64,000 nt of DNA from Lysobacterales bacterium 66-474 (lineage in GTDB: Bacteria > Pseudomonadota > Gammaproteobacteria > Xanthomonadales > Rhodanobacteraceae), in the NCBI GenBank assembly GCA_001899805.1, contig MKWP01000007.1:62001-126000 (forward strand), given 5' to 3'. The position numbers and the translations under genes were made by a program. Below the pieces are notes generated by a model. It saw only the letters and a program-made list of their open reading frames with translations. It ran no database searches and was not told the DNA's origin. Positions 1 through 64,000 of the stretch are shown here, in pieces (position 1 is the stretch's first letter; the number at the start of each line of letters is the position of its first letter).

Positions 1-1
1 C

Positions 2-163
2 GTGCTGGCCACGACGCTCGCCGGATTGGCCGCGCTCGCACGCGAACACGCCATCCACGCCCCCGCGATCGCGATCATCGGCGAAGTCGCGGCGCACGCC
101 GCGCTCGCCGAACGATGTCGCCGCGACGCGACCGAAACTGGCGCCATCACCCGCGCCGCTTGA
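2..163 (+). CDS. C-terminal end of a siroheme-synthase-type uroporphyrinogen-III methyltransferase (partial)
   Basis: The reading frame enters from the left edge and stops with TGA at 161-163, giving about 53 residues. The stretch APAIAIIGEVAAHAAL resembles the conserved end of uroporphyrinogen-III C-methyltransferases (CobA, or the CysG C-terminal domain), in which a PAI-hydrophobic-GEV segment closes the fold. Such an enzyme makes precorrin-2 for siroheme, the sulfite reductase cofactor. That fits the cysteine synthase genes that follow in the same direction. Only the tail is visible, so it cannot be decided whether this is CobA alone or a fused CysG. The family call is an inference from a short segment. 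Confidence 0.6.
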   Translation: MLATTLAGLAALAREHAIHAPAIAIIGEVAAHAALAERCRRDATETGAITRAA

Positions 164-209
164 AGCATTGTTTTCCATCCAGCTCCATCATCGCAACGAG
201 GAAACCACC

Positions 210-842
210 ATGAGCCTGCAACTCGGCGAAACCGCCCCCGACTTCACCCTCGATTCCACCCAGGGATCGCTGCACTTCAACGCCTACGCACGCGACCATT
301 GGGTCGTGCTGTTCTCGCACCCCAAGGATTTCACACCGATCTGCACCACCGAACTCGGCGCGTTCGCGCGCCGCAAGGTCGAGTTCGACCGGCGCGGCAC
401 CAAGCTGCTGGGCCTCGCGGTCGATCCGGTCGATGACCACAAGCGCTGGGCGCGGGACGTGGCCGAGGTCGGCGGGGCCGAAGTGACTTATCCGATCCTC
501 GCGGACCCCGACCTCGAAGTCGCCAAGCTGTACGGGATGTTCCACCCCAAGGCCGATCCCAAGGTGACGGTGCGGTCGGTGTTCTTCATCGACCCGCAAC
601 GCAAGGTGCGCACCACCCTGACCTATCCGCCGAGCGTCGGCCGCAGCGTCGACGAAATCCTGCGCACGCTCGACGCGTTGCAGCTCACCGATCGCCTGCC
701 GGTCGCGACGCCGGTGGAATGGCAGCCGGGCGACGACGTCGTGGTGTCACCGAAACTTGCCGACGCCGACGCCGAAAAACAGTTCGGCAAGCTGCGCAAG
801 GTCAAACCGTACCTGCGTTACACCGAGGTGCCGGCGGCATGA
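210..842 (+). CDS. 1-Cys peroxiredoxin (Prx6-type)
   Basis: The 210-residue protein should reduce hydrogen peroxide and organic hydroperoxides in the cytoplasm. The peroxidatic cysteine is C45 in PKDFTPICTTELG, the Prx6-family form of the PxxxTxxC motif. No other cysteine occurs in the protein, so it is a 1-Cys enzyme that needs an outside reductant. The long C-terminal extension (ATPVEWQPGDDVVVSP, then YLRY) is typical of the Prx6 group. ATG 210 is preferred over the upstream in-frame codon at 168 because a GAGGAA ribosome site lies just before it and homologues begin MSLxLG. Its TGA overlaps the next ATG (ATGA), so the two genes are translationally coupled. Confidence 0.93.
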   Translation: MSLQLGETAPDFTLDSTQGSLHFNAYARDHWVVLFSHPKDFTPICTTELGAFARRKVEFDRRGTKLLGLAVDPVDDHKRWARDVAEVGGAEVTYPILADPDLEVAKLYGMFHPKADPKVTVRSVFFIDPQRKVRTTLTYPPSVGRSVDEILRTLDALQLTDRLPVATPVEWQPGDDVVVSPKLADADAEKQFGKLRKVKPYLRYTEVPAA

Positions 843-1879
843 TCCACGCACGCGCCGATTTCGCCGCCACCGTCGGACGCACGCCGCTGGTTCGCCTGCG
901 GCGCGCGTCCGAGACGACCGGCTGCGAGATCCTCGGCAAGGCGGAATGGCTGAACCCGGGCGGTTCGATCAAGGATCGCACCGCGCTGGGCCTGCTCGCC
1001 GATGCCGAACGGCGCGGCCTGCTGCGTCCCGGCGGCACCATCGTCGAAGGCACCGCCGGCAACACCGGCATCGGCCTCGCGCTGCTCGGCGCCAGCCGCG
1101 GTTATCGCAGCGTGATCGTGATGCCGGAAACCCAGAGCGCGGAAAAGATCGACGCGCTGCGCCTGACCGGCGCCGAGGTGAGGCTGGTGCCTGCCGCGAA
1201 GTTCAGCGATCCGAAGCATTACGTGCATACCGCACGCGCGCTGGCCGACACCTGGAACGCACACGAACCCGGCAGTGCGTGGTTCGCCAACCAGTTCGAC
1301 AACACCGCCAACCGCGACTTCCATGCCGCCACCACCGCGATCGAAATCTGGAACGAGACGGACGGCGCGGTGGACGGTTTCACATGCGCGGCCGGCACCG
1401 GCGGCACGCTGGCCGGCGTCGCGGCCGGACTGAAGGCGCGCAGGAAGAACGTGCGCATCGCACTGTCCGACCCGGCGGGTTCCGCACTGGCGAATTTCAT
1501 CAACCGCGGCGAACTCGTGGCGGAGGGCAATTCGATCAGCGAAGGCATCGGCTCCAGCCGCATCACCGCCAATTTCGAAGGCGCGCAAGTCGACACCGCG
1601 TACAGCATCCCCGATTGCGAATCGGTACCGCTGTTGCACGCGCTGCTGATCGAGGAAGGCTTGTGCCTGGGCGGATCATCCGGCGTCAACATCGCCGGCG
1701 CGATCCGGCTCGCGCGCGAACTCGGCCCCGGCCATGTCATCGTCACCGTGCTGGCCGACGCCGGTACGCGCTATGCGAAGAAACTGTTCAACCCGGCGTT
1801 CCTGCGCTCGAAGGGCATCCCGGTGCCGGACTGGCTCGATCGCTCCTTCCCGACGGAGTCGGTGCGGCAGGTCGCCTGA
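839..1879 (+). CDS. PLP-dependent cysteine synthase family protein
   Basis: This is a fold-type II PLP enzyme of 346 residues. The cofactor lysine is K45 in LNPGGSIKDR, the phosphate-binding loop is EGTAGNTGIG near 75, and a second glycine loop is TCAAGTGGTLAG. The overall pattern is cysteine synthase or cystathionine beta-synthase-like, acting on O-acetylserine or a related substrate. The C-terminus carries an extra tail (FNPAFLRSKGIPVPDWL) seen in the longer CysK2-like group. The ATG overlaps the peroxiredoxin stop by four bases; an in-frame extension back to 719 only shadows that gene. The exact substrate cannot be read from the sequence. Confidence 0.88.
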   Translation: MIHARADFAATVGRTPLVRLRRASETTGCEILGKAEWLNPGGSIKDRTALGLLADAERRGLLRPGGTIVEGTAGNTGIGLALLGASRGYRSVIVMPETQSAEKIDALRLTGAEVRLVPAAKFSDPKHYVHTARALADTWNAHEPGSAWFANQFDNTANRDFHAATTAIEIWNETDGAVDGFTCAAGTGGTLAGVAAGLKARRKNVRIALSDPAGSALANFINRGELVAEGNSISEGIGSSRITANFEGAQVDTAYSIPDCESVPLLHALLIEEGLCLGGSSGVNIAGAIRLARELGPGHVIVTVLADAGTRYAKKLFNPAFLRSKGIPVPDWLDRSFPTESVRQVA

Positions 1880-1974
1880 CGCCCCGGCCCCGCCGATAAC
1901 GGATTTCCAACCACGCGCGCCGAAGCGGGGATTACGCTTGGCACCCGTTCCGCGACAGCCGAGGCCAGGCCGCC

Positions 1975-2931
1975 ATGTCCCTGCACGAAAGCATCGTCGA
2001 CACCATCGGCGGCACGCCGATCGTCAAGTTGCACCGCATCGCACCTGCGCACGTCAGCCTGTACGCCAAGGTCGAATCGTTCAATCCCGGCGGCTCGGTC
2101 AAGGATCGCCTCGCGATCGCGGTGATCCTGGATGCCGAACAACGCGGTGCGCTGAAACCGGGACAAACCGTGGTCGAGGCGACCTCCGGCAACACCGGCG
2201 TGGCGCTGGCGATGGTGTGCGCCGCGCGTGGTTATCCGTTCGTCGCGGTGATGTCGGATTCGTTCTCGATCGAACGTCGCAAACTGATGCGCGCCTATGG
2301 CGCGAAACTGATCCTGACGCCCGCGGCCGATCGCAGCGGCGGCATGGTGCGCAGGGCCGAGGAGCTGGCGAAGAAGCACGGCTGGTTCCTGACCCGCCAG
2401 TTCGAGAACGAAGCCAACCCGGCCTGGCACCGCAATACCACCGGACCGGAAATCCTGCGCGACTTCGCAGGCTCGCGGCTGGATTATTTCGTCAGCGGCT
2501 GGGGCACCGGCGGCACCATCACCGGCGCCGGCGAAATGCTGAAACTCGCGCGGCCGGACATCAAGGTAATCGCGACCGAACCCGCCAACGCATCGCTGCT
2601 CGCCGGCGGAGAATGGCACCCGCACAAGATCCAGGGCTGGACGCCGGATTTCCTGCCGAAAGTCCTGAGCCGCACCATCGCCGACCAGATCATTCCGATC
2701 GACGAAGTGTTGGCGCGCGACACCGCACGACGCCTTGCGCAGCAGGAAGGCATCTTCTGCGGCATCTCCTCTGGCGCCACCGTCGCCGCCGCGCTGGAAG
2801 TCGCGAAAGGGGCACCGCAAGGCTCCGTACTGCTCGCGATGCTGCCCGACACCGGCGAACGCTACCTCTCGACCTTCCTGTTCGAGGGCGTCAACGAAGG
2901 TTCGGATGACGAGTGGCTGGCGCAGCAGTAG
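1975..2931 (+). CDS. cysK: Cysteine synthase (O-acetylserine sulfhydrylase)
   Basis: The 318-residue protein joins sulfide to O-acetylserine to make cysteine. K43 in FNPGGSVKDR should bind PLP. TSGNTGVALA is the substrate and phosphate loop, and GWGTGGTITGAG and GIFCGISSGA are further conserved family blocks. Length and motifs are close to CysK; CysM-type isozymes are usually slightly shorter, so CysK is preferred but not certain. It lies 95 bp after a second, divergent cysteine synthase paralogue. The pair, with the siroheme methyltransferase tail upstream, marks a sulfur-assimilation neighbourhood. Confidence 0.85.
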   Translation: MSLHESIVDTIGGTPIVKLHRIAPAHVSLYAKVESFNPGGSVKDRLAIAVILDAEQRGALKPGQTVVEATSGNTGVALAMVCAARGYPFVAVMSDSFSIERRKLMRAYGAKLILTPAADRSGGMVRRAEELAKKHGWFLTRQFENEANPAWHRNTTGPEILRDFAGSRLDYFVSGWGTGGTITGAGEMLKLARPDIKVIATEPANASLLAGGEWHPHKIQGWTPDFLPKVLSRTIADQIIPIDEVLARDTARRLAQQEGIFCGISSGATVAAALEVAKGAPQGSVLLAMLPDTGERYLSTFLFEGVNEGSDDEWLAQQ

Positions 2932-2956
2932 CGCTCGGCGAGCCCTATCTTAAGTT

Positions 2957-3002
2957 CCTTCTCCCGCCTGCGGGAGAAGGTGCCCGCAGGGCGGATGAGG
3001 GT
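2957..3002. repeat. Palindromic intergenic repeat, family A (copy 1)
   Basis: Arms CCTTCTCCCG and CGGGAGAAGG surround a four-base loop, followed by a GCAGGGCGGATGAGGG-type tail. The same design (hairpin plus GGATGAGGGT tail) recurs about ten times in this window. Here it forms the outer left end of the inverted structure around the gene at 3398-3952. Confidence 0.85.
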
Positions 3003-3037
3003 GTCGCGCGCGCAGTGCGCTGTTTCTGCAAGAGCGC

Positions 3038-3300
3038 GACATCCATGTCTTGATTCCGCTCGCCTCCAAGGCGCGCGGGCTACTTTCGTTACGGCGAAAG
3101 TAGCCAAAGCCATTGCGCCGGGCATGACGGCTTAACAACATCCTGTTGTTTCGACTTCCCTGCGCTTCTCGCGCCAAGCGGGCCGGCGCGAACTCGCGCA
3201 TCCCTGCGCTCGAACATGCGCGCCTTGCTCCCGCTTGGCGCTGCGATGCTCGGCGTCATGCAACGGCGCGAGCCTCACTTCGACACGGCCATCCATGGCC
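3038..3300 (+). repeat. Structured repeat element D, left copy
   Basis: This copy of about 263 bp matches, in reverse orientation, 4077-4345. Conserved blocks include TGTCTTGATTCCGC, GCCGGCGCGAACTCG and ATGCTCGGCGTCATGCAACG. Several stems can form: GGCTACTTTCG (3078-3088) with CGAAAGTAGCC (3095-3105), AACAAC (3134-3139) with GTTGTT (3145-3150), GCCAAGCGGG (3173-3182) with CCCGCTTGGC (3230-3239), and GCGCA (3196-3200) with TGCGC (3205-3209). The stems differ from the other copy by paired changes. It ends with GGCCATCCATGGCC. Open frames through it are not credible genes. Confidence 0.8.
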
Positions 3301-3397
3301 TGCACTTGAAGCAGGGAGGGTGGCAACCCGCCTTCGGGTTCAACCGGCGGGATTCACTGCGTTCATCGCGCCCTACGCGCTAGCAGTAGTTCACGGT

Positions 3398-3952
3398 TCA
3401 ATGTTCGCGCTTTCGAGCCACGAGTTCTCTTCGCTTGAGTTGCGTGAATAAAGAGGAATTCACCACGGCGGCGAGGTGGCTCACTGCAGCGTCAAGCACT
3501 TCGAGCGAGAATTCGGCGTGCTTGCGGGTGATGCGTGAAGGTGATTGATCTTGCAGATATCGGGCCGGGTGGGCCAGGTTCCGAATCTGTCGCAGCACAT
3601 CTGCGTAGTCGCCGACCTTCGCCCTGCGGTCAGACCAGTCAGCGCCTTTTTCCAGAGCTCGAGGCAACCATCCCATTCCGCTTGAGGCGTTAAGCAAGTC
3701 GGACAAGTTCCAGTCGAGCAGGCGTTTGGCAGAGCCATTACGCTGAGCCGCAAAGCCGGCGTGTTCAACCTTGTTCGCATACAGGTGAACAATGGCGGTG
3801 AGAGCAGTTTCAAGAGCGGAACCAGCGACTACACAGCCTGCCAAGTATGCCTGCGCCTCGATACAACGGTGAGCTTCTCGGCGATACATGCGTGACAGGC
3901 GAAGAAGTTCGTTGAACTGCTTCTCGGTGATCGAATGCCAAGCTCGTGCCAT
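3398..3952 (-). CDS. Hypothetical HEPN-like helical protein
   Basis: This 184-residue protein is not recognised with certainty. It looks all-helical, with an AYLAGCVVAGSALETALTAI helix followed by a late QIRNLAHPARY segment. An R-N-x-x-H-P motif near the end of a helical domain is reminiscent of HEPN and DUF4145-like proteins, some of which are RNases in defence or toxin systems, but here spacing between R and H is only three residues. ATG 3952 is chosen because GGAG lies seven bases upstream; the frame is open back to 4030. Base composition is visibly less GC-rich than neighbouring genes, suggesting acquisition. It sits alone between two inverted copies of repeat D. Confidence 0.6.
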   Translation of the reverse strand: MARAWHSITEKQFNELLRLSRMYRREAHRCIEAQAYLAGCVVAGSALETALTAIVHLYANKVEHAGFAAQRNGSAKRLLDWNLSDLLNASSGMGWLPRALEKGADWSDRRAKVGDYADVLRQIRNLAHPARYLQDQSPSRITRKHAEFSLEVLDAAVSHLAAVVNSSLFTQLKRRELVARKREH

Positions 3953-4076
3953 GTAGATCTCCGAAAGTGTGTTGGTCTGGTGGGGTGGGCATTCCTGCCG
4001 GCGACTGACCATTGAAGTAGTTTCGCCCACTCGGTTAACCGTTGCACGGGTATCGCCTGTCTGATGGCCAGAGATA

Positions 4077-4345
4077 GGCCATGGATGGCCGTAGTCTGAG
4101 CGGAGCTTTTCCGCGCCGTTGCATGACGCCGAGCATTGCAGCCGATCGCGCGAGCAAGGCGCGCGTGTTCGATGCCATGGATGGCCGAGTTCGCGCCGGC
4201 GCGCGATCGGCGAGAAGCGCAGGGGAATCGAGCCGACACGACGTCGGCGAGATCGTCATGCTCGGCGCAGTGGTTTTGGTGACTTTTGCCGAAACAAAAG
4301 TCACCCGCGTGCCTTGGAGGCGCGCGGAATCAAGACAGGGATGTC
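4077..4345 (-). repeat. Structured repeat element D, right (inverted) copy
   Basis: Read on the minus strand this matches 3038-3300 with roughly three quarters identity by eye. The stems are preserved with changed bases: GGTGACTTTTG with CAAAAGTCACC (4278-4305), GCCGAC with GTCGGC (4232-4248), GCCGATCGCGC with GCGCGATCGGC (4141-4151 and 4201-4211), and GCCAT with ATGGC (4174-4185). Together with the left copy it flanks the 3398-3952 gene in inverted orientation. Confidence 0.8.
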
Positions 4346-4369
4346 GAAAGGATCTCGCAAGAGCGAACC

Positions 4370-4411
4370 CTCACCCGGCGCTGCGGACCACCCTCTCCCG
4401 AAGGGAGAGGG
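4370..4411. repeat. Palindromic intergenic repeat, family A (copy 2)
   Basis: CCCTCTCCC and GGGAGAGGG form a hairpin at 4391-4411, preceded by the ACCCTCACCCGGCGCTGCGG-type tail. It mirrors copy 1, so the outer ends of the whole 2957-4411 unit are matching palindromes in inverted orientation. Confidence 0.85.
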
Positions 4412-4448
4412 GATAAAGCCGGGTGCGGGCCGGCGATGGCATGACGAG

Positions 4449-5666
4449 TTACTGCGCGCGCTTGAGCGCCACCACGGCATTCAATCCGCCGAACGCGAAC
4501 GCGTTGGACAGCACCGCGCGCACTTCGCGCTCGCGCGCGGTGTTCGGCACGTAGTCCAAATCGCACTCCGGATCGGGGTCGAGGAAGTTCGCGGTGGGCG
4601 GCAGCACGTTCTCGCGCAGCGCACCCAGCGCGGCGACGATTTCCAGCGCGCCGGCGGCGCCGAGCGCGTGGCCGTGCACGGATTTGGTCGACGACACCGC
4701 GACACTTTTCGCATGCCCGCCCAACGCCGCGTGGATCGCGCGGGTTTCGGTGGGATCGTTGGCGGGCGTCGCGGTGCCGTGGGCATTGATGTAGTCGATG
4801 TCTTCCGGTGCGAGTTGCGCGTCGCGCAGTGCCGCCGTCATCGCGCGCGCCGCGCCGACGTCGGACGGCATCACGATGTCGCCGGCATCCGCGCTCATGC
4901 CGGCGCCCGCGAATTCGGCGAGGATCACCGCCCCGCGCGCACGCGCGTGGTCGAAGTCTTCCAGCACGAGCATGCCCGCGCCTTCGCCCAGCACCAGCCC
5001 GCGACGCTGCCTGCAGAACGGCCGGCAGGTGTCGTCGGCCAGCACGCGCATGGCTTCCCACGCGCGCAGCACGCCGAGCACGATGCAGGCTTCGGTGCCG
5101 CCCGCCAGCGCCACGTCGGCGACGCCCGAGCGCACCAGCGCGAAGGCTTGCGCAAAGGCGTGGTTGGCGGACGCGCAGGCGCTCGAAACGGCGAAGCTCG
5201 GCCCGGTGATGCCGAACTCGATCGACACCTGCGAGGCCGGCGCGCTCATCATCCGGCGCACGATCGACAGCGGATGCAGGCGCGGGTTGCCTTCCGCGTA
5301 CAGGCGTTTCGAGCATTCGTCGTTGGTGACCTCGCCGCCGGTGCCGGTGCCGATCACGCAGGCGCTGCGCTGGCGAAGCTCGCCTTGCGAAAAATCGATG
5401 CCGGACTGTGCGACCGCTTCACGCGCGGCGACCAGGGCGAATTGCGAAACGCGATCCAGCAGGATGAGTTTCTTGGAATCGAAATGGCTTGCGGGGTCGA
5501 AGTCGCGCACCTGCGCGGCCACTTTCACCCGCATGTCCTGGCCGTCGAATCCCGTGAGCGGCGCGATCGCGCTGCGACCCTCGCGCATGCCCCGCCAGAT
5601 CGTGTCCGCGTCGTGGCCTAGCGCGCAGATCGCACCGACCCCGGTGATGGCGACGCGACGGCTCAT
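4449..5666 (-). CDS. Beta-ketoacyl-ACP synthase (FabF-like)
   Basis: The 405-residue condensing enzyme extends an acyl chain on an acyl carrier protein by decarboxylative Claisen condensation. The nucleophile is C164 in SSACASANHAF. The catalytic histidines are H296 in NAHGTATPAND and H333 in KSVHGHALGAAG, with K328 in place, so the triad is intact. The gene follows a dedicated ACP gene by 10 bp and lies far from any complete fatty acid cluster. It may therefore serve a specialised lipid or pigment pathway rather than bulk synthesis. Product and chain length cannot be inferred. Confidence 0.88.
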   Translation of the reverse strand: MSRRVAITGVGAICALGHDADTIWRGMREGRSAIAPLTGFDGQDMRVKVAAQVRDFDPASHFDSKKLILLDRVSQFALVAAREAVAQSGIDFSQGELRQRSACVIGTGTGGEVTNDECSKRLYAEGNPRLHPLSIVRRMMSAPASQVSIEFGITGPSFAVSSACASANHAFAQAFALVRSGVADVALAGGTEACIVLGVLRAWEAMRVLADDTCRPFCRQRRGLVLGEGAGMLVLEDFDHARARGAVILAEFAGAGMSADAGDIVMPSDVGAARAMTAALRDAQLAPEDIDYINAHGTATPANDPTETRAIHAALGGHAKSVAVSSTKSVHGHALGAAGALEIVAALGALRENVLPPTANFLDPDPECDLDYVPNTAREREVRAVLSNAFAFGGLNAVVALKRAQ

Positions 5667-5676
5667 GGCGGAACGC

Positions 5677-5976
5677 TTACGCGGAGGGCGGTGCCGGAGG
5701 CGAGGAATCGCCGGGTGCAGGCGGCTTTGCCGCCTTGTCGGCCAACAGTTTTTCCACCGTTTCGACCAGGCCCTTCACCGATTCGGTGTCGAAGTTCGGA
5801 TCGCGATCCGGCATCTGGATCTTGAAGTGGTCCTCGATCTCGAAAATGATCTGGATCGCATCGAGCGACGGGATCTCGAGATCCTTCAAGGTCGAATCCA
5901 GCGTGACCTTGCCCTCGTCGATGCCGGCTTCCTTGGCGATGATCGAAAACACGGTTTGTTGAACATCGTCGCTCAT
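5677..5976 (-). CDS. Acyl carrier protein
   Basis: The 99-residue protein has the four-helix carrier pattern. The phosphopantetheine serine is S37 in LEIPSLDAIQ, where the usual D-S-L is replaced by P-S-L followed by D. The C-terminus ends in a proline- and alanine-rich tail (KPPAPGDSSPPAPPSA) not found in housekeeping AcpP. ATG 5976 has AAGGGA eight bases upstream. The frame is open further upstream, but that part is arginine-rich shadow. Its ATG overlaps the stop of the small gene upstream (ATGA). With the ketoacyl synthase it forms a carrier and elongation pair. Confidence 0.88.
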   Translation of the reverse strand: MSDDVQQTVFSIIAKEAGIDEGKVTLDSTLKDLEIPSLDAIQIIFEIEDHFKIQMPDRDPNFDTESVKGLVETVEKLLADKAAKPPAPGDSSPPAPPSA

Positions 5977-6233
5977 GGCGGGTTCCCTTCGGCGTCGTGG
6001 CGCACTGGCGCGGGCGGGGCGGAATGCGCATCGCCGCCCGGCAACAGGATACCAGCGACGATGCCGGCCGATCCCGGGGCTTTTCCGCGACCCGCCGGAT
6101 CGCCGGACACCCCGACCCTGGCGCCGGCCATTGTCATCGCAACCTGCTGCAGCGTCTCGATCGTGGCCAGGACCGCCCACGCGACGATCGATGGCATCGA
6201 CCATTGCCGGCGCGCCGGAGTGTGCGTGTGCAT
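5973..6233 (-). CDS. Small hypothetical protein upstream of the acyl carrier protein
   Basis: This is an 86-residue frame with one moderately hydrophobic helix (SIVAWAVLATIETLQQVAMT) and a glycine- and proline-rich C-terminal half. No family was recognised. It is listed because AAGGAAAGG lies about six bases before its ATG and its TGA overlaps the acyl carrier protein ATG by four bases, the pattern of a translationally coupled operon. The codon pattern in its second half is less convincing. It could be a leader or coupling frame rather than a stable protein. Confidence 0.45.
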   Translation of the reverse strand: MHTHTPARRQWSMPSIVAWAVLATIETLQQVAMTMAGARVGVSGDPAGRGKAPGSAGIVAGILLPGGDAHSAPPAPVRHDAEGNPP

Positions 6234-6409
6234 GCTTTGCCTTTCCTTAGGACCCGTTCCAATACGGCGACCGGCGTCCCGTCGACGCGATCAGGACGCG
6301 CCAATCCGTCGCAGCGCGCGAACAGGCCGTCGGCGCAGCGGTTGCGGCGGCGAGGCCACGCCTTCGTCGGCCGCGAAGGCGCCGAGGGAAGGCAGCGCCG
6401 TGGTTGCGA

Positions 6410-7285
6410 TCACGCCGCCGTAACGGATGCGGAAATGCGCGGACGGGAAACGCGCAGCGGGCTGTTGGCCAGGATGCGGGTGAAGAAATCCGCCGAGCGC
6501 CCGATCACCTTGTCGCGTTCGCCATCGACGGTGATCATGTGGTAGCTGTCGTTGAGCAGCACGGTTTCGGTGGCGCCGGTGACACGGCGTTCGATCAGGC
6601 GCGCGTTGCGCACGCTGGCGATGTCGTCGTCGGCCGCGTGCATGATCAGGGCCGGCGCGCGCACGTCCTGCAGGCGCGGGCGCACGTGCCAGACCAGCTT
6701 GTGGAACTCCGCCAGCGACGGCCACGGATTGCCGGGCAGGCCGGCGGCTTCGCTCTGGCCATCGAACATCGCGCCGGCGATGCGCATCCGCACGCGTTCG
6801 TCCTTGATGCCGTACGGGAAACTTTCCATGAAGCGGCGTTGCTTGAAAAAACCCATGCCGCACACCAGCGGCAGCATGAACGACAAGCGCGCCATGCGCG
6901 GGATGGTCCAGCCGTCGTAGAAGAAGGTGCTGCCGTACAGGCCGAGGCCATCCACCCACTGAGGCTTTTCGATCGCGAGGTTCAGCGCCAGCACCGAGCC
7001 CATCGACAGGCCGGCGACGAACAGGTGGTCGACTTCGCGGCGCAACTTGTCGGCGCCCGCGACGACGCTGCGCGCCCAGTCGCGCCAGCCGGTTTTCAAG
7101 AGGTCGGCTTCGCTGCCGCAATGGCCGGCAAGCTGCATGCCGTACACGGTGAACCCTGCGCGATTGAGTCCCTTCCCGACGAAACGCATTTCCGCGGGCG
7201 TGCCGGTGAGGCCGTGGATCAGCAGCACCCCGGCGCGTCCGCCGCGCAGCAGGAAGTCCGCCTGTTTGATCATCGATTGGGTCAT
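6410..7285 (-). CDS. Alpha/beta hydrolase (carboxylesterase type)
   Basis: The 291-residue protein belongs to the alpha/beta hydrolase fold and resembles Est30-like carboxylesterases. LLIHGLTGTP (21-30) is the oxyanion-side HG motif, S94 in AGLSMGS the nucleophile, an aspartate in HAADDD (219-221) the acid, and H249 in NDSYHM the base. There is no signal peptide, so it should be cytoplasmic. It is oriented toward the small protein, ACP and ketoacyl synthase genes, so it may release an acyl chain from that carrier. That role is inferred from context only. ATG 7285 has GGAA a few bases upstream; M5 is an alternative start. Confidence 0.8.
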   Translation of the reverse strand: MTQSMIKQADFLLRGGRAGVLLIHGLTGTPAEMRFVGKGLNRAGFTVYGMQLAGHCGSEADLLKTGWRDWARSVVAGADKLRREVDHLFVAGLSMGSVLALNLAIEKPQWVDGLGLYGSTFFYDGWTIPRMARLSFMLPLVCGMGFFKQRRFMESFPYGIKDERVRMRIAGAMFDGQSEAAGLPGNPWPSLAEFHKLVWHVRPRLQDVRAPALIMHAADDDIASVRNARLIERRVTGATETVLLNDSYHMITVDGERDKVIGRSADFFTRILANSPLRVSRPRISASVTAA

Positions 7286-7401
7286 TGCCGTTCCACGCGG
7301 GCGAAGCCCTGTCCGGTTACCAATACGACACCCGCGACGATGGTCCGCGCCAGTTCGCAGTCGCGACGCATATTGTCGTCGATTCCTGGTCGATCCGTCA
7401 T
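7282..7401 (-). CDS. Possible 39-residue small ORF overlapping the esterase start
   Basis: A short frame starts MTDRPGIDD, contains ARTIVAGVVLVTGQG, and ends with a TGA that overlaps the esterase ATG by four bases (ATGA). This overlap is the only positive evidence. The ribosome site is weak and no family is recognised. It might be a coupling leader or chance. Confidence 0.25.
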   Translation of the reverse strand: MTDRPGIDDNMRRDCELARTIVAGVVLVTGQGFARVERQ

Positions 7402-7706
7402 GGTCCGCGCCGGTTGGCCCGGCCCACGTCGGCCGGGACCGCCTCCAGCACCAACCCCACAGCATCCTCCAGTTGCCTTTCACCGAGGTTTCATGAGTGG
7501 ACGTAGCCGTCGCGGCGTTCACGCCCCGGCCGTCGGCGATCCTCCGGCGCAGCCGCGAGGGTTCGTGCTGCCATCGAAACAGCGCGGACGACCCGAATCC
7601 GGCGCCGAGGTTGCCGCGGTGCGGACCGGATCGACCAGGTCGTCGCTGCACGGCCCCACGGTCACCACCCGTTGCACGTTGGGAAGCAGCGCAGGCCTGA
7701 CGCCGG
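7402..7706. other. Gap with no supportable gene
   Basis: About 305 bp between the monooxygenase stop and the small ORF. Open frames here are arginine- and proline-rich shadows without recognisable motifs. No repeat, hairpin terminator or clear promoter was seen. A decayed gene cannot be excluded. Confidence 0.4.
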
Positions 7707-9242
7707 TCACGCGCTCGCAGGCGGTCCGAACCAGTGCGTGAGCGCGTCGGCGAGTCCGACATCGGTGCCGTCGCCGACCCAGGCGGCGTGTCCGTCGGGG
7801 CGCACCAGCACCGCGGCCGGTGCTTCGGCCTTGCCGAGCACGGGAAGTTCCCACGCGCCGGTGTATTTCGCGTCGACGCGTTGAACGCGATCCGACCATG
7901 GCGCGACATGCAGGGCATCCCGCGAGGCGAGGTTCAACAGCAGCGGCCGCGCGTCGTGCATCAGCTCGAACACGCGCGTGGCACGGTTCGCGACAACGAT
8001 GTCCAGATCGGGCATGCGCCGCCCCAGCAACGGATGGCCCTCGCCGAAGTCGTAGCGGATGTCCAACCCGCTCGTCATGGCCGCAAAGCGTGCACGCGGC
8101 TCGTCCATGCCGAGCAGTTCGGCCACCACCGCGCGCACGGCCGCGGCATGATCGTCGCTGCGTTGCAAGGCAACCTGCGCCAGCGTGTTGCGCAGCACCC
8201 GCGCGCCGACCGGGTGACGTTCGGCGTGGTAGCTGTCGAGCAGGCTGTCGGGTGAAGCGCCTTTCACCACCTGCGCAAGTTTCCAGCCGAGGTTCACCGC
8301 GTCCTGCACGCCGGTGTTGAGGCCCTGCCCGCCGATCGGCGAATGCACGTGCGCGGCGTCGCCGGCCAGCAGCACGCGGCGGTCACGGTAGTGCGCGGCC
8401 TGCCGCGCCATGTCGGTGAAGCGCGAAATCCAGGTCGGGCTGTGCACGCCATGGTCGGTGCCGCACGCCGCCACCAGCGCTTCGCGGAGCTCGTGCAGCG
8501 TCGGCTCGCGGGTTGCGTCCGGCTGCCGTTCCGGCACCATCACCCGGACCGGACCGCCGTCCTTCCAGATGATCCGGCCATCGCGGATTTCGTAGTCGCG
8601 CTTGCCGAAAGAGTACGTGCCGAGCGCGCCATGATGGATGCCGAGTTCCGGCGCATCGGTCATCTCGACTTCGGCAATCAGGTTGCTGGTGGTGGCATCG
8701 GTGCCGGGAAACGCGATGCCGGCCGCCTTGCGCACCGTGCTGCGCCCGCCGTCGCAACCGACCAGGAATTGCGCGCTCAGCGATCCGCCACCGGACAGAT
8801 CGACACGCACGCCGCGTTCGTCCTGCGCGAAACCCGTCACGTCGCGGCCGCGAAGGTACGTCACGCCAAGCCCGCCGACCCAACCGGCCAGGATGCGCTC
8901 GATGTGGTTTTGCCACAACCCGAGTCCGTACGGATGGCGCGTCGGGAAACCGCCGAGGTCGAACTTGACCCCGGCGAACCCGTTCACCTGCGCGACCTGT
9001 CCCTCCGCGAGGAAACGATCGACGATGCCGCGCTGGTCCAGTACCTCCAGCGTGCGCGCTTGCAAGCCGCCCGCGCGTGAGCCGGCGAGCCCCTGGTTCC
9101 CGCGCCGCTCGACGATGGCAACGTCCACCCCCGCCAACTTCAACTCGCCCGCCAGCATCAATCCGGTGGGGCCGCCGCCGGCGATGACCACGTCATGCTC
9201 GCGGGTTACGGAAGCATCATTTTTCGATGAGGACAAACCCAT
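7707..9242 (-). CDS. FAD-dependent aromatic monooxygenase (class A flavoprotein)
   Basis: The 511-residue protein has the three signatures of single-component flavin hydroxylases: GGGPTG (22-27) for the FAD ADP moiety, CDG at 163-165 (DG motif), and LLAGDAAHVHSPIGGQGLN from about 291 (GD motif). Such enzymes use NAD(P)H and oxygen to hydroxylate phenolic or polyketide rings; the sequence resembles pentachlorophenol monooxygenase and tetracycline-modifying relatives. The last 100 residues form the usual C-terminal thioredoxin-like extension. ATG 9242 has GGGAGGTG just upstream. It is monocistronic with no catabolic genes beside it, so the substrate is unknown. Confidence 0.88.
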   Translation of the reverse strand: MGLSSSKNDASVTREHDVVIAGGGPTGLMLAGELKLAGVDVAIVERRGNQGLAGSRAGGLQARTLEVLDQRGIVDRFLAEGQVAQVNGFAGVKFDLGGFPTRHPYGLGLWQNHIERILAGWVGGLGVTYLRGRDVTGFAQDERGVRVDLSGGGSLSAQFLVGCDGGRSTVRKAAGIAFPGTDATTSNLIAEVEMTDAPELGIHHGALGTYSFGKRDYEIRDGRIIWKDGGPVRVMVPERQPDATREPTLHELREALVAACGTDHGVHSPTWISRFTDMARQAAHYRDRRVLLAGDAAHVHSPIGGQGLNTGVQDAVNLGWKLAQVVKGASPDSLLDSYHAERHPVGARVLRNTLAQVALQRSDDHAAAVRAVVAELLGMDEPRARFAAMTSGLDIRYDFGEGHPLLGRRMPDLDIVVANRATRVFELMHDARPLLLNLASRDALHVAPWSDRVQRVDAKYTGAWELPVLGKAEAPAAVLVRPDGHAAWVGDGTDVGLADALTHWFGPPASA

Positions 9243-9342
9243 TCGCACCTCCCGATCGCCTGATGGCGAGGTCTGAGCGGGCGATTGGACAGCACGACCG
9301 GGGGCTTGCCGCAAGCCCCGTCCCTGCTAGGATATTGATGGT

Positions 9343-9375
9343 GGCGAGGAGAACATTTCTCCTCGCCAATTTTTT
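9343..9375 (+). terminator. Strong intrinsic terminator pointing right, without an obvious gene to terminate
   Basis: Perfect 11-bp arms GGCGAGGAGAA (9343-9353) and TTCTCCTCGCC (9357-9367) with a three-base loop are followed by AA and six T. On the minus strand the hairpin is followed by ACCATC, so it works only for rightward transcripts. Both flanking genes run leftward. A second hairpin, GGGGCTTGC with GCAAGCCCC, lies at 9301-9319. Confidence 0.75.
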
Positions 9376-9399
9376 GGCCGACCCGAAACCGGTGCGCGG

Positions 9400-10041
9400 T
9401 CAGCCGCAAGCGGACTCGTGGACCTGCGGGCAGAATCCCCCGTCGAACATCGCGACGATCGACTTCGGGGTCAGTACGTCGACTCGGACGTCCATGCCGG
9501 GGGCCGGCCGGGACGGACCGTAGCCGTGGTGCGACCACGGGAACAACCGGCCTCGCCAGATCAACCATGCGGCGCCGTCCAGCGCGATGAAGACGCCTGG
9601 CGGCAAATCGCCAAATCGCGCGATGTAGGTCACCTTGCGTCCTCGTCGGGTCACCCGCTCGGCGTGCAAGCGTGTGTCGATCACGCTCACGCGCGGGTCC
9701 GGCTCGTCGAGCAGCCCGGCGTTCGCGGCACACCACGCGCGCTTGAATTCCTTGTAGCGCTGCCGACGACAGTACGCGCACGGCCGGTGTCCCGCCGCGA
9801 AGGCCGTCGCTTCGTCGAGGAAAAACAGTTCGGACCAGGTGTGCGGACTGAACACGCTGCGACGGACGCCACGGAAATGCAGCTCGCACGTGATCCACGC
9901 CTGCGTGCGCCACTGCGCGACAATTTGTTTGCGATCGTCATGAATGATGCCGCGATTGCCGAGCCACGCGCCGCGCGCGGAGACGGCGTCCAAACCACCG
10001 AACGGATTGACACGATTCTGCAGCGGCATGGTGGTCAGCAT
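9400..10041 (-). CDS. Conserved hypothetical protein with a CxxC motif
   Basis: The 213-residue soluble protein contains a short CAYCRRQRYKEF motif, two cysteines that could bind metal or pair, and blocks such as NRGIIHDD and FSPHTWSELFFLDEA. It resembles a widespread uncharacterised family that begins MPLQNRV-TPFG, recalled from memory; no function is known to me. The start may be 10041 or the second methionine at 10029, which matches that family start better. No strong ribosome site distinguishes them. It stands alone, leftward, after the HxlR-controlled membrane gene. Confidence 0.7.
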   Translation of the reverse strand: MLTTMPLQNRVNPFGGLDAVSARGAWLGNRGIIHDDRKQIVAQWRTQAWITCELHFRGVRRSVFSPHTWSELFFLDEATAFAAGHRPCAYCRRQRYKEFKRAWCAANAGLLDEPDPRVSVIDTRLHAERVTRRGRKVTYIARFGDLPPGVFIALDGAAWLIWRGRLFPWSHHGYGPSRPAPGMDVRVDVLTPKSIVAMFDGGFCPQVHESACG

Positions 10042-10135
10042 GCCAGCAATGCCGGCCTGGCGCCCACCATGGGCGCGCAGGCATGCCGAGCAAACCCCCA
10101 GTTGTGCAGCATCGCAACGCGGCGCCGTCGCCGAT

Positions 10136-10783
10136 CTACATGCTGGTCCGAATCAACCGTCGGCTTTGCATCAACGCCGCAACGTGCAGCATCAGGAACA
10201 GCGGCACGAGGAATGCCGGGACGATCAGCAGCGGCAACGTGGCCATGGGCGCGGTGCCGATCGTCCCCGGGGCCGCCACGGCCATCGAGGCGCCGAGGCC
10301 GAGGGCGACCACGAGATCGAGGATGCCGAGCCGGTTCCAGCGGATGAACGCCGCGCTCGCTGCAAAGTCCGGGTCATGCGCAAGGCCAAGGATCATCCAC
10401 GGCGCGGCGAGGCCGACCGCCATGTCGCCGAGGCCGGCGGGCAGGGCAAACAAACCCGGCAGCACCTTGTACGCATACAGGAACAGAAAGCCCAGGCCCG
10501 CGAACCGCCACGCCTGCATGCCCGCGATCAGGCGCAGGTCGAGCGTGAGGATGAAGTCGCGAAAGGCGGGCGACAGCCGCAACCACGCGAAGAAAACCAG
10601 TATCGGTGCGGTGAAGCCAATCGCCATGCCGATGGGTGGTACGCCCGGCTTGCCGAGGAAGGCGCCCTGGGCGCCGAGCCCCACGACCAGCACGAACCAG
10701 ATGGCGAGGACGAGGAAGACGCCGAGACGGATGCCGTTGAACCCGGCGGAATCGGTCGACGGCGGAAGAACGGTCGTTGACAT
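10136..10783 (-). CDS. Integral membrane protein of unknown function, probable HxlR target
   Basis: The 215-residue protein has about six to seven hydrophobic segments, for example GVFLVLAIWFVLVVGLGAQG, AIGFTAPILVFFAWL and TLPLLIVPAFLVPLFLMLHV. It has no signal peptide and no transporter motif that I recognise. ATG 10783 is preceded by GGAG, while the frame remains open upstream through the intergenic region. It is divergent from an HxlR-type regulator, and two identical-design palindromes lie between the genes. Regulation by that protein is therefore likely. Confidence 0.75.
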   Translation of the reverse strand: MSTTVLPPSTDSAGFNGIRLGVFLVLAIWFVLVVGLGAQGAFLGKPGVPPIGMAIGFTAPILVFFAWLRLSPAFRDFILTLDLRLIAGMQAWRFAGLGFLFLYAYKVLPGLFALPAGLGDMAVGLAAPWMILGLAHDPDFAASAAFIRWNRLGILDLVVALGLGASMAVAAPGTIGTAPMATLPLLIVPAFLVPLFLMLHVAALMQSRRLIRTSM

Positions 10784-10798
10784 CGCAATGCTCCAGTG

Positions 10799-10815
10799 AC
10801 TTGCATTTTGCAAGT
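10799..10815. promoter_or_regulatory. Probable HxlR operator 1
   Basis: ACTTGCATTTTGCAAGT is a perfect inverted repeat, ACTTGC-N5-GCAAGT. It lies 16 bp before the membrane gene ATG and is repeated at 10838-10854 with the same arms and spacer length. Confidence 0.75.
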
Positions 10816-10837
10816 GATTAGTGACGGTAGCATACTG

Positions 10838-10854
10838 ACTTGCAACTCGCAAGT
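10838..10854. promoter_or_regulatory. Probable HxlR operator 2
   Basis: ACTTGCAACTCGCAAGT repeats the exact arms of operator 1 with a different spacer. Its centre is 39 bp from that of operator 1, and it lies 14 bp before the regulator ATG, so binding could repress both divergent genes. Confidence 0.75.
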
Positions 10855-10868
10855 TACTCGGATCCGGC

Positions 10869-11282
10869 ATGGCTGCCACCAAGTCCTTCACGCGTTCGCC
10901 CTGCGCGGTCGCCAATTCGCTCGACATCGTGGGCGACAAGTGGTCGCTGCTGGTGGTGCGCGACCTGCTGCACGGCAAGCGCACCTACGGGGAGCTCGCG
11001 GATTCGCCGGAACGCATTCCCACCAACATCCTCGCGGATCGCCTCAAGCGCCTCGAAGACGCCGGCATCGTCACCAGCACGCCGTACCAGCAGCGCCCGG
11101 TGCGGTATGCCTACACATTGACATCCAAGGGCAAGGACCTGGGCGACGTGCTGCTGGCGTTCGTGCGCTGGGGCAAGCGCCACATCCCGGGTACGGTGGT
11201 GTTGGGCGAAGCCAAGGCGGAGGGCAAGCGAACCACACGCAAACCGGCGACGCGCCGCGCGCGGCGGAAACGCGGGAGTTAG
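10869..11282 (+). CDS. HxlR-family winged helix regulator
   Basis: The 137-residue protein has the HxlR signature: a cysteine at position 12 in SPCAVANSLDIVGDKWSLLV, then RTYGELADSPERIPTNILADRLKRLEDAGIV as the winged-helix reading head. Many family members sense quinones, aldehydes or oxidants through that N-terminal cysteine. The C-terminus is a lysine- and arginine-rich tail. It is divergent from the membrane protein gene, with two palindromes between them that are strong candidates for its own binding sites. Confidence 0.92.
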   Translation: MAATKSFTRSPCAVANSLDIVGDKWSLLVVRDLLHGKRTYGELADSPERIPTNILADRLKRLEDAGIVTSTPYQQRPVRYAYTLTSKGKDLGDVLLAFVRWGKRHIPGTVVLGEAKAEGKRTTRKPATRRARRKRGS

Positions 11283-11314
11283 CGCAATTTCGGTTTTGAT
11301 GGTTACGAAAAGCG

Positions 11315-11420
11315 CCCCCATCCGCCTTCGGCACCTTCCCCCGCGCTACGCGCAGGGGAAGGAAATGCTTCGCTTCTCCCGCATGCGGGGGAAGCTGCCC
11401 GAAGGGCTGAAGGGGGGCTT
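11315..11420. repeat. Palindromic repeat family A (copy 3)
   Basis: Hairpins CCTTCCCC with GGGGAAGG and CTTCTCCCGC with GCGGGGGAAG are arranged head to head, flanked by CGCCTTCGGCA and TGCCCGAAGGGC tails. This fills most of the gap between the HxlR gene and nadV. Confidence 0.8.
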
Positions 11421-11528
11421 CTCGTCAGCACTTGAGTCGAAAGTGCTCTAGGCGGTCCACCCTCCCCTGCAAACCACGATCGCTAGAATGATGGACTCGG
11501 CAGATCGGCCGGACCGGCGGCTTCCCGC

Positions 11529-12944
11529 ATGCACCTCGCCCGCAACCTCATCCTCAACACCGACAGCTACAAGGCCAGCCACTGGCTGCAATATCCGCCG
11601 GGCGTCGATGCCACGTTCTTCTACCTCGAAAGCCGTGGCGGCGAATACGAGCGCACGCTGTTCTTCGGCTTGCAGTCGATCCTGAAGGAATATCTTTCCA
11701 GACCGGTGACGGCAGCGATGGTCGACGAGGCGCGGGATTTCTTCGGCGCCCACGGCGAACCGTTCAACGAAGCCGGCTGGCGGCATGTCGTGGATGCGCA
11801 TGGCGGAAAACTCCAGCTGCGCATCCGCGCCGTCGCCGAAGGGACGGTGGTGCCGACACACCAGGCGTTGATGACGATCGAGAGCACCTGCCCTGATTGT
11901 TTCTGGGTGCCGTCGTACGTCGAGACGCTGCTGATGCGGGTGTGGTATCCGGTCACCGTCGCGACCATCAGCTGGCACGTCAAGCAGACGATCCGCACGT
12001 TCCTCGACACAACCAGCGACGACGCAGCCGCACAGATTCCGTTCAAGCTGCACGATTTCGGTTCGCGCGGTGTATCCAGCGCGGAATCGGCGGCGCTGGG
12101 CGGGATGGCGCACCTCGTCAACTTCCAGGGCACCGACACGGTGCTGGGGGTGCTGGCGGCGCGCGAATACTACGGCGAGGCCATGGCGGGTTTTTCGATT
12201 CCCGCGGCCGAGCACAGCACCATCACCGCGTGGGGCAAGGAACATGAACTCGACGCTTACCGCAACATGCTGCGCCAGTTCGCGAAACCCGGCGCGGTGG
12301 TGGCGTGCGTGTCGGACAGCTATGACTTGTTCCACGCGATCGAGGCGATGTGGGGCGGCGCGTTGCGCGAGGAAGTGATCGCGAGCGGCGCGACGCTGGT
12401 GGTGCGTCCCGATTCCGGCGACCCCGCCGAAGTCGTGCACCGCACGCTCAGCATGTTGAACGCCGCGTTCGGCAGCACGATGAACTCGAAGGGCTACCGC
12501 GTGCTGAACCACGTGCGCGTGATCCAGGGCGACGGTGTGAATCCCGATTCGATCCGTCTGATCCTGGAACGCATCACCCACGCGCGTTATTCGGCCGACA
12601 ACATCGCCTTCGGGATGGGCGGCGCGCTGCTGCAGAAGCTGGACCGCGATACCCAGAAGTTCGCGTTGAAATGTTCCGCCGCGCGCATCGACGGCCAATG
12701 GAGGGACGTGTTCAAGGACCCGGTGACCGACCACGCCAAGGCTTCCAAGCGTGGCCGGTTGACGCTGGCGCGACATCGCGAACACGGCACCTTCAAGACC
12801 GTTGCGCTGCCGGACGGCGCCATTGAGGGCAACGCTTCGATGCTTGGCCCGGGATGGCACGATGCACTGGAAACGGTGTGGGAGGATGGAACGCTGCTGC
12901 GCGACTGGACCTTCGCGGAAGTGCGCGCGCGCAGCGCAAACTAG
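11529..12944 (+). CDS. nadV: Nicotinamide phosphoribosyltransferase
   Basis: The 471-residue enzyme condenses nicotinamide with PRPP to form NMN, giving a direct NAD salvage route that bypasses deamidation. Conserved blocks are LNTDSYKASHW at the N-terminus, KLHDFGSRGVSSAESAALGG (173-192), and SIPAAEHSTI with H229, which aligns with the catalytic histidine phosphorylated in this family. VVRPDSGDP and GDGVN form the phosphate and ribose region. The length is usual for bacterial NadV and human NAMPT. It stands alone; NMN adenylyltransferase or NadM is not adjacent. Confidence 0.95.
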   Translation: MHLARNLILNTDSYKASHWLQYPPGVDATFFYLESRGGEYERTLFFGLQSILKEYLSRPVTAAMVDEARDFFGAHGEPFNEAGWRHVVDAHGGKLQLRIRAVAEGTVVPTHQALMTIESTCPDCFWVPSYVETLLMRVWYPVTVATISWHVKQTIRTFLDTTSDDAAAQIPFKLHDFGSRGVSSAESAALGGMAHLVNFQGTDTVLGVLAAREYYGEAMAGFSIPAAEHSTITAWGKEHELDAYRNMLRQFAKPGAVVACVSDSYDLFHAIEAMWGGALREEVIASGATLVVRPDSGDPAEVVHRTLSMLNAAFGSTMNSKGYRVLNHVRVIQGDGVNPDSIRLILERITHARYSADNIAFGMGGALLQKLDRDTQKFALKCSAARIDGQWRDVFKDPVTDHAKASKRGRLTLARHREHGTFKTVALPDGAIEGNASMLGPGWHDALETVWEDGTLLRDWTFAEVRARSAN

Positions 12945-13067
12945 CTTCGCAACACGACGTTGTTCCGGAACGCGGACCTCTGTGATCCTGCGTGAGCGCG
13001 ATCGCACCGATGCAACGTATCGGCAACGGGTCGCGGACCCGCACTCGATCAAGAGGCGCAGTTGAGG

Positions 13068-13206
13068 GAATGCGTTGAAAGCGTAACGAGCGAAGGCAGA
13101 TTGCGCGACGCCGGAGCGCAGCAAGCGGAGCGTACACGTCAGTACGTGAGCATTGCGAGCACCGCCGGCGCGCAAGCTGTCGAGCGCAGTAGCTTTCAGC
13201 GCATTC
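13068..13206. repeat. Long imperfect inverted repeat between convergent genes
   Basis: Outer arms GAATGCGTTGAAAGC (13068-13082) and GCTTTCAGCGCATTC (13192-13206) pair with one G-T. The interior is also imperfectly self-complementary around GTACACGTCAGTAC. The element ends exactly at the dnaE2 stop codon. It may act as a bidirectional terminator between nadV and dnaE2, or be a MITE-like insertion. There is no T-run. Confidence 0.6.
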
Positions 13207-16200
13207 TCAATGGAAGTCGCGCGATCGCGTATCCAGTTCTCCCAACAGCGCCGTCCAGTCCTGCAGCCGTTCCGCGATCAGGTGCTGCACGCCGTGGCGG
13301 CTTTCGAGCTTGCCTTCCACCGCGAGCAGGCGTGATTCCAGCAGCTCGCGGCGCTGGCGTTGCGCGAGGTCGTTCCAGACCACCACGTTGGTCATGCCGT
13401 CCTCGTCTTCCAGCGTCATGAAGATCACGCCGCTGGCAGTTTGCGGACGCTGGCGCAAGGTCACGAGTCCCGCGGTGCGCACCTGCGCGCCGTTGCCGCA
13501 GCGCTTCAGTTCCGCCGAGCGCCTGCAGCGCCTGCGCACAAGCAACGTGCGCAGGAACGACAACGGGTGCGGGCCGAGCGTGGTGCCGGTCAACGCGTAG
13601 TCGGCACGCACGTCTTCCGCACGCGTCGGCAACGGCAACGCGACGTCGACTTCGGCGACGGCTGGAGCGTCCGCAAACAAAGGCGTCGGCGATTCAACGC
13701 CGGCGATGCGCCAGCGTGCGCGGTGCCGGTGTCCGGCCAGCCCCCGCAACGCACCGGCGTCGGCCAGCAACGCGCGTTGCCGTGCATCCAGGTCCGCGCG
13801 CACACACAGATCGGTCACATCGTGGAACGGCTGGCGTGCGCGTTGCGATGCAATATCGTTCGCGGCACCTTCCGGAAAGCCACGGATCATGCGCAAGCCC
13901 AGGCGGATCGCGGGTTGCGGCGCGCCACGCGGCATTTCCGGCACGCAATCCCACACGCTGTGGCGCACGTCCACCGGCAACACGCGGATGCCGTGCCGAC
14001 GCGCGTCCTGCAGCAACTGGTCCGGCGAATAGAATCCCATCGGCGCGGAATTGATCAGCCCGCACGTGAACGCCGCCGGCTCGTGGCGCTTCAGCCAGCA
14101 ACTGGTGTACGTGACCAGCGCGAAACTCGCGGCGTGCGATTCCGGAAAGCCATAGCTGCCGAAGCCCTTGATCTGCTCGAACAGGTGATCGGCGAAAGCT
14201 TGCGAATAACCGTTGGCGAGCATCCCGCGCGCGAGTCGTTCTCGATGCGGTTCGAGTCCGCCGTGGCGCTTCCATGCCGCCATCGAACGGCGCAACTGGT
14301 CGGCTTCGCCGGGCGTATAGCCGGCCGCGACGATCGCGATCTGCATCACCTGTTCCTGGAACAGCGGCACGCCCAGCGTGCGCTCCAACACGGCCTGCAA
14401 CTGCGGCGATGGGTAATCGACCGGTTCCTCGCCACGCCGGCGCCTGAGGTATGGATGCACCATGTCGCCCTGGATCGGGCCGGGCCGCACGATCGCCACC
14501 TCGATCACGAGGTCGTAGAAACATTTCGGCCGCAGGCGCGGCAGCATCGCCATCTGCGCGCGCGATTCGATCTGGAACACGCCGATGGTGTCGGCGCGGC
14601 CGACCATGTCGTACACCGCCGGATCCTCGGCCGGAATGTCGGCCAGCGCCATGTCGCGCCGGCCGGATGCGCGCAGCAGGTCGAAGGTCTTGCGGATCGC
14701 GGTCAACATGCCGAGCGCGAGGCAATCGACCTTCAACAGGCCCAGCACGTCGAGGTCGTCCTTGTCCCACTGGATCACGGTGCGGCCCTCCATCGCCGCG
14801 TTCTCCACCGGCACCAGCGTGCTGAGCGGATGTTCGGACATCACGAAACCGCCGGGGTGCTGCGACAGGTGCCGCGGCATGCCGATCAGCTGCGTGGTCA
14901 GCGCGATCACGCGGCGCAGCAGTGGCGCATCCGGATCGAAACCGCGTTCGCGCAACACTTCATCCAATCCTTGCGTGCCGCCCCAGTGGTCCATGCAGCG
15001 CGCCAGCCGGTCGACCATGTCGGGCGGCAGCCCCAGCGCCTTGGCCACGTCGCGCATCGCGCCGCGTCCGCGATAGGTACTGGCCACCGCGGTGAGCGCC
15101 GCGCGCTCGCGCCCGTAGCGGCGGAACACGTACTGGATCACTTCCTCGCGGCGCTCGTGCTCGAAGTCGATGTCGATGTCGGGCGGTTCGTTGCGCTCGC
15201 GCGACACGAAGCGTTCGAACAGCATGTGCATGCGCGCAGGATCGATCTCGGTGACGCCCAGTGCGTAACACACCGCCGAGTTGGCGGCGGAACCGCGTCC
15301 CTGGCACAGGATTTTCTTTTCGCGCGCGAAACGCACCAGGTCGTGCACGGTCAGGAAATAGGATTCGTAATGCAGCTCGGAAATCAGTGCGAGTTCGTGT
15401 TCGATCAGCGTGCGCGCCTTGGCCGGCACGCCGCCCGGCCAGCGCTTGCGCGCGCCGGCCTCGGTGAGTTCGCGCAGCCAGCTTGCCGCGGTGCGGCCCC
15501 GCGGCACCAGTTCGTGCGGGTATTCGTAGCGCAGTTCTTCCAGCGAGAACGTGCAGCGCGCCGCGATGCGAAGGGTTTCCTGCAGAAGGTCGGCGGGATA
15601 AATCGCGGCCAACGCGCGGCGCGTGCGCAGATGGCGCTCGCCATTGGGAAACAATTTGAACCCGGCTTCGTCCACCGTGGTCCCGTGGCGGATCGCGGTC
15701 AGCGTGTCCTGCAGCGCGCGCCGTCCGCGCACGTGCATGTGCACGTCGCCGGAGGCGACCAGCGGCATGCCGAGTTCCGCGCCGATCGCGCGGAGCCGTG
15801 CAAGCCGCGCGGCATCGTCGGGCCCGCGATGCAACTCCACCGCGAGCCACGCGCGTTCCGGAAACATGCGCCTGACCCACGCGCCTTCCGTCGTGTCCGG
15901 GGATGCGTTCGGAATCCACAGCGCCAGCAATCCATCGTTCGCGGCGCCCGCGAAATCATCGCGCAGAAGTCGATACGCGCCCTTGCCTGCACGCCGCCGC
16001 GCCAGCGTCAGCAACTGGCAAAGCCGCGTGTAGCCGCTGGCGGTCTCGGCGAGAAGCACCAGCTTGGGGCCATCGTCGAGCTGCACTTCGCTGCCGACGA
16101 TCAGGCGCAGGTTGGTTTTCCGCGATGCCTCCAGCGCACGCACGATGCCGGCCAGCGAGGCTTCGTCGGTGATCGCGAGCGCAGCGTATTTCAATTTCGC

Positions 16201-16347
16201 CGCGCGCTCGAACAACTCCTGCGCGACCGACGCGCCGCGCTGGAAGCTGAAGGCCGAGAGACAGTGAAGCTCGGCGTAACCCGGCAACCCGTCATCCCGG
16301 CCAGGGATTGGCCGGGATCCAGCCACAGGGATGTGAAAAACGTTCAC
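13207..16347 (-). CDS. dnaE2: Error-prone DNA polymerase III alpha subunit homologue
   Basis: The roughly 1046-residue protein is the polymerase of the ImuA-ImuB-DnaE2 translesion mutasome. The N-terminal PHP domain begins [12 protein letters not shown]. The C-family polymerase motif PDIDIDF carries catalytic D390, D392 and D394. A helix-hairpin-helix region and a C-terminal OB domain ([20 protein letters not shown]) follow. The start is taken as GTG 16347, whose GTGA overlaps the imuB stop by four bases, with GGGGTGG upstream. Reading back to 16467 would only shadow imuB. As last gene of the SOS operon it is translationally coupled to imuB. Confidence 0.93.
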
Positions 16348-17774
16348 GCAAACCACCCCTGCAACATGAAGGGCCCGCCTTCGCCCGCGGGCCGGAAGGC
16401 CCACGCGCGCTGGTGCGAGGCGGTCTCGACGACGTAGTAGTCGCGACGCATGTCGGCACCGTCCCACCAGCCGCTTTCGATGCGTTCCGGCCCGGCAAGG
16501 ACGCGTGCGACACGTTCGCGCAGCGGAATGGGCCGCGCGAGCAACCAGGTGGGACGCGGTGGCAACGATTCATCCACGCCGCGGAAGTGACGAGTACCGC
16601 GCGATGGGTTTTCGACCCGCCACGCGCGCTCGGGTCGATGCTCGGGATGCAACGCCAAGCCATGCACTGCGTGTTCGCCCAGCCGTGCGCGCAGGCGCTC
16701 GCGCAAGGCGTCCCAGGTGACGGCCCGCTGCGGGCGCGTGTCGAACAGATCACGGCGCGCCGGCGTGAACGGCGGCAGCTCATCGGAAACCAGGCGCAAG
16801 CCGCATACCGGTTCGCGCAGGCGCGTGCGATCCAGCCGCGCGCGCGCGATCGCGAACAGCAGTTCCGGATCGCGCTCCGGCGCCAGCAAGCCGACGGAGA
16901 TTTCGGTGGGCACGCCGCGTTCGTGTTCGAAGGCCAGCGTGAAACGCTGCGCACCGCTGTCGCGGCCGGCGAGGAAGGCCGAGAAATCGCCCAGCAAGCG
17001 GCGCAGCGGAAACAGCAGCGATTCGTGCGACACGGTGTTGAATGGCAGCTCGATGCGCTGGTCGAACACGTCCGGAGGCTGGTAGCAATCGAGCGCGGTG
17101 CTGGCCGCGCCGCGCAGGTGATCGAGGTGCAGCAAGGCCTGCGCACCGATGCGCTTGCCCAGCTCGGCACGCGGCAACACGAACAACTGGTGCAGCCGCC
17201 GCAAGCCCATTCGTTGCAGGCTTTCCGCGCACACCGCGCCGAGTCCACTGCGTTGCACCGGCAACATGCCCAGCGCATCCAGCAGGTGCGCTTCATCCTC
17301 GATCGCGCAGCCGTCGCGTGCGCGCGCCAGCACGAGCGCTGCGTGCGGATTGGGCGCCGCGGCGATACGGTGTTCGAAACCCAACGCGACGAGATCGCGA
17401 CGCAATTCCGCGTGCAGCGCCGCCCAACCACCGAACAGGCGGAAACTCGCGCGCACTTCCAGCAACAAGGCCTGTGGAAAGGTGCGGCACACCTGCGAGC
17501 TGTAGCGGTACGCCCACGCGGCCAGGAAATCGTGGCAACGCTCGACCGCTGCCGCGTCGTATTCGACCGCGTTCACGCGCGGATACAACGCGCGCGCGGC
17601 GGTCAGCGATTGGCCAGCGGACAGGCCGTGATGCCGCGCCGCGGTGTTGGCGGCGTATACGCGTGCTCGCGATCCCGCGCCTTCGAACAACACCAGCGGC
17701 GCCGGGGCATCGCTGCGTCGTCGCAGCACATCATCCAGTGCGAGTTGGGGAAAGGAAATGCACGCCCACTGCAT
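16344..17774 (-). CDS. imuB: ImuB, catalytically inactive Y-family polymerase homologue
   Basis: The 476-residue protein starts [14 protein letters not shown], where an active Y-family enzyme would have the first acidic catalytic residues; these are missing, as is known for ImuB. It still carries a recognisable Y-family palm and little-finger pattern ([29 protein letters not shown]) and acts as a scaffold linking DnaE2 to the sliding clamp. A possible beta-clamp motif was not pinned down. It begins 12 bp after imuA and overlaps dnaE2 by four bases. Confidence 0.9.
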
Positions 17775-17786
17775 GACAGCGTCCCA

Positions 17787-18401
17787 TCAGGCGGCAATTG
17801 CCGTAAAAGGTACCGTCTGCACCGGCGGATTGCCGCCGCGGCATTTCAGGACCCGCAGCCGCGATGGACCAGTTTCGATGCCGATGCGCACCGCCGCCAT
17901 CGACGCCTGGGTTGCGGCTTGCGAGGGACGCAACATGAAACCGGTCGTTTGTCCGGTTTCCGCCGCGAGCTGCAGGCGCCGCAACGTCGCGGTATCCGCC
18001 TGCCGCGGCCAGCACAGCACCGCCGCGCACGCGGCCGAGCGCAGGCATTGTTCGACGGCCCACAGCGCATCGGCCTCGCTGGCCTGCACGATTTGCAGGC
18101 ACCGCAAATCCACGCTGGCCGCGATCCACGCGGCGGGAAACGGCAGGTAGGGCGGCGCGATCAACACGACTGGACGGCCTTCGCGGCCCAGCATCGCCAA
18201 CACCGGCAACAGCAATCGCAATTCACCCACGCCGTCGGCGGGAAACAGGATTTCGCTCAAGGCCGCGCGCGGCCAGCCGCCACCGGGCAGCACGCGATCC
18301 AGCGCGTCGAATCCCGTCGGCAAGGCATCGCGTCGCGGCACGGTGCCCTGGCCGCGCCACAGGCGGCCGGTCTCGATCAGCGGTTGCAGGATCGCGCTCA
18401 T
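17787..18401 (-). CDS. imuA: ImuA, RecA-like mutasome protein
   Basis: The 204-residue protein has the ImuA/SulA-like RecA fold: PTGFDALDRVLPGGGWPRAALSEI at 28-51 replaces a true P-loop, followed by ELRLLLPVLAMLGREGRPVVLIAPP. ImuA supports the DnaE2 mutasome and interacts with RecA and ImuB. It begins one base after the lexA stop, so it must share the LexA-controlled promoter. The degenerate nucleotide site is normal for the family. Confidence 0.88.
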   Translation of the reverse strand: MSAILQPLIETGRLWRGQGTVPRRDALPTGFDALDRVLPGGGWPRAALSEILFPADGVGELRLLLPVLAMLGREGRPVVLIAPPYLPFPAAWIAASVDLRCLQIVQASEADALWAVEQCLRSAACAAVLCWPRQADTATLRRLQLAAETGQTTGFMLRPSQAATQASMAAVRIGIETGPSRLRVLKCRGGNPPVQTVPFTAIAA

Positions 18402-18402
18402 G

Positions 18403-19011
18403 TCAGCCCGCGCGGATCACGCCGACGTACAGGCCTTCGATCGCGAACGACGCGCGGCGCGGATCGACCTCGATCGGCGCGTAATCGGGATTCGCGGGCT
18501 CCAGCCGCAGCTTCGAGGCCAGCACGCGCAAGCGCTTGACGGTGACGTCGTCCTCGATGCGCGCGACCACGATCTGGCCGTTGCGCGCCTCGCGCGTGCG
18601 GTGCACCGCGGCGAGGTCGCCATCGAGGATGCCGGCATCGCGCATCGAATCGCCCTTGACGCGCAGCAGGTAATCCGCGCGCGGATTGAACAGCGCCGGG
18701 TCGATCGTGACGTGGCGCTCGACGTGTTCGACGGCCAGGATCGGCGCGCCCGCGGCCACGCGTCCGACCAGCGGCAGGCCGGCATTGCGCGCACGCGCGG
18801 AAGGATTCAGCAGCCGGATGCCGCGGTTGCGGCCCGGCAACAGTTCGATGCAGCCCTTCGCCTGCAGCGCCTGCAAATGCTTGTACGCCGCGCGCGGCTG
18901 GTTGAAGCCGAACGCCGCCGCGATTTCGGCCAATGTCGGCGGCAGGCCCTCGCCGATCGCCGAGGCGATGAACTCCAGGATTGCGCGCTGGCGGTCGGTG
19001 AGTGGGGTCAT
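18403..19011 (-). CDS. lexA: LexA-type SOS repressor of the imuA-imuB-dnaE2 operon
   Basis: The 202-residue repressor has an N-terminal winged helix (LTDRQRAILEFIASAI, TLAEIAAAFGFN) and a C-terminal S24 protease domain. The self-cleavage site is A87-G88 in VAAGAPIL, the nucleophile S122 in KGDSMRDAG, and the general base K159 in DVTVKRL, all intact. As first gene of lexA-imuA-imuB-dnaE2 it matches the LexA2 class that represses its own mutagenesis cassette. ATG 19011 lies only nine bases from a TATACT -10 box, so the mRNA may be leaderless. A frame running back to 20991 is a chance continuation. Confidence 0.95.
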   Translation of the reverse strand: MTPLTDRQRAILEFIASAIGEGLPPTLAEIAAAFGFNQPRAAYKHLQALQAKGCIELLPGRNRGIRLLNPSARARNAGLPLVGRVAAGAPILAVEHVERHVTIDPALFNPRADYLLRVKGDSMRDAGILDGDLAAVHRTREARNGQIVVARIEDDVTVKRLRVLASKLRLEPANPDYAPIEVDPRRASFAIEGLYVGVIRAG

Positions 19012-19013
19012 GG

Positions 19014-19033
19014 AGGTACAAGTATATGTACCT
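19014..19033 (-). promoter_or_regulatory. Probable LexA2 operator overlapping the lexA -10 box
   Basis: AGGTACAAGTATATGTACCT has perfect six-base arms around an eight-base spacer. Read on the minus strand, TATACT (19021-19026) inside it is a good -10 hexamer. Paired GTAC half sites resemble reported LexA2 boxes of Xanthomonas. LexA binding here would block the polymerase. Confidence 0.75.
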
Positions 19034-19143
19034 ACCACGCGATGCGCCAGTACCGCCTCACCCAGCGTTCCGGCCGACCGTCTCCGGATGCGGGCGGTTT
19101 GGTTACACTCGCCGTTCCGCCACGTCACGGGGAAGACACGCGC

Positions 19144-19989
19144 ATGCCCGCCAAGCCGCAGACGGCGAAGCCGCCCGAAAAGCTGCATTTCATTTCCGGC
19201 CTGCCGCGCTCGGGCAGCACGCTGCTGTCGGCGATCCTGAAACAGAACCCGCGCTTCCACGCCGGCATGACCAGCCCGGTCGGCGACATGATCAGCGTGC
19301 TGGTCGCCGAGATGAGCGGCAAGAACGATTTCTCGGTGGCGATTTCCGACCAGCAGCGCCAGGCGGTGCTGCGCGGCGTGTTCCAGAACTACTACGGCGG
19401 CTTCACCGGCACCGACGTGGTGTTCGACACCGGCCGGGTGTGGTGCAGCAAGCTGCCGCTGCTGGCGCAACTGTTCCCGAATTCGAAGGTGATCGCCTGC
19501 GTGCGCGAGATGCCGTGGGTGCTGGACAGCGTCGAGCGGCTGGTGCGCAAGCAGCCGCTGACCGTCAACAAGATCTTCCACTTCAATCCGAACGGCACGG
19601 TGTATTCGCGCACCGAAGCGTTGATCGATGTGAACGGGATGGTCGGATTTTCGTTCCAGGCCACCAAGGACGCGTGGTACGGACAATATTCGCCGGGCCG
19701 CATGCTGCTGCTGACCTACGAAGGTCTGACCCGCGATCCCAAGACCGCAATGCAGGCGTTGTACCAGTTCATCGGCGAGCCGTGGTTCGAGCACGACTTC
19801 GACCACATCGAGTACAACGCCGACGAGTTCGACGCGCGGCTCGGCCTGCCCGGGCTGCATACCGTGAAATCGAAGGTGTCCGCGCCCAAGCGCGAATCGG
19901 TGTTGCCACCGGACCTGTTCAACCGGTTCGTCAAGGATTCGTTCTGGCTGGACCCGAAGAACAACATCCGCAAGGTGCCGGTTGTTTAA
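19144..19989 (+). CDS. Sulfotransferase family protein
   Basis: The 281-residue cytoplasmic protein transfers sulfate from PAPS to an acceptor. FISGLPRSGSTLLSAIL, with PRSGST at 21-26, is the 5-prime phosphosulfate loop. ACVREMPWVLDSVERL holds the 3-prime phosphate arginine and serine. LLTYEGLTRDPKTAMQALYQFIG is the family C-terminal block. GGGGAAG lies upstream of ATG 19144. Acceptor and pathway are unknown. It is divergent from lexA and overlaps the MFS gene tail to tail by four bases. Confidence 0.85.
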   Translation: MPAKPQTAKPPEKLHFISGLPRSGSTLLSAILKQNPRFHAGMTSPVGDMISVLVAEMSGKNDFSVAISDQQRQAVLRGVFQNYYGGFTGTDVVFDTGRVWCSKLPLLAQLFPNSKVIACVREMPWVLDSVERLVRKQPLTVNKIFHFNPNGTVYSRTEALIDVNGMVGFSFQATKDAWYGQYSPGRMLLLTYEGLTRDPKTAMQALYQFIGEPWFEHDFDHIEYNADEFDARLGLPGLHTVKSKVSAPKRESVLPPDLFNRFVKDSFWLDPKNNIRKVPVV

Positions 19990-21155
19990 CGGAGCGGTCG
20001 ACAAGCGGAACGCCACAGCGACACCGCCGCCACCAGCAACACCAGCGCGGCGGCCATCAAGGCGCCCGCAAATCCGCCGCGTAGGTGTGCGACCGCGCTG
20101 ACTACCAGCGGCCCGGCAATCTGCGTCACCGCGAATGCGGCGGTGATCGCGGCGATGAAGCCGGTCGCCTCGTCGCCCGCGACCGCGCGCGCTTCTCGCA
20201 AGCCCAGCATGGTCACCACCATGAAGGTGCCGCCGACCAGCAAAGCCGCGATCAGGATCGGGGCCAATCCCGTCCACAGCGCCGGCAGCGCAACGCCGAC
20301 CGCCATCAACACGTAGCTGATCGCCCATAGTTTCCGATTGTCCATCGCGTGCAGCCAGCGCGATGCGGCCCAGGTGGACAACGCCGCCGCCGCGCCGAAC
20401 ACCGGCCATGCCCAGCCGAACACGGCGGGATCGGTGATGTAGCGATGCGCCATCGCGGGCAGGAACGTCGCGGGGATGATGTAGCCGAAACCGAGCGCGG
20501 CATAGCACAACGCAAGCCGCACGCGATCGGCGTTCCAGTGCACGCGTTTTGAACCCGCGCGCACCGGTGCGGACGCATCGTCGTCCCGGAATGCCGTCCA
20601 GATCACCACGGCCAACAAGGCCGACACCACGCCGAATATTTCCCACGTGCGTTGCGAGTCGACGCGCGCACCCATCAACGCCATGCACAACAATCCTGCG
20701 CCCGCGATGCCGACGCCGACGCCCGCGAACACCACGCCGTTCACCTGCGGTCGTTGCAACACCAGCAAGCGTTCCAGCGCCCACGACGATACGTGCACCA
20801 GCACCCACGCGCTGGCGACACCGGCAAGCAGCCGCAACAGCAACTGCAAGGCGAAGACATGCGCGACGCCCATCGCGAACGTCACCGCCGCGATCAGCAG
20901 CAAACCGCCGCGGATCGCCCATGCGCGCGGCAACCGCGCTGCGCAGAGTGCGCCGAGGAGATAGCCGAGATAGTTGGCGGCCGCCAGCCAACCCGCCGCG
21001 CGCAGCGTCAGGCCCGCGTCGGCCTCCATCATCGGCAGGATCGGCGTGAACGCGAAACGGCCGATGCCCATCGCCACCGCCAGTGCGATCAGGCCCGCGA
21101 CGGCGATCGTCGCGGCGCCGGCCTTGGCTTCGGGAACTGTGGATTCACTCATCAC
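19986..21155 (-). CDS. MFS transporter (YbfB/YjiJ type)
   Basis: The 389-residue protein has twelve predicted membrane helices, starting AGLIALAVAMGIGRFAFTPILPMM, the characteristic GIGRFAFTPILP motif of YbfB/YjiJ transporters. Charged loops after helices two (AARLPRAWAIRGG) and eight fit the MFS fold. The substrate is unknown for the family. It is divergent from recC, with about 108 bp between starts and no operator recognised. Confidence 0.85.
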   Translation of the reverse strand: MMSESTVPEAKAGAATIAVAGLIALAVAMGIGRFAFTPILPMMEADAGLTLRAAGWLAAANYLGYLLGALCAARLPRAWAIRGGLLLIAAVTFAMGVAHVFALQLLLRLLAGVASAWVLVHVSSWALERLLVLQRPQVNGVVFAGVGVGIAGAGLLCMALMGARVDSQRTWEIFGVVSALLAVVIWTAFRDDDASAPVRAGSKRVHWNADRVRLALCYAALGFGYIIPATFLPAMAHRYITDPAVFGWAWPVFGAAAALSTWAASRWLHAMDNRKLWAISYVLMAVGVALPALWTGLAPILIAALLVGGTFMVVTMLGLREARAVAGDEATGFIAAITAAFAVTQIAGPLVVSAVAHLRGGFAGALMAAALVLLVAAVSLWRSACRPLR

Positions 21156-21263
21156 GGCATTTTATTGGCGCATCCGCGTGCGCCGCCGGACGATCACCCG
21201 CGCCCGTCTCACGCCGTGAGCAAGCGGCAGGCATACTGGCGCGATCACGCCCGCAGGCCGCGC

Positions 21264-24200
21264 ATGTTTCGACTGCACACCTCCAACGATGCCGCCAGGC
21301 TGGCTGATGCGCTGGGCAGGCAACTGCACGCGGCGCGCGGCAACCCGCTGGCGCCCACGCGTGTGCTGGTGCCGCACGCGGGACTGAAGCGTTGGCTGCA
21401 GGTGCACCTGGCCGAACAGCTCGGCGTGATCGCGAACGTCGAGTTCACGCCGCCCGCGCAGTTCACGTGGGAACTGTTGCGCGCGGCCCGCCCCGATCTG
21501 CCTCAATGCTCGCCGTTCGACGTCGAGGTGCTGCGCTGGCATATCTATGCCTTGCTGGACGAACGGTTGGACGGCCCGGCGCTGGCGCCGCTGCGCGAAT
21601 ACCTGAAGTCCGGTGGCGATCCGCTGCGTCGTTTTGCATTGAGCTTCGAACTGGCACGCGCATACGAACGCATGCAGGGCTACCGGCGCGACAAACTCCT
21701 CGCGTGGGAACGTGGTGGCGACAGGGGCGACTGGCAAGCCGAATTGTGGCGCCGGTTGTTGCCGCGCGTCGGCGGCGCATCGCGTGCGGCGCGGGTGGAC
21801 CAATGGCTGCGCGCGTTCGATCCGGAATATTCGCGCGACGGATTCCACGAAAAACCCGCGCCTCCCGGCCTGCCCGCGGTATTCACCTGCTTCGCCTGCG
21901 CCAACGTCTCGCCCGACGTGCTGCGGATGCTGGCGGTCGCGGGCCGCCATTGCGAGGTGGATTTTTATCTTCCGCTGCCATCGATGGAGTATCTCGGCGA
22001 CCTGCCGCGCACGCGTGCGGCGGTGCGCGCGCGTCTGGGCGAGCGCAACGGCGAAAATCCGCTGCTGCTGTCGCTGGGTGGCGCACTGTCGGAGTTCGTC
22101 GGCTTGCTGTTCGGCTACGAACACGTGCAACCCGACGTCGAGCACGACGATTACGACGCGTCGATCCCGCGCACGACCCTGCTCGGGCGGGTGCGCGACG
22201 ACATCCTTCGACACACGGTGGCGGGCGACGAGCCGCGCGAGGCACTGCCCGATGCCACGCTGCAGATCCATGCTTGCCATACCCCGTTGCGCGAGGTGCA
22301 AACCCTGCACGACGCGCTGCTGGCAATGCTCGATGACGGGCGTTTCGATCCGCCGCTGCAACCCCGCGATATCGCGGTGATGATGCCTGACGTTGCCGCG
22401 TACGCGCCGATGATCGAGGCGGTATTCGGCGGCATCGACCGCCATGACCCGCGCTGGCTGCCGTTCAACCTTGGCGACGCCGGCGCCGCTGCATTGCACC
22501 CCGTGGCGCAACTGTTCCTCGACCTGCTGGACGCGCCCACCTCGCGCTGGGAAGTCGATGCAATCCTGGACGTGCTGGCGGTGCCAGGCGTGATGCGCCG
22601 CTTCGACCTCGACGCCGATGCCGTGGAACGCCTGTCGCGCCGCCTGCGCGACGCCGGCGTGCGCTGGGGCGAGGACGAGCGAGCGCGCGTCGATTGCGGC
22701 GGCTACCGCGAATTCAGCTGGGCCTTCGGCATCGATCGCGTCCTCGCCGGCTTTGCCTGCGGCGACCTCGACGACGCGCTGATCGGCGGCACCGCACCGC
22801 TGGCGGGCATCGAGGGCACGGCGTTCGCGCACCTCGATGCCGTGCTCGCGGTCACCGAAACCTGGCGACGCCTGCACGGGCGCTCGCGACACGCGCAGTC
22901 CGCGCCACGCTGGCAGGCATTCCTCAACGAAACCCTGGACGGCCTGTACCAGCCCGATCCTCACGACCTCGCGGAAACCCGTGCACTGGAGCGCGTCCGC
23001 AACGCGCTGGCCGGACTCGCGCGCGCCTGCGACGAAGCCGACGCCGGCCTCGAGTTGCCATGGGCGGACGTGCGCGCCTTCCTGCGCGACGCGCTGGCCG
23101 ACCCCGACCCGCAGCAGTACCTGTTCACCGGCGGCATCACCTTCTGCGGGATGGTGCCGCTGCGCGTGGTGCCGTTCCGGGTGATCTGCCTGCTCGGCAT
23201 GGACGAGGCCGCGTTCCCGCGGCGCGAGTCGAACGGCCTCGACCCGCTGCTGCGCGATCGCCGTGCCGGCATCGCCGAGCCCGGCGACCGCGACGTGCGC
23301 GCCGACGACCGCCTGCTGTTCCTGCAGTTGCTGGCGGCCGCGCGCGACGCGTTCTACGTCAGCTGGATCGGCCGCGATGCGCACACCAACGAGGATCGTC
23401 CGCCCTCGGTGGTGGTGTCGGAACTGATCGACGTGGTGCGCAAGCACTATCTCGCGCCGCCCGTGGATGAAGCTGCGAAGAAGCAGCGCGACGACCTGTT
23501 GCCGCAGGTCGACCCGCTGCACCCGTTCGACGCATCGCTGTTCGGCGCAAGGGACGCGCCCCCGTGTTCGTTCCACAAGGAATGGCTGCCCGCGGCACGC
23601 GCACCCGGACGTTCGAGCGCCGGCATCGAATCGTTTGCGGCGCAGCCACTGCCGGCGCGCGTGACCGATCCCTCGACACTCGATCTTGCGGAGCTCAAGC
23701 GGTTCTTCGACGACCCCGCGCGCGGCTTCCTCGAAGGCGCATTGCAATTGCGCCTCCCGCGCGACGCCGAGGAGGATGCCGACCTCGAACCGTTGCAACC
23801 CGACCACCCGTTGCTGCGCCACGACCTCGCCAGCGCCTTGCTCGAACTCGACGGCGCGGACCTCGCCGCGCATGCCGAGCTGCTGCGTGCGCAGGGCCGG
23901 TTGCCACCGGGTGAACTCGCCGATGCGGCGCTGGCGATCGCGGGCCAACGCGCATTCATGCTGCGCGAGGCGATCGCATCGTTCACCCGCGGCGAACCGC
24001 CCGGCGCGGATGTCGCCGGTACGCTGCAACTCGCCGATGGCACGCGCTTGACCGGAACGGTGACGGACATCTACCCGGCGGGTCTGGTGCGTTGGTCGCC
24101 CGGCGGCCTGCGCGGCAGGCGCGTGCTGCGCGCGTGGCTCGATACCCTGTTCGTCGCCATCGCGAACGGGACGGCGCAAACATGCCGGTTCCTGTGGATC

Positions 24201-24602
24201 AAGGATCGCGGTCTCCAGCGGCGCGACATCGTCATCGCGAACGCCGACGAAGCCCGTGCGAAAATGGCGCTGGCGATTGCAGCCTGGCGCGATGGCCTGC
24301 GCCGGCCGCTGCCGCTGTTTCCCGACGCCTCGGCGATCGCCTTCAAGCTTGAGCGGCAAAAGGGACCCGCCGAGGGTGCAAACGAACACGCCGATTTCAT
24401 CGACAAACTCGCCGGGATCGCCGCCAAGGCCGACGACGATGGCGATTTTTCCAACGCATCGGACTTCGACAAGCCCTCGGTGCGGCTCGCCTGGCGCGGC
24501 ATCGCGATCGCCGATGCGGATGCCTCGCTGGCGACGCGTTTGCATGACGCCGCGCGCACCCTGTTTCCGCGCCTGCACCCCGTGCCGAAAGGCCAGCCAT
24601 GA
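21264..24602 (+). CDS. recC: Exodeoxyribonuclease V gamma subunit
   Basis: The 1112-residue protein is RecC, which splits the duplex and scans for Chi in the RecBCD complex. It begins MFRLHTSNDAARLADALGRQL and shows PTRVLVPHAGLKRWLQVHLAEQLGV, FSLPxPS-like FYLPLPSMEYLGD, GGITFCGMVPLRVVPFRVICLLGMDEAAFPR and YVSWIGRD, all typical of RecC. It is an inactive helicase relative without a Walker A motif. ATG 21264 is chosen; an earlier frame start at 20652 lies inside the divergent MFS gene. The recB ATG overlaps its TGA by four bases. Confidence 0.95.
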   Translation: MFRLHTSNDAARLADALGRQLHAARGNPLAPTRVLVPHAGLKRWLQVHLAEQLGVIANVEFTPPAQFTWELLRAARPDLPQCSPFDVEVLRWHIYALLDERLDGPALAPLREYLKSGGDPLRRFALSFELARAYERMQGYRRDKLLAWERGGDRGDWQAELWRRLLPRVGGASRAARVDQWLRAFDPEYSRDGFHEKPAPPGLPAVFTCFACANVSPDVLRMLAVAGRHCEVDFYLPLPSMEYLGDLPRTRAAVRARLGERNGENPLLLSLGGALSEFVGLLFGYEHVQPDVEHDDYDASIPRTTLLGRVRDDILRHTVAGDEPREALPDATLQIHACHTPLREVQTLHDALLAMLDDGRFDPPLQPRDIAVMMPDVAAYAPMIEAVFGGIDRHDPRWLPFNLGDAGAAALHPVAQLFLDLLDAPTSRWEVDAILDVLAVPGVMRRFDLDADAVERLSRRLRDAGVRWGEDERARVDCGGYREFSWAFGIDRVLAGFACGDLDDALIGGTAPLAGIEGTAFAHLDAVLAVTETWRRLHGRSRHAQSAPRWQAFLNETLDGLYQPDPHDLAETRALERVRNALAGLARACDEADAGLELPWADVRAFLRDALADPDPQQYLFTGGITFCGMVPLRVVPFRVICLLGMDEAAFPRRESNGLDPLLRDRRAGIAEPGDRDVRADDRLLFLQLLAAARDAFYVSWIGRDAHTNEDRPPSVVVSELIDVVRKHYLAPPVDEAAKKQRDDLLPQVDPLHPFDASLFGARDAPPCSFHKEWLPAARAPGRSSAGIESFAAQPLPARVTDPSTLDLAELKRFFDDPARGFLEGALQLRLPRDAEEDADLEPLQPDHPLLRHDLASALLELDGADLAAHAELLRAQGRLPPGELADAALAIAGQRAFMLREAIASFTRGEPPGADVAGTLQLADGTRLTGTVTDIYPAGLVRWSPGGLRGRRVLRAWLDTLFVAIANGTAQTCRFLWIKDRGLQRRDIVIANADEARAKMALAIAAWRDGLRRPLPLFPDASAIAFKLERQKGPAEGANEHADFIDKLAGIAAKADDDGDFSNASDFDKPSVRLAWRGIAIADADASLATRLHDAARTLFPRLHPVPKGQP

Positions 24603-27600
24603 GCGCGCCGCGCGACGCGATGGAGCTTTCGCTCGACGGCATCCGTGCGGTCGAAGCCAGCGCCGGCACCGGCAAGACCTTCACCATCGCGACGCTCTAC
24701 CTGCGCCTGATCCTGGAGCGCGGCCTCAAGATCGATGAAATCGTGGTGGCCACCTTCACCCGCGCCGCCGCCGCGGAGTTGTCCGGGCGCTTGCGCCAGC
24801 GACTGGTGATCGCCGACGCGCTGCTTCCGGAAGCCGAGCCGGCCGTCGCGCGCACGGACGATGACGGCGAACACCGCGAAACCCGCAAGATCGTCACGCG
24901 TGCGCTGGAATCCGGAATCGCCCTGGACGAGTTGCAACGCCGCGCCCGCGAAGCATGCCTCGCGATCGACACGGCGTTCATCGGCACCCTGCACGGTTTC
25001 TGCCATCGCGTACTGGCCGAGTTCGGGTTCGAGACCGGGCAAGCCCTCGTGCAACCGGAGTTGATCGACGACATCCATGCGCTCGAAGGCGAAATCCTGC
25101 GCGATTTCTGGCGGCGCGGCAGCGCCGATGCCGCCACCGCAGGATTGCTGGCCGACACCTGGAAGTCGCCCGAAAAACTGGCGGAGCAGGCGTGTGATCC
25201 GCGCTGGCGCGGGCGCGTGGTCGACCCGCCCCCCGCTGCACGCGACGTCGAAGCAACCCGGCTTGCGCTCGCGGCGCTGCGCGGTGAAATCGCCGCGTGG
25301 GACGCGGCAGCGATCGCGCGTGCCGAACAGGAACTGCATCGCGCCATCGGCAACGGCAATGCACGCAACGGCCGCACCCGCAAACTCGCGGCCATCCACG
25401 CGGCCGCGTGCGCAGCCACGCCGGACGCCATCTTCGTTCAATCCGCGCGCGACGACTGCGCCGATTTTGCCGAAGCGGAGCTGGCCGTGAAAGCCTGGTT
25501 CAACGGGCCGTTCGCGGGCGCCGAGCTTGACGCCGTGACGCGCCTCGGCGCAGCGATCGCGGCCATCGACGCCGCCGAGGGATCGCGTCGCGACGCCCTG
25601 CTGCACGACGCGCGCGCGTATCTCGAAACCGAACTGCCAAGGCGCCTCGCGGAGCGCAACCTGATGGGCCACGACCAGGCGGTCGACCGGCTGGCCGGTG
25701 CGCTTGATGATGGCGAACGCGGCCGGCACGCCGCCGCGCGCATCCGCACGCGCTGGAAGGCGGCGCTGGTCGACGAGTTCCAGGATACCGACCCGCGCCA
25801 ATGGCGCGTCGTCGCAACGCTGTTCGGCGCGGACACGCTGGTGCTGGTCGGCGATCCCAAACAGGCGATCTACGGGTTTCGCGGCGGCGACGTGTTCGCG
25901 TGGCTGCAGGCGCGCGCACACGCCGAGGGCGAACCGCTGCGGCTGGCGGAAAGCTGGCGTGCGGGCAACGGCCTGTGCAAGGCGATCAATGCCCTGTTCT
26001 CGACACCGGGCGCCTTCATAGAGTCCGGCATCGAACATCCGGATGTCCATCCGGCGCAAGCGGTGCAACAGCGCGCGCTGTTGCGCGACGGCCAGCCGCT
26101 GCCGGCGCTGGAGCTGTGGTGGCTGGACCCGGACAAGCTCGGGCGCTCGACCCGCGTCGACGCACCCTCCAAGGCCCGGGCGCACCCGGCCATCCAGAAG
26201 GCCTGCGTGGCATGGATCGCCGGCATGTTGCGCGATGACGCCATCCGCCTGCGCGACAAGCATGGCGAGCCGCGCAAACTGCGGCCCAGACACATCGCGG
26301 TGCTGGTGAATTCCAACCGCGAGGCGCAGGCCATGCAGGCGGCGCTGGGCCGCGCCGGCGTGCCGGCTTCGTGCAACCTGCGCGCCAGCGTGTACGCCAG
26401 CGATGAAGCCGCCGACCTCGCACTGTTGCTGGATGCATTGGCCACGCCCGACGATCCGCGCCGCGCGCGCGCCGCGCAGGCCAGCCTGCTGACGGGCGGC
26501 GACGCCGCGACCCTCGCCGAAAGTATCCGCGATGAGGCGCAACAGGCGGCATTGCTGCAAACCATCGCGACATGGGCCACCGAGCTGCAGCGCCACGGGC
26601 CGCTGCCGTGGTTGCACCGGCTGCTGGCACAGGCATCGCCGCACCTGCTCGCGGCGCCCGATGGCGAACGGCGCGTGGCCAATTACCTGCAGCTGGCCGA
26701 ATTGCTGCAGGGCCTGCACGCCACCGGCTTCGGCATCGGCGATCTCGCCACCCGCTTCGCGCGCGCGCGCGTCGAAGCGGTGGACGACGCCGACGCCGCA
26801 CGCCTGCGGCTCGACACCGACGCCGACGCGGTGACGATTTCCACCGTGCACGCGGCCAAGGGCCTGGAGTACGACGTGGTGCTGGTGCCCTACGCGGTGA
26901 TGGGGCGCGACCCGAATGGCAAACGCGACGACCGGCCGCCGCTGTACTGGTACCACGATGACGAAAACGCCGCGCGCGTCGCGATCGGCGACGGTACCGG
27001 CATCGAGGTGGAATTGCGCGCCGGGGCCGAAATCCGCGCCGAGGACGTGCGCAAGTTCTACGTCGCGGTGACCCGCGCCAGCGCGCTGTGCGTGTTGCCG
27101 TGGGGGCCGGTCAACCTGATGGAATACAGCGCCGCGTACCAACTCCTGCACGTAGCCGGACGCGCGCAACCGCTGGCTGCGGACAATGCCGGCTGCGATG
27201 CGGCATTGCGCGAACTCTGCGAACGCGCGGACGGGCAGGCCCGGATCGTCCGCGAGCTTCCGACCATGGCGGACGCGCTGCGTTCACCGGACGGGACCGG
27301 TCCCACCCTGCGCGCGCGCGACTTCACCCGCACGGGACTGCAGCGCGACTGGCAGGTGTGGTCGTTCTCGCGGCTGGTGCGCGGCAGCCCGAACCAGGCT
27401 GTTGCCGACCCGCACCCCGGCGCCGGTGATGGCGATGCGTCACGGGAATCCGGTCCCGCGGGTGCGGCCTTCGGTACCGCGGTGCACGCGGTGTTCGAAC
27501 AAACCGATTTCGCCGTGTGGCGGGGTGCATCCGGTCTTCCCGACTCCGAACGCACCCTGATCGAAAGCAGCCTGCGCGACCAGGGCGTTGCCGGTGGCGA

Positions 27601-28174
27601 CCACGCATGGAAGCACGCGGTCGAGTTGACCGGCGCCTGCGTGCGCGACGCGCTGAACGCAGCGCTGCCTTGCGGTGCACGGTTGTGCGACGTCGCGGCC
27701 GGACAACGCAAGGCCGAGATCGAATTCCATCTCTCGCTGCATCCGGCACGCGGCAACGAACTGTACGCGCTGCTGCACGCGCACGGCTACCAGCGGCAGC
27801 GCAGCGGCGTCGCGCCGGAACGGCTGCACGGCCTGCTCACCGGCAAGATCGACCTCACCTTCGCGCACGCCGGCCGCTTCCACATCGTGGACTGGAAAAC
27901 CAACCGTTGTGCGCCGTACGACGGGGACGCCGTGCGCGCGGAGATCGCGGCGCACGACTACGACCTGCAATGGCTGGTCTACACGCTGGCGCTGCACCGC
28001 TGGCTGAAACAGCGCATGGCCGATTACGACTACGACCGCCATGTCGGCGAGGTGTATTACCTGTTCGTGCGCGGCATGGCCGAAGGCCGCGGCATCCACG
28101 TCGATCGCCCGCCACGCGCGCTGGTCGAGGCGATGGATGCGCTGTTCGGTGCGAATGCGCGGGAGGGTGCATGA
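24599..28174 (+). CDS. recB: Exodeoxyribonuclease V beta subunit (helicase-nuclease)
   Basis: The 1191-residue subunit is the 3-to-5 helicase and sole nuclease of RecBCD. Walker A is SAGTGKT (21-27), Walker B VDEFQDTD around D392, and the SF1 motif TISTVHAAKGLEYDVV lies in the second helicase domain. The C-terminal RecB nuclease keeps GKIDLTF with D1085 and VDWKTN with D1098 and K1100. It overlaps both recC and recD by ATGA, so the three subunits are translated in a coupled way. Confidence 0.96.
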   Translation: MSAPRDAMELSLDGIRAVEASAGTGKTFTIATLYLRLILERGLKIDEIVVATFTRAAAAELSGRLRQRLVIADALLPEAEPAVARTDDDGEHRETRKIVTRALESGIALDELQRRAREACLAIDTAFIGTLHGFCHRVLAEFGFETGQALVQPELIDDIHALEGEILRDFWRRGSADAATAGLLADTWKSPEKLAEQACDPRWRGRVVDPPPAARDVEATRLALAALRGEIAAWDAAAIARAEQELHRAIGNGNARNGRTRKLAAIHAAACAATPDAIFVQSARDDCADFAEAELAVKAWFNGPFAGAELDAVTRLGAAIAAIDAAEGSRRDALLHDARAYLETELPRRLAERNLMGHDQAVDRLAGALDDGERGRHAAARIRTRWKAALVDEFQDTDPRQWRVVATLFGADTLVLVGDPKQAIYGFRGGDVFAWLQARAHAEGEPLRLAESWRAGNGLCKAINALFSTPGAFIESGIEHPDVHPAQAVQQRALLRDGQPLPALELWWLDPDKLGRSTRVDAPSKARAHPAIQKACVAWIAGMLRDDAIRLRDKHGEPRKLRPRHIAVLVNSNREAQAMQAALGRAGVPASCNLRASVYASDEAADLALLLDALATPDDPRRARAAQASLLTGGDAATLAESIRDEAQQAALLQTIATWATELQRHGPLPWLHRLLAQASPHLLAAPDGERRVANYLQLAELLQGLHATGFGIGDLATRFARARVEAVDDADAARLRLDTDADAVTISTVHAAKGLEYDVVLVPYAVMGRDPNGKRDDRPPLYWYHDDENAARVAIGDGTGIEVELRAGAEIRAEDVRKFYVAVTRASALCVLPWGPVNLMEYSAAYQLLHVAGRAQPLAADNAGCDAALRELCERADGQARIVRELPTMADALRSPDGTGPTLRARDFTRTGLQRDWQVWSFSRLVRGSPNQAVADPHPGAGDGDASRESGPAGAAFGTAVHAVFEQTDFAVWRGASGLPDSERTLIESSLRDQGVAGGDHAWKHAVELTGACVRDALNAALPCGARLCDVAAGQRKAEIEFHLSLHPARGNELYALLHAHGYQRQRSGVAPERLHGLLTGKIDLTFAHAGRFHIVDWKTNRCAPYDGDAVRAEIAAHDYDLQWLVYTLALHRWLKQRMADYDYDRHVGEVYYLFVRGMAEGRGIHVDRPPRALVEAMDALFGANAREGA

Positions 28175-29967
28175 GCGCGCACCTCGCGGCGTTGCAAAAA
28201 TCCGGACGCCTGCGCCGCGTCGATGCGCGGCTCGGGGAGTGGCTGGCACGCGCGTTTCCCGGCACCTCCGAAGATTCCCTCCTGGCCGCGGCGCTGGCCG
28301 CACGCGCGATCTCGGACGGCCACAGCGCGCTGACGCTGGATCGGGCGCAGGCGTGGCTGGACGGGCTGGCCGAAGGCGCGGCGCCCGCGTTGCCGGAGGT
28401 CGCGGATTGGCGCGCTGCGTTGCAGGCCGCGCCGGCCGTGCATGTGCACGCAGCCGGCGCGGCGACGCCGAACCTGCCGCTGGTGCTGGACGCGCAGGAC
28501 CGCGTGTACCTGCGGCGCTATTTCGAATACGAGCGCCAACTCGCGCGCATGTTGGTTACACGTGCAGCACGCAAAGACACGACAACTCCCTCCCCCCGTT
28601 CACGGGGGCAGTTGTCCGAAGAGCCTGCCCCGGACTTGATCCGGGGACGGAGGGGGGACATACCAGCAAGCAATCCCGCCGGCCCGCCGCTCGATCCCGA
28701 ACAGCAGCGCGCCATCGACGTCGCCCTGTCACGCCGCTTCACGCTGGTCACCGGCGGACCCGGCACCGGCAAAACCCATGTCGTGCTGCGCATGCTCGCG
28801 GCGCTCGCACAACGCGCGCAAACTGGATCGCTGCGGATCGCGCTGGCCGCGCCCACCGGCAAGGCCGCGGCACGTCTCGGCGAATCGCTGCGCGCGCAAC
28901 TCGACAAGCTCGACCTTCCCGAAACCATCACGGCACCGATCCCGCACGACGCGCAAACCGTGCACAGCCTGCTCGGCGTGTCGCCGTGGCGCACGCGGCC
29001 GCGCTTTGACCGTACGTCACCGCTGCCGTTTGACGTGGTGGTGGTGGATGAAGTGTCGATGGTCGACCTGCCGCTGATGGCCAAACTGGTGCAGGCGGTT
29101 CCGGACGATGCCAAGCTGATCCTGCTCGGCGATCCCGACCAATTGTCCGCGGTCGAGGCCGGCAACGTGCTGGGCGCGCTGGTCGAAGCGGCCGGCGACG
29201 GGCCTTTGCGCGATTGCCATGTCGCGCTGACGCGCAGCCATCGTTTCGGCGCCGACTCGGCGCTGGGCGCGCTGGCCGCGGCGATCACCCTCGGTGACGC
29301 CACAGCCGTCGCGCGGGCACTCGACGACAACGCTGCGGTGACGCTGGTCGACGACCCGCGCGCCGCGCAGCTCGTCGACATCGCCGCCGACGCGTATCGG
29401 CCAATCCTGTCCGCGGACGGCCCCGCCGCAGCCTTGCACGCGGCGCGTGGATTCCGCATGCTGACCGCGCTGCGGCATGGTCCTTCCGGGTGCCTCGCAT
29501 TCGATCGTGCGATCGCGCAACGCCTGCAGCGCAACGCGGGCGCGCGCGGCGACGAACACGGGTGGCCGGGGCGGTTGATCCTCGTCACCGCCAATCGCCC
29601 GGAACTGGGTTTGTTCAACGGCGACACCGGCGTCATCTGGCCGGACGCCGACGGTTCGCCGAGGGCATGGTTCGAAGCCGGCGGCGGTACCCCGCGCGCG
29701 CTGCCCGTCGCCGCGTTGCCGCCGCACGAAGGCGCGTTCGCGTTGACGGTGCACAAGGCGCAAGGGTCCGAATTCGAACGCGTCGCGCTGGTGACAGGCC
29801 CGGATTCCGCAGTGTTGACGCGCGAACTGCTGTACACCGGCGTGACCCGTGCGCGCACCGCCGTCACGCTTTATTCCAGTCTCGACACGTTGCGCGCCGG
29901 CATCGAACGGCGCACCCTGCGCATGACCGGCCTCGCCGATCGCCTGCGCGAAGCCGCGGGCACTTGA
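28171..29967 (+). CDS. recD: Exodeoxyribonuclease V alpha subunit (helicase)
   Basis: The 598-residue 5-to-3 SF1 helicase has Walker A GGPGTGK (195-201), APTGKAAARL, Walker B VVDEVSM (291-297), GDPDQLSAVEAG and the C-terminal LTVHKAQGSEF and LLYTGVTRA motifs. All are intact. Residues about 135-166 look unlike RecD: they are translated from a palindromic repeat inserted in frame between the N-terminal domain and the first helicase domain. The gene remains open across it. It starts at ATG 28171, overlapping the recB stop. Confidence 0.95.
   Translation: MSAHLAALQKSGRLRRVDARLGEWLARAFPGTSEDSLLAAALAARAISDGHSALTLDRAQAWLDGLAEGAAPALPEVADWRAALQAAPAVHVHAAGAATPNLPLVLDAQDRVYLRRYFEYERQLARMLVTRAARKDTTTPSPRSRGQLSEEPAPDLIRGRRGDIPASNPAGPPLDPEQQRAIDVALSRRFTLVTGGPGTGKTHVVLRMLAALAQRAQTGSLRIALAAPTGKAAARLGESLRAQLDKLDLPETITAPIPHDAQTVHSLLGVSPWRTRPRFDRTSPLPFDVVVVDEVSMVDLPLMAKLVQAVPDDAKLILLGDPDQLSAVEAGNVLGALVEAAGDGPLRDCHVALTRSHRFGADSALGALAAAITLGDATAVARALDDNAAVTLVDDPRAAQLVDIAADAYRPILSADGPAAALHAARGFRMLTALRHGPSGCLAFDRAIAQRLQRNAGARGDEHGWPGRLILVTANRPELGLFNGDTGVIWPDADGSPRAWFEAGGGTPRALPVAALPPHEGAFALTVHKAQGSEFERVALVTGPDSAVLTRELLYTGVTRARTAVTLYSSLDTLRAGIERRTLRMTGLADRLREAAGT
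28587..28660. repeat. Palindromic repeat family A (copy 4) inserted in frame in recD
   Basis: CTCCCTCCCCCCGT and ACGGGGGCAG, then GTCCGAAGAG and GGAGGGGGG, follow the family A plan. A second palindrome, CCCCGGACTTGATCCGGGG, nested inside, matches part of family B at 40000. The length keeps the recD frame, adding about 30 residues rich in Pro, Arg and Gly. Confidence 0.8.
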
Positions 29968-29991
29968 GCGGCGCGCCGCGGTCCCAATCCC

Positions 29992-32900
29992 ATGCCCATG
30001 CAGACCTTCCATCCCGCCGTTGCCGCCTGGTTCGGGTCGGCGTTTGCCGCGCCGACGCCCGCGCAGCGCGAAGCGTGGCCGGCGATCCGGCGCGGCGAGA
30101 ACGTGTTGATCGCGGCGCCGACCGGCTCGGGCAAGACGCTGGCGGCCTTCCTCGCCGCGATCGACGAACTGGTGCAGCAAGGCGTGGCGGGAACGCTCGC
30201 CGATGAAACCTCCGTCGTCTATGTGTCGCCGCTGAAGGCTCTGTCCAACGACGTGCGCATCAATCTCGAGGTGCCGTTGGAAGGCATCCGCGCGCAGCTC
30301 GAGCGCATGGGGTTGCCGGAATGCGAAATCCGCACCGCAGTACGCACCGGCGACACCCCGCAGGCCGAACGCAATGCGATGCGCAAGCGGCCGCCGCACA
30401 TCGTGGTGACCACGCCCGAATCACTGTACATCCTGCTGGGTTCGGAATCCGGCCGGCGCACGCTGCAGACCACGCGCACGGTGATCGTCGATGAAATCCA
30501 CGCGCTGGTATCGAGCAAGCGCGGCAGTCATTTGGCGCTGACGCTGGAACGGCTGGACGCGTTGTGCGGGCGCCGCTGCACGCGCATCGGATTGTCGGCG
30601 ACGCAGAAACCCATCGAAGAAGTCGCGCGGTTTCTTGTGGGAGCGCATTCGCAATCCGGCCCCCATCCCAACCTTCCCCCGCAAGCGGGGGAAGGAGCGA
30701 CATCGCGCGAGATTTCCCTTCCCCCGTTTACGGGGGAAGGTGCCCGAAGGGCGGAAGGGGGTACTTGCACCATCATCGACGCTGGCCACCAGCGCGCGCG
30801 CGACCTCGGCATCGAATTGACCAACGTCCCACTGCAACCGGTGATGAGCAATGATGCATGGGGTTTGGTGTACAACCGTCTGGCCGAGTTGATCGAACAA
30901 CACCGCACCACCCTGATCTTCGCCAACACCCGCCGCACGGTCGAACGTGCGACGCGGCATCTCGCCGAACGGCTGGGCAAGGACGCGGTGGCCGCGCACC
31001 ACGGCAGTCTGTCGAAGGAAAAGCGTCTCGACGCCGAGCAACGCCTGAAAGCCGGCACCCTGCGTGCGCTGGTCGCCACGGCCTCGCTGGAGCTCGGCAT
31101 CGATATCGGGGAAGTCGAGCTGGTCTGCCAGCTTGCGTCGCCGCGTTCCATCGCAGCCTTCCTCCAGCGCGCCGGTCGAGCGGGCCATGCGGTGGACGGC
31201 ATCTCCAAGGCGCGGCTGTTTCCGACTTCGCGCGACGACCTGGTCGAATGCGCGGCGTTGCTGGATGCGGTGCGCCGCGGCGAACTCGACACGCTGCGCA
31301 TGCCGCCCGCACCGCTGGACGTGCTGGCGCAACAGATCGTGGCGGAAGTCGCCTGCGGCGAACGCGGCGAGGCGGAACTGTTCGGGATGTTCCAACGCGC
31401 GTATCCGTATCGCAGGCTCACGCGCGAGACGTTCATCGAGGTACTGCGGATGCTGGCCGAAGGCTACAGCACCAGGCGCGGCACCCGCGCTGCGTACCTG
31501 CACCGCGATGCGGTCAACGGCAAGCTGCGCGCACGGCGCGGCGCGCGCCTGACCGCAATCACTTCAGGCGGCGCGATCCCCGATACCGCCGATTACGACG
31601 TGGTGCTGGAACCGCAATCGTTGCGCATCGGTAGCGTGCACGAGGATTTTGCGGTCGAGTCGATCGCAGGCGACATTTTCCAGCTCGGCAACCAGTCGTA
31701 CCGCATCCTTCGCGTGGAACGCGGCCGCGTGCGCGTGGAAGACGCGCAGGGCGCGCCGCCATCGATTCCATTCTGGCTGGGCGAGGCGCCGGGGCGCAGC
31801 GACGAGCTTTCGGTTGCGGTGGCAAGGTTGCGCGAGGAAATTGCAGCGCGCCTCGATTTCCCCTCTCCCTCCGGGAGAGGGTGCCCTGAAAGGGCGGGTG
31901 AGGGTTCGGCCCAGGGCGAAAGAGCGATTCCTCTCGAACCCTCACCCCCAACCCCTCTCCCGGAGGGAGAGGGGAGTAGAGCAGCACTTGCCTGGCTTCA
32001 CGACGAAGTCGGCCTCGACGATGCCGCCGCACGACAACTGGTCGATTACCTGGCCGCCGCGAAAACCGAACTCGGCCTGCTGCCGACGCAAGCGACGCTG
32101 GCGATGGAACGTTTCTTCGACGAATCCGGCGGCATGCAGTTGATCATCCACTCGCCGTTCGGCAGCCGACTGAATCGGGCGTGGGGCTTGGCATTGCGCA
32201 AGCGTTTCTGCCGCAGCTTCAATTTCGAATTGCAGGCGGCGGCGACGGAAGACGCGATCGTGTTGTCGCTTTCGACCAGCCACAGTTTTCCGCTGGACGA
32301 AGTCGCGCGCTACCTGCACTCCAATTCCGTGCACGACGTGCTGACCCAGGCGCTGCTGGACGCGCCGATGTTCGCGCTGCGCTTCCGCTGGAACGCCGGC
32401 GCCGCACTGGCGTTGCCGCGCTTCGCGGGCGGCGCCAAGGTGCCGCCGCAGATCCAGCGCATGAAGTCGGAAGACCTGCTGGCCACGGTGTTTCCCGACC
32501 AGGTCGCCTGCCTCGAAAACATCGTGGGCGAACGCAAGATTCCCGATCATCCGCTGGTCGCGCAGACGCTGCAGGACTGCCTGTTCGATGCGATGGACCT
32601 GGAAGGTTTGATCGCGTTGCTGAAGAAACTCGAAAACGGTGAAGCAAGCATCGTGGCGCGCGACCTGACCGCGCCATCGCAACTCGCGGCCGAAATCCTG
32701 GGCGCGCGGCCGTATGCGTTCCTCGACGGCGCGCCGCTGGAAGAGCGCCGCACCCAGGCCGTGTCGTCGCGTGGTTTCGTCGATGCGCAAAGCGCGGAAG
32801 ACCTGGGCAAGCTCGACGCCGACGCGATTGCCGCCGTGCGCGAGGAAGCCTGGCCCGCGCCGCGCGACGCCGACGAGATGCACGAGGCGTTGCTGGCGTT

Positions 32901-34779
32901 GGGGGCGGTCAACGATTGGGAGCTTGCGCATGATGAAGCGTGGCAACTTTGGCTCGGTGAGCTTTCGACCACAAAGCGCGCAACCCAAGCGATTCTCCCC
33001 TCTCCCTCCGGGAGAGGGGCAGGGGTGAGGGTTCGGGTCCATGACGAATCTCTATGCAAACCCGGACCCTCACCCGCCGCTTCGCGGCACCCTCTCCCGG
33101 AGGGAGAGGGATTCAAGCTGTGGGTCGCTGCCGAATCGCTGCCGATGTGGCAGGCGGTCCATCCGGATGCCACTTTGCAGCCTGCGATCGAAGCGCCCGC
33201 CGAATTCGCTGCGAAGGCATGGACGCGCGAAGACGCGCTGGTGGAACTGTTGCGTGCGCGGCTGGCTTGCGTTGGCCCGATCCGCGCGACCGAATTGGCG
33301 CGCACGTTCGGCGTTCCGGACAGCGACACCGCGATCGCGCTGGCCGCGCTGGAACGCGAAGGCACCGCGATGCGCGGCCGTTTCACGCCGGGTGCGAACG
33401 AAGAGGAATGGTGCGACCGCCATTTGCTGGCGCGGATCCATCGCCGCACGCTGCAGCGCCTGCGCCGCGAAATCGAGCCGGTGGCGCCGCGCGATTTCCT
33501 GCGCTTCCTCCTCGACTGGCAGCATGTGTCGCCGGAAGCGCGCTTGCGCGGCCCCGATGCATTGGCCGCGGTGCTGGTGCAACTGGAAGGCTTCGAGGCA
33601 CCGGCCGGCGCGTGGGAATCGCAACTGTTGCCCGCGCGCGTCGCGGGTTACGACATCGCCTGGTTGGACGCCTTGTGCGGCGCGGGCCGGATCGCGTGGA
33701 CACGTTTGCGTGCCTCCACGGGCGGTGCCCACGCCTCGCCGGTGCGCGCATCGCCGATCGTGTTGTTGCCGCGCAAGCAGTTGTCGGCGTGGAACACGGT
33801 CGGCGCGCAAGCGGGCACCGAATCACCGGCGCTGTCATCGCGCGCGCAGGCTGTCGTGGAATTCCTCGCGCAACACGGCGCGTCGTTCTTCGGCGAAATC
33901 GCCGACGGCACACGCTTGCTGAAAGTGGAACTCGAGGACGCGCTGGGCGAACTGGTCGGCGCCGGCATGATCGGCGCGGACAGCTTCGCCGGGCTGCGGG
34001 CGTTGTTGCAACCGGCTTCGAAACGCAAACATCCGCGCCAGCGACGCCTCGCGCGGCACCTGTTGAACGGCATCGAGGATGCGGGGCGGTGGAGTTTGAT
34101 CCGGCGCTCGACGCAGGGTTTCCCCCACCCAGCGCTACGCGCTCGGCGCTTCGCGCCGCCTCCCCCGCATGCGGGGGAGGGAGACGAGCGCACAGCGCGA
34201 GTGGGAGGGGGCAACCATGTCCCCCCGCATGCGGGGGAGGGAGACGAGCGCACAGCGCGAGTGGGAGGGGGTAGTCATGCCCCCCCGCATGCGGAGGAGG
34301 GAGAAAATCTCGAACTCATCGCGCGCGTGCTGCTGCGCCGCTGGGGCGTGGTGTTCTGGAAGCTGCTGCAGCGCGAAGCGGCGTGGCTGCCGCCTTGGCG
34401 TGAACTGCGCCGCGTGTACCAGCGCCTGGAAGCGCGCGGCGAAATCCGCGGCGGTCGATTCGTCGAAGGCATGGTGGGCGAACAGTTCGCACTGCCCGAA
34501 GCCGTCGAGGCGCTGCGCCGCGTGCGCAAGCGCGCACACGATGGCGCGCTCATCGCAATCAGCGGTGCCGACCCCTTGAACCTTGTCGGCGGCGTGTTGC
34601 CGGGCGCGAGAGTGCCGGCGTTGGCGACCTCGCGCATCGTGTACCGCGATGGCTTGCCTGTCGCCGTGCAGGTCGCGGGCGAAGTATCGCTGCTGGAAGA
34701 TTTGCCGCCCGCCGACGAACATGCCGCGCGGGCGTGTCTTCGCGCCACCGCATCTTCCCCACCGCGCGCGACCGCGTAG
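29992..34779 (+). CDS. lhr: Large ATP-dependent helicase Lhr
   Basis: The 1595-residue protein is a full-length Lhr (Lhr-core plus Lhr-CTD), a 3-to-5 SF2 helicase in DNA repair. Walker A is APTGSGKT (42-49), DEIH lies at 167-170, with [22 protein letters not shown] and [12 protein letters not shown] in the second RecA domain. The winged helix and Lhr barrel follow, and the CTD continues to the end. It is longer than usual because four repeat-derived segments are inserted at about 227-259, 624-661, 1002-1040 and 1378-1437, each in a linker and each in frame. The start may also be M3. It follows recD by 24 bp and may be co-transcribed. Confidence 0.93.
30671..30766. repeat. Palindromic repeat family A (copy 5) inserted in frame in lhr
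   Basis: Two hairpins, CCTTCCCCC with GGGGGAAGG at 30672-30695 and again at 30717-30740, plus GGTGCCCGAAGGGCGGA. Translation gives [10 protein letters not shown] and [15 protein letters not shown] at residues 227-259, between the two RecA domains. Confidence 0.85.
31861..31974. repeat. Palindromic repeat family A (copy 6) inserted in frame in lhr
   Basis: CCCTCTCCC-TCC-GGGAGAGGG at 31861-31881 faces CCCCTCTCCC with GGGAGAGGGG at 31952-31974; between them GGGTGAGGGTTCG mirrors CGAACCCTCACCC. Translation includes [15 protein letters not shown] and [10 protein letters not shown]. Confidence 0.88.
32997..33110. repeat. Palindromic repeat family A (copy 7) inserted in frame in lhr
   Basis: CCCCTCTCCC with GGGAGAGGGG at the left end faces CCCTCTCCC with GGGAGAGGG at the right; inner GGGTGAGGGTTCGGGT mirrors ACCCGGACCCTCACCC with small changes. 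Translation includes [14 protein letters not shown] and HPLPEGEG, followed directly by normal Lhr sequence. Confidence 0.88.
34123..34300. repeat. Repeat-derived insertion in lhr with a 60-bp tandem repeat (copy 8)
   Basis: A palindrome CCCCCGCATGCGGGGG followed by AGGGAGACGAGCGCACAGCG recurs with an exact 60-bp period at about 34162, 34222 and, partly and diverged, 34282. It encodes a 20-residue unit with core [17 protein letters not shown] in two full and one partial copies. The frame is kept. Confidence 0.85.
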
Positions 34780-34813
34780 CCCGATATTTGTTTCCGAAGC
34801 TGCCAATACACTC

Positions 34814-34926
34814 GTCATTCCGGGGCCGGCTGTGGCTCCACCACAGACGGAATCCGGAATCGGTTTCGGGACCAGCGGCGATCCGACCGATTCCGGGTTC
34901 GACCCTGCGGGCCGCCCCGGAATGAC
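34814..34926. repeat. Palindromic repeat family B (copy 1)
   Basis: Ends GTCATTCCGGGGC and GCCCCGGAATGAC are inverted. Inside are GATTCCGG-type half sites. It fills the gap between the convergent lhr and M61 peptidase genes and could end both transcripts. Confidence 0.8.
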
Positions 34927-34967
34927 GATCATTTGTGGAGCCAAGCCACATCGAACCGGGAATGGAA

Positions 34968-36911
34968 TTACTTCGCCTTGATGATCTGCGAAAGGCAATC
35001 CGGCGTGCCCTTGATCCGTTCCAGGTGCGGGTATTGCAGGCCGCCGTGGTAATCCACCGGCACCGTCCGATATTTGTCCTGGTACTTCAGCAGCAACTCG
35101 ATCGGCGCCTTGCCGTCCTTGGCGGCTTTCACCGCATCCTTCAACACGTCGGAACTGTAAGCCTGCCCGTCCACCGCCACCAGCGTTTCGCCGGAACCGA
35201 TGCCGGCCTTGAAGGCCGGTCCGTTCCAGCGCACGTCGCCGATCTTGCCTTCCTTGCCGATCGACAGGCCGATCCCGAACGCCGCACCGACGTCGCCGTG
35301 GTAACGTTTGGAGCGCAGCTTCTCGAAGTCGTTGGGCTGGTCGGTGTAGACCAGTTTCCAGCCGGTGTCCTCGATGCCGCTGGCCAGCGGTGGATTGGGC
35401 TCGTCGAGGTAGCGGTGCAGGAATCCCGCCCAGTCGTATTTCGTGACCGCATTGAGCGCATTCACGACGTCGTCGTACGTGTAGGTTTTGGTGACGAAGC
35501 TGCCGTCGTCCACGCCGAAGAAGTTTTCCGCGAAGGTATCCAGCGATTGTCTGCCATGGGTGAGCGCGCGGATTTTCGCATCCGCCGCCAGCCACATCAT
35601 CTGGCCGGCGCTGTAGTACTCCTCGCTCATCTGCCAGCTGCTGTACGGCAGCGGCGCGCGCTGTGCGATGGTGGGATCGTTGGTGGTGTCCTCCAGCGTG
35701 CGCCACTCGAAACCGGGTCGGTTGCGGTCGTAGTCGGCGGCGACGAACGCGATCGCCTGGCGGAACTGGTCCGGGGTCCACAACCCGGAGCGCGCGGCCA
35801 GCACGTAGCCCCAGTACTGGGTGCCGCCTTCGTACACCCACAACAGCGAATCGCCCATCGGCACGTTGAAGTTCGGCGTCCAGAGATCCGCCGGCCGCCG
35901 GAACTTGCCGTTCCACGAGTGCGTGTACTCGTGCGCCAGCAGGCCGCCGATGGTCGGCCAGTTGTCCTCCCACTTGGTGAAGAAATCGGCGCGCGTACCG
36001 TCCTCGCTGGACTGGTGGTGCTCCAGCCCCTTGCCGCTCAACCGGTCCGACACGGAGAACAGGAAATCGTAGTGGTCGTAGTGGTGCGACTCGAACAGCT
36101 TGTGCGCCTGAGCGACGACGTTGCGCAGGCCCTGCAACTGTCGTGGCGTGATTTCGAGATCACCGGGTGCGTCGGCGAAGATGTCCATGTGCACCGGCGC
36201 CTTGGCACCGGGCGCAAGATCGAGACGCTTGAAATGGCGCCCGGCATACATCGGCGAATCAACCAGCGTGTTGTAGGTCGTCGGCTTGAACGTGGTGGTG
36301 TCGCCCGACTGCGAGGCCTTCTCCAAGGCAGTACCGGATTGCCAGCCCGCGGGCAGCGTCACGCTGGGCTGGTAAGTGATGTCGCGGGAGTAGTGGCCAG
36401 CCGGATACAGCGAGACCTTGCTCCACACCAGGTCCAGCATGTCGCCGGTCATTTCGACCGGACCTTCGTCGCGATCGCGCGCCGACAGGTACTGGAACTT
36501 CACGTCGATGCTGGCCACGCCTTGCGGCACGTCGACCTTGAACGCATACACGTCGTACTTGTCGCGCGTCCAGGTCAGCGGCTTGCCGTTCGCCGTGACC
36601 ACGAGGCCAGCCAGCTTGTCGATCGGGCCGGTCGGCGAATGGTTGCCCGGAATCCATTTCGGATACAGCAGGGTCAGCTCGCCCGCTTGAACCGGAACGG
36701 TTTCGTGCACGCGGAAGATGCCTTGCTGCGTATCGCTGGCGTCGACGTGGATCTTGATGGTGCCAACGTAAGGCGTGTCCTGCGGCGGCGGCACGTGCGC
36801 ATCGGCGGCATCGGCGAGGGCCGTGCCGGCAACCGATGCAGCCAGCAATGCAACACCCGTCACCGCGGCGATGCGCAGGAAACGTGGGCGGAATGCGCGT
36901 GATTTTGACAT
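34968..36911 (-). CDS. M61-family metallopeptidase, exported (paralogue 1)
   Basis: The 647-residue protein belongs to the glycyl aminopeptidase (M61) family. A signal peptide is clear: basic MSKSRAFRPRF, hydrophobic IAAVTGVALLAASVAGTALA, cleavage near ADA. The zinc site is HEYTH at 327-331 with the downstream glutamate E361 in VYEGGTQYW. A C-terminal PDZ domain (GIGLSIGKEGKIGDVRWNGPAFKAGI) closes the protein. It should act in the periplasm on peptides. AGGAG lies eight bases before ATG 36911. A close paralogue lies directly upstream in the same direction. Confidence 0.9.
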   Translation of the reverse strand: MSKSRAFRPRFLRIAAVTGVALLAASVAGTALADAADAHVPPPQDTPYVGTIKIHVDASDTQQGIFRVHETVPVQAGELTLLYPKWIPGNHSPTGPIDKLAGLVVTANGKPLTWTRDKYDVYAFKVDVPQGVASIDVKFQYLSARDRDEGPVEMTGDMLDLVWSKVSLYPAGHYSRDITYQPSVTLPAGWQSGTALEKASQSGDTTTFKPTTYNTLVDSPMYAGRHFKRLDLAPGAKAPVHMDIFADAPGDLEITPRQLQGLRNVVAQAHKLFESHHYDHYDFLFSVSDRLSGKGLEHHQSSEDGTRADFFTKWEDNWPTIGGLLAHEYTHSWNGKFRRPADLWTPNFNVPMGDSLLWVYEGGTQYWGYVLAARSGLWTPDQFRQAIAFVAADYDRNRPGFEWRTLEDTTNDPTIAQRAPLPYSSWQMSEEYYSAGQMMWLAADAKIRALTHGRQSLDTFAENFFGVDDGSFVTKTYTYDDVVNALNAVTKYDWAGFLHRYLDEPNPPLASGIEDTGWKLVYTDQPNDFEKLRSKRYHGDVGAAFGIGLSIGKEGKIGDVRWNGPAFKAGIGSGETLVAVDGQAYSSDVLKDAVKAAKDGKAPIELLLKYQDKYRTVPVDYHGGLQYPHLERIKGTPDCLSQIIKAK

Positions 36912-36955
36912 TCGAGTGCTCCTGCAGGAACCAGAGATCGTCCACGTTCCAAACA

Positions 36956-37033
36956 CCGTTCGCCCTGAGGTATCGAAGGGTGAACGGTCGTCAGCGTGCA
37001 ACCGCTCATGGTTCGATACCTCACCACGAACGG
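36956..37033. repeat. Palindromic repeat family C
   Basis: CCGTTCGCCCT with AGGGTGAACGG forms one hairpin, and a second half reads CCGCTCATGGT to ACCACGAACGG. GAGGTATCGA and TCGATACCTC pair the two halves. It lies between the tandem peptidase genes. Confidence 0.75.
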
Positions 37034-37082
37034 CTGATTTCAAACCCGGGCATGACCGTGAACGCACACGGCTGTCGCTCGC

Positions 37083-39047
37083 TCACTTTTTCGCGGCAAT
37101 GATCTGCGACAGGTAATCCGGCGTGCCCTTGATCCGTTCCAGGTGCGGATACTGCAAGCCGCCGTGGTAGTCCACCGGCACGGTCGTGTAGTCGCCCTGG
37201 TACTTGATCAACAACTCGATCGGCTGCTTCGAATCCCTGGCCGCGGTGATCGCCTGTTTCAACACGCCGGCCTTGAACGCCTGCCCGTTCACGGCCACCA
37301 CCTCGCCACCGGAACCGATGCCTGCCTTGAACGCCGGGCCATTCCAACGCACGTCGTTGATGCCGCCGTCCTTCGTCAGCGTCAGGCCGATCGAATAGGT
37401 GAAGTTGAAGATGTGGCGCGGCGATTCGTCCTGGCTGTCGTACTGTTTCTCGTAAGGGCTTTCCTGGTCGGTGTAAACGAGCTTCCAGCCGGTCGCTTCC
37501 AGGCCCCTGGTGAACGGCGGTTCCAGTTCATCGACGTAGCGGTCGAGGAACGCCGCCCAGTCGTACTTCACCACGCCGTTCAGCGCGTTCACCACATCGT
37601 CGAAGGTGTAGGTTTTGGTGACGAAGCTGCCATTGTCGATGCCGAAGAAGGCCTTGGCGAAGGTATCGAGCGACTCCTTGTCATGGGTGAGCGCGCGGAT
37701 CTTCGCATCCACCGCCAGCCACATCATCTGGCCGCCGGAGTAGTACTCCTCGCTCATCTGCCAGCTGCGGTACGGCAGCGCCCCGCGCTCGGCGGCGGTC
37801 GGATCGTTGGTGGTGTCCTCCAGCGTGCGCCACTGGAAACCGGGACGGTTGCGGTCGTAGTTGGCCGCGACCATCGCCAGCGCGTCGCGGAATTGTTCCG
37901 GCGTCCACATGCCGGAACGCGCGGTCAGCACGAAGCCCCAGTACTGGGTCTGGCCTTCGTACACCCACAGCAGCGAATCACCCATCGGCACGTTGAAGTT
38001 GGGGGTCCACAAATCCGCGGGACGGCGGAACTTGCCGTTCCACGAGTGCGTGAATTCATGCGCCAGCAGGTCGCGGTTCGGCGCACCGTCATCCCAGTGG
38101 GTGAAATAGTCCGGCCCCATGCCGTTCTCGCTGGACTGGTGGTGTTCCAACCCGTTGCCGCTCAACTGGTCGGACAGCGAGAACAGGAAATCGTAGTGGT
38201 CGTAGTGGTGCGAGTCGAACAGCTTGTACGCCTGGGTGACGAGGTTGCGGTGCACCTGCACCTGCTGCGGCGTCATCACGAGATCCTTCGGTGCATCCGC
38301 GAACACATCGAGGTGCACCGGCACCTTGGCGCCCGGGTCGAGATCCACCCGCTTGAAATACTTGCCCGCGTAGATCGGCGAATCGACCAGCGTGTTGAAC
38401 GTGGTCGGCTTGAATGTGACGGTATCGCCCGATTGCGATGGCCCGCCCTGATCAACACGTTCGAGCGCGGTGCCGAACTGCCAGCCGGACGGGAACGTGA
38501 CGCTGGGCTCGACCCTGATCTGGCGCGAGTAGTGCCCGGCCGGATACAGCGACACCGTGTTCCATTCCAGCGACAACATCTTGTCGGTCATCTGGATGAA
38601 GGAGGACTTGCCGCGCCCCGACAGGAACTGGAAATCCACGGTGATTTCCGGCACACCCTGCGGCACGTCCACGCGGAACGCGTACACGTCGTACTTGTCG
38701 CGCTTCCACTTCAGCGGCTTGCCGCTGGCGGTGATCTTCAAACCCGCGAGCATGTCGATCGGGCCGTCGGGCGAGTGATCGCCCGGGATCCATTTCGGAT
38801 ACAGCAGCGTCAGTTCGCCCGCCTGCACCGGAATCGTTTCGTGCACCCGGAAGATGCCCTGGCGCGTGTCGCTGGCGTCGACGTGGATCCGGATGGTGCC
38901 CGGATACGGCGTGTCCTGCGCCGGCGGGATGTGCGCGTCGGCGGCATCGGCGAGGGCCGCGCCTGCGAAGGCAAGTCCAGCCACGGCAAGAACAAGCGGC
39001 GCGACAAAACGAACGGACAGCTGCGAACGACGACGCAGGAAGGGCAT
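37083..39047 (-). CDS. M61-family metallopeptidase, exported (paralogue 2)
   Basis: The 654-residue protein is about two thirds identical by eye to its downstream neighbour across the full length. The signal peptide runs MPFLRRRSQLSVRF, then a hydrophobic stretch ending GAALADA. The zinc site is HEFTH at 330-334, then VYEGQTQYW with the third ligand glutamate. The PDZ domain is present (GLTLTKDGGINDVRWNGPAF). GGAG lies upstream of ATG 39047. The two genes look like a tandem duplication separated by 171 bp containing a family C repeat, so they may be transcribed separately. Confidence 0.9.
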   Translation of the reverse strand: MPFLRRRSQLSVRFVAPLVLAVAGLAFAGAALADAADAHIPPAQDTPYPGTIRIHVDASDTRQGIFRVHETIPVQAGELTLLYPKWIPGDHSPDGPIDMLAGLKITASGKPLKWKRDKYDVYAFRVDVPQGVPEITVDFQFLSGRGKSSFIQMTDKMLSLEWNTVSLYPAGHYSRQIRVEPSVTFPSGWQFGTALERVDQGGPSQSGDTVTFKPTTFNTLVDSPIYAGKYFKRVDLDPGAKVPVHLDVFADAPKDLVMTPQQVQVHRNLVTQAYKLFDSHHYDHYDFLFSLSDQLSGNGLEHHQSSENGMGPDYFTHWDDGAPNRDLLAHEFTHSWNGKFRRPADLWTPNFNVPMGDSLLWVYEGQTQYWGFVLTARSGMWTPEQFRDALAMVAANYDRNRPGFQWRTLEDTTNDPTAAERGALPYRSWQMSEEYYSGGQMMWLAVDAKIRALTHDKESLDTFAKAFFGIDNGSFVTKTYTFDDVVNALNGVVKYDWAAFLDRYVDELEPPFTRGLEATGWKLVYTDQESPYEKQYDSQDESPRHIFNFTYSIGLTLTKDGGINDVRWNGPAFKAGIGSGGEVVAVNGQAFKAGVLKQAITAARDSKQPIELLIKYQGDYTTVPVDYHGGLQYPHLERIKGTPDYLSQIIAAKK

Positions 39048-39134
39048 GCGAGGGCTCCGCGAGGATGGCAACGTTCTCGAACGTAGCACCGCACGCATTG
39101 CCGCGCATAGGCCGGATGGCACGGTCGGTGCGGA

Positions 39135-39833
39135 TCAGCCCCTGCGAGCACCCTGCCCGAACAAAATCTTCTTTTCCTCGTCGCCCATCGGCTGGCCGGA
39201 TTCGGGATTCACTTGCGGTCCGCGTGCCATGGCGCGGATCGTGGCCGGGCGCGCGGCGATCGCGGCGTGCCAGCGCCGCACTTCGGCGAACGGTTGCAGA
39301 TCCAGCGGCGCCTTGTCGTACGGGTTGATCCATGGCCAGCAGGCCATGTCGGCAATGCTGTAATCGCCGGCAATGAACTCGCGGCCCGCGAGGCGGCGAT
39401 CCAGCACGTCGAGCAGGCGTTCCGATTCCTTCACGTAGCGCTCGATCGCGTAGGGGATTTTTTCCGGCGCGTACACGCTGAAATGCCCGTGTTGCCCGGT
39501 CATGGGACCCAGACCGCCCATCTGCCAGAACAGCCAGTTGTTCACCTCGACGCGCCCGCGCAGATCCTGCGGGATGAAGCGTCGGGTCTTGTCGGCGAGA
39601 TACAGCAGGATCGAACCGGACTCGAACACGCTGATGGCCTCGCCGCCATCGGCGGGATCGCGGTCGACGATCGCCGGCATCTTGCCGTTGGGCGAAATGG
39701 CGAGATAGTCCGGCTTGAACTGGTCGCCGCGGCCGATGTCGACCGGCTTGATGGTGTAGGGAAGTCCGGCTTCTTCCAGGAACAGGGTGATCTTGTGGCC
39801 GTTGGGCGTCGGCCAGTAATGCAGGTCAATCAT
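39135..39833 (-). CDS. Glutathione S-transferase (YfcG/Nu-class like)
   Basis: The 232-residue protein has the N-terminal thioredoxin-like domain MIDLHYWPTPNGHKITLFLEEAGL. TPNG replaces the usual catalytic Tyr, Ser or Cys region, as in YfcG-type disulfide reductases. Then come the cis-proline loop NGKMPAI and FESGSILLYLADK. The helical C-terminal domain contains FIAGDYSIADMACWPW. It probably acts as a cytoplasmic glutathione-dependent disulfide oxidoreductase. AAGAGGCG precedes ATG 39833. Confidence 0.9.
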   Translation of the reverse strand: MIDLHYWPTPNGHKITLFLEEAGLPYTIKPVDIGRGDQFKPDYLAISPNGKMPAIVDRDPADGGEAISVFESGSILLYLADKTRRFIPQDLRGRVEVNNWLFWQMGGLGPMTGQHGHFSVYAPEKIPYAIERYVKESERLLDVLDRRLAGREFIAGDYSIADMACWPWINPYDKAPLDLQPFAEVRRWHAAIAARPATIRAMARGPQVNPESGQPMGDEEKKILFGQGARRG

Positions 39834-39967
39834 TTTGCGCGCCTCTTGGAATGATGAACACGCGACGCTGCAATCGCGGCACAGCGCCGTACTCACTCCA
39901 AGTGGTGTTCCTTCATCGCCAACACAAGCACCGACCTGATTAGCGACGAACCTCAGCAAATTGCATT

Positions 39968-40183
39968 GTCATTCCGGAGCGGGCCGCAGAGACTGCCCCG
40001 GACTTGTTCCGGGGCCCGAATCCGACTGTGAAGGCAGGATGCCGGAGCGAACATCGGCGCAGCCGATGGCCCGCAGGACGCGTGCCAGGGATGGCACGAG
40101 TCAATCGGTTTGGAAGGTTGGCGCACGTAGAGACACCGATTCCGGGTTCTGCCCGCGACCAGCGCGGGCAGCCCCGGAATGAC
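39968..40183. repeat. Palindromic repeat family B (copy 2, long)
   Basis: Ends GTCATTCCGGAGC and GCCCCGGAATGAC are inverted around about 190 bp with inner palindromes such as CCCCGGACTTGTTCCGGGG and CTGCCCGCGACCAGCGCGGG. It takes up half of the 438-bp gap between the GST gene and the permease; no gene was seen in the rest. Confidence 0.8.
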
Positions 40184-40271
40184 AAGGTTTCGCTCGACAT
40201 GACGCGCCCAGTACAACTGAGGATCAGTGCCAATCGGGAGCGTCGATGGAACCGCGCCGCACCTGCAATGT

Positions 40272-41759
40272 TCAGTCGCGCCGCGCCAACAGGCTGTGGC
40301 GAATGCCGTAGGCGAAATACACGACAAGCCCGATCGCCATCCAGACGACGAAGCGCTCGATGGTGATCCGTGCCAACCCGCCGATCATGTGGAACTGGCC
40401 ATCGGTCAGCCACGGCCAGCCGATGATCAGGAACAGCGAGAACAGCATTCCGACCGGCGCCACCAGCCACAGCATGGGCGAGCGGAAGCTGCGTCGCACA
40501 TCCGGCCGGCGCACGCGCAGGATCAATACCGACAGGCAGATCACGATGAATGCGGACAACGTGCCGATGTTCACCAGTTCCGCGACTTCGCCGATCGGCA
40601 GGAAGCCCGCGACCAGCGCCGAAAAGATGCCGAGGATCGCGGTCGGCCGGTGCGGCGTGCCGTGGCGCGGATGCACGCGCGCGAACCAGCCGGGCAACAG
40701 CCCGTCGCGCGACAGCGCGAACCAGATGCGCGCCGCGCCCAGCATGAACGCGAACAGCACGCTGGTCAGCCCCGCCACCGCGGCGACGTTGATGATGCCG
40801 CGCACCCAGTCGAGGCCCAGCGCCTTGAATGCGGCGTCCACCGGCGCCGCCGAATTCAGTTGCGGGTACGGCACCATGCCGGTCAGCACCAGCGACACGG
40901 CGATGTACAACGTCATCGAAATCGCCAGCGACAACAGCACCGCGCGCGGCAGGTCACGCTGCGGATTCCTGGCTTCCTCGGCCGCGGTGGTGAGCGTGTC
41001 GTAACCGAAACAGGCGAAGAACACGATGCTGGACGCAGCCAACACCCCGGCCCAGCCGAAGCGGGAGACGCCATCCACTTCGATCGCCGCCGGCACGAAT
41101 GGGTGCCAGTTGGCGGGGTTCACGTAGAACGCGCCGACCACGATCACCAGCAACACGCCGATCACCTTGATCACCACGATCACGGTATTGACGCGCGCGC
41201 CCCACTCGGTCTTGATGATCAGCATCCACGCGATCACCAGCGAAATCGCCGCGGCAACCACGTCGAACACCTTGCCCGAATCCGGGTTGGCCGGATCGTA
41301 GGCGCCCTGCAGCCACACCGGAAGGTGCACGCCGAACAGCTGCAGCAACAAGGCTTGCACGTAACCCGACCAGCCGATTGCCACCACCGCGACGATCAAG
41401 GCGTACTCCAGGATCAGGTCCCAGCCGATCACCCACGCAAAGAATTCGCCCAGCACCGCGTAGCCGTAGGTGTAGGCGCTGCCGGTGACCGGGATCATCC
41501 CCGAGAACTCGGCATAGGCCAGCGCCGCGCAGGCACTGCCGATGCCGGCCACGATGAAGCTGACGATCACCGCGGGGCCGGCGTTCACCGCGGCCTGTTG
41601 CCCCGCGAGCACGAAGATGCCGACGCCGATGATCGCGCCGATGCCGATCGCGGTGAGCTGCCACACGCCGAGCACGCGGCGGAACTCGCCACGCGAACCG
41701 GCTTCGGCCTGCAACTGTTCGACCGTCTTGTGGCGCGTGAGTTGCTGGATCATGTTCAT
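40272..41759 (-). CDS. APC-family amino acid permease (cationic amino acid transporter type)
   Basis: The 495-residue inner-membrane protein has about twelve helices. LTAIGIGAIIGVGIFVLAGQ is the substrate-binding first helix of APC transporters, followed by GSAYTYGYAVLGEFFAWVIGWDLILEY and FFACFGYDTLTTAAEEARNPQRDLP. The CAT subfamily is suggested by the N-terminal RHKTVEQLQAEA and the overall order. It should exchange or import amino acids by proton coupling. Start 41759 or the second M at 41753; no strong ribosome site. Confidence 0.88.
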   Translation of the reverse strand: MNMIQQLTRHKTVEQLQAEAGSRGEFRRVLGVWQLTAIGIGAIIGVGIFVLAGQQAAVNAGPAVIVSFIVAGIGSACAALAYAEFSGMIPVTGSAYTYGYAVLGEFFAWVIGWDLILEYALIVAVVAIGWSGYVQALLLQLFGVHLPVWLQGAYDPANPDSGKVFDVVAAAISLVIAWMLIIKTEWGARVNTVIVVIKVIGVLLVIVVGAFYVNPANWHPFVPAAIEVDGVSRFGWAGVLAASSIVFFACFGYDTLTTAAEEARNPQRDLPRAVLLSLAISMTLYIAVSLVLTGMVPYPQLNSAAPVDAAFKALGLDWVRGIINVAAVAGLTSVLFAFMLGAARIWFALSRDGLLPGWFARVHPRHGTPHRPTAILGIFSALVAGFLPIGEVAELVNIGTLSAFIVICLSVLILRVRRPDVRRSFRSPMLWLVAPVGMLFSLFLIIGWPWLTDGQFHMIGGLARITIERFVVWMAIGLVVYFAYGIRHSLLARRD

Positions 41760-42013
41760 AGGATCAGGCTCATCGTGTTTGCCCCATGGCCCCGGAATCG
41801 GGCGAGCATAACCGCGCCGGCGATTCCACGGCTGTGCCGATCGTCCCGGTAGACCGGGCCTGTCCACGCCCCAGGTTGGAGCCGGCCACGGGCTGCGCGA
41901 CAATCGGCCTCGCCGGACGTGCGCTGGGCCATGCAGCCGTCGGCGACGAACGCCGGTATCTTCGTCACGCACGTCCTGCGCACCGCCACGCCACGCATTA
42001 CTCGCGATCGAGC

Positions 42014-43069
42014 ATGCCCCGCAAGAAAAAACCCAGCGGCAAACAAGGTCCCGCGCCCCGGCCGATCGAACAGCCGGAGTTGCCGCTGTTCGACGCGCGC
42101 GGCGTGGACGTGCAGGCACCGCCCACGCCCGACACCTCGCGCCCGGCCGACGCTTCGCCGCGTTCGACCCGCACCATCGAGTTCCTGCTGCGCGCGCTGC
42201 CGGCCGGATGGCGCGACAAGACGCGCGACTTGCTGGTGCTGGTGCGGATGGATCGCCCGATCGGCGCGCTGTTGTTGCTGTGGCCGACCTGGTGGGCGCT
42301 GTGGCTGGCGGCCGACGGTTTCCCGCCATGGAAATACCTGGTCGTGTTCACCGTGGGCGTGTTCGTGATGCGCGCGGCAGGCTGCGCGATGAACGATTTC
42401 GCCGACCGCAAGCTCGACCCGCAGGTTGCGCGCACGGCCGGACGTCCGCTCGCGGCGGGGCGCGTGAAGCCGCACGAAGCCGTGCTGACTTTCGTGGTGC
42501 TGGCGCTGATCGGGTTCGGACTGGTGCTCGCGTTCACCAACCGGTTGACGATCTACCTGTCGTTCGCCGGCGCCGCGCTGGCCGCACTGTATCCGTTCTC
42601 CAAGCGCTACACGCAACTTCCGCAAGTCGTACTGGGTGCCGCGTTCGGTTGGGGCATCCCGATGGCGTTCGCGGCGATCACCAACGGCCTGCCGCCAGTG
42701 TGCTGGCTGCTGTTCCTCGCCAACGTGCTGTTCTCGACGATCTACGACACCGAGTACGCGATGGTCGACCGCGACGACGATCTCCGCGCCGGCGCCAAGT
42801 CGACCGCGATCCTGTTCGGCGATGCCGACCTGCCGATCCTCGGGATATTGATGGCGACGATGCTGTTCACGCTGCTGCTGGTCGGGCAACGCGCGCAACT
42901 CGAATGGCCGTTCCTCGCCGGACTCGGCGTGGCGCTGCTGCTGTTCGCGTGGCAACTGTGGAACATGCGCTGGCGCCAGCGCGACGCCTGCTTCGCGGCG
43001 TTCCGCAACAACAACTGGGTGGGCGGGGTGATCTGGCTGGGAATGGTCATCGCGCTGGCGATGCGGTGA
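42014..43069 (+). CDS. ubiA: 4-Hydroxybenzoate polyprenyltransferase
   Basis: The membrane enzyme prenylates 4-hydroxybenzoate in ubiquinone synthesis. The first aspartate-rich motif is NDFADRKLD from 127, the second YDTEYAMVDRDDDLRAG, with about eight helices between and after. With ATG 42014 the product is 351 residues, some 50-60 longer than usual: residues 1-55 are a lysine-, proline-rich tail (MPRKKKPSGKQGPAPRP). GTG codons at residues 31 and 33 are possible later starts. It is divergent from the permease and stands close to a small exported protein. Confidence 0.92.
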   Translation: MPRKKKPSGKQGPAPRPIEQPELPLFDARGVDVQAPPTPDTSRPADASPRSTRTIEFLLRALPAGWRDKTRDLLVLVRMDRPIGALLLLWPTWWALWLAADGFPPWKYLVVFTVGVFVMRAAGCAMNDFADRKLDPQVARTAGRPLAAGRVKPHEAVLTFVVLALIGFGLVLAFTNRLTIYLSFAGAALAALYPFSKRYTQLPQVVLGAAFGWGIPMAFAAITNGLPPVCWLLFLANVLFSTIYDTEYAMVDRDDDLRAGAKSTAILFGDADLPILGILMATMLFTLLLVGQRAQLEWPFLAGLGVALLLFAWQLWNMRWRQRDACFAAFRNNNWVGGVIWLGMVIALAMR

Positions 43070-43122
43070 GACGCTGGATGCGGCCCGTGGGATGATGGCC
43101 GTTGCAACCGGGAGGGGACACC

Positions 43123-43497
43123 ATGAAGAAGCTGCTGATTGTGGTGGTCGGCGTGTGCGTGGTGTTCATCGCGTGGAAGACTTTCTCGACACTGCCCGCG
43201 CAGGGTTTCTGGCATGCCTCGCTGGAAGCGCCGGCGGGCAAGGTCGCGTTCGACTACCACATCCTGCCGATGCGCAGCGGCATGGACGCCTGGGTCAGCG
43301 TCAACGGCGCGCCGGAACGCGCGATGGACAAACTGGACATGCAACGTGAGCGCATCCGTTTCGATCTGCCGATCGACGGTGAGGTCTACCACCTCGACGG
43401 CACGGTGGCAAAACGCGCGATCGATGGGACCTGGTCACGCGATGACGGCGCTACGGGGAGCTGGCACGCGCGGCGCTACAGCGTCAAAAAGGGTTGA
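43123..43497 (+). CDS. Small exported or membrane-anchored hypothetical protein
   Basis: The 124-residue protein has an N-terminal hydrophobic segment (MKKLLIVVVGVCVVFIAWKTF) that may be a signal peptide or anchor. A small beta-rich domain (VAFDYHILPMRSGMDAWVSV, ERIRFDLPIDGEVYHLDGTVAKR) follows. No family was recognised. GGAGGGG lies before ATG 43123, an excellent ribosome site. It follows ubiA by 53 bp and may share its transcript. Confidence 0.75.
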   Translation: MKKLLIVVVGVCVVFIAWKTFSTLPAQGFWHASLEAPAGKVAFDYHILPMRSGMDAWVSVNGAPERAMDKLDMQRERIRFDLPIDGEVYHLDGTVAKRAIDGTWSRDDGATGSWHARRYSVKKG

Positions 43498-43522
43498 AAC
43501 ACACATCGTTGCACACGAACGC

Positions 43523-44242
43523 TCAGTTGCGAGCTGGCGCACGCGCCAGCGCCCAGACGTCCACGCGCGGGATGCCGGCACGTTTCAACACGCGCACGCA
43601 TTCGGCCAGGGTGGCGCCGGTGGTGAACACGTCGTCCAGCACCGAGACGTGTTCCGGAACCGCTCCGTCGAAATTCGCCGCGAACGCCCCGCGCACGTTG
43701 CGGCGGCGCTGGGTGGCCGTCAACTCGGTCTGCGCGTGGGTGGCGCGGGTGCGCCACAAGGCCTCGCGCAACAACGGAATGCCGAGCGCCTTCGCCAACG
43801 GTTTCGCCAATTCCAGCGCCTGGTTGTAACCGCGTCGGCGCAGGCGCGAACGATGCAGCGGCACCGGCACGATCGCCTGCGGCAAGTCGGCCGGCTTCAC
43901 CTCAGCAATCCACAACTGCGACAACGTGTGCCCCGCAGCGAGATCACCCCCGAACTTGAAGCGCGCTTCCAGTTGCGCCAGCGGCCATTCGTAGCGGAAC
44001 GGCACCCAGGCCGCAGCCCATGGCGGTTCACGCCCCAGACATCGTCCGCACCGCGGCGCCGGCGATTCCATTGGCAAGGCGCAGCGCGCGCAGCAGGTCA
44101 TGTTGCGCGGCATATCGGATGCACAGTCGGCGCAAAGACCCAGCGCGCCCTGCCCGCGCGCGCCGCACAGCAGGCAATGCGAAGGCAGCAGCGCATCGAA
44201 AACGCCGTCAACCAACTGCATTGAATTTTGGTTGACAGGCAT
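43523..44242 (-). CDS. comF: ComF-family phosphoribosyltransferase-like protein
   Basis: The 239-residue protein has an N-terminal zinc ribbon ([33 protein letters not shown]) and a C-terminal type I PRT fold with [18 protein letters not shown] as the PRPP loop. ComF helps natural transformation, bringing single-stranded DNA through the inner membrane. [22 protein letters not shown] is a family hallmark. It is divergent from bioB, the arrangement known in Xanthomonads. Start 44242 is assumed; M8 at 44221 is possible. Confidence 0.9.
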
Positions 44243-44294
44243 CTCCCCGCCCTTCGACACTTGCCGACCACTATATAGAGGCGGAGTCGCCGCG

Positions 44295-45335
44295 ATGGAC
44301 GGAATACACGTGGACATGCCGGTGCGCCACGACTGGGCATTGGACGAGATCGAAGCCCTGTTCGATCGTCCGTTCATGGACCTGCTGGCGCGTGCGCACG
44401 CGGTGCACGCGAGCAACCACGACCCGAACGCGGTGCAGGTTTCCACGCTGCTGTCGATCAAGACCGGCGGCTGTCCGGAAGACTGCGCGTACTGTCCGCA
44501 GGCGCAGCGCTACCACACCGGCGTCGAGGCGCAGAAATTGATGGGCGTCGACGACGTGCTGGAACGCGCACGTGCCGCCAAGGCGGCGGGTGCCACGCGC
44601 TTCTGCATGGGCGCGGCATGGCGCGGACCCAGGGATCGCGACATCCCGAAGGTCGCCGCGATGGTCCGCGAGGTGAAGGCGCTCGGCATGGAAACCTGCG
44701 CCACGCTGGGCCTGCTCGGCGAAGGCCACGCGCAACAACTCAAGGACGCCGGACTCGACTACTACAACCACAACCTCGACACCTCGCCCGACTACTACGG
44801 CGAGATCATCCACACCCGCGAGTTCGGGGATCGACTCGACACGCTGCGGGACATCCGCGCGGCGGGCCTGAAGACCTGTTGCGGCGGCATCGTCGGCATG
44901 GGCGAGACGCGTGCGCAGCGCGCGGGCCTGTTGCAGGCGCTGGCAAACCTGCCCGAACATCCGCAATCGGTGCCGATCAACCAGTTGGTGCGCGTGCCCG
45001 GCACCCCGCTGGAACACACGAAGGAGCTCGATCCGTTTGAATTCGTGCGCACCATCGCAGTGGCGCGGATCGTGATGCCGAAATCCATCGTACGTCTATC
45101 CGCCGGCCGCCAGCAGATGAGCGACGAGCTGCAGGCGCTGTGCTTCTTCGCCGGCGCCGGCTCGATCTTCATGGGCGAGAAGCTGCTGACCACCGGCAAC
45201 CCCGATGTCGAGCACGACCACGCGTTGTTCCGGCGGCTCGACTTGCATCCAATGCAAATCGAGGCAGACGCGCACGAGGCTGGCACCGTGCACGCAAACG
45301 TCCCGAAAACCGCCAATGCCGATGTCGACGCTTGA
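44295..45335 (+). CDS. bioB: Biotin synthase
   Basis: The 346-residue radical SAM enzyme inserts sulfur into dethiobiotin, the last biotin step. The SAM cluster cysteines are C60, C64 and C67 in [31 protein letters not shown] and [12 protein letters not shown] are BioB hallmarks, the last holding the arginine ligand of the auxiliary [2Fe-2S] cluster. GCGGAG precedes ATG 44295, and a TATATA sequence about 20 bp upstream may be its -10 box. First gene of a bio operon interrupted by a repeat before bioF. Confidence 0.96.
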
Positions 45336-45343
45336 TGCAATAT

Positions 45344-45486
45344 CCCTTCTCCGTCCGGAAGAAGGGGCGTGAAACGCCGCCCTTTCTTTTGCGCGCAGCG
45401 CCGGATGAGGGTTCGGGCACGCGCGCAATCGACCATGCCGCAAGCCCCGTACCCTCACCCCTGCCCCTCTCCCGAGGGGAGAGGGG
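45344..45486. repeat. Palindromic repeat family A (copy 9) between bioB and bioF
   Basis: Left hairpin CCCTTCTCC with GGAAGAAGGG, tail GCGCCGGATGAGGGTTCGG, right part ACCCTCACCCCTGCCC and CCCCTCTCCC with GGGGAGAGGGG. The last arm lies ten bases before the bioF ATG and is the only purine-rich ribosome site there. Confidence 0.85.
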
Positions 45487-45496
45487 TTCCAAGCTG

Positions 45497-46663
45497 ATGC
45501 GCCCGAATCTGCTGCAATCGCTGGCCGCACGCGTGGCCGAACGTGAACGTGCCGGCCTGATGCGGCGTGCACGGACCGTTGATGCCACGCGTGGCGTGCG
45601 CGTCACGATCGGCGGCCACGAACTGCTGAACTTCTGCAGCAACGATTACCTGGGGCTGGCGCAGGACGCGCGCATCGTCAAGGCGCTGCAGCACGCCGCG
45701 GATAAGTGCGGCGTCGGCAGCAGCGCGGCACACCTGGTGTGCGGCCACCGTCGCGAACACACCCGTCTCGAGGAAGCGCTGTGCGAATGGACCGGGCGCG
45801 ATGCCGCATTGTTGTTCTCGTCCGGCTGGCTGGCCAATCTCGGCGTGATGCAGGCGTTGCTGGATCGCGATGGCGCGTGCGTGCAGGACAAATGGAATCA
45901 CGCCAGCCTGCTGGATGCCGCGCAACTCGCTGGCGCCATGTTGAAGCGTTATCCGCACAACGATGTCGATGGCGCGGCGCGGCAACTGGAAGGCACCGAA
46001 GGAAAACCCGCCCTGCTCGCCACCGATGGCGTGTTCAGCATGGATGGCGACGTCGCGCCGTTGCGCGAACTCGCAAACGTGTGCAGGCGCGAAGGCGCCA
46101 CGCTGATGGTGGACGATGCACACGGTCTTGGTGTGCTGGGCACGCATGGCGCCGGCAGCATCAACGATGCAGGTTTGTCGGAAACCGATACGCCGGTATT
46201 GACGGCGACGCTGGGGAAGGCGTTGGGTTGCTCGGGCGCGTTCGTTGCCGGCAGCCACGCATTGATCGAAGGCCTCACCCAATTCGCGCGCACGTTCGTC
46301 TACACCACGGCCATGCCGCCCGCGCTGGCCGCGGCGGCGCACGAGGCGGTGCGTATCGCGCGCGCGGAAGACTGGCGGCGCGGGAAATTGCTCGCGCTGA
46401 TCACGCGCTTCCGCAACGGCGCCGCGCAACTCGGCCTCCCGCTTGCCGATTCGCGCACCGCGATCCAACCCATCGTGCTGGGTGGCGCGGGTCCTGCCGT
46501 CGCGGCATCGCGCACCCTTGAAGCCGAAGGCGTGCTCGTTACCGCGATCCGTCCGCCCACGGTGCCGCATGGCAAGGCGCGCCTGCGGGTGGCGCTTTCC
46601 GCCGCCCACGAAGAAGCGGACGTGGATCGCCTGCTGGACGCGCTGGCGCGCCTGCCACGCTGA
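45497..46663 (+). CDS. bioF: 8-Amino-7-oxononanoate synthase
   Basis: The 388-residue PLP enzyme condenses pimeloyl-ACP with alanine in biotin synthesis. The cofactor lysine is K241 in TATLGKALGCSGAF. DDAHGLGVLG (206-215) is the aspartate and histidine block, FCSNDYLGLA (47-56) the N-terminal substrate loop. The gene begins just after a family A repeat whose GAGGGG arm may serve as ribosome site. Downstream bioH follows by 37 bp. Confidence 0.95.
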   Translation: MRPNLLQSLAARVAERERAGLMRRARTVDATRGVRVTIGGHELLNFCSNDYLGLAQDARIVKALQHAADKCGVGSSAAHLVCGHRREHTRLEEALCEWTGRDAALLFSSGWLANLGVMQALLDRDGACVQDKWNHASLLDAAQLAGAMLKRYPHNDVDGAARQLEGTEGKPALLATDGVFSMDGDVAPLRELANVCRREGATLMVDDAHGLGVLGTHGAGSINDAGLSETDTPVLTATLGKALGCSGAFVAGSHALIEGLTQFARTFVYTTAMPPALAAAAHEAVRIARAEDWRRGKLLALITRFRNGAAQLGLPLADSRTAIQPIVLGGAGPAVAASRTLEAEGVLVTAIRPPTVPHGKARLRVALSAAHEEADVDRLLDALARLPR

Positions 46664-46700
46664 GCGGCAATTATCATCATCGGTTTCAAGATCGACCTTC

Positions 46701-47477
46701 ATGTCCGACCTTTTCATCCACAGCGAAGGCCAGGGCGGCCCCCACCTCGTGTTGCTGCACGGCTGGGCCATGCACGGCGGCGTGTTCGCGCCGCTGGTCG
46801 AGGCCTTGCGCGACCGCTGCACCCTGCACGTGGTCGACCTCCCGGGCCACGGCCGCTCGCGTGACTGCAATGTTTCATTGCAACCCGCCGAGTGCGCGAA
46901 AGCCATCGCCGAACGCGTGCCGCCGGCGATCTGGCTCGGCTGGTCGCTGGGCGGTTTGCATGCGCTGCAGGCCGCGCTGGATTTTCCGGAACAGGTGCAC
47001 GGGCTCGCGATGTTGTGCGCCTCGCCGCGTTTTGTGCGCGCTGCCGACTGGCCGCACGCGGTGTCGCCGGAGATCCTGCAGGACTTCGGGCGCGATCTCG
47101 AAACCGATTACGAAGGCACGCTGGACCGTTTCCTCGCGCTGGAAGCGCTGGGCAGCGATTGCGCGCAGGCCGATCTCCGCACATTGCGCGCCGACACCTT
47201 CAACGAATTCCGCCCGCAGGTGCGCGCACTCACGGAAGGGTTGGACGTGCTGGAACACACGGACCTGCGCGCGCGCTTGCGCGAACTCGAGATGCCGAGC
47301 GCCTGGATTGCGGGGCGCCGTGACCGCCTGGTCCCCTGGCAGGCCATGCAGTGGAGCGCGGACCAGTGCCATGGTGCGTTCGCGCGGATCGAAGGCGGCG
47401 GCCACGCCCCCTTCATCGGTCATGTGCGCGATGTGATCGCGGCCTTGGCGCCCCTGCTTGCGGCGGTGCCGGCATGA
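46701..47477 (+). CDS. bioH: Pimeloyl-ACP methyl ester esterase
   Basis: The 258-residue alpha/beta hydrolase removes the methyl group from pimeloyl-ACP methyl ester, ending BioC-type chain building. HGWAMHGGVF is the HG motif, S82 in GWSLGG the nucleophile, D208 in GRRDRLVPW and H235 in GGGHAPFIGH complete the triad. The bioC ATG overlaps its TGA by four bases. Operon position between bioF and bioC supports BioH over other hydrolases. Confidence 0.94.
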   Translation: MSDLFIHSEGQGGPHLVLLHGWAMHGGVFAPLVEALRDRCTLHVVDLPGHGRSRDCNVSLQPAECAKAIAERVPPAIWLGWSLGGLHALQAALDFPEQVHGLAMLCASPRFVRAADWPHAVSPEILQDFGRDLETDYEGTLDRFLALEALGSDCAQADLRTLRADTFNEFRPQVRALTEGLDVLEHTDLRARLRELEMPSAWIAGRRDRLVPWQAMQWSADQCHGAFARIEGGGHAPFIGHVRDVIAALAPLLAAVPA

Positions 47478-48358
47478 ACGACGCACGGCTCGACTTGCGC
47501 CAAGTCCGCCATGCCTTCGCGCGCGCGGCCGCGACCTACGAACAACACGACGCCTTGCAACGCGAAGTCGAGGCGCGCCTGTTCGACAGCCTCGATTACT
47601 TCGAAGGCAAGCCCGCGCGCGTGCTCGATGTCGGCTGCGGCACCGGCCGCGGCAGTGCGCGTTTGAAAAAGCGCTGGCGCGACGCCGAGGTCATCGCGCT
47701 GGATCTGTCGCCGCCGATGCTGCGCCAGGCGCGCCGGCACGCGGGCTGGTGGAAGCCGTTCGCGCGGGTGTGCGCGGACGGCCTGGCGTTGCCGTTCCCG
47801 GATCGCAGCATGGACGTGGTGTATTCCAACCTGTGCCTGCAATGGTGCGACACCCCACGCGCGTTGTTCGCGGAATTCGCGCGCGTGTTGAAGCCCGGCG
47901 GATTCCTGGCTGCGTCCAGCTTCGGCCCCGATACCCTGTCCGAGTTGCGCGCCGCCTGGGCCACGGCCGACGACGCGCGCGCGCACGTCGGCCGGTTCCT
48001 GGACTTGCACGATCTCGGCGACGCGGCGCTGGCGGCGGGACTGAAAGATCCGGTGCTGGATTCCGACCGCATCACCAAGCATTACCCCGAAGTGCGCACA
48101 TTGCTGGTCGACCTGAAGGGACTCGGCGCCACCAATGCCGATCTCGACCGCGCGCGCGGACTCACCGGCAAGACACGCTTCAAGGCGATGCTCGATGCCT
48201 ACGAAACACGCCGCCGGGACGGCCGCATCCCGGCGACCTGGGAAGTCGTCACCTTGCACGCATGGGGATTTCCGGCCGACGCGATGCCGCTCTACGGCGG
48301 CCGCGACACCCGTTTCGAAGTGATCAGCCGGCGCGAACCCCGGCCGCGCAGCGAATGA
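47474..48358 (+). CDS. bioC: Malonyl-ACP O-methyltransferase
   Basis: The 294-residue SAM methyltransferase methylates malonyl-ACP so that the fatty acid machinery can build a pimeloyl chain. Motif I is LDVGCGTGRGS (51-61), DLSPPMLRQAR the acidic loop, and DVVYSNLCLQWCDTP the BioC-typical post-motif. The N-terminus VRHAFARAAATYEQHDALQ matches the family start. It is coupled to bioH by ATGA overlap. BioA and BioD are not in the window. Confidence 0.95.
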   Translation: MNDARLDLRQVRHAFARAAATYEQHDALQREVEARLFDSLDYFEGKPARVLDVGCGTGRGSARLKKRWRDAEVIALDLSPPMLRQARRHAGWWKPFARVCADGLALPFPDRSMDVVYSNLCLQWCDTPRALFAEFARVLKPGGFLAASSFGPDTLSELRAAWATADDARAHVGRFLDLHDLGDAALAAGLKDPVLDSDRITKHYPEVRTLLVDLKGLGATNADLDRARGLTGKTRFKAMLDAYETRRRDGRIPATWEVVTLHAWGFPADAMPLYGGRDTRFEVISRREPRPRSE

Positions 48359-48376
48359 CCTGCGCCGGCGTGCGAC

Positions 48377-49447
48377 TCAGTGCGCGGCGGTATCCGCCAC
48401 TTCGAGGATCGTGAAGCTGCCCGGCTTCACGGACGGTCGCGGATGCGGATGCGCCGCAGTCGGCTCGGGGCGCACACCGAATTCAGCCGCGGACAGGAAG
48501 ATACGACCGCTGGCATCGTCCAGCGCCATCGTGCGTGCGCTCTTCTGCGTCGATACGTTTTGCAGCACGGTGTAGTGGTCCGGCGACGCTTCGCGCACCA
48601 CGGTCAACGTGCCGCTGCGGCCGTTGGAGCTGAAGACCAGTTGGCGTTGCGGATCGAAGCGCGCGGCATCCGGACCCTCGCCGATCGGTACGCTGGCAAC
48701 TGCTTTGCCGTTGCCGGCATCGGTCACCGCCATGACCTTGTTCTGGCAAACCGAGAACAGGCGATGGTGCGCGACATCGATCGCTAGGCCGGACGGGGAA
48801 TCGCAATCCTTGAGCGGCCACGTTGCCGCGACCCTCATCGCCACGGGATCGATTTCGACCAGTTCGTTCCTGCTCTCGATGTTGTCGAACACATGCCCGT
48901 GCCCGTCGCTGACCGCAAATTCAGGTCGCCCCGGCAGCGCCACGTGGCCGAGCAGCTTGCCGGTCTTTGCGTCGAGCACGCTGGCGTCGTTGCTGTCGCC
49001 GTTGAACGTGAAAACCCGGCGCGAGAAAGGGTCATACAGGATCGCGTCGGGATCCTTCGCGCCGACGCCGATGGTCTGCACGACTTTCAACGTGGCCGGG
49101 TCGAACACCGTCACGGTGTTCGCATGCCCGTTGCTGACGAAGCCGCGATGCAGGTCGCCCGCGAGCGCGATGCCGTGCACGCCCGAAAGGCCATCGATCA
49201 CCCCGACCACGGAGCTCTTGGCCATGGATGGCATTCTCGCTACATCCAGCACGAGCACGCGATCCGAACGACTGACGTACAGGCGCTGCGCGGGTTGATC
49301 GATCGCGAGGTAATCCCAACCGCCCTCGCCGCCGAGCGCATGACGATCCACGACCCGCCATCCGGAATCCGCCGGGCCAGCCGATGCGACGGTCGCCACA
49401 CCCGCCAATGCCAACGCCGTGACCCGTGCCGCCAGTGATTTGTGCAT
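48377..49447 (-). CDS. Exported YncE-like beta-propeller protein
   Basis: The 356-residue protein has a signal peptide (MHKSLAARVTALALAGVATVASA) and repeated YVTN/NHL-like blades, for example RLYVSRSDRVLVLDV, GFVSNGHANTVTVFDPATLKVVQTIGVG, RVFTFNGDSNDASVLDAKTGKLLG and LFSVCQNKVMAVTDAGNGKAVAS. Such periplasmic propellers bind ligands, DNA or partner proteins; the job is unknown. It converges with bioC and is divergent from the EamA gene. Confidence 0.85.
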   Translation of the reverse strand: MHKSLAARVTALALAGVATVASAGPADSGWRVVDRHALGGEGGWDYLAIDQPAQRLYVSRSDRVLVLDVARMPSMAKSSVVGVIDGLSGVHGIALAGDLHRGFVSNGHANTVTVFDPATLKVVQTIGVGAKDPDAILYDPFSRRVFTFNGDSNDASVLDAKTGKLLGHVALPGRPEFAVSDGHGHVFDNIESRNELVEIDPVAMRVAATWPLKDCDSPSGLAIDVAHHRLFSVCQNKVMAVTDAGNGKAVASVPIGEGPDAARFDPQRQLVFSSNGRSGTLTVVREASPDHYTVLQNVSTQKSARTMALDDASGRIFLSAAEFGVRPEPTAAHPHPRPSVKPGSFTILEVADTAAH

Positions 49448-49511
49448 GCAGGTGTCTCGCAGGTAATCGCGGCGCACTATCCTACGCGTTTCTTTGCGAA
49501 CGCTTATCCGG

Positions 49512-50399
49512 ATGACGGACACTCGCGACTCCACCCGTGCGGCATGGATCGGCCTGCTGGTCCTGACCGTCGTCTGGAGCCTCAACTGGTCGGTGATGAA
49601 GGTGGCGACGTGCTACAGCGGCCCTTTCACGTTCAGCGCGCAGCGCTACGTGATCGGCACCGCGGTGCTGTTCGCGCTGCTGGCGTTGCAACGACGCAAC
49701 CTCAAACCGACGCCGTGGCTGCCGACGATCGCGATCGGGCTTTGCCAGACCTGCGCGTTCCAGGCGCTGGCGCAATGGGCGCTGGTGTCGGGCGGCGCGG
49801 GCAAGACCGCGCTGCTGGCCTACAGCATGCCGTTCTGGGTGGTGCCGCTGGCGTGGTGGTGGTTGCACGAAAAACCGGGGCTCACGCGCTGGATCTGCAT
49901 CGCGCTGGCGGCGGCGGGTTTCGTGTGCGTGGTGGAACCGTGGCGCCCGATCGGCGCGCCGCACAGCATCGTGCTGGCGCTGCTCGCCGGGCTCGCGTGG
50001 GCGATCGCGACCGTGCTGTCCAAGTGGGTGTTCCAGAAATACCCCGAGGTGACGCCACTCAGGTTGACCGCGTGGCAAATGTTGATCGGCACCCTGGGCC
50101 TCGTGGTCCTCGCACTCGCCGCCCGCGAGCGCGCGACAGCGTGGACCGGCGAATACATCGCCGCGCTGCTCTACAACGGCTTGTTGTCGTCCGGCGTGTG
50201 CTGGGTGCTGTGGGCGCTGATCGTGCAGCGTCTGTCGGCAAACGTGGCCGGACTCACCAGCCTCGCGGTGCCGGTCGCCGGCGTGTTGTTTGCCTGGGGG
50301 CTTCTGGCTGAACGTCCGACCCCGGCTGAATGGCTGGGCATCGTGCTGATCGGGATTGCCCTCGCTGCTTTGCAATTCAGGCGCCGCGTGCCAGCATAA
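49512..50399 (+). CDS. EamA/DMT-family transporter
   Basis: The 295-residue protein has ten membrane helices in two EamA repeats, beginning [22 protein letters not shown], with [17 protein letters not shown] ending the first half and [30 protein letters not shown] ending the second. It probably exports metabolites or amino acids. ATG 49512 is preferred; an in-frame TTG lies at 49494. It precedes the polysaccharide genes by 44 bp and could be on their transcript, but no functional tie is evident. Confidence 0.85.
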
Positions 50400-50443
50400 C
50401 GCGCTGCAAAACACTCCCGAATTGCTTCGCCCAAGGATCTCGC

Positions 50444-51736
50444 ATGGCCACAGCCCAGTTGCCCCGTCCCGAAGCCATCCGTCTGGCCGTGATAGGCCTC
50501 GGCTACGTCGGTCTGCCGCTGGCGGTCGGTTTTGGACGGAAATTGCCCACCCTGGGCTTCGACGTCAACGCTGCGCGCATCGAGGAACTGAAACAGCACC
50601 GCGACCATACCCTGGAAGTGTCGCCCGACGAATTGCGTACGACCACCCAACTCGGCTTCAGCCACGATGCGAAGGACCTCAAGGGCTGCAACGTCTTCAT
50701 CGTTACCGTGCCGACGCCGATCGACCGCGCCAAACGCCCCGACCTGCGTCCGCTGGAAGCCGCCAGCCGTACCGTCGGCGGCGCCATCGACCGCGGCGGC
50801 GTGGTGGTTTTCGAATCGACCGTCTATCCCGGTGCGACCGAGGAAGTGTGCGTGCCGATCATCGAGCGCGAGTCGGGCCTGAAGTTCAACGTCGATTTCT
50901 TCGCCGGCTACAGCCCGGAACGGATCAACCCCGGCGATAAGCAGCACCGGCTCGACACCATCAAGAAGGTCACCTCGGGTTCGACGCCGGAAGTCGCGGA
51001 TTTCGTCGATGCGCTGTACCAGCGCGTGGTCAGCGCCGGTACCCACAAGGCCGCGAGCATCAAGGTGGCCGAGGCCGCCAAGGTGATCGAGAACACCCAG
51101 CGCGATTTGAACATCGCACTGATCAACGAACTGGCGCTGATCTTCCACCGCATGGGCATCGACACCCTGGACGTGCTGGAAGCGGCCGGCACCAAATGGA
51201 ATTTCCTGCCGTTCCGGCCGGGGCTGGTGGGCGGCCACTGCATCGGCGTCGACCCGTATTACCTCACCCACAAGGCGCAGGAAATCGGCTACCACCCCGA
51301 GGTGATCCTGTCCGGCCGCCGCATCAATGACGGCATGGGCCAGCACGTGGCCGAACGGGTGATCCGGCTGATGCTGGAAAAGCGCATCCACGTCGCCGGC
51401 GCCAAGGTGCTGGTGCTGGGCCTGACGTTCAAGGAAAACTGCCCGGACCTGCGCAACACCCGCGTCACGGACATCATCGACGAATTCCGCGCCTGCCACG
51501 CCGACATCGACGTCTACGATCCATGGGTCGACCCTTCCGAAGCGCGGCACGAATACGGGATCGACCTCAACCCCGACCTGCGCCCCGGCACCTACGACGC
51601 GATCGTGCTGGCCGTGGCGCACCACCAGTTCACCGACATGGGCGCGGCGGCCCTGCGCGGTTTGGGCAAACCCGATTGCGTGCTGTTCGATGTGAAGAAC
51701 GTGCTGCCGAGGGACAGCGTCGACGATCGGCTGTAG
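50444..51736 (+). CDS. Nucleotide-sugar C6 dehydrogenase (TviB/WbpO type)
   Basis: The 430-residue NAD enzyme oxidises C6 of a UDP-sugar (UDP-GlcNAc or UDP-GalNAc in TviB/WbpO relatives) to the uronate. The Rossmann motif is GLGYVG at 18-23. The catalytic cysteine is C266 in [15 protein letters not shown], and FVAGYSPER-like [15 protein letters not shown] is a family hallmark. AAGGA lies before ATG 50444. Together with the epimerase downstream it supplies uronic acid precursors for the exopolysaccharide. UDP-glucose specificity is less likely from the motifs but not excluded. Confidence 0.9.
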
Positions 51737-51753
51737 CCAGCCTTTCGCCGTTT

Positions 51754-51894
51754 CCTTCTCCCTGCGGGAGAAGGTGGCGCGCAGCGCCGGATGAGGGTCC
51801 GGCATCGCGCGTCAAACCGATGCCCGGGACGGGTTTTCGCGGGCCCGTACCCTCACCCGCCCCTGACGGGGCACCCTCTCCCGAAGGGAGAGGG
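51754..51894. repeat. Palindromic repeat family A (copy 10)
   Basis: CCTTCTCCC with GGGAGAAGG at 51754-51774, tail GCGCAGCGCCGGATGAGGGT, then ACCCTCACCCGCCCC and CCCTCTCCC with GGGAGAGGG at 51874-51894. It separates the dehydrogenase and epimerase genes. Confidence 0.85.
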
Positions 51895-51914
51895 CATTCC
51901 ACAAGGAGGATTTC

Positions 51915-52922
51915 GTGCGAATTCTCGTCACCGGCGCCGCCGGCTTCATCGGATCCACCTTGAGCCTGCGCCTGCTTGCGCGCGGCGACGAGGTGCTCGG
52001 CGTCGACAATCTCAACGATTACTACGACGTCACCCTGAAGCAGGCGCGACTGGACCGCCTGACCCCGCATCCCGGTTTCACGTTCGCCAAGGTCAGTATC
52101 GAGGACCGCCCGGCGCTGGAAAAGGCGTTCCACGGTTTCCGGCCGCAACGCGTGGTGAACCTCGCCGCCCAGGCCGGGGTGCGCTACTCCATCGAAAACC
52201 CCTACGCCTACGTCGAATCCAACCTGGTCGGTTTCATCAACATCCTCGAAGCCTGCCGGCGCGGCAAGGTCGAGCACCTTGTATATGCCTCATCCAGCTC
52301 GGTCTACGGCGCCAATCGCAAGCTGCCGTTCTCGGTCCAGGATCCCGTCGATCATCCGGTGAGCCTGTACGCCGCCACCAAGAAGGCCAACGAGTTGATG
52401 GCACACACCTACAGCCATCTGTACAACCTGCCGACCACCGGCCTGCGGTTCTTCACCGTGTATGGCCCTTGGGGCCGGCCGGACATGGCCTTGTTCCTGT
52501 TCACCCGCAAGATCCTCGCGGGCGAGCCGATCGACGTGTTCAACCACGGCCACCACACCCGCGATTTCACCTACATCGACGACATCGTGGAAGGCGTGAT
52601 CCGCGCCCTCGACCACGTGCCCGGCCCCGATCCGGCCTACGACCCGCTGCACCCGAACTCCGCCACCTCGTCGGCGCCGTACCGCGTGTACAACATCGGC
52701 AACAGCCACCCGGTCCAGCTTTCGCACTACATCGAGGTGCTGGAGGACTGCCTCGGCCGCAAGGCCGAGAAGAACCTGCTGCCGCTGCAGCCCGGCGACG
52801 TGCCCGATACGAGTGCGGAGGTCACCGAATTGATGGAAGATACCGGCTACCGACCGGACACGCGCGTGGAAGAAGGCGTGCGGCGATTCGTCGAGTGGTA
52901 CCGGCGCTATTACGGCGTCTGA
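51915..52922 (+). CDS. UDP-uronate 4-epimerase (NAD-dependent SDR)
   Basis: The 335-residue extended SDR has GAAGFIG (7-13) for [12 protein letters not shown] with the catalytic serine region, and Y152 with K156 in [28 protein letters not shown] is characteristic of UDP-glucuronate 4-epimerases (CapI-like), so it probably acts on the product of the dehydrogenase. The start is GTG 51915 with a strong AAGGAGGA site. The sigma-54 promoter of the next operon begins only 11 bases after its stop. Confidence 0.9.
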
Positions 52923-52932
52923 GAAGCACGAC

Positions 52933-52949
52933 TGGCACACAAATTGCTT
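52933..52949 (+). promoter_or_regulatory. Sigma-54 promoter of the exopolysaccharide export operon
   Basis: TGGCACACAAATTGCTT matches the -24/-12 consensus TGGCAC-N5-TTGCW at every defined base. It lies 75 bp before the export lipoprotein ATG, in the intergenic gap, correctly oriented. Transcription should begin near 52959 and need an enhancer-binding protein, which is not in the window. Confidence 0.8.
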
Positions 52950-52967
52950 GAAGTTTCTCAATATTGG

Positions 52968-52987
52968 AGTGTGATACGTTTCACACT
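52968..52987. promoter_or_regulatory. CRP/Clp-type binding site
   Basis: TGTGATACGTTTCACA (52970-52985) has perfect TGTGA-N6-TCACA half sites, extended to seven-base arms AGTGTGA and TCACACT. Clp, the Xanthomonad CRP homologue, binds such sites near exopolysaccharide genes. Its position just downstream of the predicted sigma-54 start suggests repression or a second promoter. Confidence 0.7.
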
Positions 52988-53023
52988 TTCGTAACGCATC
53001 TCCTCCCGCAAAAGGGCCAAGCG

Positions 53024-53644
53024 ATGAATATCCTGATTCGTCTCGGCGGTCTGGCGTGCCTGTTGTTGCTCGCCGCCTGCACCACCATGCCGGCGTCCAA
53101 CGAAGCCCCGCCGGTCACGGCCCACCCCGAGGCGGTGGCCAACTATCACATCGGCGTCGACGACCAGCTGCAGGTCACGGTCTGGCAGAACCCCGAGCTC
53201 AGCGTCAGCGTGCCGGTCCGTCCCGACGGCAAGATCACCGTGCCGCTGATCGGCGACGTGCAGGCTGGTGGCCAGACACCCACCGAAGTGTCCACGGAAA
53301 TCCAGGACAAGCTGAAGGCGTTCGTGCGCGACCCGCAGGTCGCGGTGATCGTCACCCAGTTGCGCAGCCACGAATACCTGACCCGCGTCAGCGTGACCGG
53401 CGCCGTGCAGCACCCGTTATCCGCCCCTTACCACCAGGGCATGACCGTACTCGATGCGATCCTTGCCGCGGGTGGCGTGAACGTGTACGCCGCGGCCGAT
53501 GACACGGTGCTGTACCGCAAGGTCGACGGTACCACCAAGGCGTATCGCGTGCGGCTGGACAAGATCCTGCAGTCGGGCGATCTCGCGACCAACTATCCCC
53601 TGCAACCCGGCGACGTCATCACGGTACCGACGCGCAGCTTCTGA
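53024..53644 (+). CDS. Polysaccharide export lipoprotein (Wza-like)
   Basis: The 206-residue outer-membrane lipoprotein has a lipobox ending at C19 (LLLLAAC). The poly-export domain (YHIGVDDQLQVTVWQNPELS, VRPDGKITVPLIGDVQAGG) and one SLBB-like repeat (VSVTGAVQHPLSAPYHQGMTVLDAILAAGG) follow. It is shorter than E. coli Wza, as in EpsD/EpsA-type systems, and should form the export channel with the barrel protein encoded downstream. First gene behind the sigma-54 promoter. Confidence 0.92.
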   Translation: MNILIRLGGLACLLLLAACTTMPASNEAPPVTAHPEAVANYHIGVDDQLQVTVWQNPELSVSVPVRPDGKITVPLIGDVQAGGQTPTEVSTEIQDKLKAFVRDPQVAVIVTQLRSHEYLTRVSVTGAVQHPLSAPYHQGMTVLDAILAAGGVNVYAAADDTVLYRKVDGTTKAYRVRLDKILQSGDLATNYPLQPGDVITVPTRSF

Positions 53645-53666
53645 TCCCGCGTGCGAGTCAAGAGCG

Positions 53667-55256
53667 ATGAGCAACGAACTGACCACAGTCCAGGCTACCC
53701 CGCCTCCGCCCGCCAGCGTCCCGTTCAACGTCGCGACCCTGGCCGAGACGATGCTGAAGGAAGCCCGCCGGCGCCGCGTGGTGCTGGCCGCCCTGTTCGC
53801 GGCGATCGCGTTGCTGGCACTGGTGTTCGGCGTGTTCTGGCCCAAGAAGTTCGTCGCCGAGACCACGATCCTGGTCCAGGAAAACAACATCATCAAGCCG
53901 CTGACCGAAGGCATCGCGGCGACTACCCAGGTGTCCGACCGCGCCGACATCGCGCGCGAGGTGATCTTCAGCCAGGATTCGCTGGACCAGCTGCTTGCGG
54001 ACGGCGGCTGGGACGTGTCCAAGTTGTCCCCGATCAAACGTGACGAACTGATCGACCGGCTCAAGGGCCATACCAACATCGAGACATCGAAGAACGGACT
54101 GCTGTTGCGCATCAGCTACAACGATTCCGACCCCAAGCGCGTTTACGACCTCACCCGCGACATGGCACGCTTGTTCATCGCCAAGAGCCTCGCTTCCAAG
54201 GAGGCCGAAAGCACCAGCGCCTACGATTTCATGAACAGCCAGGTCGAGGAGTACCACAAGAAATTGGTCGCGGCCTCCGACGCGCTGCAGAGCTACATCG
54301 CCAGCCACCCGGACGCATCGCCCGGCGCCATCGCCGATACCAGCGCGCGCATTTCGGTCCTGCGCAGCCAGATCGAAAACTCGAAAGTGCAGGCGGCGCA
54401 ATTCAGCTCGCAGGCCGCCGCGATGGGCGGCTCGCTGAGCGGCCAGTCGCAGATCTCGACCGTGCAGACGCGCGAGGACGTGTACCGCGCCCAGATCGCG
54501 CAGTTGCAGTCGCACCTGAGCCAGTTGCTGCTGACCTACACCGACAACTACCCGGACGTGGTGCGTACCCGCCACCAGATCGACGACCTGAAACAGCAGC
54601 TTGCAACCGCGCAGACCCAGAAGCAGGCTGCGGCTGCGGTCGGCACCGCGATCGACAACCCGGTCACCTTCAACCCGGTCTATTCGAACCTGCAAACCCA
54701 GCTCGCACAGATTCGCGGCAACCTGGCCGCTGCGCACGCAACCGAGGCCACCAGTCAACAACAACTCGCCGTCGAGCTCGCGCGCAGCCAGAAGATCGCA
54801 CAGTCATCGAACGAGGTGGCCAAACTCACCAACAACTTCAATACGGTGAACACGACCTACCAGGATCTGTTGAGACGACGCGAGCAGGCGCGCATCTCCA
54901 TGGACCTCGACAGGGACAAGCAGGGCCTGACCTTCAAGATCCAGGACCCGGCGCGCATGCCACTCATGCCCGTGGGCTTGCGCCTGATGCACTTCGCGGC
55001 CGCGGGTATGCTGATGGGCGTGTGCGTGCCGCTGGGGTTGTTGTTCCTGATCGCGCGCTTCGACCCGCGCACGCGGTCGGCGGACACCCTGGCGCGCGCG
55101 ACCGGATTGCCGGTATTCGCCAGCGTACCGTACTACCGCGACACGCACGATGACGTGCTGGACCGCAAACGCAACCTGCAGTGGATCAGCATCGTGATCG
55201 TCGTGATGATCGCCTACTTCGGCCTGTACCTGATCCGGGTCTTGAATCACATATGA
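53667..55256 (+). CDS. Chain-length determinant protein (Wzz/GNVR family)
   Basis: The 529-residue inner-membrane protein has an N-terminal helix (VVLAALFAAIALLALVFGVFW), a long periplasmic coiled coil (about 200-430, with LRSQIENSKVQAAQF and DDLKQQLATAQTQ), and C-terminal helices around FAAAGMLMGVCVPLGLLFLI and ISIVIVVMIAYFGLYL. It governs polymer length and links export to the cytoplasmic partner. No kinase domain is fused; the partner is the next gene, which overlaps by ATGA. Confidence 0.9.
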   Translation: MSNELTTVQATPPPPASVPFNVATLAETMLKEARRRRVVLAALFAAIALLALVFGVFWPKKFVAETTILVQENNIIKPLTEGIAATTQVSDRADIAREVIFSQDSLDQLLADGGWDVSKLSPIKRDELIDRLKGHTNIETSKNGLLLRISYNDSDPKRVYDLTRDMARLFIAKSLASKEAESTSAYDFMNSQVEEYHKKLVAASDALQSYIASHPDASPGAIADTSARISVLRSQIENSKVQAAQFSSQAAAMGGSLSGQSQISTVQTREDVYRAQIAQLQSHLSQLLLTYTDNYPDVVRTRHQIDDLKQQLATAQTQKQAAAAVGTAIDNPVTFNPVYSNLQTQLAQIRGNLAAAHATEATSQQQLAVELARSQKIAQSSNEVAKLTNNFNTVNTTYQDLLRRREQARISMDLDRDKQGLTFKIQDPARMPLMPVGLRLMHFAAAGMLMGVCVPLGLLFLIARFDPRTRSADTLARATGLPVFASVPYYRDTHDDVLDRKRNLQWISIVIVVMIAYFGLYLIRVLNHI

Positions 55257-56023
55257 GCACCGTCGAGCCAGAATCCACGTCGCGCAACGATTCCGCACCG
55301 ACGCCGATCGATCCCATGCAACGCCGGGTCAACAGCGCCCGGTCGATCGCGCTGATGAGCGACACGCAATCGCTTGCGCCGGCGCAACTGGAAGCCAGGC
55401 GGCTGATCCATCGCGAATACGCCGAATCGGGCATGACCGACGCGTTCCGCGAAATCCGCACGCGCCTGCTGGAACTCAGTGACGGCCAGAATTTCACCAC
55501 GCTGGTGGTCCCCATGAGCGCAGGCTCGGGGGGCAGCTTCGTCGCGCGCAACCTTGCGTTGTCGTTCGCGTTTGATCCGGCCAAGACCTCGCTGCTGGTC
55601 GACTGCGACCTGCGGCACCCGTGCCAGGACAAGGCCTTCGGCATCGACACAGGCCATCACGGCCTGATCGATTACCTCGAGGATCCCTCCCTCGGCATCG
55701 AGCCGATCCTGCACCACACCGGCGTGCCGCGCCTGCGGGTGATCCCGGCCGGCAAACCCGCCGAGGTCCAGGAGGAATACCTGTCGTCATTCCGGATGCG
55801 CGCCGTGATCGACTCGTTGCGCTGCCGCTACCCCGACCGCTACCTGTTCCTCGATGGTCCGCCCATCAAGGGCGCCCCGGATGCCCGCATCCTGTCGGAC
55901 CTCGCCGATTTCGTGGTGGTGGTGGTGGGGTATGGACGCGACAGCGCCGCCGCGGTGAATCAGGCCGTTGCGGGTTTCGACCCGGCCAAGCTGGCGGGAC
56001 TCGTTTTCAACGAACTGCCTTGA
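55253..56023 (+). CDS. CpsD/CapB-like P-loop protein with a degenerate Walker A
   Basis: The 256-residue protein resembles the bacterial tyrosine-kinase partner of chain-length proteins. Walker A-prime SLLVDCD (113-119) and Walker B YLFLDGPP (197-204) are present, but the P-loop reads SAGSGGSFVARNLAL: the lysine expected before the serine or threonine is replaced by glycine at 94. The tyrosine-rich tail of true BY-kinases is also missing; it ends LVFNELP. Nucleotide hydrolysis or autokinase activity is therefore doubtful. It is coupled to the chain-length gene by four-base overlap. Confidence 0.8.
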   Translation: MSTVEPESTSRNDSAPTPIDPMQRRVNSARSIALMSDTQSLAPAQLEARRLIHREYAESGMTDAFREIRTRLLELSDGQNFTTLVVPMSAGSGGSFVARNLALSFAFDPAKTSLLVDCDLRHPCQDKAFGIDTGHHGLIDYLEDPSLGIEPILHHTGVPRLRVIPAGKPAEVQEEYLSSFRMRAVIDSLRCRYPDRYLFLDGPPIKGAPDARILSDLADFVVVVVGYGRDSAAAVNQAVAGFDPAKLAGLVFNELP

Positions 56024-56044
56024 ACTCGACGGGGGAGGGGGATC

Positions 56045-57472
56045 ATGCGCGGAGCCAACAAACTCGCCATGGCGGTCGTCCTGACCATGGCCGGATCGGC
56101 AAGCGCGGCGCTGGCGCAGTCGGCGGCATCCGAAGACAACGGATACCCCGCAGGTCAGGAGACCTATCCGCCGCAGACCAACACGGTGTTCGGTCAGCCG
56201 GAAACCCCGTTCGAGCCGGCCACCCTGCCCGTCCTGGACTGGGCCGTCGGCCTGGGCTACGAGCACACCGACAACGTCAACCGCGTGGCCTCTGACCCGG
56301 TCAACCAGGACATCCTGCAGCCCACCCTCAATTTCACCTATCGGCAGCAGGGTTCGGCAGTCCAGGCCCAGGTGACCGGCATCATCCAGTACACGGATTA
56401 TCTGCAAGGCTTCTACGACAACGACATTTTCGGCCAGTTGTCGGGCCAACTGAACTGGGTCATTTCCCCGAAGCGTCTCAACTTCGATATCGAGGATTAC
56501 GCCAGCGTGCAGCCGGTCAACACCCGGGTGAGCAACGCGCCTTCCAACCTCCAGCAGGTCAACGTCTTCGTGGCAGGCCCGACGCTGACCTTCCTCATGG
56601 GTGACGCGCTGGCAGGCGAAGCCGACCTGCGCTACATCAACTCGACGGCCTCCAAATCCAAGAGTTACGATTCACAGCGCGGCATGGGCGCCTTCCGGGT
56701 CATCCGCAACCTGACGCCGACCGACACGTTGTCCGGCAACGTCCAGGCAACGCACGTCGATTTCAACAATGTCGATCCGCTGGTGGGAACCAGCAACTAC
56801 AACAAGTACGACGTCTATCTCCAGTATCAGCGGATCTTGACGCACCTCAATCTCAACCTGGCATTGGGCGCAAGCCGCATCGATTTCAGCCAGGGCACGA
56901 GCAGCCGGTCCGGCGGATACGTGCAGGCATCCGCGACCTGGCAGGCGTCTGCGCGTACTTCGTTGGCTCTGGGCGCGACCAGCCAGATCACGGATTCAAC
57001 CGCCAACCTCGCCCAGTCGCCCAACCTGGCCACGATCACGTTGACGAACCCGAACCTGCAAATCGGGAGTTCCGTGATCACGCCATCGGTCTATCGCGAG
57101 AACAGCCTCAACCTTGGCTATGCATACCTTGGCCCCCGTTTTACCTTCAACCTGTCGTCCTATTACACGCGCTTGCGGCCGTTGAACACTACCGGTGACG
57201 TGGCGCGCAACGGCTACGTCGTGTCGGCGGGCGCCACCTACCTGATCCAGCCGTTGCTCACGCTCGGCGCCACGGCCAGCTACCAGGTCACGGAATACAT
57301 TTCCGACCACAGCCGCGACCGCGACCCGGCGTTCAGCGTCTACCTGTCGCGCGAGATGACGCCGCACTGGAGCTGGAGCGTCACATTGGCCCACAACGGC
57401 CGCCTGACGACGATGCCTGGCCTCGGCTACCAGGAGAACCAATTGTTCGCCATCCTGTATTACCGCCGATAA
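56045..57472 (+). CDS. Outer-membrane beta-barrel protein of the exopolysaccharide system
   Basis: The 475-residue protein has a signal peptide (MRGANKLAMAVVLTMAGSASAALA) and alternating amphipathic strands rich in Tyr, Asn and Thr through to the terminal FAILYYRR. WAVGLGYEHTDNVNRV and VDFNNVDPLVGTSNYNKYDVYLQYQRIL resemble the EpsL/PEP-CTERM-associated barrel family. It may form the outer-membrane passage together with the export lipoprotein. A strong GGGGAGGGGG ribosome site precedes ATG 56045. Confidence 0.8.
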   Translation: MRGANKLAMAVVLTMAGSASAALAQSAASEDNGYPAGQETYPPQTNTVFGQPETPFEPATLPVLDWAVGLGYEHTDNVNRVASDPVNQDILQPTLNFTYRQQGSAVQAQVTGIIQYTDYLQGFYDNDIFGQLSGQLNWVISPKRLNFDIEDYASVQPVNTRVSNAPSNLQQVNVFVAGPTLTFLMGDALAGEADLRYINSTASKSKSYDSQRGMGAFRVIRNLTPTDTLSGNVQATHVDFNNVDPLVGTSNYNKYDVYLQYQRILTHLNLNLALGASRIDFSQGTSSRSGGYVQASATWQASARTSLALGATSQITDSTANLAQSPNLATITLTNPNLQIGSSVITPSVYRENSLNLGYAYLGPRFTFNLSSYYTRLRPLNTTGDVARNGYVVSAGATYLIQPLLTLGATASYQVTEYISDHSRDRDPAFSVYLSREMTPHWSWSVTLAHNGRLTTMPGLGYQENQLFAILYYRR

Positions 57473-57479
57473 TGCCATC

Positions 57480-58649
57480 GTGGATACCCGCGTTTCAGCA
57501 ACCCAGGGGCCCTTGAGGGTCCTCTTTCTCACCGACAGTCCAATCTCCGTTTCGGGTGGGAGCGAACGCTTCCTGCGCAACCTCGTCAATGGTTTGCCAC
57601 GCGAGCAGTTCTCGATCAACGTGGTACAGCTTTGTGACGAGCCCCGGCAGGCGGCGCGGTTGCACGAAGCGGCCATCTCGGCGTGGGTCGAGGTGCGCCA
57701 CTTGCCATGCGGTGCCGTGTACGACAGGTCCGGGCTGCGCGCGTATCGCATCCTGCGGCACCGCGTCCTGCATGAAGGATTCCACATCATCCAGTCGCAA
57801 CACGAAAACGCCGATGTCCTCAACGCGTTGCTGCCACGCGGACCGCTCGGCGCCATCCGGATTTCCAACCGCCGCGATACCGGCTTCCTGAAAAGCCCGC
57901 GGCTGCGACTGGCGTCGCGCTTCCTGAATCATCGCTACGATCGCATCGTTGCGCCCACTCCCGCGGTGCTGGATGCGGTGGCCAGCTCCGAAGGTGCCCG
58001 GCGTACCCGCATGCAGTGCATCCCGAACGGGGTCGATGCCGCGCGCTTCCGGCCGGGCGATGCGTCCTCGGGGCAGCGCGTGCGCAGCAGCCTCGGTCTG
58101 CCCTCCGATGCCTTGCTGGTCGTGTGCGTCGCGGATCTGTTTGCGGTCAAGCGGCACGTCGATCTCATCGACGCCTTTGCACGCGTGCATGGAGAGTTCC
58201 CCCAAGCGCACGTATTGCTGATCGGCGATGGACCGTTGCGCGGTGCCATCGAGGCGCGGGCACGTGAATGTCACGTGGCCGATGCCGTGCATTTGCTGGG
58301 TTCGCGCAGGGATGTCGACGCCCTGTTGCCGGCCATGGATCTTTTCGTGCTTGCGTCGGAGACCGAGGGACTCTCCAATGCAATCCTCGAAGCACAAGCC
58401 TGCGGGCTGCCGGTGGTCGCCACGAAGACTGGCGGCAACCCGGATATCGTCGACGCCGAACGCGGACTGCTGGTCGAGCCACACCATCCCGTTGCGCTGG
58501 CCGGGGCCATCGGCTCGCTGCTCCGTGATCCCGCGCTGCGCGCGCGGATGGGGGCGGCGGCACGGACGCGCGTCGTGCGCGACCATTCGCTGGAAGCCAT
58601 GACGCAAGCGTATGCTGCCCTGTATCGGGAACACGCCCATGTCCGGTGA
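57480..58649 (+). CDS. GT4-family glycosyltransferase
   Basis: The 389-residue GT-B enzyme has the GT1/GT4 nucleotide-sugar block: IPNGVDAARFRPGD linker, VVCVADLFAVKRHVDLIDAF, HVLLIGDGPLRGAIE and SETEGLSNAILEAQACGLPVVATKTGG with the EX7E-type pair. SVSGGSERFLRNLVNGL is the N-terminal glycine loop. The start is GTG 57480 after an eight-base gap from the barrel stop; its ribosome site is weak. It adds a sugar to the exopolysaccharide repeat on the cytoplasmic side. Confidence 0.88.
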   Translation: MDTRVSATQGPLRVLFLTDSPISVSGGSERFLRNLVNGLPREQFSINVVQLCDEPRQAARLHEAAISAWVEVRHLPCGAVYDRSGLRAYRILRHRVLHEGFHIIQSQHENADVLNALLPRGPLGAIRISNRRDTGFLKSPRLRLASRFLNHRYDRIVAPTPAVLDAVASSEGARRTRMQCIPNGVDAARFRPGDASSGQRVRSSLGLPSDALLVVCVADLFAVKRHVDLIDAFARVHGEFPQAHVLLIGDGPLRGAIEARARECHVADAVHLLGSRRDVDALLPAMDLFVLASETEGLSNAILEAQACGLPVVATKTGGNPDIVDAERGLLVEPHHPVALAGAIGSLLRDPALRARMGAAARTRVVRDHSLEAMTQAYAALYREHAHVR

Positions 58650-59769
58650 GCCGCACATCGTCCACGTATTTTCCAGCGCCGGGCTGTATGGCGCCGAGCA
58701 TGCGGTGCTCGCCCTGATCCCGGCACTCGCGGAATTGGGTGTGCGAAGCACATTGGCTTGCATCGACAATCCCCATCTCGATGGGCAGCCGCTTTACGAG
58801 CAGGCCTGTGCGATGGGTATCCCGGCGCGACGAGTCCCCTGCAAGGGGCGTCTCGATGGCGCCACCACGCAAGCACTGCGGGCAATGCTCGATCAGCAAC
58901 CCGGCGTGATCATGCATGTGCACGGCTACAAGGGCGCGTTCTACGCGCTGCGCGCCCGTCGAATGCCAAGCGTCGTCCCGATCGTCGCGACCTTGCACGG
59001 ATGGGTCACCAACACGCGAACCCTGTGGCTGTACCGGATGCTGGAGCTGTGGATGCTGCGTCGCGTCCAGCGCGTCTGCATCGTCGCCGAAACCATGCAG
59101 TCACCCTTGCGCGACGCGGGCATCCCGGCGGCACGGATCCGGCTGGTTGAAAACGGCATCGACACGTCGCGCTTCCGCAGCAATGCGCCCGCGCTGGAAC
59201 GCGCGGAGTTCGGCATACCCGGTGAAGCATTCGTATTCGGGGCAGTGATGCGGCTGAGCGTCGAGAAGAATCCGCTCGGTTTGCTCGAAGCCTTCATGCG
59301 CGTGGCCACCGATACCCCGCATGCGTGGCTGCTGCTGGTGGGCGACGGCCCGCAGCGCGCCGACATCGAACAACGCCTGCGGGGATCGCCCTTCGCCAAC
59401 CGGATACGCCTGCTCGGCGCGCGCACCGATCCGGAACGGCTGTACCCGCTGTTCGACTGCTTCGTGCTTCCGTCGCTGACCGAAGGGCTGCCACTGGCGC
59501 TGCTGGAAGCCATGGCGTGTGAACGTCCAGTGATCGCAAGCCGTGTGGGCCAGGTTCCCACCGTGCTCGACGACCTGCCGGCACTCCTGGTGCCGCCGGG
59601 CGACACGGTCGCCTTGGCCGATGCCATGCGTCACGGGTTGCAACGCCGTCCTCCCCTGCCGAACATGCGGCAACGGGTCCTGTCCCGTTACTCCGTGGGC
59701 CGCATGGCACGCGATTACGCGGAAATCTACCGCGAACTGGAGGGCCTCCGTGTCGATCAAGCCGCCTGA
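58639..59769 (+). CDS. GT4-family glycosyltransferase
   Basis: The 376-residue GT-B enzyme contains HVFSSAGLYGAEHAVLALIP, VENGIDTSRFR, AVMRLSVEKNPLGLLEAF, LLLVGDGPQRADIEQRL and PSLTEGLPLALLEAMACERPVIAS, the standard GT4 donor site. ATG 58639 lies inside the previous gene end (11-bp overlap), so it is translationally coupled. It probably adds a second sugar. Confidence 0.88.
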   Translation: MSGEPHIVHVFSSAGLYGAEHAVLALIPALAELGVRSTLACIDNPHLDGQPLYEQACAMGIPARRVPCKGRLDGATTQALRAMLDQQPGVIMHVHGYKGAFYALRARRMPSVVPIVATLHGWVTNTRTLWLYRMLELWMLRRVQRVCIVAETMQSPLRDAGIPAARIRLVENGIDTSRFRSNAPALERAEFGIPGEAFVFGAVMRLSVEKNPLGLLEAFMRVATDTPHAWLLLVGDGPQRADIEQRLRGSPFANRIRLLGARTDPERLYPLFDCFVLPSLTEGLPLALLEAMACERPVIASRVGQVPTVLDDLPALLVPPGDTVALADAMRHGLQRRPPLPNMRQRVLSRYSVGRMARDYAEIYRELEGLRVDQAA

Positions 59770-61165
59770 TGCCGCGGGACGCAGAACAACAGCCGCAAGC
59801 GGCGCCGGCGCGGCCCAGCCCGACGCGCCGTCCGTTGCCAGGCACCACAACTGGCCGTTGTACCTGTTCCTGTTCCTGCTGCCCCTGCAAAACCTGCAAG
59901 TCGGATACATGCCGAAACTGCCGGGCGGCCTCAACTTCCTGAATGTCGGTTTCCTGCTGGCCTTGATCGTCGCCTGGCGAATACACGGAGGCATCGCCAA
60001 ATGGACCAGGCTGGATCGTTGGGTGTGGGCGTATCTGGCCTATTGTTGCTTTGCCTTGCTGGTGGGTTTTTCACTGGTCCCGGCACCCGATGACGGGCAG
60101 CGCTTCAATGCGATGAAGGACTCGGCGATCGGCGTGCTGCTGTTTTTCGTGGTCCAGATGAGCGTCACCGACTGGGGTGCCCTCAAGCGCGTGCTGTTGG
60201 CGATGATCCTGCCGATGCCCTACATATTGCGGGTGACCTGGACCCAGCATGCGTCGGTGGCCACCACCGACTACAAGGACCAGTTGCGCATCCACGGCAC
60301 GTTCGCGCTGCTGGGGGCCAACGAGTTCGCCGCGTTCTGCGTCACCATGGCCTTGGTCATGTTCGCCCTGCTCATCGCCACAAAATGGTCGAAAGTCTGG
60401 CGGACGCTGCTCATCGTGGGCATCGTCATCATGGTGCTGTGTGTCCTGTGGTCGTATTCACGCACCAGCTACGTGACGATCCTGCTCGGCGCGGCGATTG
60501 TCGTGTTGTTGTGGCGCGGACGCTTCAAGCTCGCGATTCCGATACTGGTCGCATTGGTCGTGGTGCCGCCACTGCTGCCCAATTCCGTGACCCAGCGCTG
60601 GGACTCCACCCACGTGGACGGCGCCGACGTGGATACCAGCACGGAAGAGCGCTATTCATATTGGGCCGTGGCGTTGGAGGATTTCACGAGGCATCCCCTG
60701 ACAGGCATTGGTCTAGGAACTTTCGCCGATGCCAGCCCGTACAACATGGATGCGCACAACTTCTTCATCCGCGAGTTGGCGGAAAAGGGTCTGCCTGGTT
60801 TCCTGATCACCGTGGGTTTGTTCTTCGCCATGGCGCGCGTTGCGTGGCGAACCTTCCGGGATTCCCCGCCGGGGAGCCTTGCCTATGCCCTGGGATTGGG
60901 CATGTGCGGGGCCTGGCCTGCGCTGGTGGTCACCAATGTCTGGGGCGACCGTTTCACCTACGCACAGATGATCGGCTATTACTGGGTGCTGCTGGCACTG
61001 TGCATGAAAGCGCGCGAATTCGCGCTTGCCGAACGCGTCGCGGCAGCAGCGCCCGTGGCCGCTACCCCCACGATGAGGGCGGCGCCAACGCCACCACGCC
61101 ATGCGCTTCCCGCGCGGTTGCGCAAGGCGTTGCCACGCCCGGATGAGGCATCGCGCCATGGCTGA
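59750..61165 (+). CDS. O-antigen ligase/polymerase-like membrane protein
   Basis: The roughly 471-residue protein has ten or more helices. A large periplasmic loop with WAVALEDFTRHPLTGIGLGTFADASPYN-type residues and DAHNFFIRELAEKGLPGFLI matches the Wzy_C/WaaL domain (H-N-F-F-I-R motif). It likely polymerises or ligates the lipid-linked repeat. GTG 59750 is the start, preceded by GGAGGG, giving a 20-bp overlap with the upstream glycosyltransferase. The last 60 residues are Ala/Pro/Arg-rich cytoplasmic tail. Confidence 0.82.
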   Translation: MSIKPPDAAGRRTTAASGAGAAQPDAPSVARHHNWPLYLFLFLLPLQNLQVGYMPKLPGGLNFLNVGFLLALIVAWRIHGGIAKWTRLDRWVWAYLAYCCFALLVGFSLVPAPDDGQRFNAMKDSAIGVLLFFVVQMSVTDWGALKRVLLAMILPMPYILRVTWTQHASVATTDYKDQLRIHGTFALLGANEFAAFCVTMALVMFALLIATKWSKVWRTLLIVGIVIMVLCVLWSYSRTSYVTILLGAAIVVLLWRGRFKLAIPILVALVVVPPLLPNSVTQRWDSTHVDGADVDTSTEERYSYWAVALEDFTRHPLTGIGLGTFADASPYNMDAHNFFIRELAEKGLPGFLITVGLFFAMARVAWRTFRDSPPGSLAYALGLGMCGAWPALVVTNVWGDRFTYAQMIGYYWVLLALCMKAREFALAERVAAAAPVAATPTMRAAPTPPRHALPARLRKALPRPDEASRHG

Positions 61166-61928
61166 GTCCGTCCTCCCGGTATTGATGTACCACGGCCTGC
61201 ACGCCGGCGAATCCGGCTCCGGATGCTTCGATTCGATCTACAGCGTCACCCCGGAAAGCTTCGCAGCCCAGCTCGACTGGCTGCGCGCCAACGGTTATCG
61301 CAGCGTGCGACTTGACGACATGGGTGCAGGCGAGGGAAAGCGCGTCGTCATCAGTTTCGACGACGGTGATGTTTCCAACGCGACCGTGGCCCTTCCGGCG
61401 CTGCGCGAACGCGGGATGGTCGCCGAGTTTTTCGTCACCAGCGATTTCATCGGGCAACGCGGCATGCTGACCGCACACGATGTCCGTGCCCTCGCCGATG
61501 CCGGCATGGGCATTCAATCGCACGGGCGCAGCCACCGCCTTTTGGAAGATCTCGATGACGAGGCGCTCTATGCGGAGCTGCGCGACAGCAAGGCCCGGTT
61601 GGAAAGCGCCAGTGGCATGCCGGTCGTGGCCGTTGCTTTCCCGGGTGGGTGCGGCGGGGGCCGCGAACGCGACGTGGCATTGGGTCTCGGCTATCGGCAC
61701 GTATTGGGTTCGGTGCCCGGCTGCAACCGTGGCCGTCGCCCGCACGAGTGCTACCAGCGCATCGCGATCACGCGCGCGATGGCGTTACCGGAATTTTCCG
61801 GGCTGGTCGCGTGGCGGGGGTGGCGACCGCGCCTCGCGAGCCTGCGCTTTCGCGCCCTGCGTGTCCCCAAACAGTTGCTGGGCAACGATCGCTACCAGCG
61901 GCTCCGCGCGAGACTGCTTGCGCGATGA
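61158..61928 (+). CDS. Polysaccharide deacetylase (CE4 NodB-like)
   Basis: The 256-residue protein has the NodB motif 1 VISFDDG (64-70), with catalytic D68 and metal D69, and the metal histidines in SHGRSH (121-126). The motif 3 region reads VAFPGGCG rather than the usual RxPY. There is no signal peptide, so it may act in the cytoplasm or leave by an unknown route. It should remove N-acetyl groups from the polymer or a precursor. It overlaps the neighbours on both sides. Confidence 0.85.
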   Translation: MAESVLPVLMYHGLHAGESGSGCFDSIYSVTPESFAAQLDWLRANGYRSVRLDDMGAGEGKRVVISFDDGDVSNATVALPALRERGMVAEFFVTSDFIGQRGMLTAHDVRALADAGMGIQSHGRSHRLLEDLDDEALYAELRDSKARLESASGMPVVAVAFPGGCGGGRERDVALGLGYRHVLGSVPGCNRGRRPHECYQRIAITRAMALPEFSGLVAWRGWRPRLASLRFRALRVPKQLLGNDRYQRLRARLLAR

Positions 61929-63049
61929 GCGCGGGACTCTTCTGGGCTGCGATCGCCATCGTCGCTTACACGTATGCGTTGTACCCCGTGCTGGTGACGA
62001 TGCTCTCGCGCTGGGCTGGCCATGCGCCTGGCACGGCGCCGATCACGCCGCCGCTCACGGTGGTCGTCGCCGCCCACAACGAGCGATCCCGCATCGGGGC
62101 ACGCGTGCGCGATCTTCTCGAGCAGGACTATCCGCGCGACCAGTTGCACGTGGTCGTGGTGGACGATGGCAGCACCGATGGCACGGCCGCAGCCGCGGAT
62201 ATTGGAGACCCGCGCGTCCAGGTCATCCGGCTTCCCGAAAACGCAGGCAAGGCCGCGGCATTGAACGCCGGCGTCGCCGCGGTGGACACCGACATCGTGG
62301 TCTTCACCGACGCCCGGCAACGGTTCGCTCCCGGCGCGCTGCGGATGCTGGTCGAGCCTTTCGCGGATCCCGGGGTGGGCGCGGTCAGCGGTGAACTCAT
62401 GATCGAACCCGGCGCCACGGAGCGCGCCGCGGATATCGGCCTGTACTGGCGAATCGAAACCGCATTGCGTGAAGGCGAAGCGCGACTCGGCTGGCTGCAC
62501 GGCGTCAGCGGCGCGATCCACGCGATGCGCCGCGAGCTGGTCCCGGTGCTGCCGCCCGGGTTGATCCTCGATGACATGTATCTACCGGCGACGGTGATGT
62601 TCGCCGGCAAATGGGTCTGGATGGCGCGCGACGCCCTGGCGCTCGACAGCGCCAGCCAGAACGAGGCGGAAGAATTCCAGCGCAAGCTGCGGACGTTGGC
62701 CGGCAACTGGCAACTGATGGCGAAACTGCCGCGCCTGCTCGACCCGTTCGCCAACCCCGCATGGTTCGCCTTCGTGTCGCACAAGCTGCTGCGTCTTGTC
62801 GCGCCGTGGGCACTGATCGCCGCGTTGATCGCGTCCGCCAGCGCCGGGCGCCCGTTCTACACGGTCCTGTTCGTGCTGCAACTCCTGGCTTACGCCGTGG
62901 CGGCACTGGCGATCTTCCATCCACGCGCCGCGCGTCGCATCCCGTTGGCGGCGACCGCGGGCACCTTCGTGATGTTGAATGCAGCGGCGCTGTGGTCACT
63001 GCCGATGAGTCTGAGGCTCGACCCGCGCGGCCTGTGGAAAAAACACTGA
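61925..63049 (+). CDS. GT2-family glycosyltransferase (membrane)
   Basis: The 374-residue GT-A enzyme has an N-terminal helix (LFWAAIAIVAYTYALYPVLV), donor site VVVDDGSTDGT (77-87), VFTDARQRF with the DxD-like aspartate, and DDMYLPATVM as the ED-like acceptor motif. C-terminal helices (APWALIAALIASA and FYTVLFVLQLLAYAVAALA) anchor it. It resembles processive or dolichol-type synthases of the IcaA group, without a clear QxxRW. ATGA couples it to the deacetylase. Confidence 0.88.
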   Translation: MSAGLFWAAIAIVAYTYALYPVLVTMLSRWAGHAPGTAPITPPLTVVVAAHNERSRIGARVRDLLEQDYPRDQLHVVVVDDGSTDGTAAAADIGDPRVQVIRLPENAGKAAALNAGVAAVDTDIVVFTDARQRFAPGALRMLVEPFADPGVGAVSGELMIEPGATERAADIGLYWRIETALREGEARLGWLHGVSGAIHAMRRELVPVLPPGLILDDMYLPATVMFAGKWVWMARDALALDSASQNEAEEFQRKLRTLAGNWQLMAKLPRLLDPFANPAWFAFVSHKLLRLVAPWALIAALIASASAGRPFYTVLFVLQLLAYAVAALAIFHPRAARRIPLAATAGTFVMLNAAALWSLPMSLRLDPRGLWKKH

Positions 63050-63110
63050 CGGTACGCACGCACGATTGCGATACGATCCAGGTGCGGGCACGATGAAATC
63101 ATTCGCGGAT

Positions 63111-64000
63111 TCACGTTGCGCGGCGCAGGAACTTCCGGACCGCGCGCTTCAGTCCCATGCGTTCGAGCAACGCCCCGGTCCACGTCGAGAATCGCTTCAG
63201 CAGCATGTGCGGAACGACCAGGAGCTTGTTTCGCAGCGTGTTGCGGAAGAGGAACATGTCCACGCAGTGCTGTTGTGCCGTCGAAAACAGCAATTTGTGC
63301 TCGGACTCCCCCTCGCCGAAATCCAGGTAGCGGAAACGCCCGGTGCCGAACAACTGCTCGATGGCCAACCAGTGCAGCACGGCTCCCACCGACAGCTTCG
63401 CGTAGTCGGGGTCGTAACCGAGATAGGCGTACCCCACGATGCCGTCCTTGACCGGGCAATACAGGTAGGAAACGGGGCGTTCACCGTCGAACAGCACGTA
63501 CGCCATGAGGTTTCCCCCATCGGCCAATGCTCCGGCTTGCCCGATGAAGGCTTCGGTCGCCGGTATGCCCATGTGCAGCAACCGTTCCTGGTACGACAGT
63601 TTCGACACCGCGTGCGCATGCGCCAGGAAAGTCCGCACTTCCGCACGGGTCTGGTACACCTCGAAGCGGATCCGGCCACCGCAGTGCTCCGCGTACTTCT
63701 TGACCTTGCGCCGCAGCGTCGACCGCGTCTTCGCGGAAAACTTCGCCACGTAGTCGTCGAACGTTTGTCCGAGGTCGACGTAACAGCGGCGATATTGCAT
63801 GAAGCAGTAGCGAAGCCACGGCCCGAAATGTTCGATGATCGGCAACTCGCCATCGACGGGCAGCATGCGGATCAGGTACCCGCGGGTGCTTTTGTCGAGA
63901 TCCGCGGGATCGAGCCGTTCCACGTCACCGGGACCGGCATCGTCTCCAAGCGCAATGGATGCCGCCTGCATCGGGATGGTCCGATGCAGCAATTGCCATT
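63111..64000 (-). CDS. CelD/BcsL-like GNAT acyltransferase (partial at the right edge)
   Basis: The frame is open to the window end, so the N-terminus is incomplete. About 296 residues are visible. FSAKTRSTLRRKVKKYAEHCGG, ERLLHMGIPATEAFIGQ, MAYVLFDGERPVSYLYC and RYLDFGEGESEHKLLFS fit the FemAB/CelD (acetyltransferase 6) pattern found in polysaccharide loci. It may acylate a sugar or lipid intermediate of the exopolysaccharide. It converges with the glycosyltransferase gene, with 61 bp between stops. Confidence 0.8.
   Translation of the reverse strand, partial: WQLLHRTIPMQAASIALGDDAGPGDVERLDPADLDKSTRGYLIRMLPVDGELPIIEHFGPWLRYCFMQYRRCYVDLGQTFDDYVAKFSAKTRSTLRRKVKKYAEHCGGRIRFEVYQTRAEVRTFLAHAHAVSKLSYQERLLHMGIPATEAFIGQAGALADGGNLMAYVLFDGERPVSYLYCPVKDGIVGYAYLGYDPDYAKLSVGAVLHWLAIEQLFGTGRFRYLDFGEGESEHKLLFSTAQQHCVDMFLFRNTLRNKLLVVPHMLLKRFSTWTGALLERMGLKRAVRKFLRRAT

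Follow-up and report, generated by a model that had tools for sequence, protein, structure and literature searches.

The two inverted repeat copies in the window, by which we mean the whole 64,000-nucleotide stretch of DNA analysed here, are paired arms around an open reading frame (ORF) and members of a large dispersed family, which goes beyond the folded element of the original prediction. The element is real, strongly structured and dispersed. Its pairing is conserved despite changing stem letters, its unpaired linkers are fixed, neighbouring copies in the genus are inverted, and its sites differ between species. We see an even chance that the two structured, inverted arms and the centre between them form one copy of a dispersed mobile DNA element of the non-autonomous kind, a reading in which we infer both the mobility and the enzyme.

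Layout of the element in the window

The element sits between a cysM-like and a fabF-like gene (gene names assigned by eye), both of which converge on it (Table 1). Inverted copies had been predicted here and are found at this place, with 80% complementarity between 3138-3270 and 4112-4244 and 86% between 3037-3129 and 4254-4346. Both arms are of the left type, and no other arm kind is present in the window. Read from the outside to the inside, each arm consists of a small terminal hairpin, hairpins H1 and H2, a core domain and hairpin H10. The core domain is made up of an outer stem, hairpin H3 and a long arm, H4-H5, with H9 at its tip. It can be searched for with a covariance model, R1, of 161 positions; the R1 scores of arms A and B in Table 1 are those of copies that were among the sequences used to build the model, and the best score outside the element within the window is 15.7 bits. 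The frame of the cargo ORF is open further, to 4030.

Table 1. Positions of the element's parts in the window.
Feature	Position	Strand	Basis
Arm A, left-type, read inward on +	3037..3301	+	BLAST, repeat matches, alignment A1
Arm B, left-type, inverted	4076..4346	-	BLAST, repeat matches, alignment A1
Core multibranched domain, arm A	3110..3269	+	Covariance model R1, 178.8 bits
Core multibranched domain, arm B	4113..4273	-	Covariance model R1, 171.2 bits
Hairpin H2, arm A	3078..3105	+	Sequence; covarying pairs 31-57, 32-56
Hairpin H2, arm B	4278..4305	-	Sequence; covariation count
Hairpin H1, arm A	3056..3078	+	Repeat family D3; DNA folds
Hairpin H1, arm B	4305..4327	-	Repeat family D3; DNA folds
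Hairpin H9, arm A, outward-strand loop CAGGGATG (CANGGANG)	3196..3209	-	Sequence, motif count
Hairpin H9, arm B, outward-strand loop CATGGATG	4174..4185	+	Sequence, motif count
Hairpin H10, arm A, outward CATGGATG	3287..3300	-	Motif count
Hairpin H10, arm B, outward CATGGATG	4077..4090	+	Motif count
Terminal hairpin, arm A, outward GACATGGATGTC	3038..3049	-	Sequence
Terminal hairpin, arm B, GACAGGGATGTC	4334..4345	+	Sequence
Cargo ORF, 184 aa; GC 56.6%, GC3 58.9%	3398..3952	-	ORF list, family searches without match
Outer palindromic module, left	2957..3007	+	By eye
Outer palindromic module, right; resembles left module, inverted	4365..4412	-	By eye

Conserved pairing in the arms

The stem changes from which the original prediction was drawn are present in the sequence. 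The H2 stem, for example, reads GGCTACTTTCG/CGAAAGTAGCC in arm A (3078-3105) and GGTGACTTTTG/CAAAAGTCACC in arm B (4278-4305), with three double changes, and the same holds for the named change from GCGCCAAGCGGG/CCCGCTTGGCGC (3171-3182/3230-3241) to GCCGATCGCGCG/CGCGCGATCGGC (4141-4152/4200-4211). A fourth stem had been described as paired through swapped pairs; it is partly paired in copy B, with one outer position there unpaired. Folded as DNA, arms A and B reach z values of -7.0 and -6.8, and 0 of 200 dinucleotide shuffles were as good.

The covariation claimed from these two copies holds on many more, and also on class-wide relatives, whose alignment was fitted to the model. Alignment A1 contains 46 genus arms without large insertions, and alignment A2 contains 37 of these. 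Unpaired substitutions in the stems had been named as the observation that would speak against covariation, and standard pairs make up 96.5% of the 3169 cells in the 46 copies, compared with 81.7% in shuffles. Double-changed cells number 446, compared with 135.7 (sd 9.4) when shuffled and 23-69 when the partners are slid. RNAalifold on A1 gives 69 pairs, of which 42 have changed on both sides; a weaker measure, further pair types, was reached by 36 of 500 shuffles of A1. Significant covarying pairs were sought with our own R-scape-like tree null, in which substitutions are re-placed along a FastTree tree and, as in all tree nulls here, only columns with at most 30% gaps are kept. Nine of 30,135 column pairs passed at E ≤ 0.05, and eight of these nine are pairs of the structure. 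That so few of the 69 structure pairs of the genus arms (8) pass so strict a test may reflect the small number of repeat copies and recombination among them. The outer stem (helix 4) covaries too, though its sides lie about 130 columns apart. In 19 copies of the right arms, 44 of 88 pairs are double-changed and 97.4% are paired, a count made without a shuffled control.

Other origins of the conserved sequence were considered. A coding origin of the arms is disfavoured, though open frames overlap them, because insertions and substitutions in the arms keep pairing. A known RNA family was likewise set aside: Rfam gave 0 matches at the gathering score over the whole window, and sub-threshold matches only at L008, a copy elsewhere. 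One of the latter lies in the right arm of L008 (1355-1418) and is to Bacillaceae-1, at 29.6 bits against a threshold of 35.

Copies in the genome, genus, order and class

With arm A as the query, BLAST finds 34 matches in the element's own genome, and each of the 16 genus genomes has matches. The covariance model finds 27 core domains in the own genome and at least one core in 15 of the 16 genus genomes; genus core matches come to 201 in total, 150 of them listed. Within the own genome the arms occur in several forms: some loci combine a left arm with a dissimilar right arm, others have two left arms in inverted orientation, enclosing either a short centre (L003, L014) or an ORF (the window, L001, L006, L009), and at yet others (L004, L012, L021) BLAST detects no partner for the arm. 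By our own simple gene calls, the genes neighbouring 22 own-genome loci are convergent at 9, tandem at 12 and divergent at 1.

More distant relatives can be found with R1, which matched 34 of 200 genomes and 11 of 70 genera in a scan of the order, and 25 of 229 genomes and 22 of 196 genera in a scan of the class, the own genome being counted in both. Structured repeats of this kind are thus present in about one in ten sampled class genomes. Several of the scanned genomes hold many copies, and since at most 14 (order) or 12 (class) candidates were scored per genome, these copy counts are lower bounds. The 70 distant matches that were aligned score 26-103 bits. In this alignment, which leans to the model's structure because it was fitted to the model, 46 of 47 pairs are double-changed and 91.2% of cells are paired, against 60.0% when shuffled. 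Under the tree null, 19 of 37 testable structure pairs are significant and zero other pairs. The linkers of the distant cores are fixed, with AACTC[GA] in 57/57 and CTCxxACA in 56/57, letters that also helped the model find the cores.

A pattern scan of named genome contigs returned 48 stretches, of which 11 are labelled Rhodanobacter, Rhodanobacteraceae, Lysobacteraceae or Lysobacterales, two Pseudomonas (P. capsici and P. viridiflava) and one Alphaproteobacteria; the rest are from metagenome genomes labelled just Proteobacteria or Gammaproteobacteria. The two Pseudomonas loci (L073, L085) were found by the H2-to-core pattern and gave no core-model match at E ≤ 0.001, so the case for their kinship comes from that pattern and from inspection by eye. 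A link to viruses was rejected: a 20-letter core motif occurs in 20 viral contigs, but the covariance model matched one of the 20, and that partially, and a longer gapped pattern gave 0 matches against viral contigs.

Centres and cargo genes

The 150 listed genus cores include 15 pairs of neighbours no more than 3 kb apart, and all are (+,-), i.e., inverted. Their core-to-core spacing is bimodal, at 94-204 nt in 7 pairs and 713-1161 nt in 8. Each of the eight long centres (the window, L001, L006, L009, L024, L210, L211 and L212) holds one main ORF, picked by length, composition and eye, with overlapping frames in the same centres also open. L047 is a ninth cargo locus, the second arm of which is split. 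Among the distant loci there are 13 neighbour pairs, ten (+,-), two (-,+) and one tandem, and those at L150, L169 and L220 (genomes G334, G481 and G392) also contain an ORF. By eye, the L220 cargo resembles a secreted protein.

The cargo ORFs are of foreign composition, with a GC3 of 53-67% in the nine genus ORFs, compared with 82-89% in eight flanking genes at four own-genome loci. Two of them strongly match defence families and are, by this sequence similarity, candidate phage-defence genes: the L210 cargo has Mrr_cat and matches PDC-S02 (1.6e-91), and the L211 cargo has FRG and matches PDC-S15 (1.3e-39). A strong defence match is absent in the other seven of the nine. The L212 cargo has Mrr_N above the cut-off and found no match in a PADLOC search, and the L047 cargo has a weak RAMA/DUF4357 match, below Pfam cut-offs, and a weak PDC-S14 match (5.1e-8). 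For the five other genus cargo ORFs, including that of the window, there was no convincing family match. No transposase or recombinase was matched among the cargo ORFs put through family searches, which for the nine genus ORFs means Pfam.

The 184-aa protein of the window was matched in 5 of 398 order genomes including its own, the other matches being weak. It contains the letters RNLAHP, presumably reminiscent of HEPN proteins, a likeness without support from family or PDB searches. Its PDB search gave no convincing relative (best E 0.049, an antibody chain), and a structure prediction from the one sequence was poor, with a mean pLDDT of 56.1, and was set aside. At L079, an arm lies immediately downstream of an ORF of 651-671 aa with a weak, below-cut-off HATPase match, which is a possible large cargo.

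Variation at the insertion sites

Close relatives can be compared at the sites of the own-genome copies. The cysM-fabF site shows insertion polymorphism between close relatives. Both genes are in reach in 8 of the 15 other genus genomes, with a gap of 22-758 nt, and by BLAST the two-armed element lies between them in 0 of these 8, a pattern that does not distinguish gain from loss. L105 has one 69-nt arm match between cysM and fabF, and at L110 (G003) an arm adjoins fabF with other sequence beside it, where the contig ends. The L006 site could be resolved in 5 of the 15 other genomes, with gaps of 54-468 nt and no arm by BLAST. A solitary H1 hairpin was seen at this site in G004 (L181), consistent with deletion between two H1 copies.

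Eight others were resolved at the L009 site. The gap is 13-235 nt in six of these, including L204, which has a shortened arm; G014 (L195) has a DUF541-like gene with a partial arm, and G015 (L198) has an Mrr-like gene and no arms; both genes were named by eye. In the L204 arm the long arm H4-H5-H9 is missing and the outer stem runs into H3, as if by a fold-guided deletion. G006 (L202/L212) has two arms around a different cargo next to the right-hand flanking gene of the L009 site, but the left-hand flanking gene was not found at this locus. The flanks of empty and filled sites are not collinear, and neither a target-site duplication nor a clean footprint could be defined.

Proposed mechanism and its significance

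Integron integrases and Y1 transposases act on other hairpins in folded single-stranded DNA. In the mobile-element reading, each arm would form H1, H2 and the multibranched domain on a single strand, and a trans-acting enzyme, which we infer, would recognise the folded single-stranded DNA of the arms. The enzyme would move the element and thereby carry the gene in its centre, and recombination between arms of different copies may swap the cargo at a fixed site. For the window copy, the cargo would be the 184-aa protein without a family match, carried between the cysM-like and fabF-like genes. Against the mobile-element reading, the differences between species could be losses. A bolder version, possible although we would not count on it, is that of a class-wide mobile element of the Gammaproteobacteria, in which structured two-armed cassettes, recognised as folded single-stranded DNA, would carry foreign genes one at a time into and out of fixed sites, with phage-defence candidates among these genes, and in which the arms of one lineage would also have become RsmA-binding hairpin arrays.

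If the arms are recombination substrates, they would offer a route for single genes, including defence genes, outside integrons and islands, as well as a lead to a new enzyme acting on folded DNA. Should RsmA bind the GGA hairpins, the balance of a global regulator could be shifted by the dispersed sites, which we estimate at dozens or more per genome.

Pairing at the DNA or RNA level and rival explanations

The level at which pairing is maintained, for which the original prediction allowed either RNA structure or a cruciform DNA target, can be approached through G.T and A.C cells, counted over all pairs bar hairpin-closing ones. On the inward strand of the left arms there are 28 G.T and 45 A.C among 2939 cells, whereas RNase P RNA from 11 genus genomes (RNAalifold structure without pseudoknots) has 60 and 4 among 1069. 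Double-changed and one-side-changed cells stand at 446 to 26 in the left arms and 43 to 15 in RNase P RNA. The left arms lean to a mainly DNA-level constraint, because G.T is not above A.C, unlike in RNase P RNA. The right arms, all from copies outside the window and read outward, have 89 G.T and 14 A.C among 1515 cells, and the distant cores 137 and 47 among 2631, an excess of G.T that hints at an RNA role. Pairs with a G.T majority, three in the right arms and two in the distant cores, carry part of this excess; in Watson-Crick-majority pairs G.T to A.C is 34 to 14 in the right arms and 80 to 40 in the distant cores, and the ratio is 36 to 32 in those distant pairs where double changes reach 10% or more.

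An RNA role is central to one rival explanation, in which arms that are read through would present arrays of CsrA/RsmA-binding hairpins and the copies would either sequester the protein by titration or recruit it to neighbouring mRNAs at their 3' ends. We consider it doubtful. In its favour, the outward strand of 69 left arms contains 186 CANGGANG motifs, 132 of them in hairpins, against 2 on the inward strand and a shuffle mean of 8.7, and that of 21 right arms contains 63, against 1 inward and a shuffle mean of 2.45; these sets include arms from named contigs, and some overlapping loci may count twice. The free positions of CANGGANG vary and the fixed positions hardly do. Over 46 rows, H9 reads C45 A46 N G46 G46 A46 N G46, its A being fixed in all 46 though the partner varies (T34, C9, A3). 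PMC6849547 gives CANGGANG as the motif to which Rsm proteins bind and describes a tested site in P. putida cfcR that has CATGGATG as its core. One CsrA match is present in the own genome, genes are divergent at only 1 of the 22 own loci (our simple gene calls), and on the outward strand G.U exceeds A.C in the right arms (89 vs 14) and weakly in the left (45 vs 28). The same explanation has to accommodate an H3 that is CGA rather than GGA in 29 of the 46 rows, left-arm wobble pairs that are rare on either strand (about 1-1.5% of cells), and an Rfam RsmY score at L008 of 13.4 bits against a gathering score of 57. Moreover, of the 57 distant loci, which come from 30 genera, just 4 in 3 genera have a GGA-type H9 tip, so the tip is a lineage trait and not a family-defining function. 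CsrA binding as a family-wide function was dropped, most distant relatives being without it.

Two further explanations do without selection or without a two-armed unit. Templated switching, in which one side of a quasi-palindrome is corrected from the other during replication, could keep the stems paired without selection in what would otherwise be a passive repeat. In its favour, the left arms stay paired and show few G.T or A.C intermediates, and by eye whole stems look block-swapped. Correction confined to stems would, however, let loops drift, and here unpaired segments rank with the best-conserved parts (the two linkers above and the H9 GGA in 46/46); the covariation of the outer stem, across its roughly 130 columns, also counts against this explanation, which we judge improbable. 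Alternatively, two unrelated solo-repeat insertions might flank an accessory gene by chance at each cargo locus. The arms without a BLAST partner (L004, L012, L021) show that solitary arms exist, but all 15 close pairs of listed genus cores are inverted the same way round and their spacing is bimodal, and such coincidence is disfavoured already and very improbable.

Relation to known systems

REP units are short, 20-40 nt, and REP, BIME and REPIN repeats are intergenic, palindromic, high in copy number and often paired in inverted orientation. The present repeat shares these last four features and differs in having a multibranched domain of about 160 nt and, in some centres, one ORF. Integron attC sites, which belong to single-gene cassettes, recombine in the form of a folded single strand, and their stems vary. 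By these features, the folded arms with variable stems and the single-gene cassettes are similar, whereas the present cassettes are dispersed and have two inverted arms. Like CsrB and RsmX-Y-Z RNAs, the arms of the own lineage carry arrays of GGA hairpins matching CANGGANG. Unlike these RNAs, the element is a dispersed repeat on two opposite strands, without an Rfam gathering match in the window and with GGA tips missing from most of its distant relatives.

The closest likeness in layout is to passenger-gene cassettes. In mobile insertion cassettes and TIME-COMPs (PMC13367494, PMC4133298, PMC5444012), non-autonomous inverted repeats bracket passenger genes. As in a MITE or mobile insertion cassette, the window and the genus cargo loci have inverted terminal units with no transposase match between them, and the passenger genes and variable sites are shared too. 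By comparison, the present arms are long (about 265 nt) and conserve covarying structure and unpaired linkers, and target duplication is not visible, with empty and filled flanks not collinear. No description of the present repeat was found in the open PMC literature, where it was looked for mostly by topic and rarely by letters. It looks like an undescribed mobile cassette; the stem-loop repeat families of 40 genomes, including P. putida and P. aeruginosa, that PMC2267715 reports lie outside this comparison.

Modules beside, within and apart from the arms

Outermost palindromes of two kinds, CTCTCCC...GAGGGT and TCATTCCGGG...CCCGGAATC, flank the window copy, L001, L006, L009 and L110, and may be further modules of the element. 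At L010, L019, L047, L059 and L093, a module of about 75-90 nt, itself containing TCC/GGA-loop hairpins (CTCGCCACATCCCTGTGGCTCGCC...GGCAGTCCCTGCCG and variants), is placed within hairpin loops of the arms, in H1 at L059 and beside H9 elsewhere, as if it inserted into loops. Collections of plasmids and phages contained only 34-37-nt matches to H2, in Acinetobacter (4 and 2 records). At L117 and L118, both from Acinetobacter baumannii, this H2 module is identical to that of an arm and stands without the remaining arm, and at L117 it is situated between annotated genes.
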